Shown here: in pieces, positions 1 through 52,934 of the stretch | Layout: each line of letters starts with the position of its first letter | Numbering within the stretch: position 1 is the first letter of the stretch | Source: Candidatus Nomurabacteria bacterium | GTDB taxonomy: Bacteria > Patescibacteriota > Minisyncoccia > Phycocordibacterales > UBA9973 | Direction of reading: 5' to 3' | NCBI GenBank assembly: GCA_026395895.1 | Contig: JAPLXV010000022.1 | Span: 1-52,934, forward strand | DNA: 52,934 nt | Notes under the pieces: generated by a model | Database searches by the model: none | The model's input: only the letters and a program-made list of their open reading frames with translations | Told to the model about the DNA's origin: nothing | Translations under genes and position numbers: made by a program

Positions 1-2
1 GA

Positions 3-134
3 ACAGATTTTGCTACTATATCAAATGAAATGATTTCTCGTATTGAATATATACTTAATACGAGACCAAGAAAGCGTCTGGGTTGGAAGACGCCATTAGA
101 AGTTTTTAATGAAAGTGTTGCACTTCAATGTTGA
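3..134 (+). pseudogene. IS30-family transposase, C-terminal remnant (truncated by window edge)
   Basis: Open frame to TGA at 132-134 translating TDFATISNEMISRIEYILNTRPRKRLGWKTPLEVFNESVALQC; 'LNTRPRKRLGWKTPLEVF' is typical of IS30 transposase C-termini. The 5' part lies outside the window, so intact versus truncated cannot be decided. Confidence 0.75.
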
Positions 135-171
135 ATGTACTGATTCATTTTATGACCTAAATCAGAATTTG

Positions 172-180
172 TGCTATAAT
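172..180 (+). promoter_or_regulatory. Extended -10 promoter candidate (TGCTATAAT) for the cupredoxin gene
   Basis: tgctataat about 33 bp upstream of the ATG at 213. Confidence 0.45.
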
Positions 181-212
181 GAGTTCATTATAAGTTTAAT
201 CTTTTATTTTTT

Positions 213-653
213 ATGAAAAAAACATTCGTAATTATTGTAATATTAGTAGTAATTATAGTTGGGATTTATTTGGTTACCTCAAATAATAATTCAAATGTGA
301 CTCCGATAGACACTTCTCAAACGACTGCGCCAGTCACACAGTCACAAACTACGACTACTACCACTTCGACGACCGTTACTCCTAACACTTCTACAGCTGC
401 TAGTGTTTCTGTGGATATTAGAAATTTCTCTTTTAGTCCAGCTACACTAACAATTAAATCAGGGACAAAAGTAACATGGGTTAATAATGACACAGTAGCT
501 CATACAATCACATCAGATTCTGGTAATCTGCTTAATTCTCCAATTATTTCCTCAGGGCAATCATTTGATTTCACTTTTACCACTGTTGGTTCTGTGAGTT
601 ATCATTGTGCTATTCATCCTTCAATGAAGGGGACAGTTACAGTGGAGAAATAG
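213..653 (+). CDS. Membrane-anchored plastocyanin/amicyanin-like cupredoxin
   Basis: N-terminal TM/signal, Thr/Ser-rich linker, then FSFSPATLTIKSGTKVTWVNNDTVAHTI...YHCAIHPSMKGTVTV with type-1 copper ligand pattern H...C-x2-H-x2-M. Confidence 0.88.
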   Translation: MKKTFVIIVILVVIIVGIYLVTSNNNSNVTPIDTSQTTAPVTQSQTTTTTTSTTVTPNTSTAASVSVDIRNFSFSPATLTIKSGTKVTWVNNDTVAHTITSDSGNLLNSPIISSGQSFDFTFTTVGSVSYHCAIHPSMKGTVTVEK

Positions 654-707
654 AAAATCCTACTTTTACTTTTTATTTTGCATAAAAAAATGCTATATTT
701 TTTGTAT

Positions 708-779
708 GGCCCTATCGTCTAACGGCTAGGACGTATCCTTCTCAAGGATAAAATCAGAGTCCGATTCTCTGTAGGGTCA
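708..779 (+). tRNA. tRNA-Glu(CTC)
   Basis: Acceptor GGCCCTA/TAGGGTC; anticodon stem-loop tatcc-TTCTCAA-ggata gives CTC; T-arm gagtccgattctc. Confidence 0.9.
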
Positions 780-787
780 CAAAAACA

Positions 788-830
788 AACGGCGCATACC
801 TTTAAAGAATATGCGCTTCGTTTTCTTTTA
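788..830 (+). terminator. Hairpin plus T-rich tail after tRNA-Glu
   Basis: aacg-gcgcata...tatgcgc-ttcgttttctttt. Confidence 0.5.
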
Positions 831-1013
831 GACAAGAAACAAAATCTTTCTGGGGTCCGAACCTTTCAAGTTCAGACTTGCGTGATTTACTTCATGTCCG
901 GCTTCCCGTAATTTTCTTTCTGCTATACTTAAATTGTTTTTTTCTTCCCTCCGTTTGATTTTCTTTTCGTTTAATTTTTGTCTTTTTATTCTTAGAATTT
1001 TGTGAACACACAT
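828..1013 (-). CDS. Small basic hypothetical protein
   Basis: 61-aa Lys/Arg-rich ORF; no family recognised. Confidence 0.35.
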   Translation of the reverse strand: MCVHKILRIKRQKLNEKKIKRREEKNNLSIAERKLREAGHEVNHASLNLKGSDPRKILFLV

Positions 1014-1126
1014 AAGACACTCCTTAAATTTATTAGAAAAAATTAATTAAAAGAACCACTAAGCTTTGTAGTATATATCTAATTTATATAAAAGTCAATC
1101 AAAATTGTGGAAAACTCTTTATTTAT

Positions 1127-2170
1127 CTAGTCTTCCAATTTTGGTTTTTCTAAAGAAAGAGTGGAAAGTTCCGGTGAAGTGCCAGCGATGCGAAGCACAT
1201 CTTTGTCGACTTTCCCCCATTCTTTTTTGGAAGTATTATAATGATTTACCACAGTACCGAGAGCATTGCCAAGTTTATCGTGATATTCATCAAAAGATTT
1301 TAAATGTTTTGTTAATTCGCCAACTCTTTTTATTATTTCTTTTGTTTTTTCCTCTATATGCATAGCCCTCAATCCTTGAAGGACAGTTTGCAAATAAGCC
1401 AGAAAAGAAGTAGGGGAAGTGATGATGACTTTGTATTTTCCAGCAGCCCGTTGAATTAAATTTTCATTATCTTCTCCCGCTCCAACTTTGTTTGTCAGAA
1501 GATCGTAATAAATAGCCTCATGCGGGATAAACATAAAAGCAAAATCAGTCGTATCTTTTTCAGGTTGTATATATTTTGCAGTTTCAGTAATTCTATTTTT
1601 TAAATCATTTACAAAAACTGTTTCCAGTCTTTTCTTTTCAGCTGGGTTATTTTCTTCTACCATTTTGTTGTAGTTTTCCAAAGAAAATTTTGAATCTATT
1701 GGAATAATTTTATCTTTGACAAATACTACAGCATCCACAATGGTACCATCAGGAAATGGATATTGCATTTGGTAGCTTTCAGGGGGAAGAACATTTTTCA
1801 AAACTGTTTCTAAATAATATTCACCCAGTATTCCACGTTGTTTTGGATTTTTTAAAATATCTTGCAAACTTTGAAGCTGGTCAGCAAAAGAGATAACTTG
1901 CTTATTGGTTTCGTCTAATCTTGTCAGTCTTTCTGTTACATCCCGAATTATTTCATTTGATTGAGAAGAATGAAATTTTAAGCTTTCCTGTACTTGTTTA
2001 TGAGATTCACCGAGTTTGTTGTCTACTGTTCTTGATAATTCATTTAGTTGCTGGAGTATGAGTTGAAGTCCTGTATCATTTTCAGGTTTTTTATCTTTTT
2101 TCCCAAACAAAAAATAAGCAATAATGCCTCCAACCAAAACTGCAATGATAATTATTAAAATAATTTCCAT
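1127..2170 (-). CDS. rmuC: DNA recombination protein RmuC
   Basis: N-terminal TM, coiled coil, then GILGEYYLETVLKNVLPPESYQMQYPFPDGTIVDAVVFVKDKIIPIDSKFSLENY, the RmuC core. Confidence 0.93.
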   Translation of the reverse strand: MEIILIIIIAVLVGGIIAYFLFGKKDKKPENDTGLQLILQQLNELSRTVDNKLGESHKQVQESLKFHSSQSNEIIRDVTERLTRLDETNKQVISFADQLQSLQDILKNPKQRGILGEYYLETVLKNVLPPESYQMQYPFPDGTIVDAVVFVKDKIIPIDSKFSLENYNKMVEENNPAEKKRLETVFVNDLKNRITETAKYIQPEKDTTDFAFMFIPHEAIYYDLLTNKVGAGEDNENLIQRAAGKYKVIITSPTSFLAYLQTVLQGLRAMHIEEKTKEIIKRVGELTKHLKSFDEYHDKLGNALGTVVNHYNTSKKEWGKVDKDVLRIAGTSPELSTLSLEKPKLED

Positions 2171-2174
2171 ATAA

Positions 2175-2891
2175 TTATTTCCCTAAATAATGTTTTAAAG
2201 TGTAAATCCAATCTTCGTCAATTTGATCGCCTTCGATTTTTTGGGCTAATAGCCATTCCAAATATCCACGGTCAGTACGCATTATTTCTTCTATACTTTT
2301 GCCGTTATGTTTTCCGAACCTGATTGATTTAAAAAGCGATGGATGAGAAGAGATCTCTATCATTTTTTGTATTGCTTTGTTTTCATCTATTTTTTCTTGT
2401 TCTATTAATTTTTTCTTTAATCTTTCATAAAGTTTTTCCAATACCAAGACATCTCCAAGAGCATCATGAGCGGCAGCATTTATTTCAATATCTAAAAAGT
2501 ATCGTAAATATTGCAAATTGTATTTCTCTATCTTTTCATCCGGATCTAAATATCTGGAAAGTCTTAAAGTGCAAATAAAATTTGTAGGAGTAATGTCTTC
2601 CTTTTTTATAATCATCAAATCAAAAGGGGCATTATGGGCCACCACTACCGAATTTTTATTTTCAAAAAGCTCTTTGATTTTTGGTAAATCACTGCTTTCA
2701 CTAAAAGCAGGTTTATCTTCTAACATTTTATTTGAAATATGATGTACAGCCGAAGCTTCTGGAGGAACTTTTATTGGGGGTTTATAAAGGCCAACAAAAG
2801 TATCATTACCACTTTTATAGGCGATTTGGCATAAAAAATCCTTTTCTGTATTACCAGTAGTCTCCGTATCAAAAAAGATGATATTTGGCAT
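2175..2891 (-). CDS. DnaQ-like 3'-5' exonuclease with C-terminal DUF3820-like region
   Basis: FFDTETTG ExoI motif, VVAHNAPFDL, HDALGDVLVL; C-term RFGKHNGKSIEEI. Confidence 0.85.
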   Translation of the reverse strand: MPNIIFFDTETTGNTEKDFLCQIAYKSGNDTFVGLYKPPIKVPPEASAVHHISNKMLEDKPAFSESSDLPKIKELFENKNSVVVAHNAPFDLMIIKKEDITPTNFICTLRLSRYLDPDEKIEKYNLQYLRYFLDIEINAAAHDALGDVLVLEKLYERLKKKLIEQEKIDENKAIQKMIEISSHPSLFKSIRFGKHNGKSIEEIMRTDRGYLEWLLAQKIEGDQIDEDWIYTLKHYLGK

Positions 2892-2928
2892 TAGTATATT
2901 TTAACATATTTTGTTATAATTTAGGAAG

Positions 2929-3059
2929 AATATTGTTTTTAGAAAGCCTTGCGCAGGAGCTTAGAAAATAAAGGAGGTAATCTGACTATTATTTTCTTGA
3001 GCGACGAGCAGTTCGCTGGCAAAGCTTTGCCAGATAGATTGCTTTATAAAAATAATATT
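2929..3059. repeat. Nested intergenic inverted-repeat element
   Basis: Outer arms 2929-2947 aatattgtttttagaaagc and 3041-3059 gctttataaaaataatatt (17/19 complementary); inner agaaaataa/ttattttct; perfect 18-bp palindrome ctggcaaagctttgccag at 3016-3033. Confidence 0.7.
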
Positions 3060-3072
3060 TTCCATAAATTAT

Positions 3073-3522
3073 ATGTTACATGAACAAATCAAAAATAGTA
3101 TAAAAGAAGCGATGTTGGCAAAAAATACCGTTTTACTTGAGACTTTGCGAAGTATGGTAGCCGCCTTTACTAATGAACTTGTTTCAAAAGGAAAAAAGCC
3201 GAATGAAATGCTAGATGATGAAGGAGCACTTGCTGTCATTACTCGTCTTTCAAAACAAAGAAAAGATTCGATAGAACAATTCAAAAAGGGGAATCGAGAA
3301 GATTTAGTAAAAGTAGAAGAAGCGCAATTAGCTATTTTGGAAACTTATTTACCGAAACTAATGGAGAAAAGTGAAATTGAAAAAATCGCGAAAGAGAAAA
3401 AAGAGGAATTAAATATTACAGATGCAACCAAAAAAGGAATGTTAATGTCCGCATTAATGAAAGATTTAAAAGGTAAGGCAGACGGGGGGATTGTTAAAGA
3501 GGTGGTAGATAGTCTTTTTTAA
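3073..3522 (+). CDS. GatB/YqeY domain protein
   Basis: MLHEQIKNSIKEAMLAKNTVLLETLRSMVAAFTN...SKQRKDSIEQFKKGNREDLVKVEEAQLAILETYLPKLM, YqeY family pattern. Confidence 0.92.
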   Translation: MLHEQIKNSIKEAMLAKNTVLLETLRSMVAAFTNELVSKGKKPNEMLDDEGALAVITRLSKQRKDSIEQFKKGNREDLVKVEEAQLAILETYLPKLMEKSEIEKIAKEKKEELNITDATKKGMLMSALMKDLKGKADGGIVKEVVDSLF

Positions 3523-3528
3523 TACTTT

Positions 3529-4158
3529 ATGTATACAGTCAAATTTTTAACTACTTTAGTGGAGCAGCATCAAATACTAGCTTATGGTGCTATTTTTCTT
3601 GGCCTCATTTTTGAGGGGGAAGTAGTTGTTATTACCACCGGAGTTTTAGCTTATCTTGGAGCTTTAGATTTTACCTTATCGCTTGTTCTTATTTTTACTG
3701 GAAGTTTTGTAAAAACTTTTGTTTTGTATTATTTAGGAGAAGTAGTAAATAAAAAATTTAGTCATAGCAAGTTTTTTCAATTCATTGAAAAAAGAGTGCT
3801 CTTTTTTATGCCCAGATTTAAACAAAAACCATTTTGGTCTATCTTTCTTTCAAAATTTATTATGGGAACGAATTACTTAGTTATTTTATTTTCAGGATAT
3901 ATTAAAATTAATTTGAAAACTTTTTTAAAAGCAGAAGTCATTTCCACGATTATTTGGGCACCCCTTCTTTTATCTCTTGGATTTTTCTTTAGTCAAACGG
4001 CTATTTCAATAAGTAAAGAAATAGGTAAATTTTCTTTAATTATTTTCGCTTTTGTTATAGTCTTTTTGCTTTTTGATAAGATTGTTTCTTCTATTTATAC
4101 TTTCTTTGAATATTTTAAAAATGGAGTTAATGGAAACGGAAATGGAGACAAAGAGTAA
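3529..4158 (+). CDS. DedA family (SNARE-associated-like) membrane protein
   Basis: Multi-TM; FLGLIFEGEVVVITTGVLAYLG and SKFIMGTNYLVILFSGY. Confidence 0.8.
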   Translation: MYTVKFLTTLVEQHQILAYGAIFLGLIFEGEVVVITTGVLAYLGALDFTLSLVLIFTGSFVKTFVLYYLGEVVNKKFSHSKFFQFIEKRVLFFMPRFKQKPFWSIFLSKFIMGTNYLVILFSGYIKINLKTFLKAEVISTIIWAPLLLSLGFFFSQTAISISKEIGKFSLIIFAFVIVFLLFDKIVSSIYTFFEYFKNGVNGNGNGDKE

Positions 4159-5098
4159 AACAATACATTCGAATACCTCAGTACCTATGGTCAAATTGGT
4201 TACACATAATGGATCTTTTCACGCGGACGATGTTTTTGCTGCGGCCACACTTTCTTTAATGTTAGAAAAAAAGGGAGAAAGTTTTGAAATAATTCGCACT
4301 CGCAATCATGAAATAATAAAAGAGGGGGACTATGTTTTTGATGTGGGTGGCACATACGATGCAGATGCTAATAGATTTGATCATCATCAAATAGGAGGAG
4401 CAGGAAAAAGACCAGTTCTACCAAGTTTAGGTGGGGAAAACGGTATAGAATATGCTTCTTTTGGTCTTGTTTGGAAAAAATTTGGTAAAGAATTAACTGG
4501 ATCAGATAAAATAGTTGAATTGATAGATAAACATATTGCTATTCCCATAGACGCATCAGATAATGGTTTTGATTTAGTTGAAAGTAAATATAATGCTTTA
4601 CCTTATTCCATTCAACATTTTTTTGAGTCAATGAGTCCTACTTGGCGTGAAACTAATATAACTGATGATGAAATATTTTTAAAATGTATAGAAATTGCAA
4701 AAATAGTTTTGTCTAGGGAAATTATTCAAGCTAGAGATTCTATTTTGGCAGAAGAAAAAGTTATATCAATTTATCAAAAAGCGACAGATAAAAGAATAAT
4801 CGTTTTAGATGAAAATTATCCATACCAAGATATTTTAGATAATTTAAAAGAATTGCTTTTTATTATTTATCCTAGGACCAATGATAATCTTTGGGGAGTA
4901 AAAGCAGCTAGAAAAAATAAAACAACTTTTAAAAATAGGAAAGATTTTCCAAAAAGTTGGGCAGGGCTTCGAGATGAAGAATTACAGAAAGTAACGGGAG
5001 TATCTGATGCTGTGTTTTGTCATAAAGCACTTTTCTTAGCTGTTGCGAAAAGTAAAGAAGGAGCAATCAAATTAGCAGAATTAGCACTTTCGGTGTAA
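4142..5098 (+). CDS. MYG1-family metal-dependent protein hydrolase/exonuclease
   Basis: VKLVTHNGSFHADDVFAAATLSLM, FDHHQIGGAGKR, WAGLRDEELQKVTGVSDAVFCHKALFLAVAKSKEGA. The start may instead be 4187; the listed ORF start at 4073 overlaps dedA deeply. Confidence 0.88.
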   Translation: METKSKTIHSNTSVPMVKLVTHNGSFHADDVFAAATLSLMLEKKGESFEIIRTRNHEIIKEGDYVFDVGGTYDADANRFDHHQIGGAGKRPVLPSLGGENGIEYASFGLVWKKFGKELTGSDKIVELIDKHIAIPIDASDNGFDLVESKYNALPYSIQHFFESMSPTWRETNITDDEIFLKCIEIAKIVLSREIIQARDSILAEEKVISIYQKATDKRIIVLDENYPYQDILDNLKELLFIIYPRTNDNLWGVKAARKNKTTFKNRKDFPKSWAGLRDEELQKVTGVSDAVFCHKALFLAVAKSKEGAIKLAELALSV

Positions 5099-5190
5099 AA
5101 TTAAGAAAATCAAAAATTTCTGAGCCTTCGCCCTCGGAGTCATAAGGACAGGGGATCCACGACTCTTAAAATTTTTATTTTCTTAATTTT
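5097..5190. repeat. Intergenic long inverted repeat filling the MYG1-obgE gap
   Basis: Left arm 5097-5119 aaaattaagaaaatcaaaaattt; right arm 5169-5190 aaatttttattttcttaatttt; 22 of 23 complementary with one bulge. Confidence 0.8.
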
Positions 5191-5192
5191 AT

Positions 5193-6191
5193 ATGGCCTT
5201 CATTGATGAAATAAAAATATATGCAGAAGCTGGACGCGGTGGAGACGGTGTGGTTCGTTGGCGTCAGGAAAAATTTATACCGAAAGGCGGACCAGCCGGA
5301 GGAGATGGTGGGCGCGGCGGAGATTTTTACGTGCAAGCTGTGCGTGATATTCACATACTTTCAAAATACAAAGCGAAAAAAAGTTTTAGCGCTGAGCGCG
5401 GGGAAGATGGTGGCAAAAAAAGTTTGCATGGAAAAAAAGGGGATGATTTTGTTTTAGAATTACCGATTGGTTCCATCATTACTAATTTAGAAACTGATGA
5501 AAAATGGCAATTATTAAAAGAGGAAGAAAAGGTTTTGCTTTTGAAGGGCGGATATGGAGGATATGGTAATGAACATTTTAAAAGTTCCACTAATACCACT
5601 CCAAAAGAAAATAAACCAGGGGTAGATGGAGAGCATGGTAATTTTCATATTGAACTGGAACTTTTTGCTGATATTGGGCTAGTTGGGCTACCAAATGCCG
5701 GTAAATCGTCCTTATTGAACGCTATAACCAATGCTGACGCCAAGGTGGGAGATTATGAGTTTACGACCTTAGATCCGAATTTAGGGGATTTTTACGGATA
5801 CACTATTGCGGACATTCCAGGACTGATAGAAGGAGCGAATACAGGCAAAGGTTTGGGGGTAAAATTTTTGCGACATATTAAACGTACAAAAATGATTGCG
5901 CATTTAGTTTCTTTCGAAAATGCTAATATGGTTAAAAGATATAAAGAAATTCGAAAGGAGTTAGAAAAATATGATAAAAATTTAGGTTTAGGCGAAGAAG
6001 GATTGTCAAAAAAAGATGAAATAATTGTTTTGACTAAGTCAGATGTGGTAGAAGATAATAAATTTATAGAAAAAAAGAAAAAAGAATTTGAAAAATTAAG
6101 CAAAAAAGTTTTTGTTCTCTCCTTATATAATGATAAATCAGTAAAAACTTTTCGAGACGAATTAGTGAAAATTCTAGGAAAAAAGGTATAA
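5193..6191 (+). CDS. obgE: GTPase Obg/CgtA
   Basis: Gly-rich OBG domain (AGRGGDGVVRWRQEKFIPKGGPAGGDGGRGGDF), G1 GLPNAGKSSLLNAIT, DIPGLIEGA, TKSD. Confidence 0.97.
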   Translation: MAFIDEIKIYAEAGRGGDGVVRWRQEKFIPKGGPAGGDGGRGGDFYVQAVRDIHILSKYKAKKSFSAERGEDGGKKSLHGKKGDDFVLELPIGSIITNLETDEKWQLLKEEEKVLLLKGGYGGYGNEHFKSSTNTTPKENKPGVDGEHGNFHIELELFADIGLVGLPNAGKSSLLNAITNADAKVGDYEFTTLDPNLGDFYGYTIADIPGLIEGANTGKGLGVKFLRHIKRTKMIAHLVSFENANMVKRYKEIRKELEKYDKNLGLGEEGLSKKDEIIVLTKSDVVEDNKFIEKKKKEFEKLSKKVFVLSLYNDKSVKTFRDELVKILGKKV

Positions 6192-6229
6192 CCCCGTAGT
6201 AGAACTTTAAAAAAATTTCACTACAGGGT
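6191..6229. repeat. Intergenic hairpin starting at the obgE stop codon
   Basis: accccgtagt (6191-6200) / actacagggt (6220-6229), one G-T mismatch. Confidence 0.55.
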
Positions 6230-6240
6230 ATAATAAAGTT

Positions 6241-7722
6241 ATGGGAAAGAAATATTACCCGACAATTGGGCTTGAAATACACGCTGAGTTGAAGACAAAC
6301 ACGAAAATGTTTTGTAGTTGCAAGAATGACCCTGATGAAAAAAAACCGAATGTAAATATTTGTCCTGTTTGCATGGCGCATCCGGGAGCTTTGCCAGTCA
6401 TTAATAAAAAAGCTATCGAAAATGTTATCAAAGTTGGTTTGGCGATAGAAGGGAAAATTGCTGATTTTACAGAATTTGATAGAAAAAATTATTTTTATCC
6501 AGATATACCGAAAGGTTATCAGATTTCTCAATATAAATATCCGATAGTTTCCGGGGGGCATTTGGCAGATTTTGACGTCACTCGAGTGCATTTAGAAGAA
6601 GATACGGCTAATAATAAACATTTCCCCGAAGCCCAGCTTAGGGGAGTTGGAGTTTCCCCTAAGCTGGGCTTCGGGGAAGAAGGATACTCTTTAATCGATT
6701 TCAATCGCGCTGGGGTTCCTTTGATGGAACTCGTGACAGAGCCGGTGACTTTCGAAGATGCTGAAAAAGCTGCCAAGAGCGCTTCTTCGTTTGCAAAAGA
6801 ACTCCAGTTAATACTTTGGTATCTTGGAGTGTCCGAAGCGAATATGGAAAAAGGAGAAATGAGAGTGGAGGCAAATATTTCGGTTTCTGAAAATAAGAAA
6901 AAATTAGGTACGAAAGTGGAAGTAAAAAATTTGAACTCTTTTAAGAGTGTAGAAAAAGCCATCAAATTTGAATTAGATAGAATGATAAAACTTTCTGAGG
7001 ATGGTAAAGATCAAGAAATAGTACAAGAAACTCGAGGTTGGGATGAAGGAGGACAAAAGACATTTTCACAGAGAAAAAAAGAATCTAGTCATGACTACAG
7101 ATATTTTCCAGAACCAGATTTACCAAAAATGAAACTTCACGAAGCTTTTGATTTGGAAAAAATGAAAAAAGAATTACCAGAATTGCCTCAGGCAAAAAGA
7201 TTGAGATATAAAAAAGATTTTGGGATTAAAGATGAAGACATAGAAAGTTATATTAATGATTTTGAGCTAGGAAAATGGTTTGAAGAAATTGCGATATTTT
7301 TAAAAAATCCTGAGGAAGTTAAAATAGCTTCAAACTATATTACTTCTGATTATTTGGGAATCAAAAAAACGCAGACGGAAGCAAGGCTTCCGTCTGCGGG
7401 AAACTTTGCAGAACTTATAAATTTGGTTGCAGATAATAAAATTTCTTCGCGTGTGGCGAAAGACATTTTAGCTATGATTGTTTTGAAAGATGAATCTCCG
7501 CTTAAAATCGCGACAGAAAAAAGTTTATTGCAGAAAAACGACGAGAAAGAAGTAAAAACTATCGTAGAGAAAATAGTTAAAGAAAATCCAGAAGTTGTGG
7601 CTACTTATAAGGCTGGTAAAGAAAACGCCATAATGTCCTTGGTTGGGAAAGTGATAAAAGAAAGTAAAGGTAGTGCCAATCCACAAATTGTTATCAAAAT
7701 GTTGAAGGATTTGCTAAAATAG
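6241..7722 (+). CDS. gatB: Asp-tRNA(Asn)/Glu-tRNA(Gln) amidotransferase subunit B
   Basis: YYPTIGLEIHAELKTNTKMFC, CPVCMAHPGALPVIN, SLIDFNRAGVPLMELVTEP, SSHDYRYFPEPDLP. Confidence 0.97.
   Translation: MGKKYYPTIGLEIHAELKTNTKMFCSCKNDPDEKKPNVNICPVCMAHPGALPVINKKAIENVIKVGLAIEGKIADFTEFDRKNYFYPDIPKGYQISQYKYPIVSGGHLADFDVTRVHLEEDTANNKHFPEAQLRGVGVSPKLGFGEEGYSLIDFNRAGVPLMELVTEPVTFEDAEKAAKSASSFAKELQLILWYLGVSEANMEKGEMRVEANISVSENKKKLGTKVEVKNLNSFKSVEKAIKFELDRMIKLSEDGKDQEIVQETRGWDEGGQKTFSQRKKESSHDYRYFPEPDLPKMKLHEAFDLEKMKKELPELPQAKRLRYKKDFGIKDEDIESYINDFELGKWFEEIAIFLKNPEEVKIASNYITSDYLGIKKTQTEARLPSAGNFAELINLVADNKISSRVAKDILAMIVLKDESPLKIATEKSLLQKNDEKEVKTIVEKIVKENPEVVATYKAGKENAIMSLVGKVIKESKGSANPQIVIKMLKDLLK
6622..6678. 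repeat. In-frame palindromic element inside gatB (family F1)
   Basis: Perfect 24-bp arms ttccccgaagcccagcttagggga / tcccctaagctgggcttcggggaa with 9-nt spacer; exactly 19 codons encoding FPEAQLRGVGVSPKLGFGE. Confidence 0.95.
7370..7398. repeat. In-frame palindrome inside gatB
   Basis: cgcagacggaagc-aag-gcttccgtctgcg, perfect 13-bp arms, encoding TQTEARLPSAG. Confidence 0.85.
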
Positions 7723-7726
7723 AAGG

Positions 7727-8587
7727 ATGAAAACATTACGTGAATACATAAAAGAAGCGGAAGAAAAAGGAGTGGCTATCGGCCATTTTAATATTTCTAA
7801 TCTAGAAGGGTTACATGGGATTTATAATGCCGCGAAAAAATTGAGTTTACCTATTGTAATCGGTCTTTCAGAAGGGGAAGAAAATTTTGTTGGCAGAGAA
7901 GAAGCAGTAGCTCTTATTCAGGCTATTCGTCAGAGAGATAATTATCCAATATTTTTAAATGCTGATCATCATTATAATTTTGAATCGGTAAAATTAGCGC
8001 TGGATGCGGGTTATGACTCTGCTATTATTGATGCTGTAAAATTACCTCTTGAAGAAAATATCATACTTACTAAAAAATGTGTGGATTATGCGAAAAGTTT
8101 AAACAGAGAAGTGCTTATAGAAGCTGAACTTGGTTTTATTGGAACTTCTTCAAAATTGTTAGACGAAATTCCAGAAGGAATTTCGGAAGCAACAATGACT
8201 AAACCTGAAGACGCGAAATATTTTGTAGAAAAAACTAGTATTGATTTACTTGCACCATCTGTGGGGAATGTGCATGGAATGGTCAAAGGAGGAAATCCGA
8301 GATTAGATATCGAAAGAATAAAAAAGATTCGTGAAGCTTGTGGTGTGCCTTTAGTCTTACATGGTGGTTCCGGAATTTCTGATGAAGATTTTACTGATGC
8401 TATAAAAGCGGGGATTTCTATGATTCACATAAATACTGAAATACGTGTAGCTTATAGAGAAGCTCTAGAAAAATATTTGAAAGAAAATCCAAAAGAAGTT
8501 GCGCCTTATAAAACATTACAACCAGCCGTGGAAACCATAGAAAAAGTAGTCGAAGCTCGATTGAAACTTTTTAATCATATAAAATAA
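7727..8587 (+). CDS. Class II fructose-bisphosphate aldolase family protein
   Basis: AIGHFNISNLEGLHGIYNAA, NADHHYNFESVKLALDAGYDSAIIDAVKLPLEENI, LVLHGGSGISDEDF, INTEIRVAYREAL. Confidence 0.93.
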   Translation: MKTLREYIKEAEEKGVAIGHFNISNLEGLHGIYNAAKKLSLPIVIGLSEGEENFVGREEAVALIQAIRQRDNYPIFLNADHHYNFESVKLALDAGYDSAIIDAVKLPLEENIILTKKCVDYAKSLNREVLIEAELGFIGTSSKLLDEIPEGISEATMTKPEDAKYFVEKTSIDLLAPSVGNVHGMVKGGNPRLDIERIKKIREACGVPLVLHGGSGISDEDFTDAIKAGISMIHINTEIRVAYREALEKYLKENPKEVAPYKTLQPAVETIEKVVEARLKLFNHIK

Positions 8588-8666
8588 AAATGTATTCACA
8601 GCTTTTCGAAACAATTAGAAACTTTTTGCACTGGATTCAAATTTTTTTTGACTAATATAAATTTAT

Positions 8667-9197
8667 ATGGAATATTTAGATATATGTGATAGTGAAGGAA
8701 ATTTGTTAGGAATAAAGAAAACTAAAAAAGAAGCTCATGACAAAGGACTTTGGCATAGAGCAGTTCATGTTTGGATTATTAATTCAAAGAAAGAAGTATT
8801 GATTCAAAAACGTTCTCATTTAGTGGAAAATCATCCAAATCTATGGGATATTTCAGCAGCTGGACATGTTTCTGCTGGAGAAGATTATATAACTTCAGTT
8901 TTAAGAGAAACAGAAGAAGAAATTGGTTTAAAACTTAAACCAGAAGATTTTATCCGAATTGGAATAGTAAAAAATATATCTGCGAGGAGGGGGTATATCA
9001 ACAATGAAGTAGACCCAGTTTACATTGTAAAAATGGATTTAGAAGTAAATAAGATAAAAAAACAAGAAGAAGAAGTTTCTGAAATAAAATTTATATCATA
9101 CAAAAAACTTGAACAAATTATTAAAAGCAATGACCCGACTTTTGTGCAACATCCAGAGGAATATAAATTACTCTTTGATTATATTAGTAAAAATTAA
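8667..9197 (+). CDS. NUDIX hydrolase (IPP-isomerase-like)
   Basis: LWHRAVHVWIINSKKEVLIQKRS...WDISAAGHVSAGEDYITSVLRETEEEIGL, Nudix box. Confidence 0.93.
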   Translation: MEYLDICDSEGNLLGIKKTKKEAHDKGLWHRAVHVWIINSKKEVLIQKRSHLVENHPNLWDISAAGHVSAGEDYITSVLRETEEEIGLKLKPEDFIRIGIVKNISARRGYINNEVDPVYIVKMDLEVNKIKKQEEEVSEIKFISYKKLEQIIKSNDPTFVQHPEEYKLLFDYISKN

Positions 9198-9760
9198 AGT
9201 TTTAGTTTATTTTCTAAATACGATTCAGGGTAGCCTTTTTTGATTCGTTTATTTTCTATATCTATAATCCCAAGATTTTCTAAAAATTTTATGCATTCTT
9301 CTTTTGCTTCTTTTTCATCCTTAAAATCTCCTTTGGCTTCTGCTTCTATAAAATAGCCTAACCCTGTGACGTTATCTAACGCGACTTCAATATCACTACA
9401 CATCCAGTATTCTCTGTATTTTTCTATAGTCACAGATTTTTTAAAATCTAAGAACCCCAAGATTTTTTCTAATTCACTTTTGTCTGAAACTTCTGTCTCA
9501 TATTCTTCTGCATAATCATAATCTCCATCTTCTCTCTGATTTACAGATCTAGTGTATTCCCAAACAACCTTATCTGGATCGGTTCTTATGCGGAGCCATT
9601 CTACTGGGTGAGGTTTTCTTGCAAAAAAATCTCTGTGACTGGGAACATAATAATCATCAATTTGTTTTATGGATTTTATCAATTTTCCTATTTTTGAGAC
9701 TTTTTCTTTAATTTCTTCAAAATTGTCTATTTTTACTTTTATTTCAACTTCTATATTCAT
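9194..9760 (-). CDS. CYTH domain protein (class IV adenylate cyclase/thiamine triphosphatase-like)
   Basis: MNIEVEIKVKI start, WLRIRTDPDKVVWEYTRSV, EYETEVSD, IEKYREYW, ALDNVTGLGYFIEAEA. The listed N-terminal extension to 9817 is not credible. Confidence 0.88.
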   Translation of the reverse strand: MNIEVEIKVKIDNFEEIKEKVSKIGKLIKSIKQIDDYYVPSHRDFFARKPHPVEWLRIRTDPDKVVWEYTRSVNQREDGDYDYAEEYETEVSDKSELEKILGFLDFKKSVTIEKYREYWMCSDIEVALDNVTGLGYFIEAEAKGDFKDEKEAKEECIKFLENLGIIDIENKRIKKGYPESYLENKLKL

Positions 9761-9799
9761 GTTTTTATTATAGCAGAAAATGTTATAATAATAAAATAG

Positions 9800-11614
9800 A
9801 TGAAAGAAGAAATACAAAGATTTTTTAAAGGGGAAGTGGAAGATAGTGATGAAACACTTTCAAAATATTCTCGGGATGCGAGTATTTTTGAGGTAAGACC
9901 AAAATTAGTGCTTTTCCCGAAAGATTCAAAAGATGTTCAAAATTTAGTGAAATGGGTTTCTGAAAATAAAAATAAATATGCAGACCCGGAGAAAAATAAG
10001 GATTGGAAAAATCTTTCTATTACCGCTCGTTGTGCGGGGACAGATATGTCTGGTGGGGCAATAGGGGAGTCTTTAGTTTTAGATTTTACTCGGCATATGA
10101 ATAAGTTAGTGGCATTTCCCCCCTCTACTTTACAAGGAGAGGGTCGGGGTGAGGTGGATAAAATTACCGTCCAGCCCGGTATGTTCTATCGAGATTTTGA
10201 AAAAATAACTTTAGAAAAAGGATTGATTTTGCCTTGCTATACCGCTTCCAAAAGTATCAATGCTATGGGAGGAATGTTTGGCAATAATTCTGCTGGAGAA
10301 CGAACTCTTAAATATGGAAAAACAGAAGATTATATTTTAGAAGCAAAAGTTGTTTTTTCTGATGGTAATGAGTATGTCATTAAACCGCTTTTTCAAGATG
10401 AATTAACGAAAAAAATCGCACAATCGAATTTTGAAGGGGAAATTTATAAAAATGTTTATAATCTGATAAATAAAAATAAAGAAGAAATAAGTCAGGCAAA
10501 ACCACAAGTCAGTAAAAATTCTGCCGGCTATTACATCTGGAATGTCCTAGAAAACAAAAACCAGAATCTAAAAAATTTTTCAGGTCCTCGGATCTCCGGG
10601 GCCCCGAACCCCGGCCAGACCATTCAAAATCTTTCAAATTTTAGTTTTTTTGATTTAAACAAGCTTCTGGTGGGTTCGCAGGGGACTTTAGGTATAGCCA
10701 CAGAAATTACCTTTAAACTCGTTCCCAACCCTAAATATTCTAAACTAGTAGTTGTTTTTATGAATAATTTGGAACCCTTAGGACGTCTGGTGGATGAGAT
10801 TTTAGTATTTAATCCAGAAACATTAGAAGCTTATGATGACAAGACGATGAAGTTAGCGGTTAAGTTCTTTCCAGATTTTCTAAAAAACAAAGGTTTTATC
10901 GGTATGATTAAATTTATGTGGAGTTTTTTACCAGAATTAAAAATGATGCTCACCGGAGGTTTTCCTAAATTAATTCTTCTAGCTGAATTTGCGGGAGATG
11001 ATGAAATTTTGGTGGATAAACAATGTGTTCTTCTAAAAGAGAGAATAAAAGGTTTTAAATTGAAAGTTCATATTACTAAATCAGAAATTGAAGCAAATAA
11101 ATATTGGGATATTAGAAGAGAGAGTTTTGCTCTTTTACGAAAACATGTTGCCGGTCTTCATACCGCTCCATTCATAGACGACATCATAGTTCGTCCAGAA
11201 TTTTTGCCAAAATTTATTCCAGAACTTAATCAAATTCTTAAACAATATAATTTAACTTACACCATAGCAGGGCATGCTGGAGACGGTAATTTTCATATTA
11301 TTCCTTTGATGGATTTTTCGCGTCCTGATACGGTAAAAATTATCATTGAACTTTCGGAAAAAGTTTACGACCTTGTTTTAAAATATCATGGCTCAATTAC
11401 TGCTGAACATAACGATGGTATTATTCGCACTCCTTTTTTGAAGAAAATGTATGGGGAGAATATTGTTGCTCTTTTTAAAGAAATAAAAAATATTTTTGAC
11501 CCTAAAGATGTTTTTAATCCAGGTAAAAAAGTTACTTTGGAAGATGGAAGTGGCACAAAAGAATATATGACTAAACATATTGTCTTGGAACATAATATCA
11601 TTCACAGAGTTTAG
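9800..11614 (+). CDS. FAD-linked oxidase (GlcD/D-lactate dehydrogenase type)
   Basis: SITARCAGTDMSGGAIGESLVLDFTRHMNK, GGMFGNNSAGERTLKYGKTEDYI, LLVGSQGTLGIATEITFKLVP, AGHAGDGNFHIIPLMD, FNPGKK. Confidence 0.93.
   Translation: MKEEIQRFFKGEVEDSDETLSKYSRDASIFEVRPKLVLFPKDSKDVQNLVKWVSENKNKYADPEKNKDWKNLSITARCAGTDMSGGAIGESLVLDFTRHMNKLVAFPPSTLQGEGRGEVDKITVQPGMFYRDFEKITLEKGLILPCYTASKSINAMGGMFGNNSAGERTLKYGKTEDYILEAKVVFSDGNEYVIKPLFQDELTKKIAQSNFEGEIYKNVYNLINKNKEEISQAKPQVSKNSAGYYIWNVLENKNQNLKNFSGPRISGAPNPGQTIQNLSNFSFFDLNKLLVGSQGTLGIATEITFKLVPNPKYSKLVVVFMNNLEPLGRLVDEILVFNPETLEAYDDKTMKLAVKFFPDFLKNKGFIGMIKFMWSFLPELKMMLTGGFPKLILLAEFAGDDEILVDKQCVLLKERIKGFKLKVHITKSEIEANKYWDIRRESFALLRKHVAGLHTAPFIDDIIVRPEFLPKFIPELNQILKQYNLTYTIAGHAGDGNFHIIPLMDFSRPDTVKIIIELSEKVYDLVLKYHGSITAEHNDGIIRTPFLKKMYGENIVALFKEIKNIFDPKDVFNPGKKVTLEDGSGTKEYMTKHIVLEHNIIHRV
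10118..10158. repeat. In-frame repeat-derived segment in FAD oxidase
   Basis: tttcccccctctactttacaaggagagggtcggggtgaggt encodes FPPSTLQGEGRGEV; ccctct/agaggg arms; 'ggggtgaggt' matches the ftsQ-dus intergenic repeat. Confidence 0.6.
10583..10621. repeat. In-frame GC-rich palindromic segment in FAD oxidase
   Basis: ggtcctcggatctccggggccccgaaccccggccagacc; ggtc/gacc ends, central palindrome cggggccccg, encoding GPRISGAPNPGQT. Confidence 0.6.
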
Positions 11615-11642
11615 ATTTGCTTTTTGGCTTTTTTTATATATA

Positions 11643-12350
11643 ATGATGACTATGTTTGTAATTAAGGCTAAAAAGAGAAATGAAAGTGTTAACGTAGATA
11701 CTTTAAGAAAAACGGGAGAAATTCCGGCTGTTTTTTATGGAGCAGGAAAAACTTCTACTTCTATCTCTCTTTCAATTATTGATTTTAAAAAAATCTGGCG
11801 AGAAGCCGGAGAATCTTCCACTGTCAAAATATCAATGGGTGATAATAATATTGATGTGCTTATTCACGAAGTGCAAGTTCATCCAGTAACCGAAGAGCCA
11901 ATTCATGTAGACTTTTTGGTTATAGATATGAACAAGAAGATAAAAGTTAATGTACCGCTTGAATTTATTGGAGTCTCAAATGCAGTCAAAAATGGATTAG
12001 GAAACCTTGTGAAAGTGCTTCATGAAGTAGAAATTGAAGCTTTGCCAAAAGATCTTCCTCATAATCTTGAAGTTGATATTTCTAAACTTGAAACAGTAGA
12101 TGACCAAGTTTTTGTTTCTGATATAAAATTACCGACCGGAGTTGTTGTTATTGAAAATGAACATGATGTTGTGGCTTCTATCGTTCTTCAGGTAGAAGAA
12201 AAAGAAGAAGTTGTAGTACCTGTTGATTTGTCTGCAATTGAGGTTGAAAAGAAAGGCAAGAAAGAGGAAGCTCCGACGCTCGAAGAGGTCGGAGTCCCGA
12301 TCTCTGACGATAGTCAGAGCGTCGGGAAAGGTAAGGAGGAAAAAAAATAA
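11643..12350 (+). CDS. rplY: 50S ribosomal protein L25/Ctc
   Basis: IKAKKRNESVNVDTLRKTGEIPAVFYGAGKTSTSISL, VQVHPVTEEPIHVDFLVIDMNKKIKVNVPLEFIG; acidic/lysine tail. Confidence 0.92.
   Translation: MMTMFVIKAKKRNESVNVDTLRKTGEIPAVFYGAGKTSTSISLSIIDFKKIWREAGESSTVKISMGDNNIDVLIHEVQVHPVTEEPIHVDFLVIDMNKKIKVNVPLEFIGVSNAVKNGLGNLVKVLHEVEIEALPKDLPHNLEVDISKLETVDDQVFVSDIKLPTGVVVIENEHDVVASIVLQVEEKEEVVVPVDLSAIEVEKKGKKEEAPTLEEVGVPISDDSQSVGKGKEEKK
12271..12326. repeat. Two adjacent in-frame hairpins in the rplY 3' end
   Basis: ctccgac...gtcggag followed by cccgatctctgac-gata-gtcagagcgtcggg, encoding APTLEEVGVPISDDSQSVG. Confidence 0.75.
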
Positions 12351-12385
12351 CCCCAGTAGTAGAGCAAAGCTCACTACGGGGCAGG
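12351..12385. repeat. Intergenic hairpin immediately after the rplY stop
   Basis: ccccagtagtagagcaaagctcactacggggcaggg; similar to 6191-6229 and shares ccctgccccgta with 34322-34333. Confidence 0.65.
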
Positions 12386-12416
12386 GAATTTATTCAATTA
12401 TGATATAATAAAGACT

Positions 12417-13772
12417 ATGGTAAAGAAATTTTCCATAGTTTTTATTTTTATACTTTCAATATTGATTTTCCCGACGCATAAATCGTATGCTGTTTTTGAT
12501 TGTTTGACTTTAAATAACTCTTCTTCCCAAACTGATAAAGATTTTTGTAAAAATGAACTTGCTCAAATAGAAGCTCAACTTACTGATTTGTTAAATAAAC
12601 AAGCAGAACAACAAAAACAATCAGGCACCTTGAAAGGCGATGTATTAGCATTAACTGCTCAAATCAATGCTCTGAAAACAAAAATTAAAGCTAGAGCTTT
12701 AAAAATTGCGCAACTGAAGGTTGATATAAATGATAAAGTTAAACAAATTACAACCTTATCTGAGAAAATAAGTCGTGAACATGAATCTCTTGCTCAACTA
12801 TTACGCAACACGAATGATTTTGATAACCAAGATTTTATTTATTTAATATTTTCGGATGAAAGTCTCTCTGCTTTCTATAGCGACCTAGAATCCTATAATT
12901 CAATTAAACAAGCAATAAAAAATTCTGTTGATATAATTAATGGAGTAAAAGCGCAAACTGAAGTTACCAAAACTGGTTTAGAAAAACAACAAAACGCAGA
13001 AACTGATGCTAAAGCTGAATTAGAAAGCGCCCAAAAACAAGTTGCCAAATCTGAAGCGGATAAAAAACAACTGCTTGCCATTTCTAAAAACAAAGAAGCA
13101 GAGTATCAAAAACTAGCGGCCCAAAAGAAAGCTCAAGCTGATAAAATTCGTAGCGCCTTGTTCGCTTTGGCTGGTATTTCTCAGAAAATAGAATTCGGTA
13201 CTGCTCTTCAATATGCCAATGAAGCTAAAACTAAATTTGGTATTGATCCAGCGTTTCTGCTTGCTGTTCTTACACAGGAAAGTAATTTAGGAGCAAATGT
13301 TGGACAATGTTATTTAACAAATCCGGATACAGGGGCGGGAGTCGGAAAAAATACAGGAGTAGTATTTTCAAATGTAATGAAACCAACACGTGATGTGACT
13401 CCATTTTTAGAAATTACTACTGCTCTTAGTTTTAATGCATATCAAACTGCTGTCTCTTGTCCAATCGCTGGTGTGTCAGGCTGGGGTGGAGCGATGGGTC
13501 CAGCCCAATTTATTCCATCAACTTGGAAATTATTTGAAGATAGGTTGCAAAGTATTCTAGGATATTTTGCTAATCCTTGGTCTCCACGAGACGCTTTTAT
13601 GGCTTCAGCTATGTATCTAACTGACCTCGGAGCAGTAGGTAATAGTGCCAGTGCGCAAAATAAAGCAGCTTGCAGATATTATGGTTCTAGTGGATCAACC
13701 TGTTCTTATAGTCGCAGTGTTATGAAATATAAATCTACCATTCAAAGTAATATAAATTTGCTTTCAAGCTAA
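12417..13772 (+). CDS. Secreted coiled-coil protein with lytic transglycosylase-like C-terminal domain
   Basis: Signal peptide, long coiled coil (CwlO/EnvC-like), then AFLLAVLTQESNLGANVG...GWGGAMGPAQFIPSTWKLFEDRL...PWSPRDAFMASAMYLTDLGA. Confidence 0.85.
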   Translation: MVKKFSIVFIFILSILIFPTHKSYAVFDCLTLNNSSSQTDKDFCKNELAQIEAQLTDLLNKQAEQQKQSGTLKGDVLALTAQINALKTKIKARALKIAQLKVDINDKVKQITTLSEKISREHESLAQLLRNTNDFDNQDFIYLIFSDESLSAFYSDLESYNSIKQAIKNSVDIINGVKAQTEVTKTGLEKQQNAETDAKAELESAQKQVAKSEADKKQLLAISKNKEAEYQKLAAQKKAQADKIRSALFALAGISQKIEFGTALQYANEAKTKFGIDPAFLLAVLTQESNLGANVGQCYLTNPDTGAGVGKNTGVVFSNVMKPTRDVTPFLEITTALSFNAYQTAVSCPIAGVSGWGGAMGPAQFIPSTWKLFEDRLQSILGYFANPWSPRDAFMASAMYLTDLGAVGNSASAQNKAACRYYGSSGSTCSYSRSVMKYKSTIQSNINLLSS

Positions 13773-13795
13773 AATTGTGATAATCTGATTCAGTT

Positions 13796-14014
13796 ATGAA
13801 AAAAGACATTCACCCAAAATATAATATAAAAACTAAAGCTACCTGCGCTTGTGGAGCTGTTTTTGAAGTCGGTTCCACTATGCCTGAAATTAAAATGGAA
13901 ATTTGTAGTCATTGCCATCCTTTTTATACTGGTAATGATAAAGTTATGGATACTGCTGGGCGCGTAGAACGTTTTAATAAGCGTCGAGCTCTATCAGCTA
14001 AAGTTAAGAAGTAA
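13796..14014 (+). CDS. rpmE: 50S ribosomal protein L31
   Basis: [63 protein letters not shown]. Confidence 0.96.
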
Positions 14015-14100
14015 AATTCTCCTCTTGAGGAGTACCCTTTAGGGGGAGGTGGAAATAATATCCACCCCGACGCAAGCGTCACCCCTCAAGGAGGGGAATT
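14015..14100. repeat. Intergenic nested inverted repeat between rpmE and prfA
   Basis: aattctcctcttgagg...cctcaaggaggggaatt outer arms; ggtgga/tccacc; perfect gacgcaagcgtc at 14069-14080. Confidence 0.75.
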
Positions 14101-14104
14101 AAAC

Positions 14105-15073
14105 ATGAACTTCAATTTAGATGAACTAAAAAAGAATCACAACACGAGCTACTTGGCCAGTATTTTGGAGCGCTTGGATAAGGAAGAAATTGAAGTAAGA
14201 GAAATGCTTACGAAAGATGATTCTTTAAAAGAAATGGTAGATGGGGAATTAAAATCTATTCAGGAGCAAAGAGAGGCGACAGAAAAACAAATTCAAGATA
14301 TTTTGGACAAAGATGTTCAAGAAGAAGAAATGGCTAATGAAGTAGTGCTGGAAGTAAGAGCCGGAGCCGGAGGAGACGAAGCTTCTCTTTTTGCTTGGGA
14401 GTTAGCGCATATGTATGAATTATTTTCTACCGTCAAAGGTTGGCAGTGGAAAACAAATTACGAATCAAAAAGTGAATTGGGTGGATACAAAGAAGCCAGT
14501 TTTGAAATAAAAGGAAAAGATATTTATAATCAATTACGTTATGAAACTGGCGTGCATCGAGTGCAACGTATTCCGGCTACGGAAAAAAATGGCCGAGTGC
14601 ATACTTCCACCGCCTCAGTGGCTGTGCTTCCAATTCGCAAAAAAGTTTTATTTGAAATCAATCCTGCTGATTTAGAAATGGAATATTCTCGTTCTGGTGG
14701 AAAGGGCGGACAGAATGTAAATAAAGTGGAAACAGCTGTGCGATTAATTCATAAACCAACAGGCCTGGATGTGCGTTCTACTAACGAAAGAAGCCAGCTG
14801 GCTAATCGCGAAAAGGCATTGATGATTTTGACTGCCAAACTTCAGCAACTAAAAGAAGAAGAGGAAGCAAAAAAATATGCTGGTGTTCGCAAAGATCAAA
14901 TTGGAACAGGTGATCGTTCCGAAAAAATTCGCACCTATAATTTTTCACAAGATCGCGTAACCGACCATCGCATTAAAAAATCTTGGCACAATTTGCCAAA
15001 AATAATGGCAGGATATATTGAAGAAATAGTTGAAGCATTGCAGTCTGGTGAGACGGGAGATGAAGAGGAATAA
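14105..15073 (+). CDS. prfA: Peptide chain release factor 1
   Basis: [91 protein letters not shown]. Confidence 0.95.
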
Positions 15074-15120
15074 AATTTAGTATTACTTGCTAGGTTTTAA
15101 TGTTGTAGTATAATTTATAT

Positions 15121-15330
15121 ATGAGTAAAAAAATAGACAAAACATCCAGTAATTTCAATAAAATAATGAGATCTTTTAAAGATAAATGGGTAGCTGTATC
15201 CCCAGACTATTCTAAGGTTTTTGCTAGTGCCAATACACTAAGTGGTGTTATGAATAAGATTGAAAAAGATGCAAAATTAAAAATATTTAAAGTAGTATCT
15301 TTAAATATGATTTATTCTCCTTTTAACTAA
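15121..15330 (+). CDS. Small DUF5678-like hypothetical protein
   Basis: MSKKIDKTSSNFNKIMRSFKDKWVAVSPDYSKVFASANTLSGVMNKIEKD; family call by pattern only. Confidence 0.6.
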   Translation: MSKKIDKTSSNFNKIMRSFKDKWVAVSPDYSKVFASANTLSGVMNKIEKDAKLKIFKVVSLNMIYSPFN

Positions 15331-15333
15331 AAT

Positions 15334-15744
15334 ATGAAGTATCAATATCTCACTGTTTTAAATGGAGATCCAAATGGTAAACATTTTCGTCGTCCTGCAG
15401 TAGATGTTGAAATTTTTGGTCCAGACAGAAGTTTGAATACTTTTGCTCTTTTAGATTCCGGGGCAGACAATTGTCTTTTCCAGTTTGAATTTGCGGAAGC
15501 TATAGGTATAGATTTAACCAAATGTAAAAAATCTATGACTATAGGAGTAGAAGGGAATGGAGCTGAAATTTATTTAACGGATATTGAAATAAAAGTAAAA
15601 GGTTTAGAAAAGATAAAAGTTCCAGTTGGATTTATAAAAAGCAAATCTGTAAATGGGCTTCTTGGTCAAATTGGTTTTTTTGATTTGAATCGTATTAAAT
15701 TTGAACGAGATCACAATATTTTTGAAATTAATCCTATTAAATAA
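15334..15744 (+). CDS. Retropepsin-like aspartic protease domain protein
   Basis: TFALLDSGADNCLFQFEFAEAIGIDL, the DSGA catalytic-type motif of single-domain aspartic proteases. Confidence 0.75.
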   Translation: MKYQYLTVLNGDPNGKHFRRPAVDVEIFGPDRSLNTFALLDSGADNCLFQFEFAEAIGIDLTKCKKSMTIGVEGNGAEIYLTDIEIKVKGLEKIKVPVGFIKSKSVNGLLGQIGFFDLNRIKFERDHNIFEINPIK

Positions 15745-15754
15745 ATTAATATAA

Positions 15755-16555
15755 GTGAAACAACATCCAACAAAAATAGATATAGCAGTATTAATAGGAT
15801 TGCCAGTTATTTCCTTAATCTTATCTCTTCTGTTTCGCTCGCCTTATCATGTTTTTACAACTTTATTTTTTTATGGTTTACCGTCGCTATATTTAATATT
15901 TCGTTACAAAGAGTATTTCTATGCTTTTAAAGGTTTAATTTATGTGCTTATAGTAGCAACACCAATTGCCATCATTGTTGATTATATAGGCATATCAAGT
16001 GGATTATGGTTTGACCCATATAGCATTTTTGTAAATAGGTTTTTGGGAGTAATTCCCTTGGAGGATTTGATTTGGATGTATTCAGCTACTTATTTGATAA
16101 TGATTTTTTATCAAACATTTCTTGATATTGGAAAGAAAGAACTTATTAATAAAAAAATTATAAAATTCATAATTCCAGCGCTTATTGCGTTAGCTATTTT
16201 CTTTGTTTTGGTTTTAACCAATAATTCTCAAATTTTCTTTTGGCATAGCAAATATACATATACGATTCTTTGCACTATTTTCTTTTTACTACCTTCTATT
16301 ATTTTTTTATTATTTTTTCCACACTTTCTCAAAAAATCTTTAAGCATAACAGTTTATTTTTTCTATGTTACCACTTTCCTAGAATTGACTACCACATACC
16401 TTAATCAATGGGTTTTTAAGGGAGAATACATAATCAAACCTTTTTCTTTGTTTGGTTTTGGACTTGTTTCATTTGAAGAACTTTTCTTTGTTGGTATCGT
16501 GGGTCCAATTGCTGCTATTGCCTTTTATGAATTTTTTGATGATGATTTAGTGTGA
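15755..16555 (+). CDS. Lycopene cyclase domain-like polytopic membrane protein (GTG start)
   Basis: Two repeats of ~3 TM with GLWFDPYSIFVNRFLGVIPLEDLIWM and FSLFGFGLVSFEELFFV (PLED/SFEE), as in CarR-type cyclase domains. Confidence 0.65.
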   Translation: MKQHPTKIDIAVLIGLPVISLILSLLFRSPYHVFTTLFFYGLPSLYLIFRYKEYFYAFKGLIYVLIVATPIAIIVDYIGISSGLWFDPYSIFVNRFLGVIPLEDLIWMYSATYLIMIFYQTFLDIGKKELINKKIIKFIIPALIALAIFFVLVLTNNSQIFFWHSKYTYTILCTIFFLLPSIIFLLFFPHFLKKSLSITVYFFYVTTFLELTTTYLNQWVFKGEYIIKPFSLFGFGLVSFEELFFVGIVGPIAAIAFYEFFDDDLV

Positions 16556-16579
16556 AAAATTTAAGTCTATTAACAAAAT

Positions 16580-16679
16580 AAAAAATCTTGGCACAATTTG
16601 CCCAAAATAATGACGGGGTATATAGAAGAAATTGTGGACGCTCTTCAATCTGGCGAGACGGGAGAGGAAGAGGAATAAA
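16580..16679 (+). pseudogene. Second, diverged copy of the prfA 3' end (remnant)
   Basis: 100-bp block matches 14975-15074 with 14 mismatches by hand alignment, mostly synonymous; would encode [32 protein letters not shown] plus TAA. Confidence 0.93.
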
Positions 16680-16681
16680 GC

Positions 16682-16710
16682 TTGACAAATTATGTAAAGT
16701 CTGCTATACT
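16682..16710 (+). promoter_or_regulatory. Near-consensus sigma70 promoter
   Basis: TTGACA (16682-16687), 17-bp spacer, TATACT (16705-16710). Confidence 0.8.
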
Positions 16711-16765
16711 CTACGCAGATGTTACTTAAATCATAATAATTAATCACAATTTCTCGGAGGAGAAA

Positions 16766-17218
16766 ATGAAAAATTCAAGTGTAGTATTTTTAAGATGGCT
16801 TCGTTTAGCTTTCTATAGTTTTTTTTGTGTTGTTGTGACTTATTTTGTTTTTAATTGGTCTCTTCGGTCATTTTCAGAAGGGAGTATTATTGAAGGGATT
16901 GTACGTCTTTTAATTGCATTAACTTGGTTATTAACGGCCGGAGGAGCTCAATTTAGAAACGGAAGAGGTCTTGCCGCAGAGCTTTCGGGAAGAATTCCTT
17001 GTGGTATACCATTAAAAGTGCAATACAGAAGGGAAATTACAAGATATTCCAACGGACAAGGCTGTGAAAAAATTATTCTTATTTTGAAAGACGAGAAAGA
17101 TAAGTTTCTTTTCTTTGAATTATCAAAAACAAAATTTTCAACAACGGATTTTCCTCCACTTTTCTTTTTAGAAAAAGATGAAGAAAGAAACTTTATTGTT
17201 CATGAAATTAAGGCTTAG
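16766..17218 (+). CDS. Hypothetical small membrane protein
   Basis: Two hydrophobic helices, then ~80-aa soluble tail; strong Shine-Dalgarno cggaggag upstream. Confidence 0.7.
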   Translation: MKNSSVVFLRWLRLAFYSFFCVVVTYFVFNWSLRSFSEGSIIEGIVRLLIALTWLLTAGGAQFRNGRGLAAELSGRIPCGIPLKVQYRREITRYSNGQGCEKIILILKDEKDKFLFFELSKTKFSTTDFPPLFFLEKDEERNFIVHEIKA

Positions 17219-17230
17219 TTAAAGCCCATA

Positions 17231-17262
17231 AAAAGCCCATAAGCTTTTGGTGGGCTTTTTAT
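17231..17262 (+). terminator. Rho-independent terminator
   Basis: aaaagccca-taagcttttgg-tgggctttttat. Confidence 0.75.
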
Positions 17263-17458
17263 GTTTTTACCAATTTTTTGCTTTTATTTTATTTTTATGT
17301 AATACTTATTGTGTAGTTTCTCGTAGAAGTTTAAGTTTTCGTTAAAGAGATTTGAGCGACAAGAGTATCTACGTTCGTCAAAAGCGGAATTTATTCGCCT
17401 CTGGCGGGCATTATAATTATTTTTTGCTCGTTTTTTAAAAATGAGAGAAGTATAAAAT

Positions 17459-17797
17459 ATGGCTACAAAGCTATATGTAGGGGGACTCCCTTACAGTGTT
17501 CAAGAAGATGCGTTGAAAGACCTCTTCGCACAAGCTGGTAATGTTACATCAGCTGTGATTATTATGGATAAGATGTCAGGTCGCTCAAAGGGTTTTGGAT
17601 TCGTGGAAATGGCAACAGCCGAGGAAGCAGCAAGTGCTATCTCAATGTTTAATGACCAAGAATTTGAAGGACGCAAGCTTACAGTAAATGAGGCTCGTCC
17701 AATGGAAGCTCGACCACCTCGCACAGGAGGTAATGGCGGATACGGCGGAGGAAATGGCGGTTACGGCGGTGGAAATCGCGGACGTCGAGAATACTAA
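17459..17797 (+). CDS. RRM-type RNA-binding protein with Gly-rich tail
   Basis: KLYVGGLPYSVQEDALKDLFAQAG...RSKGFGFVEMATAEEAASAI...GRKLTVNEARP then GGNGGYGGG (RNP1/RNP2 motifs). Confidence 0.95.
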   Translation: MATKLYVGGLPYSVQEDALKDLFAQAGNVTSAVIIMDKMSGRSKGFGFVEMATAEEAASAISMFNDQEFEGRKLTVNEARPMEARPPRTGGNGGYGGGNGGYGGGNRGRREY

Positions 17798-17813
17798 TCT
17801 ATAATTAGTGCGC

Positions 17814-17842
17814 AAAAATCGCCCTTAGGGCGATTTTTGTTT
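17814..17842 (+). terminator. Rho-independent terminator after the RRM gene
   Basis: aaaaatcgccc-tta-gggcgatttttgttt. Confidence 0.8.
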
Positions 17843-17876
17843 GCAGATAAAACATATATGTGATATAGTCTTTTCA

Positions 17877-17933
17877 GGGGCGTGTAGTTCAGTTCCGCCA
17901 GAGGCGGATAAAGTCCGAATGCTGTCCTGTGAG
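17877..17933 (+). pseudogene. tRNA-Ile 5' fragment interrupted by a palindrome
   Basis: gggcgtgtagttcagt ... aatgctgtcctg repeats the 5' half of the tRNA at 17943; the D-arm is replaced by tccgccagaggcggataaagtccg containing the perfect palindrome tccgcc-aga-ggcgga (17894-17908). Confidence 0.85.
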
Positions 17934-17942
17934 TTTTTAAAA

Positions 17943-18014
17943 GGGCGTGTAGTTCAGTGGTAGAACGCTGTCCTGATAAGACAGAGGCCGTAGGTCCGAT
18001 TCCTACCACGCCCA
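17943..18014 (+). tRNA. tRNA-Ile(GAT)
   Basis: Acceptor GGGCGTG/CACGCCC; anticodon stem-loop ctgtc-CTGATAA-gacag; T-arm taggtccgattccta. Confidence 0.95.
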
Positions 18015-18015
18015 C

Positions 18016-18279
18016 ATGGCGGAAATTGAAAATAATAAAAGACAAACAGGCCCTTGGTGGAAACCAGCAGTTGAAATATTTAGTGAAATTTCTACGTGGA
18101 TTATTGTACCCATAGTGTTGGCATTGGTTGGAGGCAAAGCCTTGGATGCGCATTACGGGACAAAACCGATTATTTTTCTTTCATTGGCAGGATTTGGATT
18201 TCTGATTACATGTTTTGGTATATTTCGGATTGTGAAGAATTATATGAAAAAATTGAAAGAAATAGAAAAGAAAAATTAG
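18016..18279 (+). CDS. AtpZ/AtpI-like ATP synthase accessory protein
   Basis: Two-TM protein (STWIIVPIVLALVGGKALDAHYGTKPIIFLSLAGFGFLITCFGIFRIV) immediately upstream of atpB. Confidence 0.75.
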   Translation: MAEIENNKRQTGPWWKPAVEIFSEISTWIIVPIVLALVGGKALDAHYGTKPIIFLSLAGFGFLITCFGIFRIVKNYMKKLKEIEKKN

Positions 18280-18282
18280 TTT

Positions 18283-19173
18283 ATGGAAACACAAATACAA
18301 CAAGAACAGATTAGTCATGAGACAACTCTTTTTGCAGAGCCAGTTTTTCATTTTCAAAATTTTGCTATCACCAATGCTCTTTTGACTAGTTGGATTGCTG
18401 TCATTGTCATTATTATTTTATCTTTTGTTCTTCGTTCTAAACTGAAAGAAATCCCTGGTAAGATTCAAAATTTTTTTGAAATGGTTATTGAAGGCGCGCT
18501 TTCTATGTGTGATCAAGTGACAAATGACAGAGCTCTTTCTATGAAAATTTTTCCGATTGCTATTTCGGTTTTCTTTTTTATTTTAGTAAATAATTGGTTT
18601 GGTATACTTCCTTTGGGTGGTTTCGGACTTTTAGAGAGAGGAAAGGAAGGACTTTCTTTTGTCCCATTCCTGCGCGGAGGCACGGCGGATATAAACACCA
18701 CTATTGCTTTGGCTACTATGGCCGTGATCGGAGCCAATATTTTCGGTGTTTTTTCGATTGGTATCTGGAAAACTTTCAATAAATATGTTAATCTAAAAGT
18801 AATTGGACAAATAGGAAAAAAAATACGCAAAGATCCTACTGTTATTATTGTTGCTCCAATTACGTTCTTTGTTGGATTAATTGAAATTGTAGGCGAATTC
18901 GCCAAAATTGCTTCTCTCTCTTTTCGTCTCTTCGGAAACGTATTTGCTGGAGAAGTTTTACTTGTTTCCATGGCGGCCTTGGTTGGATATATTGTGCCAA
19001 TACCTTTTCTTTTTCTAGAAATATTGGTAGGAGTAATTCAAGCGCTTATTTTTTCAATTTTACTGGTTGTTTATTTTACTATTGCATCCACTGATCATGA
19101 TGAACATGATGAGCATGAAAAAAAACCTGCCTCGTCAAGTCAAGGCGGGCATGAGGTCGTTATTATTAATTAA
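18283..19173 (+). CDS. atpB: ATP synthase F0 subunit a
   Basis: SFRLFGNVFAGEVLL, IEIVGEFAKIASLSFRL, VGVIQALIFSILLVVYF. Confidence 0.95.
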   Translation: METQIQQEQISHETTLFAEPVFHFQNFAITNALLTSWIAVIVIIILSFVLRSKLKEIPGKIQNFFEMVIEGALSMCDQVTNDRALSMKIFPIAISVFFFILVNNWFGILPLGGFGLLERGKEGLSFVPFLRGGTADINTTIALATMAVIGANIFGVFSIGIWKTFNKYVNLKVIGQIGKKIRKDPTVIIVAPITFFVGLIEIVGEFAKIASLSFRLFGNVFAGEVLLVSMAALVGYIVPIPFLFLEILVGVIQALIFSILLVVYFTIASTDHDEHDEHEKKPASSSQGGHEVVIIN

Positions 19174-19395
<222 letters not shown>

Positions 19396-19412
19396 GTGAA
19401 AATTAATGAACG

Positions 19413-19500
19413 GAGTGAATATAATTTTCCTTACCCTGTTAAATAAATTTTGCGGAGCAAAATTTGTCCTGCAGGACATTTAACAGGGTGGAAATTTATA
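19413..19500. repeat. Nested intergenic palindrome between atpE and atpF
   Basis: accctgttaaat (19433-19444)/atttaacagggt (19478-19489) perfect 12 bp; inner aaattttgc/gcaaaattt; perfect gtcctgcaggac (19466-19477); partial outer ataattttcc/ggaaatttat. Confidence 0.85.
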
Positions 19501-19528
19501 TAGTCGCTCTGCTCTTTATAAATTAACC

Positions 19529-20020
19529 ATGGATTCAATCATCAACACATTTCACATAGACTTTAAAATTATTATTGCCCAAATTTTTAATTTTGGGATT
19601 GTTTTTGTAGTTTTATATATTTATGCCCTGAAGCCTTTAAATAAATTAATGAAGGAACGTTCAGAAAAAATAGCTAAAGGGGTGGATGATGCAAAATCAA
19701 ATGCTCAGATTCTAAATAATACCAAAGCTGAGTACGAAGAAGCTTTAACTAAAGCGCGCAAGGAAGCAGATAAAATATTTCAAGAAGGTAAAAAAGAAGC
19801 AGAAACCAAAAAAGCTTTAATGTTGGAAAAAGCAAAAGATGAAGTGGCTTTAATGATTGAAAGCGGAAAAAAGAATTTGGAAAATGAAAAAATAAAAATG
19901 GTGGCTGAAGCCAAAGAAGAAATTACTTCCTTGTCTGTAAAAATAGCAGAAAAAATATTAGGTAAAAATATTGATGGACATTTTGATCAGAAAACAATAA
20001 AAGAATTGGATAATATTTAA
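19529..20020 (+). CDS. atpF: ATP synthase F0 subunit b
   Basis: N-terminal TM, PLNKLMKERSEKIAKGVDDAKSN, long charged helix; position in operon. Confidence 0.93.
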   Translation: MDSIINTFHIDFKIIIAQIFNFGIVFVVLYIYALKPLNKLMKERSEKIAKGVDDAKSNAQILNNTKAEYEEALTKARKEADKIFQEGKKEAETKKALMLEKAKDEVALMIESGKKNLENEKIKMVAEAKEEITSLSVKIAEKILGKNIDGHFDQKTIKELDNI

Positions 20021-20024
20021 AACC

Positions 20025-20435
20025 ATGGCAACTTTATTAAACAATGACATAGCCCGCGCGATTTACTTGGTTTCAAAAGATAAAACGCATACCGAACTTC
20101 ATGATGTAAATAAAAAAGTGATGGAATTTCTAGCTCGCAGACGATTACTATCAAAAACTCCTGACATATTAGAAAGATTAGATAAAATAATAAATTATGA
20201 AAGTGAAAAAATTGTAGTAAAAGTATCAAGTGCTCGAAAATTGAAAGAAGAACTGAAAAAAGAACTCATATTTTTTTTAAAGAAACGTTATAAAGTGAAA
20301 GAAGTTGTCCTCACCGAAACATTGGATGAAAAATTATTAGGAGGAATGAGATTAGAAATAAATGACGAGATAATTGATTTAACAGTAAAAAATAAAATTA
20401 AAAAATTACAAGAACATTTAATAAGAAAAATATGA
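20025..20435 (+). CDS. atpH: ATP synthase F1 subunit delta
   Basis: Position between atpF and atpA; C-term [33 protein letters not shown]. Confidence 0.88.
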
Positions 20436-21934
20436 GCACCAATTATATAGTAGAAAATTTAAAAAAAGATATAGATAATTTTTCATCACAGATAAAAGCC
20501 GAAAAAGTTGGTCATGTCTTGGAAGTTTTTGACGGTATCGCAAAAATATCTGGACTTTCGGATATAAAATCGTCTGAAATGGTTACTTTTCCTAATGGTG
20601 AAATGGGTGTGGCTCTCAACCTAGAAGAGGATACTGTGGGAGTTATCATTTTTGATGATTTTTCAAAAATAAAAGAAGGGGATGAAGTGAAAGCTACTGG
20701 AAAAATTTTGGAAGTTCCGGTTTCAGACAATATTATAGGAAGAGTAGTAAATGCTTTAGGTGTAGAAATTGATGGAAAAGGAGTAATCAAAGCAGACAAA
20801 ACCTATCCGATTGAAAAAGTTGCTCCGGGAGTTATTACTCGTCTTTCTGTGGACAAGCCAGTGGCTACAGGGATTAAAGTCATTGATGCAATTATTCCTA
20901 TCGGTCGTGGACAGCGTGAACTTATCATCGGTGACCGTCAAACTGGTAAAACTGCTATTGCTGTGGATACGATTTTAAATCAAAAAGGTCAAAACATGAT
21001 TTGTGTTTATGTTTCTATCGGCCAGAAAGATTCTAAACTTCGCAAAATTCAAACTCGTTTAGAAAAGGGTGGCGCTATGGCTTACACTATTATTGTATCT
21101 GCGGGATCTTCAGAACCGGCTCCATTGTCTTATATTGCTCCATATACCGGAGTTTCTATCGCGGAATATTTTATGGATCAAGGAAAAGATGTTTTAATAA
21201 TTTATGATGACCTTTCTAAACATGCCGTAGCATATCGTGAAATTTCTCTTTTACTCCGACGTCCACCAGGCCGTGAAGCATTTCCTGGAGATGTTTTTTA
21301 TTTGCACTCTCGTTTACTTGAACGCGCTTGCCGAAGAAATCAGGAATATGGAGGTGGTTCCATTACTGCTTTACCAATAGTGGAAACCCAAGCCGGAGAC
21401 GTGACTGCTTATATTCCAACCAATGTTATTTCCATTACGGATGGGCAAATCTTTCTTGAAACAGATCTTTTTTATAAAGGTATTCGTCCAGCGGTGAACG
21501 TCGGTCTCTCAGTTTCTCGCGTAGGGTCAAAAGCACAAATTAAAGCAATGAAAAAAGTAGCCGGAACTTTGAAATTAGACTTGGCCCAATATCGCGAACT
21601 TGAAGCTTTTGCTCAATTTGGTTCTGACCTTGATAATGCCACCAAACAACAACTTGAACGTGGTAAGCGCGCAGTGGAAGTGTTAAAACAACCCCAATAT
21701 GCCCCGATGGCCGTAGAACGCCAAGTAGCAATACTTTATGCTTTGACTAAAGGTTATTTGGATGATGTGCCGGTAGATAAAATTAAAGAATTTGAAGAAG
21801 GTTTAATAAATTATACAGAAAATAAAACTAAAAAGTTTTATAAAGAAATTACTGAAACAAATATGTGGACCGATACAGGCGAAGCAGAATTAAAAAAAGC
21901 GATAGAAGATTTTAAGACAAGTTTTGTGAAATAA
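20432..21934 (+). CDS. atpA: ATP synthase F1 subunit alpha
   Basis: [68 protein letters not shown]. Confidence 0.98.
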
Positions 21935-21935
21935 A

Positions 21936-22253
21936 ATGCTTGGAAAATCATCACAAATTAATAATGATTTTTGGGAAGAGTCTTCAGAATTTGAACTTAA
22001 AATGGGACATTTTTTAAATGGAAGAATGAACAAAGACGAAGCTGAAGATTTTGTTAATGAATGTTTGGAGGATAAAAAGAAATTAGAAGATCTTATAGAT
22101 TCTCAAAGAATTCATAATATATTACAAAAATTAATAAATGATTCAGATTTTTTAGATAAAATTAAAAAAATGGATATTGAGCATCAAAGACAAGAAAAAG
22201 TAAAAAAAATATTGAAAGATATTTATGGTGTTGATTTTAATAACCTTAATTAA
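21936..22253 (+). CDS. Hypothetical protein inserted in the atp operon
   Basis: 105-aa charged helical ORF directly after the atpA stop; no family recognised. Confidence 0.7.
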   Translation: MLGKSSQINNDFWEESSEFELKMGHFLNGRMNKDEAEDFVNECLEDKKKLEDLIDSQRIHNILQKLINDSDFLDKIKKMDIEHQRQEKVKKILKDIYGVDFNNLN

Positions 22254-22256
22254 TCT

Positions 22257-23096
22257 ATGGCAAGTACTAAAGAAAAAATTAAAAATATTGCATTATTTGA
22301 AGGAAATAAAGTCCGTCGTGTTTGGTATGAAAACAAATGGTTTTTTGTTATTTCCGATATTGTTTTTGTGTTAACTGAATCAAATGATGTAAAACAATAT
22401 GTTAAAAAAATGAGAGTAAGAGATCCAGAGCTTTCTGTCAAGTGGGGTACAATTTGTACCCCACTTCCAGTTGTTTCAAGGGACGGGAAACAGAGAGAAG
22501 AATTAACGGCTGATTTGGAGGATATTTTTCGTATTATTCAATCCATCCCATCCCCAAAAGCTGAACCATTCAAACAATGGCTTGCGAAAGTCGGAAAGGA
22601 AAGAGTAGATGAAATCCAAAATCCAGAACTTGCCATGGAACGAATGAAAAGTTTATATGAACAAAAAGGTTATCCCAATGATTGGGTTGCAAAAAGGATG
22701 CGTGGTATCGCTGTTCGTAATACCTTGACGGATGAATGGGATAAGCGGGGACTTAAAAAAGGAATTGAGTACGCAATTTTGACTAATGAGATAATACAAG
22801 GAACTTTTGATATGAAAGTGGATGATTATAAAAAACATAAAAATCTTTTTGTCCAACATAATTTGCGCGACCATATGGGAGATATTGAGCTTATATTGAC
22901 CATGCTTGCCGAAGCAACAACAACCAAGCTTTCTGTGGACCGTGATTCAAAAGGTTTTAATAAGTTACATAATGATGCAAAAGAAGGAGGAGAAATAGCA
23001 GGAGAAACACGCAGAAAAATAGAAAATCGTTCTGGTAAAAAAATATCAACAAAAAATAATTTTTTAAATATTAAAAATAAGAAGAGATTAAAATAA
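22257..23096 (+). CDS. BRO-N/antirepressor- and DinD-like DNA-binding protein
   Basis: FEGNKVRRVWYENKWFFVISDIVFVLTES, IFRIIQSIPSPKAEPFKQWLAKVGKERVDEIQNPELAMERMKSLYEQKGYPNDWVAKRMRGIAVRNTLTDEW. Confidence 0.88.
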   Translation: MASTKEKIKNIALFEGNKVRRVWYENKWFFVISDIVFVLTESNDVKQYVKKMRVRDPELSVKWGTICTPLPVVSRDGKQREELTADLEDIFRIIQSIPSPKAEPFKQWLAKVGKERVDEIQNPELAMERMKSLYEQKGYPNDWVAKRMRGIAVRNTLTDEWDKRGLKKGIEYAILTNEIIQGTFDMKVDDYKKHKNLFVQHNLRDHMGDIELILTMLAEATTTKLSVDRDSKGFNKLHNDAKEGGEIAGETRRKIENRSGKKISTKNNFLNIKNKKRLK

Positions 23097-23115
23097 AATA
23101 TGTTAATATAATTTT

Positions 23116-24066
23116 ATGGCATCAACCAAAGAAATTAAAAGAAGAATAAAGAGTGTGAAGAGCACAAAGAAAATCACTAAAGCGATGGAACTTGTGGCTG
23201 CTTCCAAAATGAAGAGAGCAGTCTCTTCAACTCTGGCTTCACGTTTGTATGCGGAATATTCTTGGGAAGTTTTAACTTCCATTGCTAAAAATACAGAAAA
23301 GATAACTCATCCACTTTTTGTAGAACGTGAAGTAAAAAATATTTTACTTCTTCTCATTACTTCCAATCGTGGACTCTGCGGTGCATATAATACGCAGGTT
23401 ATTAAAAAAGTTTTGGCTTTTCTTCAAAATTCCCAAAAGACGGTCTTTGGGGAAGAATCCAAAAGACCGTCTTTTGGGATTGATATTGTGGCTATCGGCA
23501 AAAAAGGAGACGTAATGATGCGTCGGGTAGGCAAAAATATTATTGCTAGTTTTTTTGAATTGCCAAGCAATGTTTCTCTTTTTGATATTATTCCAATATC
23601 TGAATTGGCGGTCAATGAATACAATCTTTTAAATTATGACAAAGTTTTGGTTGCTTATACTGATTTTGTTTCTGCTCTTTCCCAAAAACCAAATATTAAA
23701 CAAATCATTCCAGTTTCTAAAACAGATTTGAAAGAATTAATTGAAAAAGTTGCGGAAGCCGGTCTTCCGCGAGAAGAACGCGGAAGACCGGCTTCCGCAG
23801 AGAAACCAGTAGATTATTTATTCGAAGGAGATCAAGAAGCACTTATTGGTTCATTAGCAGAAAAAATAACTCGTATGCAAATATATCAAATGTTTCTTGA
23901 ATCTAACGCTTCCGAACAATCTTCTCGAATGGTCGCTATGAAGAATGCTTCAGATGCTGCAGGAGAAATGATAGATGATTTAACATTAGTATTTAACAAA
24001 GCTCGCCAGAGTAATATTACCAGAGAAATTTCGGAAATAAGTGCTGGTATGGCGAGTGTGAATTAG
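23116..24066 (+). CDS. atpG: ATP synthase F1 subunit gamma
   Basis: KEIKRRIKSVKSTKKITKAMELVAASKMKRA, LITSNRGLCGAYNTQV, C-term SRMVAMKNASDAAGEMIDDLTLVFNKARQSNITREISEISAG. Confidence 0.97.
   Translation: MASTKEIKRRIKSVKSTKKITKAMELVAASKMKRAVSSTLASRLYAEYSWEVLTSIAKNTEKITHPLFVEREVKNILLLLITSNRGLCGAYNTQVIKKVLAFLQNSQKTVFGEESKRPSFGIDIVAIGKKGDVMMRRVGKNIIASFFELPSNVSLFDIIPISELAVNEYNLLNYDKVLVAYTDFVSALSQKPNIKQIIPVSKTDLKELIEKVAEAGLPREERGRPASAEKPVDYLFEGDQEALIGSLAEKITRMQIYQMFLESNASEQSSRMVAMKNASDAAGEMIDDLTLVFNKARQSNITREISEISAGMASVN
23431..23479. repeat. In-frame palindromic element inside atpG (family F3)
   Basis: tcccaaaagacggtcttt (23431-23448)/aaagaccgtcttttggga (23462-23479), perfect 18 bp; the right arm ccaaaagaccgtcttttgg is itself palindromic; encodes SQKTVFGEESKRPSFG. 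Confidence 0.93.
23751..23799. repeat. In-frame palindromic element inside atpG (family F2)
   Basis: tgcggaagccggtcttccgcg / cgcggaagaccggcttccgca, perfect 21-bp arms, 7-nt spacer; each arm is gcggaag...cttccgc; encodes AEAGLPREERGRPASA. Confidence 0.96.
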
Positions 24067-24074
24067 AGCGGGAA

Positions 24075-24112
24075 AAGGCCTTGCCTTAAAAGGAGCCCAA
24101 AGGCAAGGCCTT
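24075..24112. repeat. Intergenic hairpin upstream of atpD (family F7)
   Basis: aaggccttgcctt / aaggcaaggcctt, perfect 13-bp arms; near-identical to 25532-25567. Confidence 0.9.
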
Positions 24113-24159
24113 AAAGAGCTAAAAATTATTATTAATATTATAAAAATAACAAAAAGTAA

Positions 24160-25515
<1,356 letters not shown>

Positions 25516-25531
25516 AAATTTAAAATAGCTA

Positions 25532-25567
25532 GACCTTGCCTTAAAGGGAACCCAAAGGCAAGGCCTT
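25532..25567. repeat. Intergenic hairpin downstream of atpD (family F7)
   Basis: gaccttgccttaaagggaacccaaaggcaaggcctt; 33/36 identical to the copy upstream of atpD. Confidence 0.88.
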
Positions 25568-25593
25568 GAGGAGAAAATTTTAGAAATAAATTT

Positions 25594-26037
25594 ATGAAAC
25601 AATTAAAATTAAAAATAATAACACCAGAAAGATTAATCCTTGAAGAAATGGTAGATCAAGTAAGTTTACCGACTACTCTCGGCGAAATTACTGTTTTGCC
25701 GGACCATATTCCACTAATTACTGGACTTACTTCTGGTGATGTGGTGGCTTTAGTAAATGGTGAACATGTACCGATGGCCGTTGTTGGTGGATTTTTGGAA
25801 GTAAAACAGGATGAGAATGGAATTACCAATGTGGCTGTTTTGGCTGATTTTGCTGAACATATGTCAGAACTTTCTGATGAAGCGATAGAAAAAGCCAAAG
25901 CTCGTGCCGAAGAACTCAGGAAACAAATGGAAAATAAAGAAGTTGTTGATTACGAACATTTTGCTGCAGAACTTGAACGCTCTCTCACTCGGGTAAAAAT
26001 CGCCGACAAGTGGAGAACAAAGAAATATAGAAAATAA
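25594..26037 (+). CDS. atpC: ATP synthase F1 subunit epsilon
   Basis: LKIITPERLILEEMVDQVSLPTTLGEITVLPDHIPLITGL. Confidence 0.95.
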   Translation: MKQLKLKIITPERLILEEMVDQVSLPTTLGEITVLPDHIPLITGLTSGDVVALVNGEHVPMAVVGGFLEVKQDENGITNVAVLADFAEHMSELSDEAIEKAKARAEELRKQMENKEVVDYEHFAAELERSLTRVKIADKWRTKKYRK

Positions 26038-26038
26038 G

Positions 26039-26749
26039 ATGAGTAAATTTTATGTAGTGGCGACGCCAATAGGGAATATGGGAGACATCACTCTTCGGGC
26101 TATTGAGACGCTCAAGGAGGTGGATTTGATATTGTGCGAAGATACTCGAGAAACAAAAAAAATTTTACAGAAATATAATATAAATACTCCGACCATGAGT
26201 TATCATAGTCAAAGTAAATTAAATAAAGTAGATAAAATTTTTGCATTATTAGAGGAAGGAAAAAATTTAGCTTTAGTTTCGGATGCTGGTACTCCCACTA
26301 TTTCTGATCCAGGGGCAATGCTAATCGCAAAAATCAAAGAAGTTTCCCCGAAGCCCAGCTTAGGGGAATTTCCCCTAAGCTGGGCTTCGAGGATAGAGGT
26401 TATACCCATTCCCGGTGCTACAGCTGTCATCGCTGCACTTTCGGCTTCGGGATTACCAACACATGAATTTACTTTTCTTGGTTTTCTTCCGCACAAAAAA
26501 GGGAGAGAAACTTTATTTAAAGAAATTGCCGAATCAAAACGTACCATGGTTTTTTATGAATCTCCACATCGTATTTTGAAAACATTAAAATCCCTACAAA
26601 AATTTTGTCCCAACAAAAAAGTCTGTTTGGCTCGTGAAATTACTAAAATTTATGAAGAATTCAAAACCGGTTCTCCATCTGAACTCCTAGAATACCTAAC
26701 CCAAAATCCTATTCACCAAAAAGGGGAGTTTACGGTGCTAGTTTCCTAA
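26039..26749 (+). CDS. rsmI: 16S rRNA (cytidine(1402)-2'-O)-methyltransferase
   Basis: FYVVATPIGNMGDITLRAIETLKEVDLILCEDTRETKKIL, LVSDAGTPTISDPGAMLI, VIPIPGATAVIAALSASGLP. Confidence 0.97.
   Translation: MSKFYVVATPIGNMGDITLRAIETLKEVDLILCEDTRETKKILQKYNINTPTMSYHSQSKLNKVDKIFALLEEGKNLALVSDAGTPTISDPGAMLIAKIKEVSPKPSLGEFPLSWASRIEVIPIPGATAVIAALSASGLPTHEFTFLGFLPHKKGRETLFKEIAESKRTMVFYESPHRILKTLKSLQKFCPNKKVCLAREITKIYEEFKTGSPSELLEYLTQNPIHQKGEFTVLVS
26344..26394. repeat. In-frame palindromic element inside rsmI (family F1, same as gatB)
   Basis: ttccccgaagcccagcttagggga-att-tcccctaagctgggcttcgaggat; left arm identical to the gatB arm; encodes SPKPSLGEFPLSWASRI. Confidence 0.95.
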
Positions 26750-26751
26750 TT

Positions 26752-28734
26752 TTACAACAAATCTTCTGGGTCTACGAAAACTTCGTAGGAAGGAGGTAAA
26801 GAAGACAACAAATTAAATAAATTTTGGTCTATTGAGGAATTATGAGAAAGTTCGGGCAAAGACCATTTTTGTGAGTCTAATTTTATTAGAGCATTGGTAA
26901 CGTATTGATTTTTATTTTTGGGGATAAATCCACTAAAAATCTCAGGAGCATATTCTTTAAAAACTTCTCGTAATGCTTTTTTAGCTTCTATTGAACCTTC
27001 TTTATCTCCTAAATAAGTAATTTTAATAAAACGTTTATAGGGTGGATAATTTAAATTTTTTCTATCTTCCAATTCTTCTCGCACAAAAGAAAGCAGATTT
27101 TCTGATTTAATGGCCAGAAGGGCAGGGTCGTTTTTATTTTTAGTCTGAATAATTATTTTCTTTTCTGTTTTTGAAATGATAGAAAGCAAAAGCTGAATTA
27201 TCTTTTCACTCATTTTGTAATTTGGAATACTCCACAAAGAATCAAATGAAGCAATAATAGACAAATCAACTTTTTCTTTGAGATAAAAGAAAGCCATTTC
27301 CGTACCCACTAAAATAGAACCAGAATTTTTCTCGAACTCCTTTAAAATTTTTTCTGCCTCTTTGTTTGTTTTTACGGATTCCCTGTCTAATTTAAAAATC
27401 TTGATTTTTGGAAATTTACTTTTTATTTCTTCAAAAACAGTATCGGTGCCAATTCCTAAAGGCATTAAATTCCAGCCTCCGCAATTGGAACATTTAGTTT
27501 CAGGGTCTTTTTCGGTATTACATTTATTACAAACAAACATTCTTTTTTTGCCATCACGAGAAAGGTAAAGAACGACCGGAGCCAAACATTTTTCACAGTT
27601 TATAGTTTCATTACAATCTTTACATATAGTGTAGGTAGCTAATCCCTTGCGAAGCGAAAAGATAAAAACATTTTTTTTATTTTTTAATGAATGTTCTATT
27701 TCCTCGATACTTTTTTCAGAGAATATTTTAAACTTGGAGGCCTTGTTTTCGCTTTGAGAAAGTAAGGTCTCTTTTGGATTTGGATTTATGATACTTATCA
27801 TTGTCTCGTCAAAATTGGTCCTAAAAGACAAAGGATAAACTTCACTTAAGCCATCTATTTCTTTTCTAGCGATAGTTTCATAACGCAACAATGTGTCAGC
27901 CAATATAAATTTTGCATTAATTTTTGCAGCAAAAACTTCTGCAAAAATTCTTAAATCAAAATGAGGCCTAGGAAACATTTTATAAGCATATGAATTTTCA
28001 TGTTCTACAATGATAGCCCCTAAATCAGCGCGAGGAATAGATAAATATTGTGCGGTTCCTAGTATTAATACCCCGTGTGGAGAATTTATTATTTGTTCAT
28101 AATCCTCAATGATTTTTTTAGTCCTTAATCCTCCATGCATAACAAAAGTAAAGTTTTCAATACCTTTTGAAAGCGCTTGTTGAAATATTTCTATATCATA
28201 TTCTGTCGGTAAGACTATAAAAACAGATTTTTTGAGAGCAAAATATCCACGAATTAAAGTTTTATAAAAAGAAATACGATCTTCCAATTGAGCTTGCAGA
28301 AGTAATTTTTCAGTTTTTACCAAAGGACGGTCCTTAAGAGAGTTTCCCCAAGGGCCGTCCTTAAGAAATTCGTTATTCGTAAATTTTTCTATCACATCAT
28401 ATTTTTCTCGGAAGATAGCTGGAATAAAAGAAATGACTCCGCTATTTTTTTTAGAAACAAAATAGGAACTTAATTCAAAAGCAGATTCAATAAGTTCGTT
28501 TCTAAAAATAGAATGTTCTTTTATTTCAGTTATTTTTTTTAATTTGAAGGACATATCTTTTATGCCCGATTTAACATTACTCACATCTTGGCAGGAGACA
28601 ACTAAACCCAAAATTTTTTTACTGCGTATTGGAATACTGACAATACTTCCATTTTTAATATCTTTGGCGGTAAAATAAGTCAAATCTGTCTTGAAGGCCC
28701 CTTTTTCTAGTGGTATGACTGTCACAATTTTCAT
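26752..28734 (-). CDS. priA: Primosomal protein N' (PriA)
   Basis: VVEHENSYAYKMFPRPHFDLRIFAEVFA, Zn-binding CKDCNETINCEKCLAPVVLYLS...CNKCNTEKDPETKCSNCGGWNLMPLGIGTDTVFEEI, ILVGTEMAF. Confidence 0.93.
   Translation of the reverse strand: MKIVTVIPLEKGAFKTDLTYFTAKDIKNGSIVSIPIRSKKILGLVVSCQDVSNVKSGIKDMSFKLKKITEIKEHSIFRNELIESAFELSSYFVSKKNSGVISFIPAIFREKYDVIEKFTNNEFLKDGPWGNSLKDRPLVKTEKLLLQAQLEDRISFYKTLIRGYFALKKSVFIVLPTEYDIEIFQQALSKGIENFTFVMHGGLRTKKIIEDYEQIINSPHGVLILGTAQYLSIPRADLGAIIVEHENSYAYKMFPRPHFDLRIFAEVFAAKINAKFILADTLLRYETIARKEIDGLSEVYPLSFRTNFDETMISIINPNPKETLLSQSENKASKFKIFSEKSIEEIEHSLKNKKNVFIFSLRKGLATYTICKDCNETINCEKCLAPVVLYLSRDGKKRMFVCNKCNTEKDPETKCSNCGGWNLMPLGIGTDTVFEEIKSKFPKIKIFKLDRESVKTNKEAEKILKEFEKNSGSILVGTEMAFFYLKEKVDLSIIASFDSLWSIPNYKMSEKIIQLLLSIISKTEKKIIIQTKNKNDPALLAIKSENLLSFVREELEDRKNLNYPPYKRFIKITYLGDKEGSIEAKKALREVFKEYAPEIFSGFIPKNKNQYVTNALIKLDSQKWSLPELSHNSSIDQNLFNLLSSLPPSYEVFVDPEDLL
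28323..28362. repeat. In-frame palindromic element inside priA (family F5)
   Basis: aaggacggtcctt and aagggccgtcctt (12/13 inverted); left arm AAGGAC-G-GTCCTT is itself palindromic; encodes FLKDGPWGNSLKDRPLV on the minus strand. Confidence 0.8.
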
Positions 28735-28771
28735 CTTTTCATTCTATCATAATTTGTGATATATTAACGAG

Positions 28772-29785
28772 ATGAGAATGTTTTCAAGAAAATTAGGCAT
28801 AGATTTAGGTACAGCCAACACTTTGGTGTTTTTGCCTGGGAAAGGAGTGGTTTTAAACGAGCCTTCAGTGGTAGCGGTTTCAGAGCAAGACAATAAAATC
28901 CTAGCTATTGGTTTTGAGGCTAAAGATATGATTGGAAAAACGCCAGATTCTATCATAACTTATTGCCCAATGAAAGATGGAGTGATTGCAGATTATCGAG
29001 TGACCGAAGCGATGCTCCGTTATTTTATTAACAAAGCACTTGGGAAATTTAATCTTTTTAAACCAGACGTAATGGTTTCAGTACCGGCTGGAGTTACTTC
29101 TACCGAACGCAGAGCGGTGGTGGAGGCAGCTATACGGGCAGGTGCAAAAAATGCTTATGTAGTGAAAGAACCTATTTTAGCCGCCATTGGTGCTGGTATT
29201 CCAATTTACGAATCAAAAGGATATATGGTAGTTGATATTGGCGGAGGTACAACAGATGTAGCTGTTATTTCTCTTGGTGGAATAGTTTCTTCTACTTCAG
29301 TAAAGTGCGCAGGAAATAAAATTGATCAGGCTATTGCTGATTACATTAAAAAAACTTTTAATTTAGCCATAGGGGATAGAACAGCCGAAGAAGTAAAAAT
29401 AAAAATAGGCGCAGCCGTTCCACTTGAAGAAGAATTGAGAGTAACCATTAAGGGACGCGATTTTATTCAAGGTTTGCCTCGTTCTGCTCAAGTTGGCACT
29501 AATGAAATAGTCAAAGCCATAGATGGAGAATTAAAACAAATAATAAAAGCGATAAAAGATGTATTGCAAGAAACTCCTCCCGAGCTCGCTTCTGATATTA
29601 TGGATTATGGAATTATTATGACCGGTGGTTCATCACAATTACGAAATTTTGCGGATTTAGTTTATAGAAAAACTGGAGTGAAAGCTACTGTAGCTGAAGA
29701 TGCTCTTTTTTGTGTAGTAAAAGGCACAGGTATTGCGCTGGAACATTTGGATGTGTATAAGAAAACTGTTTTAAGTAAAAAATAA
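28772..29785 (+). CDS. mreB: Rod shape-determining protein MreB
   Basis: LGIDLGTANTLVFLPGKGVVLNEPSVVAV, VVDIGGGTTDVAVISLGGIV, MTGGSSQLRNFADLV. Confidence 0.97.
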   Translation: MRMFSRKLGIDLGTANTLVFLPGKGVVLNEPSVVAVSEQDNKILAIGFEAKDMIGKTPDSIITYCPMKDGVIADYRVTEAMLRYFINKALGKFNLFKPDVMVSVPAGVTSTERRAVVEAAIRAGAKNAYVVKEPILAAIGAGIPIYESKGYMVVDIGGGTTDVAVISLGGIVSSTSVKCAGNKIDQAIADYIKKTFNLAIGDRTAEEVKIKIGAAVPLEEELRVTIKGRDFIQGLPRSAQVGTNEIVKAIDGELKQIIKAIKDVLQETPPELASDIMDYGIIMTGGSSQLRNFADLVYRKTGVKATVAEDALFCVVKGTGIALEHLDVYKKTVLSKK

Positions 29786-30486
29786 TGGAAATTTTAGCTA
29801 ATTTAGATAAAGACAATTTGCATCATGCATATTTGATAGAAGGTGCACAAGAAGAAATTGTACCAGAAATTTTTAAGTTTATAGAAAGTTTAGGAATTAA
29901 AACTTCTGGCAATCCTGATTTTTGTCATATGTCTTTTGATTCTTTTAAGATGGATGATGCTCGCGATTTGAAATCTGTAGAATATGAAAAAGGATTTGGG
30001 ATAGGGAAGAAAATATTCTTGATTTCTGCTAATAATATTTTATTAGAAGCGCAAAATACCTTACTTAAAATATTTGAAGAACCGATAGAAAATACACATT
30101 TTTTTATTATTGTGCCGAATACGGATACTCTTTTGAAAACTCTTGTTTCCAGATTTTATCTGATTAAAACAAAACCAGAATTGGCAGAAGAATTAAAAAA
30201 TGCAGAAAAATTTATTATGATGTCTACCAAGAACAGAATTGATTTTATTAAAGAAATGCTTGTGGAAGGAGAAGAAGATGGTGAAATTGTTTCTATTAAT
30301 TCTTCCAGATCTAAAGCTCTGAAATTTTTAAATGCACTAGAAATTGTTTTGCATAAAAAATTTCTAAAAAATTCTTTGCAAGCTTGCTTTGCGCAGATTT
30401 TCAAAGTTCGTGAGTTTTTGAGTCAACCTGGTTCATCCGCAAAAAACTTGATGGAATCAATAGCCTTGATTGTGCCGAGTTTTTAA
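29785..30486 (+). CDS. DNA polymerase III delta'-like subunit (HolB-type)
   Basis: HHAYLIEGAQEE, NILLEAQNTLLKIFEEPIENTHFFIIVPNTDTLLKTLVSRFYLI. Confidence 0.8.
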   Translation: MEILANLDKDNLHHAYLIEGAQEEIVPEIFKFIESLGIKTSGNPDFCHMSFDSFKMDDARDLKSVEYEKGFGIGKKIFLISANNILLEAQNTLLKIFEEPIENTHFFIIVPNTDTLLKTLVSRFYLIKTKPELAEELKNAEKFIMMSTKNRIDFIKEMLVEGEEDGEIVSINSSRSKALKFLNALEIVLHKKFLKNSLQACFAQIFKVREFLSQPGSSAKNLMESIALIVPSF

Positions 30487-30502
30487 TGCTATAATTCAGT
30501 AT

Positions 30503-31054
30503 ATGCAATATAACTTTTCTAATTTTAAAATAGAAATTAACAAAATAGCTGAATATTTAAACAAAGAATATAATCAGCTTAACATAGGCCGAGCTTCTCC
30601 TATGATTTTAGATGGTGTTTCCATAGAATCTTATGGAGCGCGCGTGCCGTTAAAAAACGTGGCTTCGGTTTCTATTGAAGATCCTAAAACTTTACGCATC
30701 GCGCCTTGGGATAAAAATCAGATAAAAGATATTGAAAAAGCTATTGTGGCTTCAAATTTGGGATTATCGGTAGCGGTGGATACAGCTGGTATTCGAGTTA
30801 TTTTTCCACAATTAACAACCGAAACAAGACAAACTTTGGTGAAAGTATTAAAAGAAAAATTAGAAGAAAGTCGCATAACTGTCCGCAAAGAACGTGAGCG
30901 AATTTGGGATGAAGTTCAGAAATTAGAAAAAGAAGGTAAAGTGACAGAAGATGAAAGATTTAGAGCTAAAGATGATTTGCAAAAAGTGATAGACGAAATA
31001 AATCAAAAATTAGAAAGTATTTTTGAAAAGAAAGAAAAAGAAATAATGGGCTAA
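30503..31054 (+). CDS. frr: Ribosome recycling factor
   Basis: YNQLNIGRASPMILDGVSIESYGARVPLKNVASVSIEDPKTLRIAPWDKNQIKDIEKAI; start at 30503 (MQYNFSNFK). Confidence 0.96.
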   Translation: MQYNFSNFKIEINKIAEYLNKEYNQLNIGRASPMILDGVSIESYGARVPLKNVASVSIEDPKTLRIAPWDKNQIKDIEKAIVASNLGLSVAVDTAGIRVIFPQLTTETRQTLVKVLKEKLEESRITVRKERERIWDEVQKLEKEGKVTEDERFRAKDDLQKVIDEINQKLESIFEKKEKEIMG

Positions 31055-31058
31055 ATTT

Positions 31059-32198
31059 ATGAATATCTTAATTTTTATAATAATTTTATTGGTGTTAGTT
31101 TTAGTCCACGAGTTTGGACATTTTTTTGCAGCAAAAAGATTCGGCATTAGGGTAGATGAATTTGGTTTTGGTTTTCCTCCAAAATTATTTAGTTTTAAGA
31201 AAGGGGAGACAGAGTATAGTTTTAATCTTTTGCCGATTGGAGGATTTGTCAAAATTTTTGGTGAAAATATGGAAGAGGCGGATTTTGTAGAGGTTGGATT
31301 TTTAGATAAAGAAAAAACTGCTGAAAAAACTGAGTTAGCAAAAAGAAGTTTAATAAATAAACCAAAATATCAGCAGGCCATTGTTCTTTTTGCGGGAGTG
31401 CTTGCTAATTTTTTACTGGCTTGGTTTTTATTTTCTGTTGGTTTTATGTCAGGGCTTCCGACTTCGGTTGGAAATGAACCCAAGGGATATTCTGCTACAG
31501 ACGTTCATTTAGTTTTGGTTTCTGTTTTAGCCAATTCACCAGCTGAAATTTCTGGATTGAAGTCCGGAGATAAGATAGTTTCAATCCAAAGTGGTAATGA
31601 TATAGTCCCAGAAATTAACCCTGACACCCTTAAATCTTTCATAATTTCTCATCCAGATAAAGAAATAAATTTTAGTTATTTACGTGGAAAAGATACGACA
31701 ATAAATATCGCACAAGTAATTCCTGTTAAAAAAACTCCTACTGAAAACCCTAGTGTAGGTATAGCTATGGATGAAATAGGAACCGTCAAATTGCCTGTTT
31801 TTAACGCTTTTTGGGAAGGATTAAAACTAGACTGGTCTGTGACAGAAGGCACTGTTTTAGGGCTTTATAAGCTCATTGCAGAGGGTATAGAGGGTAAAGG
31901 AAGCTTTGCCTCAGTTACTGGACCTGTCGGTATGGTGGGTATCGTGGGCAGTGCCTATCAATTTGGTTTTGTATATTTATTGTCTTTTGCAGCTCTGATT
32001 TCAGTGAATTTAGCCATAATAAATCTTATTCCATTTCCAGCTTTAGATGGGGGACGACTGCTCTTTCTTTTGATTGAAAAAATAAAAGGTTCTCACATAA
32101 ATCCAAAATTTGCAAACGCTGCCAACACAATAGGTTTTGCTATTTTAATCATCTTGATGCTTTTTGTCACTTACCACGATGTGATTAAATTGTTTTAA
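31059..32198 (+). CDS. rseP: Site-2 intramembrane zinc metalloprotease (RseP/M50)
   Basis: VLVHEFGHFFAAKRFGIRVDEFGFGFPPKLF, PDZ region, NLIPFPALDGGRLLFLLIE. Confidence 0.95.
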   Translation: MNILIFIIILLVLVLVHEFGHFFAAKRFGIRVDEFGFGFPPKLFSFKKGETEYSFNLLPIGGFVKIFGENMEEADFVEVGFLDKEKTAEKTELAKRSLINKPKYQQAIVLFAGVLANFLLAWFLFSVGFMSGLPTSVGNEPKGYSATDVHLVLVSVLANSPAEISGLKSGDKIVSIQSGNDIVPEINPDTLKSFIISHPDKEINFSYLRGKDTTINIAQVIPVKKTPTENPSVGIAMDEIGTVKLPVFNAFWEGLKLDWSVTEGTVLGLYKLIAEGIEGKGSFASVTGPVGMVGIVGSAYQFGFVYLLSFAALISVNLAIINLIPFPALDGGRLLFLLIEKIKGSHINPKFANAANTIGFAILIILMLFVTYHDVIKLF

Positions 32199-32208
32199 AA
32201 AAAGAAAT

Positions 32209-33177
32209 ATGACAAAGAAGAAATTAAAAATTGGAATATTGTTTGGGGGAAAATCAGCTGAACATGAGGTGTCTTTGATCTCGGCAAAAAATGTTATTAA
32301 TGCGCTAGATAAAAATAAATATGAGGCATTTCCTATAAAAATAAAAAAAAGTGGGAAATTTAATTTAGACGTTTTTAAAAAAGTAGATGTCATTTTTCCA
32401 GTACTTCATGGTCCTTATGGAGAGGATGGAAGTATGCAAGGATTATTAAAAATATTTAATTTACCTTTTGTCGGACCGAGTGTATTGGGTTCGGCTGTGA
32501 GTATGGACAAAGACATGATGAAGAGACTTTTAAAAGAAGCTGAAATTCCTATTGGTAAATTTATAACTTTGAAAATAGGTGAAAAAATATCTTTTGAAAA
32601 AGTTAAAAAAACTTTAGGCTTGCCGATATTTATTAAACCCGCAAATATGGGTTCGTCAGTAGGAATAAATAAAGTAAAAAATGAAAAAGAATTTAAAGCG
32701 GGAATTAAAGATGCATTTCAATATGACACAAAAATTGTGATTGAAGAATTTATTAACGGAAGGGAAATAGAATGTGGAGTTTTAGGTAATGAACATCCTC
32801 TAGCTTCTGTTCCGGGAGAAATTATTGCTAATCAAGAATTTTATTCTTACAACGCAAAATATATTGACGATGGATATATTATTGAAATACCAGCAAAAAT
32901 CAGTGAAAAAACGACTAAAAAGATTAAAGAATTAGCTGTAAGAGTATTTGAAGTTTTAGGTTGTGAAGGAATGGGGCGAGTAGATTTTTTTGTTAAAAAA
33001 AATGGAGAAGTAATTGTGAATGAAATAAACACTATTCCAGGGTTCACTTCTATTAGCATGTATCCAAAATTATGGGAAGCGAGCGGTTTGCCTTTAGCAA
33101 AACTATTAGATAAATTGATTAATCTTGCAATAGAGAGATTTAAAAAAGAGCAGAAATTAAAAACTACTGTTGAATAG
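32209..33177 (+). CDS. ddl: D-alanine--D-alanine ligase
   Basis: GILFGGKSAEHEVSLISAKNVINALD, FPVLHGPYGEDGSMQGLLKIFNLPFVGPSVLGSAVSMDK, VNEINTIPGFTSISMYPKLWEASGL. Confidence 0.96.
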   Translation: MTKKKLKIGILFGGKSAEHEVSLISAKNVINALDKNKYEAFPIKIKKSGKFNLDVFKKVDVIFPVLHGPYGEDGSMQGLLKIFNLPFVGPSVLGSAVSMDKDMMKRLLKEAEIPIGKFITLKIGEKISFEKVKKTLGLPIFIKPANMGSSVGINKVKNEKEFKAGIKDAFQYDTKIVIEEFINGREIECGVLGNEHPLASVPGEIIANQEFYSYNAKYIDDGYIIEIPAKISEKTTKKIKELAVRVFEVLGCEGMGRVDFFVKKNGEVIVNEINTIPGFTSISMYPKLWEASGLPLAKLLDKLINLAIERFKKEQKLKTTVE

Positions 33178-33184
33178 AATTAAT

Positions 33185-34318
33185 ATGAAAAATTCACCTC
33201 TTGCTTATATTGAATTATCAAAGAAAAATTTGATACATAATATCAGACAGTTTAAAACTTTGGCTAAAAAGGGAACTAAAATCGCAGTTGCTCTAAAGGG
33301 GAATGCTTATGGTCATGGACAGAATGAAGTGACAAAGATTTTGGAATCTTATGTAGATTATTTTCAAATAAATAGCGCAGAAGAATTGAGAGTACTTAGG
33401 AAAATAAGTAAGAAAAAAACATTCGTTTTGGGCTACGTACAAAAAGCGGATTTAAAAGAAGCTATTAAACTCGGTTGTATTTTATCAGTTTTTTCTATTG
33501 AAGAATTAAAAAATGTAAATAAAATTGCTAAACAACTAAAAACAAAACAAGAAATACACGTGCCAATAGATGCTTATTTAGGTAGAGAAGGATTTTTAGA
33601 GAAAGAATTGCCAAAGTTTTTTGAAGAATTGAAAAAATGTAAAAATGTAAAACTTACCGGAATTTATGCGCATTTTGCAAACATAGAAGATACAACTAGT
33701 TTTGCTCATGCCCAGAGACAAATTGATAAATATACTCAAGCAATAAAATTAGCGGGAAAGTTTGGTTTCAAAAATTTGCAGACTCATATTTCAGCTACTT
33801 CTGGACTTTTAGTTTATGAAAAAGATAAAGGAATAAATTCTCTTGTGCGTTTAGGTATTGGTGTTTATGGAATGTGGCCATCGGAACACATAAAATATCA
33901 GTATAAAAATAAGTTGGAATTAAAATCAGTACTTTCTTGGAAAACAAAAATTGCTCAAATAAAAACTTTACCGGCTGGAAGTACTATTGGTTATGGATTA
34001 ACTTATATGACTTATGTACCGACTAAGATAGCAATTATACCTCAAGGGTACGCTGATGGTTTAGATAGAGGTTTATCTAATAAAGGAGAAGTTTTAATCA
34101 AAGGTACACGATGCAAAATTTTAGGCAGGGTAGCCATGAATATGTTTGTGGTAAATATTAGCCATTTAAAAAATGTTAAAGCTGAAGACGAAGTTGTAAT
34201 TATCGGTTCTCAAGGTAAGGAACAAATTAGTGCTGAAGAAATAGCAGAAAAAATAGATACTATAAATTATGAAGTGACTACTCGGATTAGTTCGTTATTA
34301 CCAAAGATCATTAAATAA
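33185..34318 (+). CDS. alr: Alanine racemase
   Basis: AYIELSKKNLIHNIRQFKTL, VALKGNAYGHG (PLP lysine), RLGIGVYGMWPS, GRVAMNMFVVNIS. Confidence 0.94.
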   Translation: MKNSPLAYIELSKKNLIHNIRQFKTLAKKGTKIAVALKGNAYGHGQNEVTKILESYVDYFQINSAEELRVLRKISKKKTFVLGYVQKADLKEAIKLGCILSVFSIEELKNVNKIAKQLKTKQEIHVPIDAYLGREGFLEKELPKFFEELKKCKNVKLTGIYAHFANIEDTTSFAHAQRQIDKYTQAIKLAGKFGFKNLQTHISATSGLLVYEKDKGINSLVRLGIGVYGMWPSEHIKYQYKNKLELKSVLSWKTKIAQIKTLPAGSTIGYGLTYMTYVPTKIAIIPQGYADGLDRGLSNKGEVLIKGTRCKILGRVAMNMFVVNISHLKNVKAEDEVVIIGSQGKEQISAEEIAEKIDTINYEVTTRISSLLPKIIK

Positions 34319-34320
34319 AA

Positions 34321-34357
34321 GCCCTGCCCCGTACCGAACTCGTTCTGGTTCGGGGTT
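34321..34357. repeat. Intergenic hairpin after alr
   Basis: gccctgccccgtaccgaactcgttctggttcgggg; ccccg..accgaac/gttcgggg stem. Confidence 0.65.
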
Positions 34358-34391
34358 GCAATTTAAAGGATTTTATATTATTCTATATATT

Positions 34392-34550
34392 ATGTCACAA
34401 GAAAGACTTATAAAACTTGCATGCGGGACTTGTAAGAGAATCAATTACTGGTCTAGTAAAAATAAGAAACTCGTTACTAAAAAAATCGAGCTAAAAAAGT
34501 ATTGTAAATGGTGCAGAAAGCAGACTAAGCATAAGGAAATTAAGAAATAA
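34392..34550 (+). CDS. rpmG: 50S ribosomal protein L33
   Basis: MSQERLIKLACGTCKRINYWSSKNKKLVTKKIELKKYCKWCRKQTKHKEIKK. Confidence 0.95.
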   Translation: MSQERLIKLACGTCKRINYWSSKNKKLVTKKIELKKYCKWCRKQTKHKEIKK

Positions 34551-34614
34551 TTTCAATTTTATGTTTAGTCTGATATACTTAAAACTGCAATATAAATTGC
34601 ATGTTTTTTGTTAA

Positions 34615-34685
34615 GGGCGATTAGTTAAGTGGCATAACTTCGGTCTCCAAAACCGATGTCGGGAGTTCGATTCTCTCATCGCCCG
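34615..34685 (+). tRNA. tRNA-Trp(CCA)
   Basis: Acceptor GGGCGAT/ATCGCCC, anticodon stem-loop tcggt-CTCCAAA-accga, discriminator G. Confidence 0.95.
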
Positions 34686-34687
34686 CT

Positions 34688-35560
34688 ATGAGTATAGAAT
34701 CAAAGGAAATAATATCTAAGAGTATGGAAAATACAAATCTAAACAAAAAATTAGAAACTGTTTCTCATGTAAATAAAAAAAATAATTCTATTGAATCAGC
34801 TATAGAAAATATGGATCAAAAACAAAGAGAATCTGATTTGTATATTGGACTACCAAAACTCGCAAGGAAATATAATTTATACAGTAGAATTGATAAATAT
34901 GTAATAGGGCATGAACGTAGCCTCGGTTTTTATAAAATTTTTCCACTAGGAGCAAATGCAATTAAGTCTGTTTTAAAAGATAAAAATTACCCTCATTATT
35001 ATAATGAATTACAAAGTGTTCTTAAAAATAAGTTTGGAGATTATATTACTGTCAAAAGAATATCTGGATATCAAAGTGATGGAAGTGGAGTTAACCTTAA
35101 AAATGAAGAAAAAATTATTTCTGTGTCATTTTTGAGTAATTGGGGCAAAGATAATGAAAAAACTCAAGCGTATGTAATACCAACTGAAGATGTTGTTCTT
35201 GGTGGTGCTGAATGGGAATATGAACTTCTAGTGAGGACAAAAAATATAGTAAATGTAACAGATCAAAAAAAGAGAACAGAGATTCAACAGGAGGATTATA
35301 AAACACTTGCTGATTTTAAGAAAAAATTTAGTCCAGATGATATAAATACATTTCCTACTAAAGAATATGGCTTTATTCCTGAAAGAGTTGCTGATGTGGT
35401 ATATGAAAATTATAGAATAAGAAAAGGACCGATGGTGCCATTAAAACCTCTTGGATTAATAAAAAAATTAGGAGGTTTCTCTACGGAAGAACTTGGATAC
35501 TATAGAAATTGGCGACAATTTGCATCTGAAATCAGAGAAGATAGTGAATTTAAAGAGTAA
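34688..35560 (+). CDS. Hypothetical protein
   Basis: 290-aa ORF directly downstream of tRNA-Trp; no recognised family. Confidence 0.75.
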   Translation: MSIESKEIISKSMENTNLNKKLETVSHVNKKNNSIESAIENMDQKQRESDLYIGLPKLARKYNLYSRIDKYVIGHERSLGFYKIFPLGANAIKSVLKDKNYPHYYNELQSVLKNKFGDYITVKRISGYQSDGSGVNLKNEEKIISVSFLSNWGKDNEKTQAYVIPTEDVVLGGAEWEYELLVRTKNIVNVTDQKKRTEIQQEDYKTLADFKKKFSPDDINTFPTKEYGFIPERVADVVYENYRIRKGPMVPLKPLGLIKKLGGFSTEELGYYRNWRQFASEIREDSEFKE

Positions 35561-36413
35561 TTTTATTTGCATTAAACCACTTTATTTCTTTATCTCTTTT
35601 GAACCAAGTCATTTGGCGTTTGGTGTATTTTATGGTTTCTTTCACCACTTTTTCATAAGTAGGGGAATTGTATTCGAAACCAAACTCTTTTAGTCTTTTT
35701 TCTGAAACCCCACTTTTTTTTAATTTTTTTATTTCATTTAACAAACCATCATTGAACATTTTTTTGACTCTTTTTTCTACTTTCTTTTTTAATTCGTCAG
35801 GTGGAAGATATAAACCAATTTTTATAAAATTACATAGTGACACACTTTCTGCCATGACAGAGTTTGTGTCACTATGTAATTTGGGAACCTTGCCAAGGGT
35901 TTTGGCTATTTCTATAGCTCTGATTAATCTGACTTTATTATTTATTTCATTTTTATTTTTTATATCTTTTGCGCGTCTAGGGTCTAATTTTTTCAAATAC
36001 TCAAATAATGCTATCGCTGATTTTGAGTATAGAGACTTACGGAGTTTTGCATTTGGTGGAACTTCTGGGAAAACCGTTCCTTTAGTAATGGCATCAATAT
36101 AAAATCCCGTGCCTCCACAAATAATCGGAACCTTACTCCTTTTTATAATCTCAGCTATAGCGTAGATTGCTTTTTTTTGATATTCGGCTACAGTAAATTT
36201 TTTCTTTGGACTTACAACATCTATTAAATGATGAGGAATGCCCTTCATTTCTTTTTTACTAATCTTGCCTGTTCCAATATTTAATCCTTTATAAACCTGT
36301 CTGGAATCGGCAGAAATAATTTCACCATTAATTTTTTTAGCGATTTTAACAGCCAAACTGCTTTTACCAGTAGCTGTAGAGCCCAGTATTACTAGCATTT
36401 TTTTTCTTAACAT
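35550..36413 (-). CDS. miaA: tRNA dimethylallyltransferase
   Basis: LVILGSTATGKSSLAVKIAKKINGEIISADSRQVYKGLNIGTGKI, HHLIDVVSP, ICGGTGFYIDAI, YTKRQMTWFKRD. Confidence 0.96.
   Translation of the reverse strand: MLRKKMLVILGSTATGKSSLAVKIAKKINGEIISADSRQVYKGLNIGTGKISKKEMKGIPHHLIDVVSPKKKFTVAEYQKKAIYAIAEIIKRSKVPIICGGTGFYIDAITKGTVFPEVPPNAKLRKSLYSKSAIALFEYLKKLDPRRAKDIKNKNEINNKVRLIRAIEIAKTLGKVPKLHSDTNSVMAESVSLCNFIKIGLYLPPDELKKKVEKRVKKMFNDGLLNEIKKLKKSGVSEKRLKEFGFEYNSPTYEKVVKETIKYTKRQMTWFKRDKEIKWFNANKITL
35827..35882. repeat. In-frame palindromic element inside miaA
   Basis: aaattacatagtgacac / gtgtcactatgtaattt, perfect 17-bp arms plus inner ctg...cag pairing; encodes KLHSDTNSVMAESVSLCNF on the minus strand. 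Confidence 0.93.
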
Positions 36414-36417
36414 AAAT

Positions 36418-37749
36418 TTACTTTAAGATTTTAATATCCGCCCCGATGGAATTCAGGCGTTTAGCTATTTCTTCATAACCGCGATTTATCATATAAACAT
36501 TTCGTAAAATAGATGTGCCTTCAGCTGCGAGCATGGAAATTAATATAACCATAGAAGGACGAAGCGCTGGAGGACAAACAACTTGAGCTGGTTTTAATTT
36601 AGTTCCACCTTGAATATAAAGACGATGAGGATCAGCTAATGTTATATTCGCCCCAAGACGATTTAATTCTGTCATATATATGGCACGATTATCATAAACC
36701 CAATCATGAATCATTGTTTGGCCTTTAGCTTTTATAGCGATCGGCACAAAAAATGGCAAATTATCTATGTTGATTCCCGGATATGGATTAGAATGAATTT
36801 TGTCAGCTAAGGCTTTTAATTTGCTCGGAAAAATTTTAATATCTGCCAATTTAGTGCGTTTATTATAAGAAAAATATTTTTTCAGAATTTTATACTTTAA
36901 ATTCATACGATTCAAGTTTTCGAGCTCTAAAGAAAGAAAATCTATCGGACAACGAGTGATAGTGAGTTTTGAATCAGTCACAATACAAGCGGAAATAAAC
37001 ATCATAGATTCAATTGGATCTTCACTATTCCAATATTCTACATTTTTATTTATTTCTTTTATGCCATGAACGGTCAAAGTAGAAGTACCAATGCCATCTA
37101 TTTTTACGCCCAATTTTTCTAAAAAGAAACAGATTTCTTGAACCATGTAATTTGCACTGGCAAAAGAAACAATAGTTTTACCCGGAATTAAAGCAGCGGC
37201 AGTAAGCACATTTTCACAAGCAGTATCTCCGGATTCATACATTACAATTTCTGCCGGTTTTAATTTTTTAGTGCTTATTTGATAACTTGCATTTGTCGTT
37301 TTTATTTTTATTCCAAGATCCTCCAGCGCGTAAGTATGAGCAGCGATGGTGCGTTTACCTAAACTGCAGCCTTGCGCATGAGGAAGAGAAAAAGATTGCA
37401 AATAATGAATCATTGGACCGATTAACATGACAATAGAACGTGTTTTGACAGCTGACTGAACATTAATATTTTCTAACTTAAATTTTTTAGGTGGAATAAT
37501 TTGAACGGAATTTTGACCAAGCCATTTTGCTTGTACTCCAATACTTTCAAGAATTTCTATTACTCGATAAACTTCTTCTATCCGTGCAATACCATGGAGA
37601 GTTGTTGCCCCTTTATTTAAAAGGGAAGCGCAAAGGAGCCCAACAGAACCATTTTTGGAAAAATTTGTTGTAATTTTACCGTGAAGTTTCTTACCTCCGT
37701 TTACTTTAAAATCTATTAATGTATTGTCTGTTTTTTTATTTTTTTTCAT
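36418..37749 (-). CDS. murA: UDP-N-acetylglucosamine 1-carboxyvinyltransferase
   Basis: GKITTNFSKNGSVGLLCASLL..., PHAQGCSLGKRTIAAHTYALEDLG, ALRPSMVILISMLAAEGTSILRNVYMINRGYE. Start set at 37749; the longer ORF reads into a tRNA. Confidence 0.92.
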   Translation of the reverse strand: MKKNKKTDNTLIDFKVNGGKKLHGKITTNFSKNGSVGLLCASLLNKGATTLHGIARIEEVYRVIEILESIGVQAKWLGQNSVQIIPPKKFKLENINVQSAVKTRSIVMLIGPMIHYLQSFSLPHAQGCSLGKRTIAAHTYALEDLGIKIKTTNASYQISTKKLKPAEIVMYESGDTACENVLTAAALIPGKTIVSFASANYMVQEICFFLEKLGVKIDGIGTSTLTVHGIKEINKNVEYWNSEDPIESMMFISACIVTDSKLTITRCPIDFLSLELENLNRMNLKYKILKKYFSYNKRTKLADIKIFPSKLKALADKIHSNPYPGINIDNLPFFVPIAIKAKGQTMIHDWVYDNRAIYMTELNRLGANITLADPHRLYIQGGTKLKPAQVVCPPALRPSMVILISMLAAEGTSILRNVYMINRGYEEIAKRLNSIGADIKILK

Positions 37750-37754
37750 ATAAG

Positions 37755-37838
37755 TGCCCAGGGAGAGAATCGAACTCTCATGATGTTGCCACCAATAGAT
37801 TTTGAGTCTATCGCGTCTACCAATTCCGCCACCTGGGC
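37755..37838 (-). tRNA. tRNA-Leu(CAA)
   Basis: Minus strand: GCCCAGG/CCTGGGC acceptor, D-arm tggcggaattggtagacgcg, loop CTCAAAA, long variable arm, T-arm gagagttcgattctc. Confidence 0.95.
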
Positions 37839-37926
37839 GTTTGTTAATTAGTAATTCACACATTTTACACAAAAAACGCTATAAAATCAATTATTAAAAA
37901 TAAAACCTTTGTGCTAAAATGAATGC

Positions 37927-38919
37927 ATGTCTACTTTATATTCCAACTCAATTTTTTGGATTGACACAGATAAAATTAAACCCAATCCATATCAACCAAG
38001 ACGAGACTTTGATGAAGCTCGTTTGCAAGATTTAGCCGACTCTATTAAGCAATATGGAGTACTTCAACCACTGACAGTTTCTCGAGTGGAGGTAGAAAAA
38101 GAAGACGGAGGTCTTACTACAGAGTATGAACTTATTGCCGGAGAGCGCAGACTTCGTGCAGCCATTTTAGCTGGAGTATCTCAAGTGCCGGTTATCATTC
38201 GTACTGGAGATACTTCTATGATGAAATTGGAATTGGCTATTATAGAAACTTTACAAAGAGAAGATTTAAATTCTGTCGACCGTGCGCGCGCTTTTTTTCG
38301 TTTGGCAAATGAATTTAAATTTACTCATACTGAAATTGCAAAAAAAGTAGGCAGAAGTAGGGAATATGTTTCAAATACTTTGCGTATTTTATCTTTACCG
38401 GAAGAAATATTGAATGCTTTAGCCGAAGGAAAAATAACCGAAGGTCATACCAGGCCATTGCTGATGTTGGTAGATCATCCAGAAGAACAAAATGTTTTGT
38501 TTAAAGAAATTCTATACAAAAAAATAACTGTTCGCGAAGCAGAAAGATTAGCTAGAAAAATAGCAACTGATCGTGTACGTAAAAAAGAATATGTGCCAGA
38601 TCCAGAAATAATAGAACTAGAAGGAGAATTTCAAGATAAATTAGGTACTCGTGTGCATATAAATAGAAGTGAACTAGGCGGACAGATTAAAATAGATTTT
38701 TTTTCGGTTGAAGATTTACGTACAATTTTAGATTCGATAAATAAATCAGAAATAGAAAAGAAACCTGGAGAAATGTTAGAAAATTATATTGCTAAAAATA
38801 CTGAAAATTCTGACATTGGGCTTACGACACCCGAAGAAGTTCCTATGGATGACAGAACAAAAGATGAAATAAAAGAGGATGATACTAAACTTTATGATAT
38901 TTCTAATTTTAGTATTTAA
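37927..38919 (+). CDS. parB: ParB/Spo0J chromosome partitioning protein
   Basis: IKPNPYQPRRDFDEARLQDLADSIKQYGVLQPLTV, YELIAGERRLRAAILAGVSQVPVIIR, ALIETLQREDLNSVDRA-type motif. Confidence 0.96.
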   Translation: MSTLYSNSIFWIDTDKIKPNPYQPRRDFDEARLQDLADSIKQYGVLQPLTVSRVEVEKEDGGLTTEYELIAGERRLRAAILAGVSQVPVIIRTGDTSMMKLELAIIETLQREDLNSVDRARAFFRLANEFKFTHTEIAKKVGRSREYVSNTLRILSLPEEILNALAEGKITEGHTRPLLMLVDHPEEQNVLFKEILYKKITVREAERLARKIATDRVRKKEYVPDPEIIELEGEFQDKLGTRVHINRSELGGQIKIDFFSVEDLRTILDSINKSEIEKKPGEMLENYIAKNTENSDIGLTTPEEVPMDDRTKDEIKEDDTKLYDISNFSI

Positions 38920-40382
38920 GAACGACCAAAAGATTTTAATTTAGAAAGTAGGCTATTTTTTTCTAGATAGGATCTTATATCTTTTTTGGCGTGATTTGTT
39001 TTGGCATATTCAAGCCACTTAGAAGAAGGATGAGCATCTTTCTTAATTATTATCTCTACGATATCTCCATTTTTTAATGTTGAAAGAATTGGGGCTATTT
39101 TACCGTTTACTTTTGCTCCAGCAGTATGGCTACCAATATCTGTATGTATAGAATAAGCAAAGTCTATTGGGCTAGAATCTTCTGGTAAATCTATGACATC
39201 TCCTTTGGGAGTAAAAATAAAAATACGGTCATTAAAAAAGTCAGTTTTTAAATGTTCTAAATATTTTTGGGGTTCGCTTAATTCATAATTAAAATCTTTT
39301 AATTCTTGGATCCATTTGAAATTAGATTTTTCATCAGAGCCTATTTTTTGTTTTTTCTCTTTATAAGCAAAATGAGCAGCGATACCATAAGCTGCCTCTT
39401 CGTGCATTTTTTTTGTTCTTACTTGAATTTCGGCTACTCCACCTGAACCAGTAAAAATAGTAGTATGGATAGAACGATAACCATTAGGTTTAGGAACAGC
39501 AATATAATCTTTTATTCTACCAGGTAAAGGTTTCCAAATAGAATGAATTATTCCTAAAACTCTATAACAATCTTCTATATTTTCTACCACAATACGAAGT
39601 GCAATTATGTCATGCACTTTCTCTATATCCATTTCACGTTTTAAAAGTTTTTTCCACAGACTATACTTGTGTTTCATTCTGTAATCTATTTCAATCACTT
39701 TGACATTATTCTTTTTTAATTCTTTTTCAAGTTCTCTATGTATTTCTTCTAGATTTTTTTCATATAAATCTTTTTCTTCCTTAATTATTTCTTCTGTCTG
39801 TTTATATTCTTTAGGATAAGCAAAAGGAAAAGCAGCATCTTCTATTTCACCTTTAAGTTTTCCCATTCCTAAACGATTAGCCAGAGGAGCATAAACCTCT
39901 ATTGATTCCGTAGCTATTCTTTTTTGTTTTTCTTCCGGTAAAAACTGAAGGGTATGTAAATTATGTAATCTATCAGCAAATTTTATAATGACTACACGCA
40001 AATCATTAGTTATGGCTACGAAAAATTTTCTCAAGCTTTCTACGTGTCGTTCATGTCCATGATATTTTAATTTTCCTAATTTAGTCACACCATTTACCAA
40101 AAAAACAATCTTTTCTCCAAATTCTTTTTTCATTTCTTCTTCTGTAATTTTGGTATCTTCAAGTACATCGTGCAAAAGCCCAGCCACAATTGTTTGAATA
40201 TCCATTCCTAACCTAGCTAAAGTTTTTGCAGTTTCAAAAACGTGAGTGAAGTATAGTTCTCCACTTAATCTTTTTTGTCCTTGATGGGCATGTTCGGCAA
40301 AATCATAAGCCTTTTTTATAAGCTCTTCATCTTTTTTGTTTAAGCCTTCTATTAGATCTGTTATTTCTTTCACATTTGCCAT
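38916..40382 (-). CDS. RelA/SpoT family (p)ppGpp synthetase/hydrolase, no C-terminal ACT domain apparent
   Basis: HD motif VAGLLHDVLEDT, IKFADRLHNLHTLQF, PKPNGYRSIHTTIF, TGS-like DVIDLPEDSSPIDFAYSIHTDIGSHTAGAKVNGKI. Confidence 0.94.
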   Translation of the reverse strand: MANVKEITDLIEGLNKKDEELIKKAYDFAEHAHQGQKRLSGELYFTHVFETAKTLARLGMDIQTIVAGLLHDVLEDTKITEEEMKKEFGEKIVFLVNGVTKLGKLKYHGHERHVESLRKFFVAITNDLRVVIIKFADRLHNLHTLQFLPEEKQKRIATESIEVYAPLANRLGMGKLKGEIEDAAFPFAYPKEYKQTEEIIKEEKDLYEKNLEEIHRELEKELKKNNVKVIEIDYRMKHKYSLWKKLLKREMDIEKVHDIIALRIVVENIEDCYRVLGIIHSIWKPLPGRIKDYIAVPKPNGYRSIHTTIFTGSGGVAEIQVRTKKMHEEAAYGIAAHFAYKEKKQKIGSDEKSNFKWIQELKDFNYELSEPQKYLEHLKTDFFNDRIFIFTPKGDVIDLPEDSSPIDFAYSIHTDIGSHTAGAKVNGKIAPILSTLKNGDIVEIIIKKDAHPSSKWLEYAKTNHAKKDIRSYLEKNSLLSKLKSFGRS

Positions 40383-40408
40383 AAAACTATTATAGCACTA
40401 TCAAAGAA

Positions 40409-42673
40409 TTATTTTATTTTGTTTAATTTATCGGGTCGATAATTTGGACACTTATTATTACTGCATCTTTCTCCTATGGTTTTTGTTCCTTCCATCATTA
40501 AAGAACCACATTTCTCGCATATTTTACCGGTAGGTTTAGCTTTGATGGCGAATTTGCAATCTGGATAATTTGAACAGGAATAAAAAATTCCAAATCGTCC
40601 ACGTCGTTCACTAATATCGCCTTTTTTACAAAGAGGACAAATAACTCCAGTCCTTTTTTTAGCTTCTTGAGCTTCGTCTTTTTTTATAAATTTACATTTT
40701 GGATAACGAGAGCAGGAAATAAAAGTTCCAGAACCGTCGCGTCTTTGGCGTACAATAAGTTTTCCTCCATATACTTTCTTCTTTTTTTCGCCTGCCTGCG
40801 CAGGCAGGCCACATTCTGGACACATTTCTCCAGTTTCTTTTGGACCTTCTAATTCTACGCCGTCCAATTTTAAAGCCCCATCGCAATCTGGATATCTGGA
40901 ACAAGAATAAAATTTACCTCCGCGAGAAAGTTTTATAATCATCTTACCTCCGCACTTTGGACACTTTATATTTTCTGGTGCATCGCCTAAATTGGTCGCT
41001 TTTTCTAATTTTTCTTTTGATTTCACATCTTTGGAAAATGGTCCATAGAAATCTTTTAAAGTTTTCTGATATTCACGTTCACCTCGAGAAATTTCATCTA
41101 GTTCGTCTTCCATTTCTGCGGTAAATGTATCAGAAATATAATTAGCAAAATGTTTTTCCAAAAAATCAGATACCACTTCACCAACATCAGTCGGGAAAAG
41201 AGTTTTGCCTTCTTTCTTAACGTATTCTCGATCTTCTAGAGTTTTCATAATAGAGGCATAAGTAGATGGTCTACCGATATCTCTAGCTTCAAGTTCTTTA
41301 ATCAAACCTGCTTCACTATATCTATTTGGCGGTTCGGTAAATTTTTCTTCTTTAATAAGATTTAGTAATTTTAATTTTTCTCCGACTTTTACTTCTGGTA
41401 ATTCTATATCTTCACCTACGCTATCTTTATATACTTTTAACCATCCAGAGAAAAGAACACGAGAACCAGTAGCAGAAAAATCAGGGAATTTAAATTCTGC
41501 GGAAGACCGGCTTCCGCGTACTGGCGGAAGCCGGTCTTCCGCAAGGACATTTGCGCTTATTTTTGTCTTTAATAATCTTGCATCTGTCATTTGGGATGAA
41601 ACAACCCGTTCCCAAATTAATTTGTAAAGTTTTTGTTGTTCATCGGTACCAGCTCCTAAATTTTCTATGTGAGTTGGACGAATAGCTTCATGCGCTTCTT
41701 GAGCATTTTTTGATTTAGCTTTATAAATTCTTGGTTGAGCATATTCTTTTCCGTATTTTTTTTCAATTAAAGAAACAATTTGCGTTTGAGCAGCTGCAGA
41801 TAAATTAGTACTGTCTGTTCGCATATAGGTAATATGTCCAGCTTCGTAAAGTTTTTGCGCTATTTGCATTGTTCTGGAAGGGGAATAACCAAGTCGTGAA
41901 CTGGCGGTTTGTTGTAAAGTAGAAGTAGTGAAAGGTGCGCGAGGAACTCGTTTTTGTTCTGATTCTTTTACATCTTTAACTAACCAATTTCCTTTTTTAC
42001 CTTCTTCAAGTATTTTTTCAACTAGTTTTTCGTCTCTTGGTTCCTCTGAACAATAAAGAGTTAATTTTCCCTTTTTAATTGTTTCAAAAAGACCCAATAG
42101 TTTCCAATATTTTTCCGGTACGAAAGCACGAATTTCTCTTTCCCGTTCCATTATAATACGAAGCGCAGGGGATTGAACTCGTCCAGCCGAAAGCCCATAA
42201 CGAACCTTTTTCCAAATGAGCCCAGAAAGATCATAACCAACTAGTCTATCAAGAACTCGTCTTGCTTCTTGAGCCCTTACAAGTTTCATGTCAATTTCTT
42301 CTGGATTTTTTAATGCTTCTTTTACTGCTTCTTCGGTTATTTCATAAAATCTAACTCTTTTGACTGGAGCTTTTGTTTTTTTTATTAATTCTTCAATATG
42401 CCAAGCAATCGCTTCTCCTTCGCGATCAGGGTCTGTAGCTAATATTATTTCGTCGGCTTTCTGGGCAAGATTTTGTAATTCATGTACAACTTTTTCTTTA
42501 CCTTTTGAAATTTCATATTTTGGTATAAATCCGCCTTCTATATCTATGGCTTCTTTATTTGATTTTGGCAAGTCGCGAATATGTCCAATAGAAGCACGCA
42601 CTGTGTATGCGCCTTCTAAATATTTTTCAATAGTCTTTGCTTTTGATGGTGATTCAACAATTAATAATTTCAT
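40409..42673 (-). CDS. topA: DNA topoisomerase I
   Basis: MKLLIVESPSKAKTIEKYL, ATDPDREGEAIAWHI, HITYMRTDSTNLS, several C-terminal CxxC zinc ribbons. Confidence 0.97.
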   Translation of the reverse strand: MKLLIVESPSKAKTIEKYLEGAYTVRASIGHIRDLPKSNKEAIDIEGGFIPKYEISKGKEKVVHELQNLAQKADEIILATDPDREGEAIAWHIEELIKKTKAPVKRVRFYEITEEAVKEALKNPEEIDMKLVRAQEARRVLDRLVGYDLSGLIWKKVRYGLSAGRVQSPALRIIMEREREIRAFVPEKYWKLLGLFETIKKGKLTLYCSEEPRDEKLVEKILEEGKKGNWLVKDVKESEQKRVPRAPFTTSTLQQTASSRLGYSPSRTMQIAQKLYEAGHITYMRTDSTNLSAAAQTQIVSLIEKKYGKEYAQPRIYKAKSKNAQEAHEAIRPTHIENLGAGTDEQQKLYKLIWERVVSSQMTDARLLKTKISANVLAEDRLPPVRGSRSSAEFKFPDFSATGSRVLFSGWLKVYKDSVGEDIELPEVKVGEKLKLLNLIKEEKFTEPPNRYSEAGLIKELEARDIGRPSTYASIMKTLEDREYVKKEGKTLFPTDVGEVVSDFLEKHFANYISDTFTAEMEDELDEISRGEREYQKTLKDFYGPFSKDVKSKEKLEKATNLGDAPENIKCPKCGGKMIIKLSRGGKFYSCSRYPDCDGALKLDGVELEGPKETGEMCPECGLPAQAGEKKKKVYGGKLIVRQRRDGSGTFISCSRYPKCKFIKKDEAQEAKKRTGVICPLCKKGDISERRGRFGIFYSCSNYPDCKFAIKAKPTGKICEKCGSLMMEGTKTIGERCSNNKCPNYRPDKLNKIK
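40790..40809. repeat. Perfect 20-bp palindrome inside a topA zinc-ribbon segment
   Basis: gcctgcctgcgcaggcaggc, encoding GLPAQAG directly after CPEC. Confidence 0.85.
41498..41543. repeat. In-frame palindromic element inside topA (family F2, same arm as atpG)
   Basis: tgcggaagaccggcttccgc-gtactg-gcggaagccggtcttccgca, perfect 20-bp arms. Confidence 0.95.
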
Positions 42674-42712
42674 TAAATACAAGTATTACACGAAAAGTAA
42701 TTTTTTTGCAAA

Positions 42713-43576
42713 TCAAGCTAATCTAATTTCTCCTAATTCTTCTTTAATTAATTCTTTTATTTCCATTATAGAAAGAACTGCATTTGCGTTTGGAATCGGC
42801 ATTTTCATGGCGCGAATCAAATCATCACGGGGCATTGGTTCGCGAAGTAGGGCCACTACTTTTTTTTCTTCAGGCGACAAGTCTAAAAATAATTTAGCTT
42901 GTTTTTCTTCGTCTTTTGGTTTTTCAAATCCCAAGGCCTCTAACACATCTTCTGCGCAAGTGACGGGTGTGGCACCTTGCTTGATTAATTTATTTGTTCC
43001 TTTTGAGTTTGAAGAAAAAATTGACCCAGGTACCACTAACAAATCTCTATTATATTCTGTGGTCAAACGTGCGGTAATAAGAGTACCAGATTTTTCTTCG
43101 GCTTCTATAATTAGTACTGCTTTTGAAATGCCGGCCATCAGGCGATTTCGCATCGGAAAACTCCACTGAGTAGCTTTGAAGTCAGGCTCAAATTCGGAGA
43201 TTAAACATCCTCCACTTTCCACTACTTCTCTGATTAATCTCACATTTGTTTTTGGGTAGATTGCTTCATCGGAAAGTCCTGAACCAGGAAATACCACAGT
43301 AATAAGTCCGGTTTGCATTGCTTTTTTGTGAGCGATAGTATCTATGCCCATAGCAAAACCAGAAACTATTACAATGGGATATCCTTTTAATCCGGCAATT
43401 ATTTTTTCGCAAGTTTCTTTTCCATACGAGGTGAATTTACGAGAGCCTACTACACATAAATAAATTAGGTTTTTTTCTTTAGGCAATTCTCCAATAATCC
43501 AAAGATCCTCGGGTGGCTGAGGAATCTCTAAAAGGGCAGGAGGGAATTCTTTTTTGGGCAATTTTTTGATTTCCAT
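42713..43576 (-). CDS. dprA: DNA processing protein DprA
   Basis: VGSRKFTSYGKETCEKIIAGL, IVSGFAMGIDTIAHKKAMQTGLITVVFPGSGL, LLVVPGSIFSSNSKGTNKLIKQGATPV. Confidence 0.94.
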   Translation of the reverse strand: MEIKKLPKKEFPPALLEIPQPPEDLWIIGELPKEKNLIYLCVVGSRKFTSYGKETCEKIIAGLKGYPIVIVSGFAMGIDTIAHKKAMQTGLITVVFPGSGLSDEAIYPKTNVRLIREVVESGGCLISEFEPDFKATQWSFPMRNRLMAGISKAVLIIEAEEKSGTLITARLTTEYNRDLLVVPGSIFSSNSKGTNKLIKQGATPVTCAEDVLEALGFEKPKDEEKQAKLFLDLSPEEKKVVALLREPMPRDDLIRAMKMPIPNANAVLSIMEIKELIKEELGEIRLA

Positions 43577-43599
43577 AGCTAATAGTATATAATATAAAT

Positions 43600-44865
43600 A
43601 TGTTAGACATCAAATTTATTCGTGAAAACAAAGAAATAGTGCAAGCAGGGGCTAAGAAAAAATTGATAGAAATCGATATTGCAAAATTGATAGAACTTGA
43701 CGACGAACGCTTGAAAGAACTTAAAGAAGTGGAAGATCTTCGAAGCGAGGTAAATAAAGTCTCGAATAGTATTGTTGCCGAAAAAGATCCTAACAAAAGA
43801 AATCAAGCAATAGAAGAGATGCGCGCAGTGAAAGAAGATATCAAAGCAAAAGAAGAAAAATTGAAAACAATAATGGATGAGTGGCAAAAGATGATGTTGC
43901 AAGTGCCAAACGTTCCGGATATGACTGTGCCAAAAGGAAAAGGAGAAGAAGATAATAAAGAAATATTAACTTGGGGAGAAAAGCCTAAGTTTGATTTTAT
44001 ACCCAAAGATCATGTTGAATTGATGATAAAACTTAATATGGTTGATTTTGAAAGAGGGGTAAAAGTTCATGGTTTTAGAGGATATTTTTTACAAAATGAT
44101 GGAGCAGAACTTTCTTGGGCAGTTTGGAATTATGCGCGTGAGTTTTTTAGTAAAAAAAATTTCAAAACTTTTATCGCTCCATCAATTGTACGAAAACAAA
44201 ATTTATTCGGTACCGGACATTTACCGGGAGGAGCAGAAGATATTTATCAAACTCAAGACGGAGATTATTTAGCTGGTACTGCCGAAGTGCCTATGATGGG
44301 TTACCATAGTAACGAAATTATTCCGAAAGAAGAATTGCCGAAACGTTATTTGGCCTTTTCTCCATGTTATAGGAGAGAAGCAGGTGCGCATGGAAAAGAT
44401 GTTAAAGGATTAATTAGAGTGCAAGAATTCTTTAAACTTGAACAATTAATACTTTGTGAAGCTAATCATGAAGAATCAGTTAAATTTCATGAAGAAATAA
44501 ATAGAAATTACGAAGAATTTCTTGAATCGCTTGGTATTCCTTATCGTCGTTTGGAAATCTGTACTGGCGACTTAAAAGCTGCGCATGTAAAGAGTTATGA
44601 CACAGAAGCTTGGATTCCATCACAAAATCAATACCGAGAGCTTTCTAGTGCATCATATTATCACGATTTTCAAACAAGACGTTTTGGTATTCGCTATAAG
44701 GACAAAGAAGGTAAATTACGTTTTGCACACTCCCTGAATTCTACCGCAGCAGCTACACCAAGAATATTAGTGGCTATAGTAGAAAACTATCAACAAGCAG
44801 ATGGTTCAGTAAAAATCCCTGAAGTATTAAAGAAATATATGGGTGGGAAAGATTTGATAAAATAA
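43600..44865 (+). CDS. serS: Serine--tRNA ligase
   Basis: MLDIKFIRENKEIVQAGAKKK, TAEVPMMGYHSNEIIP, PCYRREAGAHGKDVKGLIRVQEF, SLNSTAAATPRILVAIVENYQQADGSVKIPEVLKKYMGG. Confidence 0.97.
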   Translation: MLDIKFIRENKEIVQAGAKKKLIEIDIAKLIELDDERLKELKEVEDLRSEVNKVSNSIVAEKDPNKRNQAIEEMRAVKEDIKAKEEKLKTIMDEWQKMMLQVPNVPDMTVPKGKGEEDNKEILTWGEKPKFDFIPKDHVELMIKLNMVDFERGVKVHGFRGYFLQNDGAELSWAVWNYAREFFSKKNFKTFIAPSIVRKQNLFGTGHLPGGAEDIYQTQDGDYLAGTAEVPMMGYHSNEIIPKEELPKRYLAFSPCYRREAGAHGKDVKGLIRVQEFFKLEQLILCEANHEESVKFHEEINRNYEEFLESLGIPYRRLEICTGDLKAAHVKSYDTEAWIPSQNQYRELSSASYYHDFQTRRFGIRYKDKEGKLRFAHSLNSTAAATPRILVAIVENYQQADGSVKIPEVLKKYMGGKDLIK

Positions 44866-44871
44866 TATGAT

Positions 44872-45714
44872 ATGAAAAATCGAAGTGTTTTAAATTCTCC
44901 GCGTCTTTTGGAACTAAAAAAGAAAAAACACAAAATCTTAAGAAGAAAGATATTTTTTTTAATTTGTTTTTTTATTTTAATCTTGGTTGGTTTATCTTTT
45001 CTTTCCAAATGGGAATATATCAATATAAATAATATTCAGATTACCGGCAACAAAGTGATAGAGACGAAAATGATTGAAAGTGTTATCAAAGAAAAAATCA
45101 CTGGCAATTATCTTTGGTTTTTTCCAAAAACAAATTTTTTACTTTATCCCAGAGGGGAGATAAAAAGAGAATTGGCTGATAAATTTAAAAGACTGAAAGA
45201 TATTTCTTTGAACGTTCAAAACTTTAAAACTTTAAATATTTCTTTAACAGAAAGAACAGCTCTATATACATATTGTGGTCTTGCTCCGGCAGAATTAGAT
45301 GCAAGTAATCAAAAATGCTATTTTATGGATGATGGTGGTTATATTTTTGATGAGGCTCCATATTTTTCTGGAGAAGTATATTTGAAATTTTATGGCAAAT
45401 CTGATTCCTATTTCTTTCAGCCAAATTTTTCTAAATTAATCTCATTTAAAGAAACATTACAAAAAATTGGTGTGAAGCCAGTTGTATTTTTTGTGGAGGA
45501 CAATGGAGATATGAAAGTATTTTTATCTTCCACCACCTCTCAATTAGGTCCATTTATTAACTTAAAAGCGGATGCTGATTTCAATCAGATAGTAGAAAAT
45601 TTACAATCTGTATTAACTACAGAACCTTTAAAAACAGAATTTAAGACAAAATATTCTTCGCTTCTTTATATTGACCTCCGCTTCGGGAATAAGGTATATT
45701 ATAAATTTAGATAG
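44872..45714 (+). CDS. FtsQ/POTRA-like cell-division membrane protein
   Basis: Single N-terminal TM then YININNIQITGNKVIETKMIESVIKEKITGNYLWFFPKTNFLLYPRGEIKREL (POTRA-like). Confidence 0.75.
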   Translation: MKNRSVLNSPRLLELKKKKHKILRRKIFFLICFFILILVGLSFLSKWEYININNIQITGNKVIETKMIESVIKEKITGNYLWFFPKTNFLLYPRGEIKRELADKFKRLKDISLNVQNFKTLNISLTERTALYTYCGLAPAELDASNQKCYFMDDGGYIFDEAPYFSGEVYLKFYGKSDSYFFQPNFSKLISFKETLQKIGVKPVVFFVEDNGDMKVFLSSTTSQLGPFINLKADADFNQIVENLQSVLTTEPLKTEFKTKYSSLLYIDLRFGNKVYYKFR

Positions 45715-45718
45715 AGAT

Positions 45719-45865
45719 AACCCCCTAAATCCCCCTTGTCAGGGGGACTCTACCTCACCCCAATCTGCTTGTTAGCAGATTTTCCCCTCTCCAGAATTAA
45801 AAATTTTGGAGAGGGGTTAGGGGTGAGGTGTTCCTCCCCTGACAAGGGGAGGCTAGGGAGGGGTT
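45719..45865. repeat. Large nested multi-stem palindrome between ftsQ-like and dus
   Basis: ccccttgtcagggg (left) / cccctgacaagggg (right); acctcacccc / ggggtgaggt; inner hairpins aatctgc/gcagatt and cccctctcc/ggagagggg. Confidence 0.95.
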
Positions 45866-45877
45866 GTATTAAAAATT

Positions 45878-46957
45878 ATGCAAAATTTCTGGAAAAAATT
45901 AAAGAAACCATTTTTCTGTTTAGCGCCGATGTCGGACGTTACTGATATTGCTTTTCGTCGCATCTTAGCGAAATACAGCAAAAATAGAGAGAACAAAGAC
46001 AGGGTTGTTTTTTGGACAGAATTTGTGGCCACTGATGGTTTATGTAATAAACTGGCCAAGAAAAAACTTTCCCATATATTAAAATACTCCGAAGCCGAAA
46101 GGCCAATCGTGGCTCAAGTTTTTGGCGCCAATCCTGAAAACATGAAAAAGGCTTGTAGTTATATTGCCAGTCTAGGTTTTGATGGCATAGATATAAATAT
46201 GGGTTGTCCTGATAAATCAGTGGTTGCTCAAGGAGCTGGGTCAGCACTGATAAAAACTCCGCAACTTGCCAGAAAAATTATACAAGCGGCTCATGTGGGA
46301 ATAAAATCAGCAGGAACGCATATTCCAGTGTCAGTTAAAACAAGAGTTGGTTTTTCTAAAGAAGAAATAGATACTTGGATACCAGAATTATTAAAAGAAG
46401 ATATTTCCGCTTTGACGATTCATTTGCGTACTGCTAAAGAATTGTCGCTCGTTCCAGCAAATTGGAATTATATTAAAAAAATAAAAGAACTTATAAAAAA
46501 AAGTGGAAAAGATATATTGCTCATTGGTAATGGTGATGTCGCAGATATTGATGACGCTAGGAAGAAGTATAAAGATTTCGGTTGTGATGGAATAATGATA
46601 GGTAGGGGAGTTTTTGGGAATCCATTTTTCTTTGCATTTCAAAAGCCAGGCTTTAGGAATTTAGAAAAGCCTGGCTTTGGAAAACAAAAAAATTTAGACC
46701 CCTCCTCAATCCTCCCCTTCGCAGGGGAGGAAGTAAAAGAAAAGTTAGAAATTCTCATAGAACACACCCAACTTTTTGATAAAGAACTTGCAAAACCTAA
46801 ACATAAAAGTTTTGCTGTAATGAAAAAACATTTCAAAGCGTATGTAAATGATTTTCCGGGGGCAAAAGAATTACGCGCAAAGTTAATGGGAACAGAAAAT
46901 TCAAAAGAAGTGGAAAAGATAATACGAAGTTTCCTGAAATTGACAAACTCTGATTAG
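45878..46957 (+). CDS. tRNA-dihydrouridine synthase
   Basis: CLAPMSDVTDIAFRRIL, DGIDINMGCPDKSVVAQGAGSALIKTPQLARKII, VSVKTRVGF, LTIHLRTAKE, IGNGDVADIDDA, CDGIMIGRGVFGNPFFF. Confidence 0.95.
   Translation: MQNFWKKLKKPFFCLAPMSDVTDIAFRRILAKYSKNRENKDRVVFWTEFVATDGLCNKLAKKKLSHILKYSEAERPIVAQVFGANPENMKKACSYIASLGFDGIDINMGCPDKSVVAQGAGSALIKTPQLARKIIQAAHVGIKSAGTHIPVSVKTRVGFSKEEIDTWIPELLKEDISALTIHLRTAKELSLVPANWNYIKKIKELIKKSGKDILLIGNGDVADIDDARKKYKDFGCDGIMIGRGVFGNPFFFAFQKPGFRNLEKPGFGKQKNLDPSSILPFAGEEVKEKLEILIEHTQLFDKELAKPKHKSFAVMKKHFKAYVNDFPGAKELRAKLMGTENSKEVEKIIRSFLKLTNSD
46642..46678. repeat. In-frame palindromic element inside dus (family F6)
   Basis: aaagccaggcttt / aaagcctggcttt; perfect 13-bp arms, each an odd-length palindrome differing only in the central base; encodes QKPGFRNLEKPGFG. 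Confidence 0.92.
46711..46730. repeat. Second in-frame hairpin inside dus
   Basis: cctcccc-ttcgca-ggggagg, encoding part of DPSSILPFAGEEV. Confidence 0.75.
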
Positions 46958-46969
46958 AAGTGTTAGAGT
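46940..46969 (+). promoter_or_regulatory. Candidate sigma70 promoter
   Basis: ttgaca at 46940-46945, then tagagt about 18 bp downstream; the -35 lies in the dus 3' end. Confidence 0.4.
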
Positions 46970-47009
46970 GATAAAAACAGCCATTCATTCATAATTTAAA
47001 GGAGTCAAT

Positions 47010-47333
47010 ATGAAAAAGATTATTATATTTACTTTTTCATCAAGAAAAATAATTCTTTCTGGAAAATTATTTGATATTGGGGTAAATTTAGACTCAGTAT
47101 TAATACTTTCAGATAAAGAAAACCTTGGGGATATATTAAGAGAAACTCGACCTAAAATAATTTTGGTCGACGGAGAATTACCCAATGATCTATTTCTTGA
47201 TTGCATCGATATTGCGGAAAAATCAATTTCTGACTTTGATATGGATACAAAACTCTGTGTCTTTGAAAGAGATCGAAAAACTCCAGGAACAATTTTTATC
47301 ACAGGACTTATAGATTTAAAAAATATTGTTTAA
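47010..47333 (+). CDS. Hypothetical protein
   Basis: 107-aa ORF with SD aaaggag; 'PKIILVDGELPNDLFLDCIDIA' vaguely receiver-like; family unassigned. Confidence 0.65.
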   Translation: MKKIIIFTFSSRKIILSGKLFDIGVNLDSVLILSDKENLGDILRETRPKIILVDGELPNDLFLDCIDIAEKSISDFDMDTKLCVFERDRKTPGTIFITGLIDLKNIV

Positions 47334-47350
47334 ATTTATAAGCCAAAATT

Positions 47351-47382
47351 AAAAAGCCCTAATAAACAGGGCTTTTTTTATT
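47351..47382 (+). terminator. Rho-independent terminator
   Basis: aaaaagccct-aataaac-agggcttttttta. Confidence 0.85.
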
Positions 47383-47401
47383 TTAATTTTTCTGTATAAT
47401 A

Positions 47402-48463
47402 ATGTGTATGCACGATTTGGCATTATATAGAAAATACAGACCTAAAAACTTTAGCGAAGTAAGAGGACAAGACCATATTGTGAAAGTCTTGGAAAGCTCA
47501 GTGGAGACCAATAAAGTTTCGCATGCTTATCTTTTTGTGGGTTCTAGGGGTACAGGTAAAACGTCTGTAGCTCGTATTTTCGCTAAGGAAATCGGGGTCT
47601 CAGAGAATGACCTTTATGAGATAGATGCCGCCTCTAATAGAGGTATAGAAGACATTAGAGCCCTTCGGGACGGCGCTAGAGTCCTTCCTTTTGATTCAAA
47701 ATACAAAGTTTACATAATAGACGAGGTTCATATGCTTTCTAAAGATGCTTGGGGTGCATTGTTGAAGACCTTGGAAGAGCCTCCCAAACATGTCATTTTT
47801 ATTCTGGCTACGACAGAAGTGCACAAAGTTCCAGAAACGATAGTCTCTCGTTGTCAGGTTTTTGTTTTTAGAAAAGCTTCTGATTTGGCTTCTAAAAATA
47901 TGATTCTAGAGGTTGCTAAAAAAGAAGGTTTTGAATTAAATGCTGGTTCAGCAGAGTTGATGGCGATTTTAGGAGATGGTTCATTTCGTGATGCTTTAGG
48001 TACATTACAGAAAGTTTTAAATTTCTCTGTTGATAAAAAAGGAAAAAAAATAAGTAAAATAACCAGAGAAGATGTAGAAAAAATAACTGGCGCACCGAAA
48101 ACACTTTTAGTAAATGACTTTATTTCTGCTATTGCTGAGAAAAATTTAGAAAATGGAATCACAACTGTTCGTAAAGCTGCAGCTGAAAGTATGGATATGA
48201 AACTTTATTTGAAATTAATTATAGAAAAATTTCGAGTAGCGGTGATTTTAAAATATGCTCCGAAATTAGAAAAAGAAATGGTAGGGGATTTAGGCGAAGA
48301 AGATTTAGAATTTTTAAAAGGATTAGTAAAAGAAGATAAAGAAGGGCTCCTTCGTTCAAAAGCTCTATCAATCCTTCTTGAAGCTTACAGCGATATTGAC
48401 CGTGCCTTTGTCTCCGAACTTCCACTCGAACTTGCACTAGTCAAAATTCTTTCAAAAGAGTAA
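47402..48463 (+). CDS. dnaX: DNA polymerase III subunit gamma/tau (short, gamma-like)
   Basis: LYRKYRPKNFSEVRGQDHIVKVLESSVETNKVSHAYLFVGSRGTGKTSVARIFAKE, YEIDAASNRGIEDIR, YIIDEVHMLSKDAWGALLKTLEEPP. Confidence 0.95.
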   Translation: MCMHDLALYRKYRPKNFSEVRGQDHIVKVLESSVETNKVSHAYLFVGSRGTGKTSVARIFAKEIGVSENDLYEIDAASNRGIEDIRALRDGARVLPFDSKYKVYIIDEVHMLSKDAWGALLKTLEEPPKHVIFILATTEVHKVPETIVSRCQVFVFRKASDLASKNMILEVAKKEGFELNAGSAELMAILGDGSFRDALGTLQKVLNFSVDKKGKKISKITREDVEKITGAPKTLLVNDFISAIAEKNLENGITTVRKAAAESMDMKLYLKLIIEKFRVAVILKYAPKLEKEMVGDLGEEDLEFLKGLVKEDKEGLLRSKALSILLEAYSDIDRAFVSELPLELALVKILSKE

Positions 48464-48467
48464 TTGC

Positions 48468-49301
48468 TTATTTTATTGTTTTAGCTACTTTTAAGATATT
48501 GCGAAAAAGCATGGCTATGGTCATTGGACCCACGCCTCCTGGCACAGGTGAGACAAAACCAGCTACATCTTTTACTGATTCTAAATCTACATCGCCCACG
48601 ATCCCAGAATTTAATTCAGAAGTTCCAGCGTCTATAATTATTACCCCATTTTTTATCATATTACCTTTTATATATTGTCCCTTTCCCATTCCTGAAATTA
48701 TGACATCAGCTTTTTTTAATATTTCTTCTTTGTTTTCTGTTTGGCTAGAAATAATTTCTGGAGTTAAGCCACGAAGATGAAGTAGGGCAGAAACTGGTTT
48801 ACCTACTAATTTTCCTTGGCCTAAAACAACTATTTTTTTATCTTTCAAACTTAAGTTAATAGAATCTAAAAGAAAAATACAAGCAAGAGCAGCTGGAAAA
48901 CCTAAAGATAAATCTCCATTATAAAATTTTTCACTTGTAATAGTATTTAAACAATCTACATCTAAACGTGAATCTACTGCATTTAAAATTTTGTCTTGAT
49001 CTAAGTTTTCTGGCAGTGGGAGTTGAACAATAATCCCACACATATTTGGAATTTTATTTAAAACTTCTATTTCTTTCACTAAGTTTTCTGTGGTTATATT
49101 GGAAGGGAAGAAGGCTTCATGAAAATGAATTCCTATTTCTTCAGCTGTATGTTTTTTCATATTTACATACTGACGAGAAATAGAGTTATCTCCAACTAGG
49201 ACATCACAAAAAACTGGTTGAAAAGACAAAGAATTTATTTCCTTTTTTATTTCATCCAGAATTTCTTTACTTATTTTTCTTCCGTCAATTATTGTTGTCA
49301 T
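48468..49301 (-). CDS. folD: Bifunctional methylenetetrahydrofolate dehydrogenase/cyclohydrolase
   Basis: VQLPLPENLDQDKILNAVDSRLDVDCLN, VVLGQGKLVGKPVSALLHLRG, FVSPVPGGVGPMTIAMLFRN. Confidence 0.95.
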   Translation of the reverse strand: MTTIIDGRKISKEILDEIKKEINSLSFQPVFCDVLVGDNSISRQYVNMKKHTAEEIGIHFHEAFFPSNITTENLVKEIEVLNKIPNMCGIIVQLPLPENLDQDKILNAVDSRLDVDCLNTITSEKFYNGDLSLGFPAALACIFLLDSINLSLKDKKIVVLGQGKLVGKPVSALLHLRGLTPEIISSQTENKEEILKKADVIISGMGKGQYIKGNMIKNGVIIIDAGTSELNSGIVGDVDLESVKDVAGFVSPVPGGVGPMTIAMLFRNILKVAKTIK

Positions 49302-49351
49302 TGATCTTTATAATACCATATTATCCCCACTTTTAAAATTTGCATAAATAG

Positions 49352-49381
49352 TTGTGTAAAACATAGATAAGGTGTTATAAT
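49352..49381 (+). promoter_or_regulatory. Candidate sigma70 promoter
   Basis: ttgtgt, 18-bp spacer, tataat (49376-49381), upstream of the ORF at 49397. Confidence 0.5.
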
Positions 49382-49396
49382 ACCAATGTCCTACCT

Positions 49397-50092
49397 ATGA
49401 TTGAAAAAAGAGAAGAAAAAGAAAAAGCTATAAATTTACGCAAACAGGGGAAAACTTATTCCGAGATTTTGTCTGTTGTTCCTGTTGCCAAATCAACTTT
49501 AGCTATTTGGCTACAATCTGTAAGTCTAGGTAAAAAACAAAAACAAGTATATACCCTAACAAGAAGATTAGCATCTCTTCGTGGTGGAGAAGCAAAGAAA
49601 AAACAAAGGATAACTAAACAAAATGAGATATTTTTAAAATCTAAAACAGAGATTGAAAGCATTTCTCAAAAAGAATTATTCCTAATAGGGATAATTTTAT
49701 ATTGGGCAGAAGGTGCAAAAGAAAAAGAATACAGACCAGGGTCTCAATTTGAATTTTCTAACATGGACCCAAAAATGATACAGCTTATGATAGTTTGGCT
49801 CTTAAAAATGTGCAAAATTAACAAAAATATGATAATCTTCAATATATTTCTTCACCAGAGCCACAAAGACAGAGTAGAAGAAGTAAGGGGATTTTGGTCT
49901 AAAATTACTGGTTTTCCTATAAATAGTTTTTCTGCTGTTTATTGGAAAAGAAATAAATTGACGACCAATCGTAAAAATACTAATGAAAAATATCATGGAG
50001 TATTAAAAATCAAAGTTAGAACAAGTTCTAGTTTAGTTAGAAAAATAGCAGGTTGGTCAGAAGGTATTTTTGAAAAAGTAGTAAAGAAATAG
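49397..50092 (+). CDS. HTH-domain protein of unknown function (possibly homing-endonuclease-like core)
   Basis: N-term KAINLRKQGKTYSEILSVVPVAKSTLAIWLQ (HTH); then LIGIILYWAEGAKE...FSNMDPKMIQLMIVWLLKM, reminiscent of LAGLIDADG-derived folds. Confidence 0.65.
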   Translation: MIEKREEKEKAINLRKQGKTYSEILSVVPVAKSTLAIWLQSVSLGKKQKQVYTLTRRLASLRGGEAKKKQRITKQNEIFLKSKTEIESISQKELFLIGIILYWAEGAKEKEYRPGSQFEFSNMDPKMIQLMIVWLLKMCKINKNMIIFNIFLHQSHKDRVEEVRGFWSKITGFPINSFSAVYWKRNKLTTNRKNTNEKYHGVLKIKVRTSSSLVRKIAGWSEGIFEKVVKK

Positions 50093-50097
50093 TATAT

Positions 50098-50168
50098 TTG
50101 GGGATCGTCTAACGGTAGGACTTCTCCCTTTGAAGGAGAAAATTTTGGTTCGAGTCCAAATCCCCAAG
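50098..50168 (+). tRNA. tRNA-Gln(TTG)
   Basis: Acceptor TTGGGGA/TCCCCAA, anticodon stem-loop tctcc-CTTTGAA-ggaga, T-arm tttggttcgagtccaaa, discriminator G. Confidence 0.9.
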
Positions 50169-50203
50169 CTAGTGATATTTTATAAAGATGATATAATTAA
50201 AAC

Positions 50204-50563
50204 ATGCCTTCAGACAAATTAATTAAAAAAGAAATAGAAAAACCAAGAAAAGAACTGGTAGATTTCAGAAAAGAAATAACCGGTTATATTAATGGCTATA
50301 AAAGTGGAAGAATAACCGGCACTATGTATGACCTTTCTTTAATTGAGAATGTTGATGAACTCATAGGAGAAGACCTTGATATGTGGAAAAAATTAGAAAA
50401 TTACAAAACAAATCCAATTTCTGAAAGAGACCTAGATATTTATCAAAATCATGTAAAAACTTCGAAAAGTTTATCAAGAGACAACTTTCGTGCATATATT
50501 ATACAAAAAATAACCGCATTTTCTTCGTTAGATATGAATACTGAAGAAAAAAGAAAACTATGA
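50204..50563 (+). CDS. Hypothetical protein
   Basis: 119-aa charged ORF; stop overlaps the next start (ATGA). Confidence 0.65.
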   Translation: MPSDKLIKKEIEKPRKELVDFRKEITGYINGYKSGRITGTMYDLSLIENVDELIGEDLDMWKKLENYKTNPISERDLDIYQNHVKTSKSLSRDNFRAYIIQKITAFSSLDMNTEEKRKL

Positions 50564-50949
50564 TCAGAAACGTAAACAAAGAACATAAAGCAAAATTAAA
50601 TACACTTGATAAAGTGGCAATTTTTATTACCAAAGTTGTTGGCACTATGTGGTGCGCCATCGCTTTTACTATTTTGGCTTTGATTAGTTTACCGGAAGCA
50701 TTAAGTAATGGAACAGCCACCACTATTTCTTGGATTGCCCAAACGTTTTTGCAGTTAGTGTTATTGTCTATCATTATGGTCGGGCAAAATCTTCAAAGCA
50801 AACATTCAGAGCTCCGAGCCGAAGCAGATTATGAAACTGATATGGATGCAAAAAAAGATGTTGAAAATTTATTGAAACGTCTTGATGACATAGAACAAAA
50901 TAAGCTCGATAAAATAATAAAAATTTTAGAAGATGCAAGAAATAAATAA
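50560..50949 (+). CDS. DUF1003/low-affinity-permease-like two-TM protein
   Basis: TKVVGTMWCAIAFTILALISLPEA...ISWIAQTFLQLVLLSIIMVGQNLQSKHSELRAEADYETDMDAKKDVENLLKRLDDIE. Confidence 0.7.
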   Translation: MIRNVNKEHKAKLNTLDKVAIFITKVVGTMWCAIAFTILALISLPEALSNGTATTISWIAQTFLQLVLLSIIMVGQNLQSKHSELRAEADYETDMDAKKDVENLLKRLDDIEQNKLDKIIKILEDARNK

Positions 50950-51472
50950 AGATATTCTAATTCGTGCCCAAAAAGGGGATTTAAATGCATTCGAATATAT
51001 TTTATCTTTTTATGAAAAAGCTATTTTTAACTATTGCTTGCGAATAACGAAAAACCCACAAGAAGCAAAAGATATAACTCAAGAGACTTTCATAAAAGTA
51101 TATTCACATCGTAAATCAATTGACCCAGAAAAGAAAATAAAAACTTGGATATTTACCATTGCCACCAATACAACTTATGATTTTTTAAGGAGCAAAAAAC
51201 GAAAAAACGAAACAAGCCTAGACGAAGAAAATGAAACAATTCCTAATTTTGAAGCGTATTATCCAGAAGAGGGTTTAGTTTCTGATGTAGAGAAAGCTTT
51301 AAAAAAGATAAACCCGGAATACAAAAAGGCACTTTTGCTGTTTTATCAACAAGGTTTTAAGTACGAAGAAATAGCTGAAATACTTCTAATGCCTATTAAT
51401 ACAGTGAAGACTCATATCAGCAGAGGGAAGGAAGAATTAAAAGAATTATTAAAAGAATATGGAAAAAATTGA
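50933..51472 (+). CDS. RNA polymerase sigma-70 family (ECF) factor
   Basis: NYCLRITKNPQEAKDITQETFIKVYSHRKSID...TWIFTIATNTTYDFLRSKKR, then LLLFYQQGFKYEEIAEILLMPINTVKTHISRGKEELKELL. Confidence 0.95.
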   Translation: MQEINKDILIRAQKGDLNAFEYILSFYEKAIFNYCLRITKNPQEAKDITQETFIKVYSHRKSIDPEKKIKTWIFTIATNTTYDFLRSKKRKNETSLDEENETIPNFEAYYPEEGLVSDVEKALKKINPEYKKALLLFYQQGFKYEEIAEILLMPINTVKTHISRGKEELKELLKEYGKN

Positions 51473-51860
51473 CGAACAACTAAATAATTTATCACTGATA
51501 GAAATTCCGGTTGGAATGCATCAATCTATAATGCATAAGGTTAATTATAAACGTATAAAACCAATACTTTTTTCAGTCTTAGGTTTGCTTGTACTTAATT
51601 TTTTTATAATCGCTTGGCACATAAATGGTAAATTAGTTAATGCAGAATTTAGTGATATGATGAAAGATTTCTTTGAAACTTTTGATTTGAGTTTTTATTT
51701 TGTTGGTACTATTCTAGGAAGTTTCTTTGAGATAGTTTCTCCGGCTATTGTTTTATCTTTGCTACTTAATTTAGGTGGAGCAATCTATGTTGGAAAGAAA
51801 ATTAGGGCGTCAAAAAAAGAATTGGTTTTTGAAACAAATCGACTACCTGTGGCGTATTAG
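51459..51860 (+). CDS. Small membrane protein, candidate anti-sigma partner
   Basis: 133 aa, two TMs, start overlaps the sigma gene stop; annotation from position only. Confidence 0.6.
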   Translation: MEKIDEQLNNLSLIEIPVGMHQSIMHKVNYKRIKPILFSVLGLLVLNFFIIAWHINGKLVNAEFSDMMKDFFETFDLSFYFVGTILGSFFEIVSPAIVLSLLLNLGGAIYVGKKIRASKKELVFETNRLPVAY

Positions 51861-51905
51861 AGGTAAGGTCGAATTAATACTAATTAATACTAAACTAAAA
51901 TTTAT

Positions 51906-52325
51906 ATGATAAACAAAATGAAATTCATTCTCCCAGTTTTAGCTCTTGGTCTTATGTTCAGTTCAACAGCTTTTGCTCAAACAACTTCAACATCAGATAC
52001 AAGTGGAGGTGCTAGCAGTACAACAACTTCAACTGTTTCTGCTAGAAAATCGTGTTTAGCTGATGCTAAAACTGCTCGTGTTGCCGCTGTAAAAGCAACC
52101 CAAGATGCATACAAGGCCGCTAATTTAGCCGCTAAAACAGCAAAAGCTTCTGCTCTTAAAGATGCAAAAGCTCTTACTAATAAAAAAGCTATGTCCGTTG
52201 CAATAAAAGCAGCTAACACCGCTTATAAATCAGCTGTAAAAGATAATGCTAAAACTCAAACAGCCACAGTAAAAGCAGCTTGGAGTGCTTACACAACAGC
52301 TGTAAAAGCTTGTCCTAAAAAATAA
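51906..52325 (+). CDS. Secreted Ala/Lys/Thr-rich repetitive protein
   Basis: Signal peptide (FILPVLALGLMFSSTAFAQ), Ser/Thr linker, then AAVKATQDAYKAANLAAKTAKASALKDAKAL... ending ACPKK. Confidence 0.75.
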   Translation: MINKMKFILPVLALGLMFSSTAFAQTTSTSDTSGGASSTTTSTVSARKSCLADAKTARVAAVKATQDAYKAANLAAKTAKASALKDAKALTNKKAMSVAIKAANTAYKSAVKDNAKTQTATVKAAWSAYTTAVKACPKK

Positions 52326-52343
52326 TTATTAACAATAATTTAT

Positions 52344-52376
52344 AAAAGACACCACTTTCGACGTGGTGTTTTTTAT
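52344..52376 (+). terminator. Rho-independent terminator
   Basis: aaaagacaccac-tttcgac-gtggtgtttttta. Confidence 0.8.
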
Positions 52377-52430
52377 ATTATTCTTGTCAAACTCTTTATT
52401 TTTGGCACTATTTATGTTATATTGCATTTT

Positions 52431-52934
52431 ATGCAATCATTTTTAAGTAAAGTGCCAAAATTTTTTAAATCTAAATGGACGCTCGGAGCAATAGTATTGA
52501 TTATTCTTGGAGTAGGTGGATATTTTCTCTTTCATAAAAATCCAACATATCAATTTGTAACTGTACAAAATGGTTCTATCACTGAATCGGTTTCTCTGAC
52601 TGGCAATACTATACCCAATCAAAATGTCTCTCTGGCATTCGGTAGCAGCGGCATTGTTTCTCACACTTATTCCGATCTTGGAAAGCAAGTGAACAAAGGA
52701 CAAGTATTGGCGGAATTAAATATGAGTGATCTTTTGGCGCAATTGCACAATGCCCAAGCCAACTATCAAAAAATTATAAATGGTGCGACAGAACCAACTA
52801 TTGATGTTACCAAAGCTTCAGTAAGCGCTGCAGAAGTTAGTCTTGATGGAATAATCAAACAACAAAAATTACTTGTGCAAAATGCATACAATAATCTTCT
52901 TAATTCCACACCCGAAGCATTACCAAGCGGGGGA
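52431..52934 (+). CDS. HlyD/RND-type periplasmic adaptor subunit, N-terminal part (truncated by window end)
   Basis: TM then VQNGSITESVSLTGNTIPNQNVSLAFGSSGIVSHTYSDLGKQVNKGQVLAELNMSDLLAQLHNAQANYQKI; no stop before 52934. Confidence 0.85.
   Translation, partial: MQSFLSKVPKFFKSKWTLGAIVLIILGVGGYFLFHKNPTYQFVTVQNGSITESVSLTGNTIPNQNVSLAFGSSGIVSHTYSDLGKQVNKGQVLAELNMSDLLAQLHNAQANYQKIINGATEPTIDVTKASVSAAEVSLDGIIKQQKLLVQNAYNNLLNSTPEALPSGG

What the first reader, a model, noticed from the sequence alone, without database searches (positions are those of the whole stretch)
6622..6678. gatB carries a perfect 24-bp inverted repeat of exactly 19 codons
ttccccgaagcccagcttagggga-gttggagtt-tcccctaagctgggcttcggggaa starts and ends on codon boundaries and encodes FPEAQLRGVGVSPKLGFGE. 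It sits between the conserved RVHLEEDTA and SLIDFNRAGVPLMEL blocks, where GatB proteins normally have a short loop. A 24-bp perfect repeat in AT-rich DNA is not expected by chance.
Basis: partly seen in the sequence, partly recalled or inferred. Interest (0 to 1): 0.85.

Follow-up and report, generated by a model that had tools for sequence, protein, structure and literature searches.

The report
Mobile hairpins inserted inside working genes
The perfect palindrome in this bacterium's gatB gene is one copy of a family of tiny hairpin elements that have landed, in reading frame, inside many essential genes of an ultra-small Nomurabacteria-type bacterium, very probably spread by small IS200-like transposases whose genes are flanked by the same kind of hairpins.

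Summary
Observation confirmed: window 6622-6678 is a perfect 24-bp inverted repeat with a 9-bp loop, encoding exactly 19 codons of gatB. It is not unique. The same 21-bp hairpin unit occurs 22 times in the genome, usually as inverted pairs of about 51 bp. In 334 kb surveyed, 20 GC-rich palindromes of this nested-hairpin style lie in open frame inside ORFs (rsmI, lepA, rsmH, atpG, topA and others). Relatives show both empty sites and, at the same GatB, RsmI and LepA loops, different palindromes in different species. Y1-type (IS200/RAYT-like) transposase genes of the genus carry such hairpins right at their start and stop codons (30/52 genes against 11/290 control ORFs on the 5' side). In two other species the hairpin flanking one clade of these transposases is the unit found in that species' own gatB insert; our genome's clade member carries hairpins with the same AAGC/GCTT core. 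Best explanation: REP/REPIN-like elements moved in trans by RAYT-like transposases and tolerated as coding inserts, functionally like Rickettsia palindromic elements. A new variant of a known kind: no GTAG or CGTC tag, Patescibacteria host, recurrent in one loop. Mobility itself was not tested.

The parts
6241..7722 (+). gatB (Asp/Glu-tRNA amidotransferase subunit B), host gene
   Evidence: ORF of 493 aa; matches solved GatB chains 3al0, 3h0l, 2df4
6622..6678 (.). palindromic element, family A dimer, 57 bp = 19 codons in frame with gatB
   Evidence: empty site in relatives
6622..6645 (+). left hairpin unit (TTCCCCGAAGCCCAGCTTAGGGGA)
   Evidence: unit found 22 times in genome
6646..6654 (.). 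loop between the arms; spacer between 21-nt units is 11 nt here against 5 nt in most copies
6655..6678 (-). right hairpin unit, inverted copy of the left
7370..7398 (.). second hairpin in gatB, family D (CGCAGACGGAAGC-AAG-GCTTCCGTCTGCG); no length change relative to homologues
26345..26393 (.). family A dimer in frame in rsmI-like ORF 26039-26749
   Evidence: other species short or with another palindrome at the site
23431..23479 (.). family C dimer (AAAAGACGGTCTTT core) in frame in atpG ORF 23116-24066
   Evidence: about 10 aa longer than most relatives aligned
23751..23799 (.). palindromic dimer GCGGAAGCCGGTCTTCCGC in frame in atpG
41498..41543 (.). palindromic dimer GCGGAAGACCGGCTTCCGC in frame in topA ORF (minus strand)
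46637..46683 (.). palindromic dimer AAAAGCCAGGCTTT in frame in dus-like ORF 45878-46957
   Evidence: relatives not compared
35827..35882 (.). imperfect palindrome inside miaA-like ORF (minus strand); membership uncertain
   Evidence: only
24075..24112 (.). intergenic palindromic dimer AAGGCCTTGCCTT upstream of atpD; a second copy lies at 25531-25573 downstream of atpD

Best explanation
The repeat is a non-autonomous mobile hairpin element of REP/REPIN type: two inverted copies of a 21-nt hairpin unit. It was inserted into a permissive loop of gatB and is translated as part of GatB. Such elements are most likely copied or moved in trans by Y1 (HUH) single-strand transposases of the IS200/RAYT-like group encoded in these genomes, each transposase clade recognising its own hairpin. 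The family A dimer in its usual 51-bp form equals 17 codons and has four stop-free frames of six, so insertions into genes can survive as coding inserts. Shown here: the repeat family, in-frame insertion, empty and differently filled sites, and hairpins bordering the transposase genes with matching units in gatB inserts of the same genome in two other species. Inferred: that the transposase moves the hairpins, and that the insert is neutral or nearly so.
For: Dispersed family: 22 exact units in this genome, 7 in G028, 6 in G003, 0 in 77 other genomes of the genus, reversed-pattern control 0. In-frame palindromes: 20 in ORFs in 334 kb of this genome, no palindromes in shuffles. Empty and differently filled sites: gatB, rsmI, lepA in G000 and G028 against G001, and two inserts in rsmH absent from G028 and G001. 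On the GatB tree the palindromic state needs 6 changes. Transposase link: a hairpin within 60 nt 5' of the start in 30 of 52 Y1_Tnp genes against 11 of 290 control ORFs, Fisher p 4e-20. Matching units: G019 transposase hairpin CCCACAGGTCCGACCTGTGGG and its gatB insert; G010 CCATATGTCTGACATATGG and its gatB insert CCATATGTCCGACATCGGG; the G003 transposase L190 has an AAGC-CCA-GCTT hairpin 119 nt upstream and an AAGC-CGG-GCTT hairpin inside the gene; the G000 transposase L013 carries three family D hairpins with the same AAGC/GCTT core. These four transposases form one clade, SH-aLRT 98. No in-ORF palindromes in 266 kb of six genomes without Y1_Tnp, 6-9 expected. HUH motif in 51 of 52 proteins.
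Against: In G000 itself no Y1 gene is bordered by an exact family A unit; the clade member L013 has family D hairpins with the same core. G028 has family A but neither of its two detected transposases belongs to that clade. G033 and G034 have palindromic gatB inserts with no matching transposase hairpin found. About 40% of Y1 genes have no hairpin within 60 nt on either side. The comparison of genomes with and without Y1 genes is not corrected for phylogeny and rests on samples. No movement was observed. At the second gatB site hairpins differ between species without any change of length, which simple insertion does not explain.
Confidence: 0.8

Rival explanations
1. Rickettsia/Wolbachia-type palindromic elements with no dedicated transposase: selfish coding palindromes spread by an unknown or extinct mechanism, with the Y1 genes being merely another target.
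For: Same life style: in frame, in conserved proteins, several families per genome (PMC2229807; PMC3733652). Some Y1 genes do carry an in-frame copy, so they are targets too.
Against: Hairpins sit at the 5' and 3' borders of Y1 genes far more often than of other genes, and the unit follows the transposase clade. CGTC repeats border no transposase gene.
Confidence: 0.12
2. Mutation in place: quasi-palindrome correction (template switching) turns imperfect hairpins into perfect ones, with no mobile element.
For: Second gatB site: hairpins centred on the same base in several species, constant length, paired changes between G000 and G025.
Against: Cannot explain dozens of near-identical dispersed copies, net length gains at gatB, rsmI and rsmH, or species-specific families.
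Confidence: 0.05
3. Functional RNA or DNA signal selected in coding regions (regulatory hairpin, pausing site or uptake signal).
For: Very stable predicted RNA hairpin, -54.6 kcal/mol, z -7.8.
Against: Different species have different sequences or nothing at the site; no Rfam match at the element; targets are unrelated genes.
Confidence: 0.03

Closest known systems
REP / BIME / REPIN elements with RAYT (TnpA-REP) transposases
   Same: Short hairpin units, often as inverted dimers; multiple families per genus; Y1 HUH transposase gene bordered by matching hairpins; the S. maltophilia group 3 REP is a perfect stem with a 3-nt loop (PMC8266576), like several units here
   Different: No GTAG tag on family A; many copies inside genes rather than mostly intergenic; transposases score only 40-47 bits on NCBIfam NF047646, cut-off 80; Patescibacteria host
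Rickettsia and Wolbachia palindromic elements (RPE, WPE)
   Same: In-frame coding palindromes in conserved proteins of a reduced genome
   Different: RPEs are 105-146 bp, CGTC-tagged in RPE-4 and RPE-6 and without an associated transposase gene; these are about 36-57 bp, in genomes with Y1 genes bordered by similar hairpins
Intragenic GTAG and CGTC REPs of Opitutus terrae, R. conorii and Xanthomonas recB (PMC3733652)
   Same: In-frame REP dimers encoding 20-30 residues; different REPs at about the same site of recB in two species
   Different: Recurrence here spans at least three genes (gatB, rsmI, lepA), with four or more unrelated palindromes in gatB alone
Coding palindromes of Nematomorpha mitochondria (PMC6649704)
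   Same: Perfect inverted repeats in translated genes
   Different: There both arms encode conserved residues of the protein and no mobile family is described in the abstract read

Membership tests
REP/RAYT system | 20-40 nt hairpin unit in many copies, often as inverted dimers | tested here: met
   21-nt unit, 22 copies, many as inverted dimers; copy number lower than in classic REP families
REP/RAYT system | Y1 (HUH, single tyrosine) transposase gene bordered by the hairpin | tested here: met
   30 of 52 genes against 11 of 290 controls for hairpins of this style; for exact family A only G003 L190, 119 nt upstream
REP/RAYT system | GTAG tetranucleotide at the foot of the hairpin | tested here: not met
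   Flanks of family A copies show none; of the transposase-flanking hairpins, that of G001 L175 shows GTAG/CTAC
REP/RAYT system | Transposase belongs to the curated RAYT family | tested here: not met
   NF047646 40-47 bits, cut-off 80; Pfam Y1_Tnp 41.6 for L010, at the cut-off (22.7 and 23.2 of 23) for L013 and L207
REP/RAYT system | Transposase binds and cleaves the single-stranded hairpin | not testable with these tools
   needs biochemistry
Rickettsia palindromic elements | Insertion in frame within conserved protein genes | tested here: met
   gatB, rsmI, lepA, rsmH, atpG, topA
Rickettsia palindromic elements | 105-146 bp length | tested here: not met
   36-57 bp elements
Rickettsia palindromic elements | CGTC tag at one end (RPE-4, RPE-6) | tested here: not met
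   absent from family A

The most novel reading that the evidence does not exclude
One lineage of RAYT-like transposases has repeatedly, and with site preference, written its changing hairpins into the same GatB loop in several species. At a second GatB site hairpins are replaced without change of protein length, so the system may overwrite existing coding sequence (conversion-like) rather than only insert.
Probability: 0.25. Interest if true: 0.78.

Novelty: new variant of a known kind. Interest (0 to 1): 0.62.

Why it matters
How Rickettsia-type coding palindromes spread is not established in the sources read. Here the same phenomenon appears in a distant, highly reduced lineage, with candidate enzymes whose genes are bordered by matching hairpins, so the mechanism becomes directly testable in vitro. 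It also shows a streamlined genome tolerating mobile DNA inside translation, ATP synthase and topoisomerase genes, and gives natural experiments (same loop, different inserts) on protein tolerance.

Tried and rejected
Known RNA family: only five tRNAs in the window. Viral carriage: unit not in the viral contigs. Wider spread: in 85,488 species only the two congeners and one Rhodospirillaceae contig. Scanning five G000 Y1 genes with long-repeat settings first suggested little association; a hairpin scan with shorter stems and control ORFs reversed that. Target-site duplication: looked for by eye at the gatB, lepA and rsmH junctions, none clear; IS200/IS605-type transposition is known to leave none, so not informative. 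Structure prediction was not run: a single-sequence model would be poor, and it was unclear whether relatives' proteins from genome-search loci were admissible. The first CDS alignment was spoiled by strand errors and redone. An NCBIfam call failed on a bad reference and was repeated.

Full report
What is there. The repeat exists as described: arms 6622-6645 and 6655-6678, 24 nt, perfect, loop 9 nt, in phase with gatB. Chance expectation in the window is about 3e-8. Each arm is itself a hairpin, CCCC-g-AAGC-CCA-GCTT-a-GGGG. As RNA the whole folds at -54.6 kcal/mol, z -7.8.

It is a family. A search of the assembly (672 kb, 35 contigs) returned 39 matches at about 20 places. The usual form is an inverted dimer of 51 bp, TTCCCCGAAGCCCAGCTTAGGGGAAACTCCCCTAAGCTGGGCTTCGGGGAA. 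The gatB copy has a spacer 6 nt longer and is 57 bp. Inside ORFs the dimer is read as FPEAQLRG.SPKLGFGE or SPKPSLGE.PLSWASGK, the two stop-free frames on each strand. Solo units lie mostly between genes. The exact unit occurs 22 times here, 7 in G028, 6 in G003 and 0 in 77 other congeners; the reversed-pattern control is 0. It is absent from viral contigs. From this the window's organism is taken to be a Nomurabacteria-type member of Patescibacteria (inference).

Other palindrome families of the same style. In 334 kb of this genome, 27 GC-rich palindromes score 14 or more, 20 of them inside ORFs; shuffles give none. They have different cores (AAAAGACGGTCTTT, GCGGAAGCCGGTCTTCCGC, AGACGTCGGACGTC, GAGGGTAACCCT, and at a lower threshold AAGGACAGTCCTT) but mostly the same plan: a short hairpin twice, inverted, with a short spacer. 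Window examples are in rsmI, atpG (two) and topA, and probably in a dus-like gene.

Empty and refilled sites. GatB was compared across 28 genomes of the genus, this one included. The loop between NKH and YSLIDF is 3-4 residues (DRGD, DRGN, FDS, FVD) in 16 genomes. It holds palindromic inserts in G000 and G028 (same units), G033 (GACGTCGGACGTC pair), G010, G034 and G019, all different. Six others have longer non-palindromic loops. On a tree built without the loop, the palindromic state needs 6 changes; G000 and G028 may share one event because their fork is poorly resolved. RsmI: G003 has a family C palindrome where G000 has family A. LepA: G000 and G028 have family A-type dimers and G001 an unrelated dimer at the same loop. 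RsmH has two inserts in G000 that G028 and G001 lack. Net length gains are often a little shorter than the palindrome, so borders are not exact.

The transposase link. The genome encodes five Y1_Tnp proteins. In congeners, many Y1_Tnp genes carry a hairpin just before the start codon and often just after the stop codon, sometimes with one in frame inside. Within 60 nt 5': 30 of 52 against 11 of 290 control ORFs; either side: 33 of 52 against 30 of 290. Hairpin motifs broadly follow the transposase tree. One clade (SH-aLRT 98) holds the transposases L207 (G019), L204 (G010), L013 (G000) and L190 (G003). The L207 hairpin CCCACAGGTCCGACCTGTGGG is the unit in the G019 gatB insert, and the L204 hairpin CCATATGTCTGACATATGG differs by few bases from the unit in the G010 gatB insert. 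L190 has an AAGC-CCA-GCTT hairpin upstream and an AAGC-CGG-GCTT hairpin inside, i.e. the family A core. L013 carries three family D hairpins (AAGC-AAG-GCTT), three of the six copies found in 334 kb, and another family D hairpin sits in gatB at 7370-7398. The proteins have the HUH motif (51 of 52) and resemble RAYTs but fall below the NCBIfam cut-off. In six genomes without Y1_Tnp, 266 kb hold no in-ORF palindrome, against 6-9 expected from the others; this is not phylogenetically corrected.

Mechanism proposed. Single-strand transposases of the IS200/RAYT-like type recognise the hairpin and copy or move solo units and dimers into new places; copies that keep a gene open and land in a tolerant loop persist as coding inserts. 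Shown: repeat family, in-frame insertion, alternative occupancy, bordering hairpins, matching of unit and transposase in two genomes and of the core in two more. Inferred: catalysis, direction of transfer, near neutrality. Gaps: no exact family A unit borders a G000 transposase; G028 has family A without a clade member; G033 and G034 inserts lack a matched transposase.

An unexplained feature. At 7370-7398 the protein length is constant in most species, yet several species have a hairpin centred on the same base with different sequences (13-bp stems in G000 and G025 with paired differences, 9 or more pairs in G003, 7 in G034). Mean pairing at that centre is 4.58 of 9 against 1.3-3.9 at neighbouring centres. 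Simple insertion does not explain it; an ancient insert with later correction, conversion or replacement could.

Prior knowledge. In-frame palindromes are known from Rickettsia and Wolbachia (PMC2229807), and intragenic REPs from Opitutus, Rickettsia and others, including different REPs at about the same recB site in two Xanthomonas species (PMC3733652). REP cleavage by TnpA-REP has biochemical support, with GTAG important for it (PMC8266576). Searches of the held library for this phenomenon in Patescibacteria found none; most subscription journals are not in that library.

Noticed in passing
window 7370-7398: Second hairpin in gatB (family D) with no length change; other species have different hairpins centred on the same base.
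   Followed up: partly
window 24075-24112 and 25531-25573: Two near-identical intergenic palindromic dimers (AAGGCCTTGCCTT core) border atpD on both sides.
   Followed up: no
window 22257-23096: ORF of 279 aa resembling a phage-type BRO-N/antirepressor protein (from memory, not searched) lies inside the ATP synthase operon between atpA and atpG; its first residues MASTKE equal those of atpG.
   Followed up: no
window 14974-15074 and 16579-16679: A 101-nt direct repeat, 86% identical, 1.6 kb apart.
   Followed up: no
L054:3426-9044 (G000 contig C14): Five solo family A units within 5.6 kb, three of them next to a TATCCACAGA-like or TTTCCACAGA-like motif.
   Followed up: no
L189 (G004 contig C2): Repeated copies of TAGCAAGAACCGTTCTTGCTA upstream of one Y1 transposase gene and a variant just after it, a local array.
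   Followed up: no
   Followed up: partly
G000 survey loci L044, L045, L052, L056: Another common hairpin, CCCCTCTCCTTARTAAGGAGAGGGG, scattered in and between genes; origin not determined.
   Followed up: no
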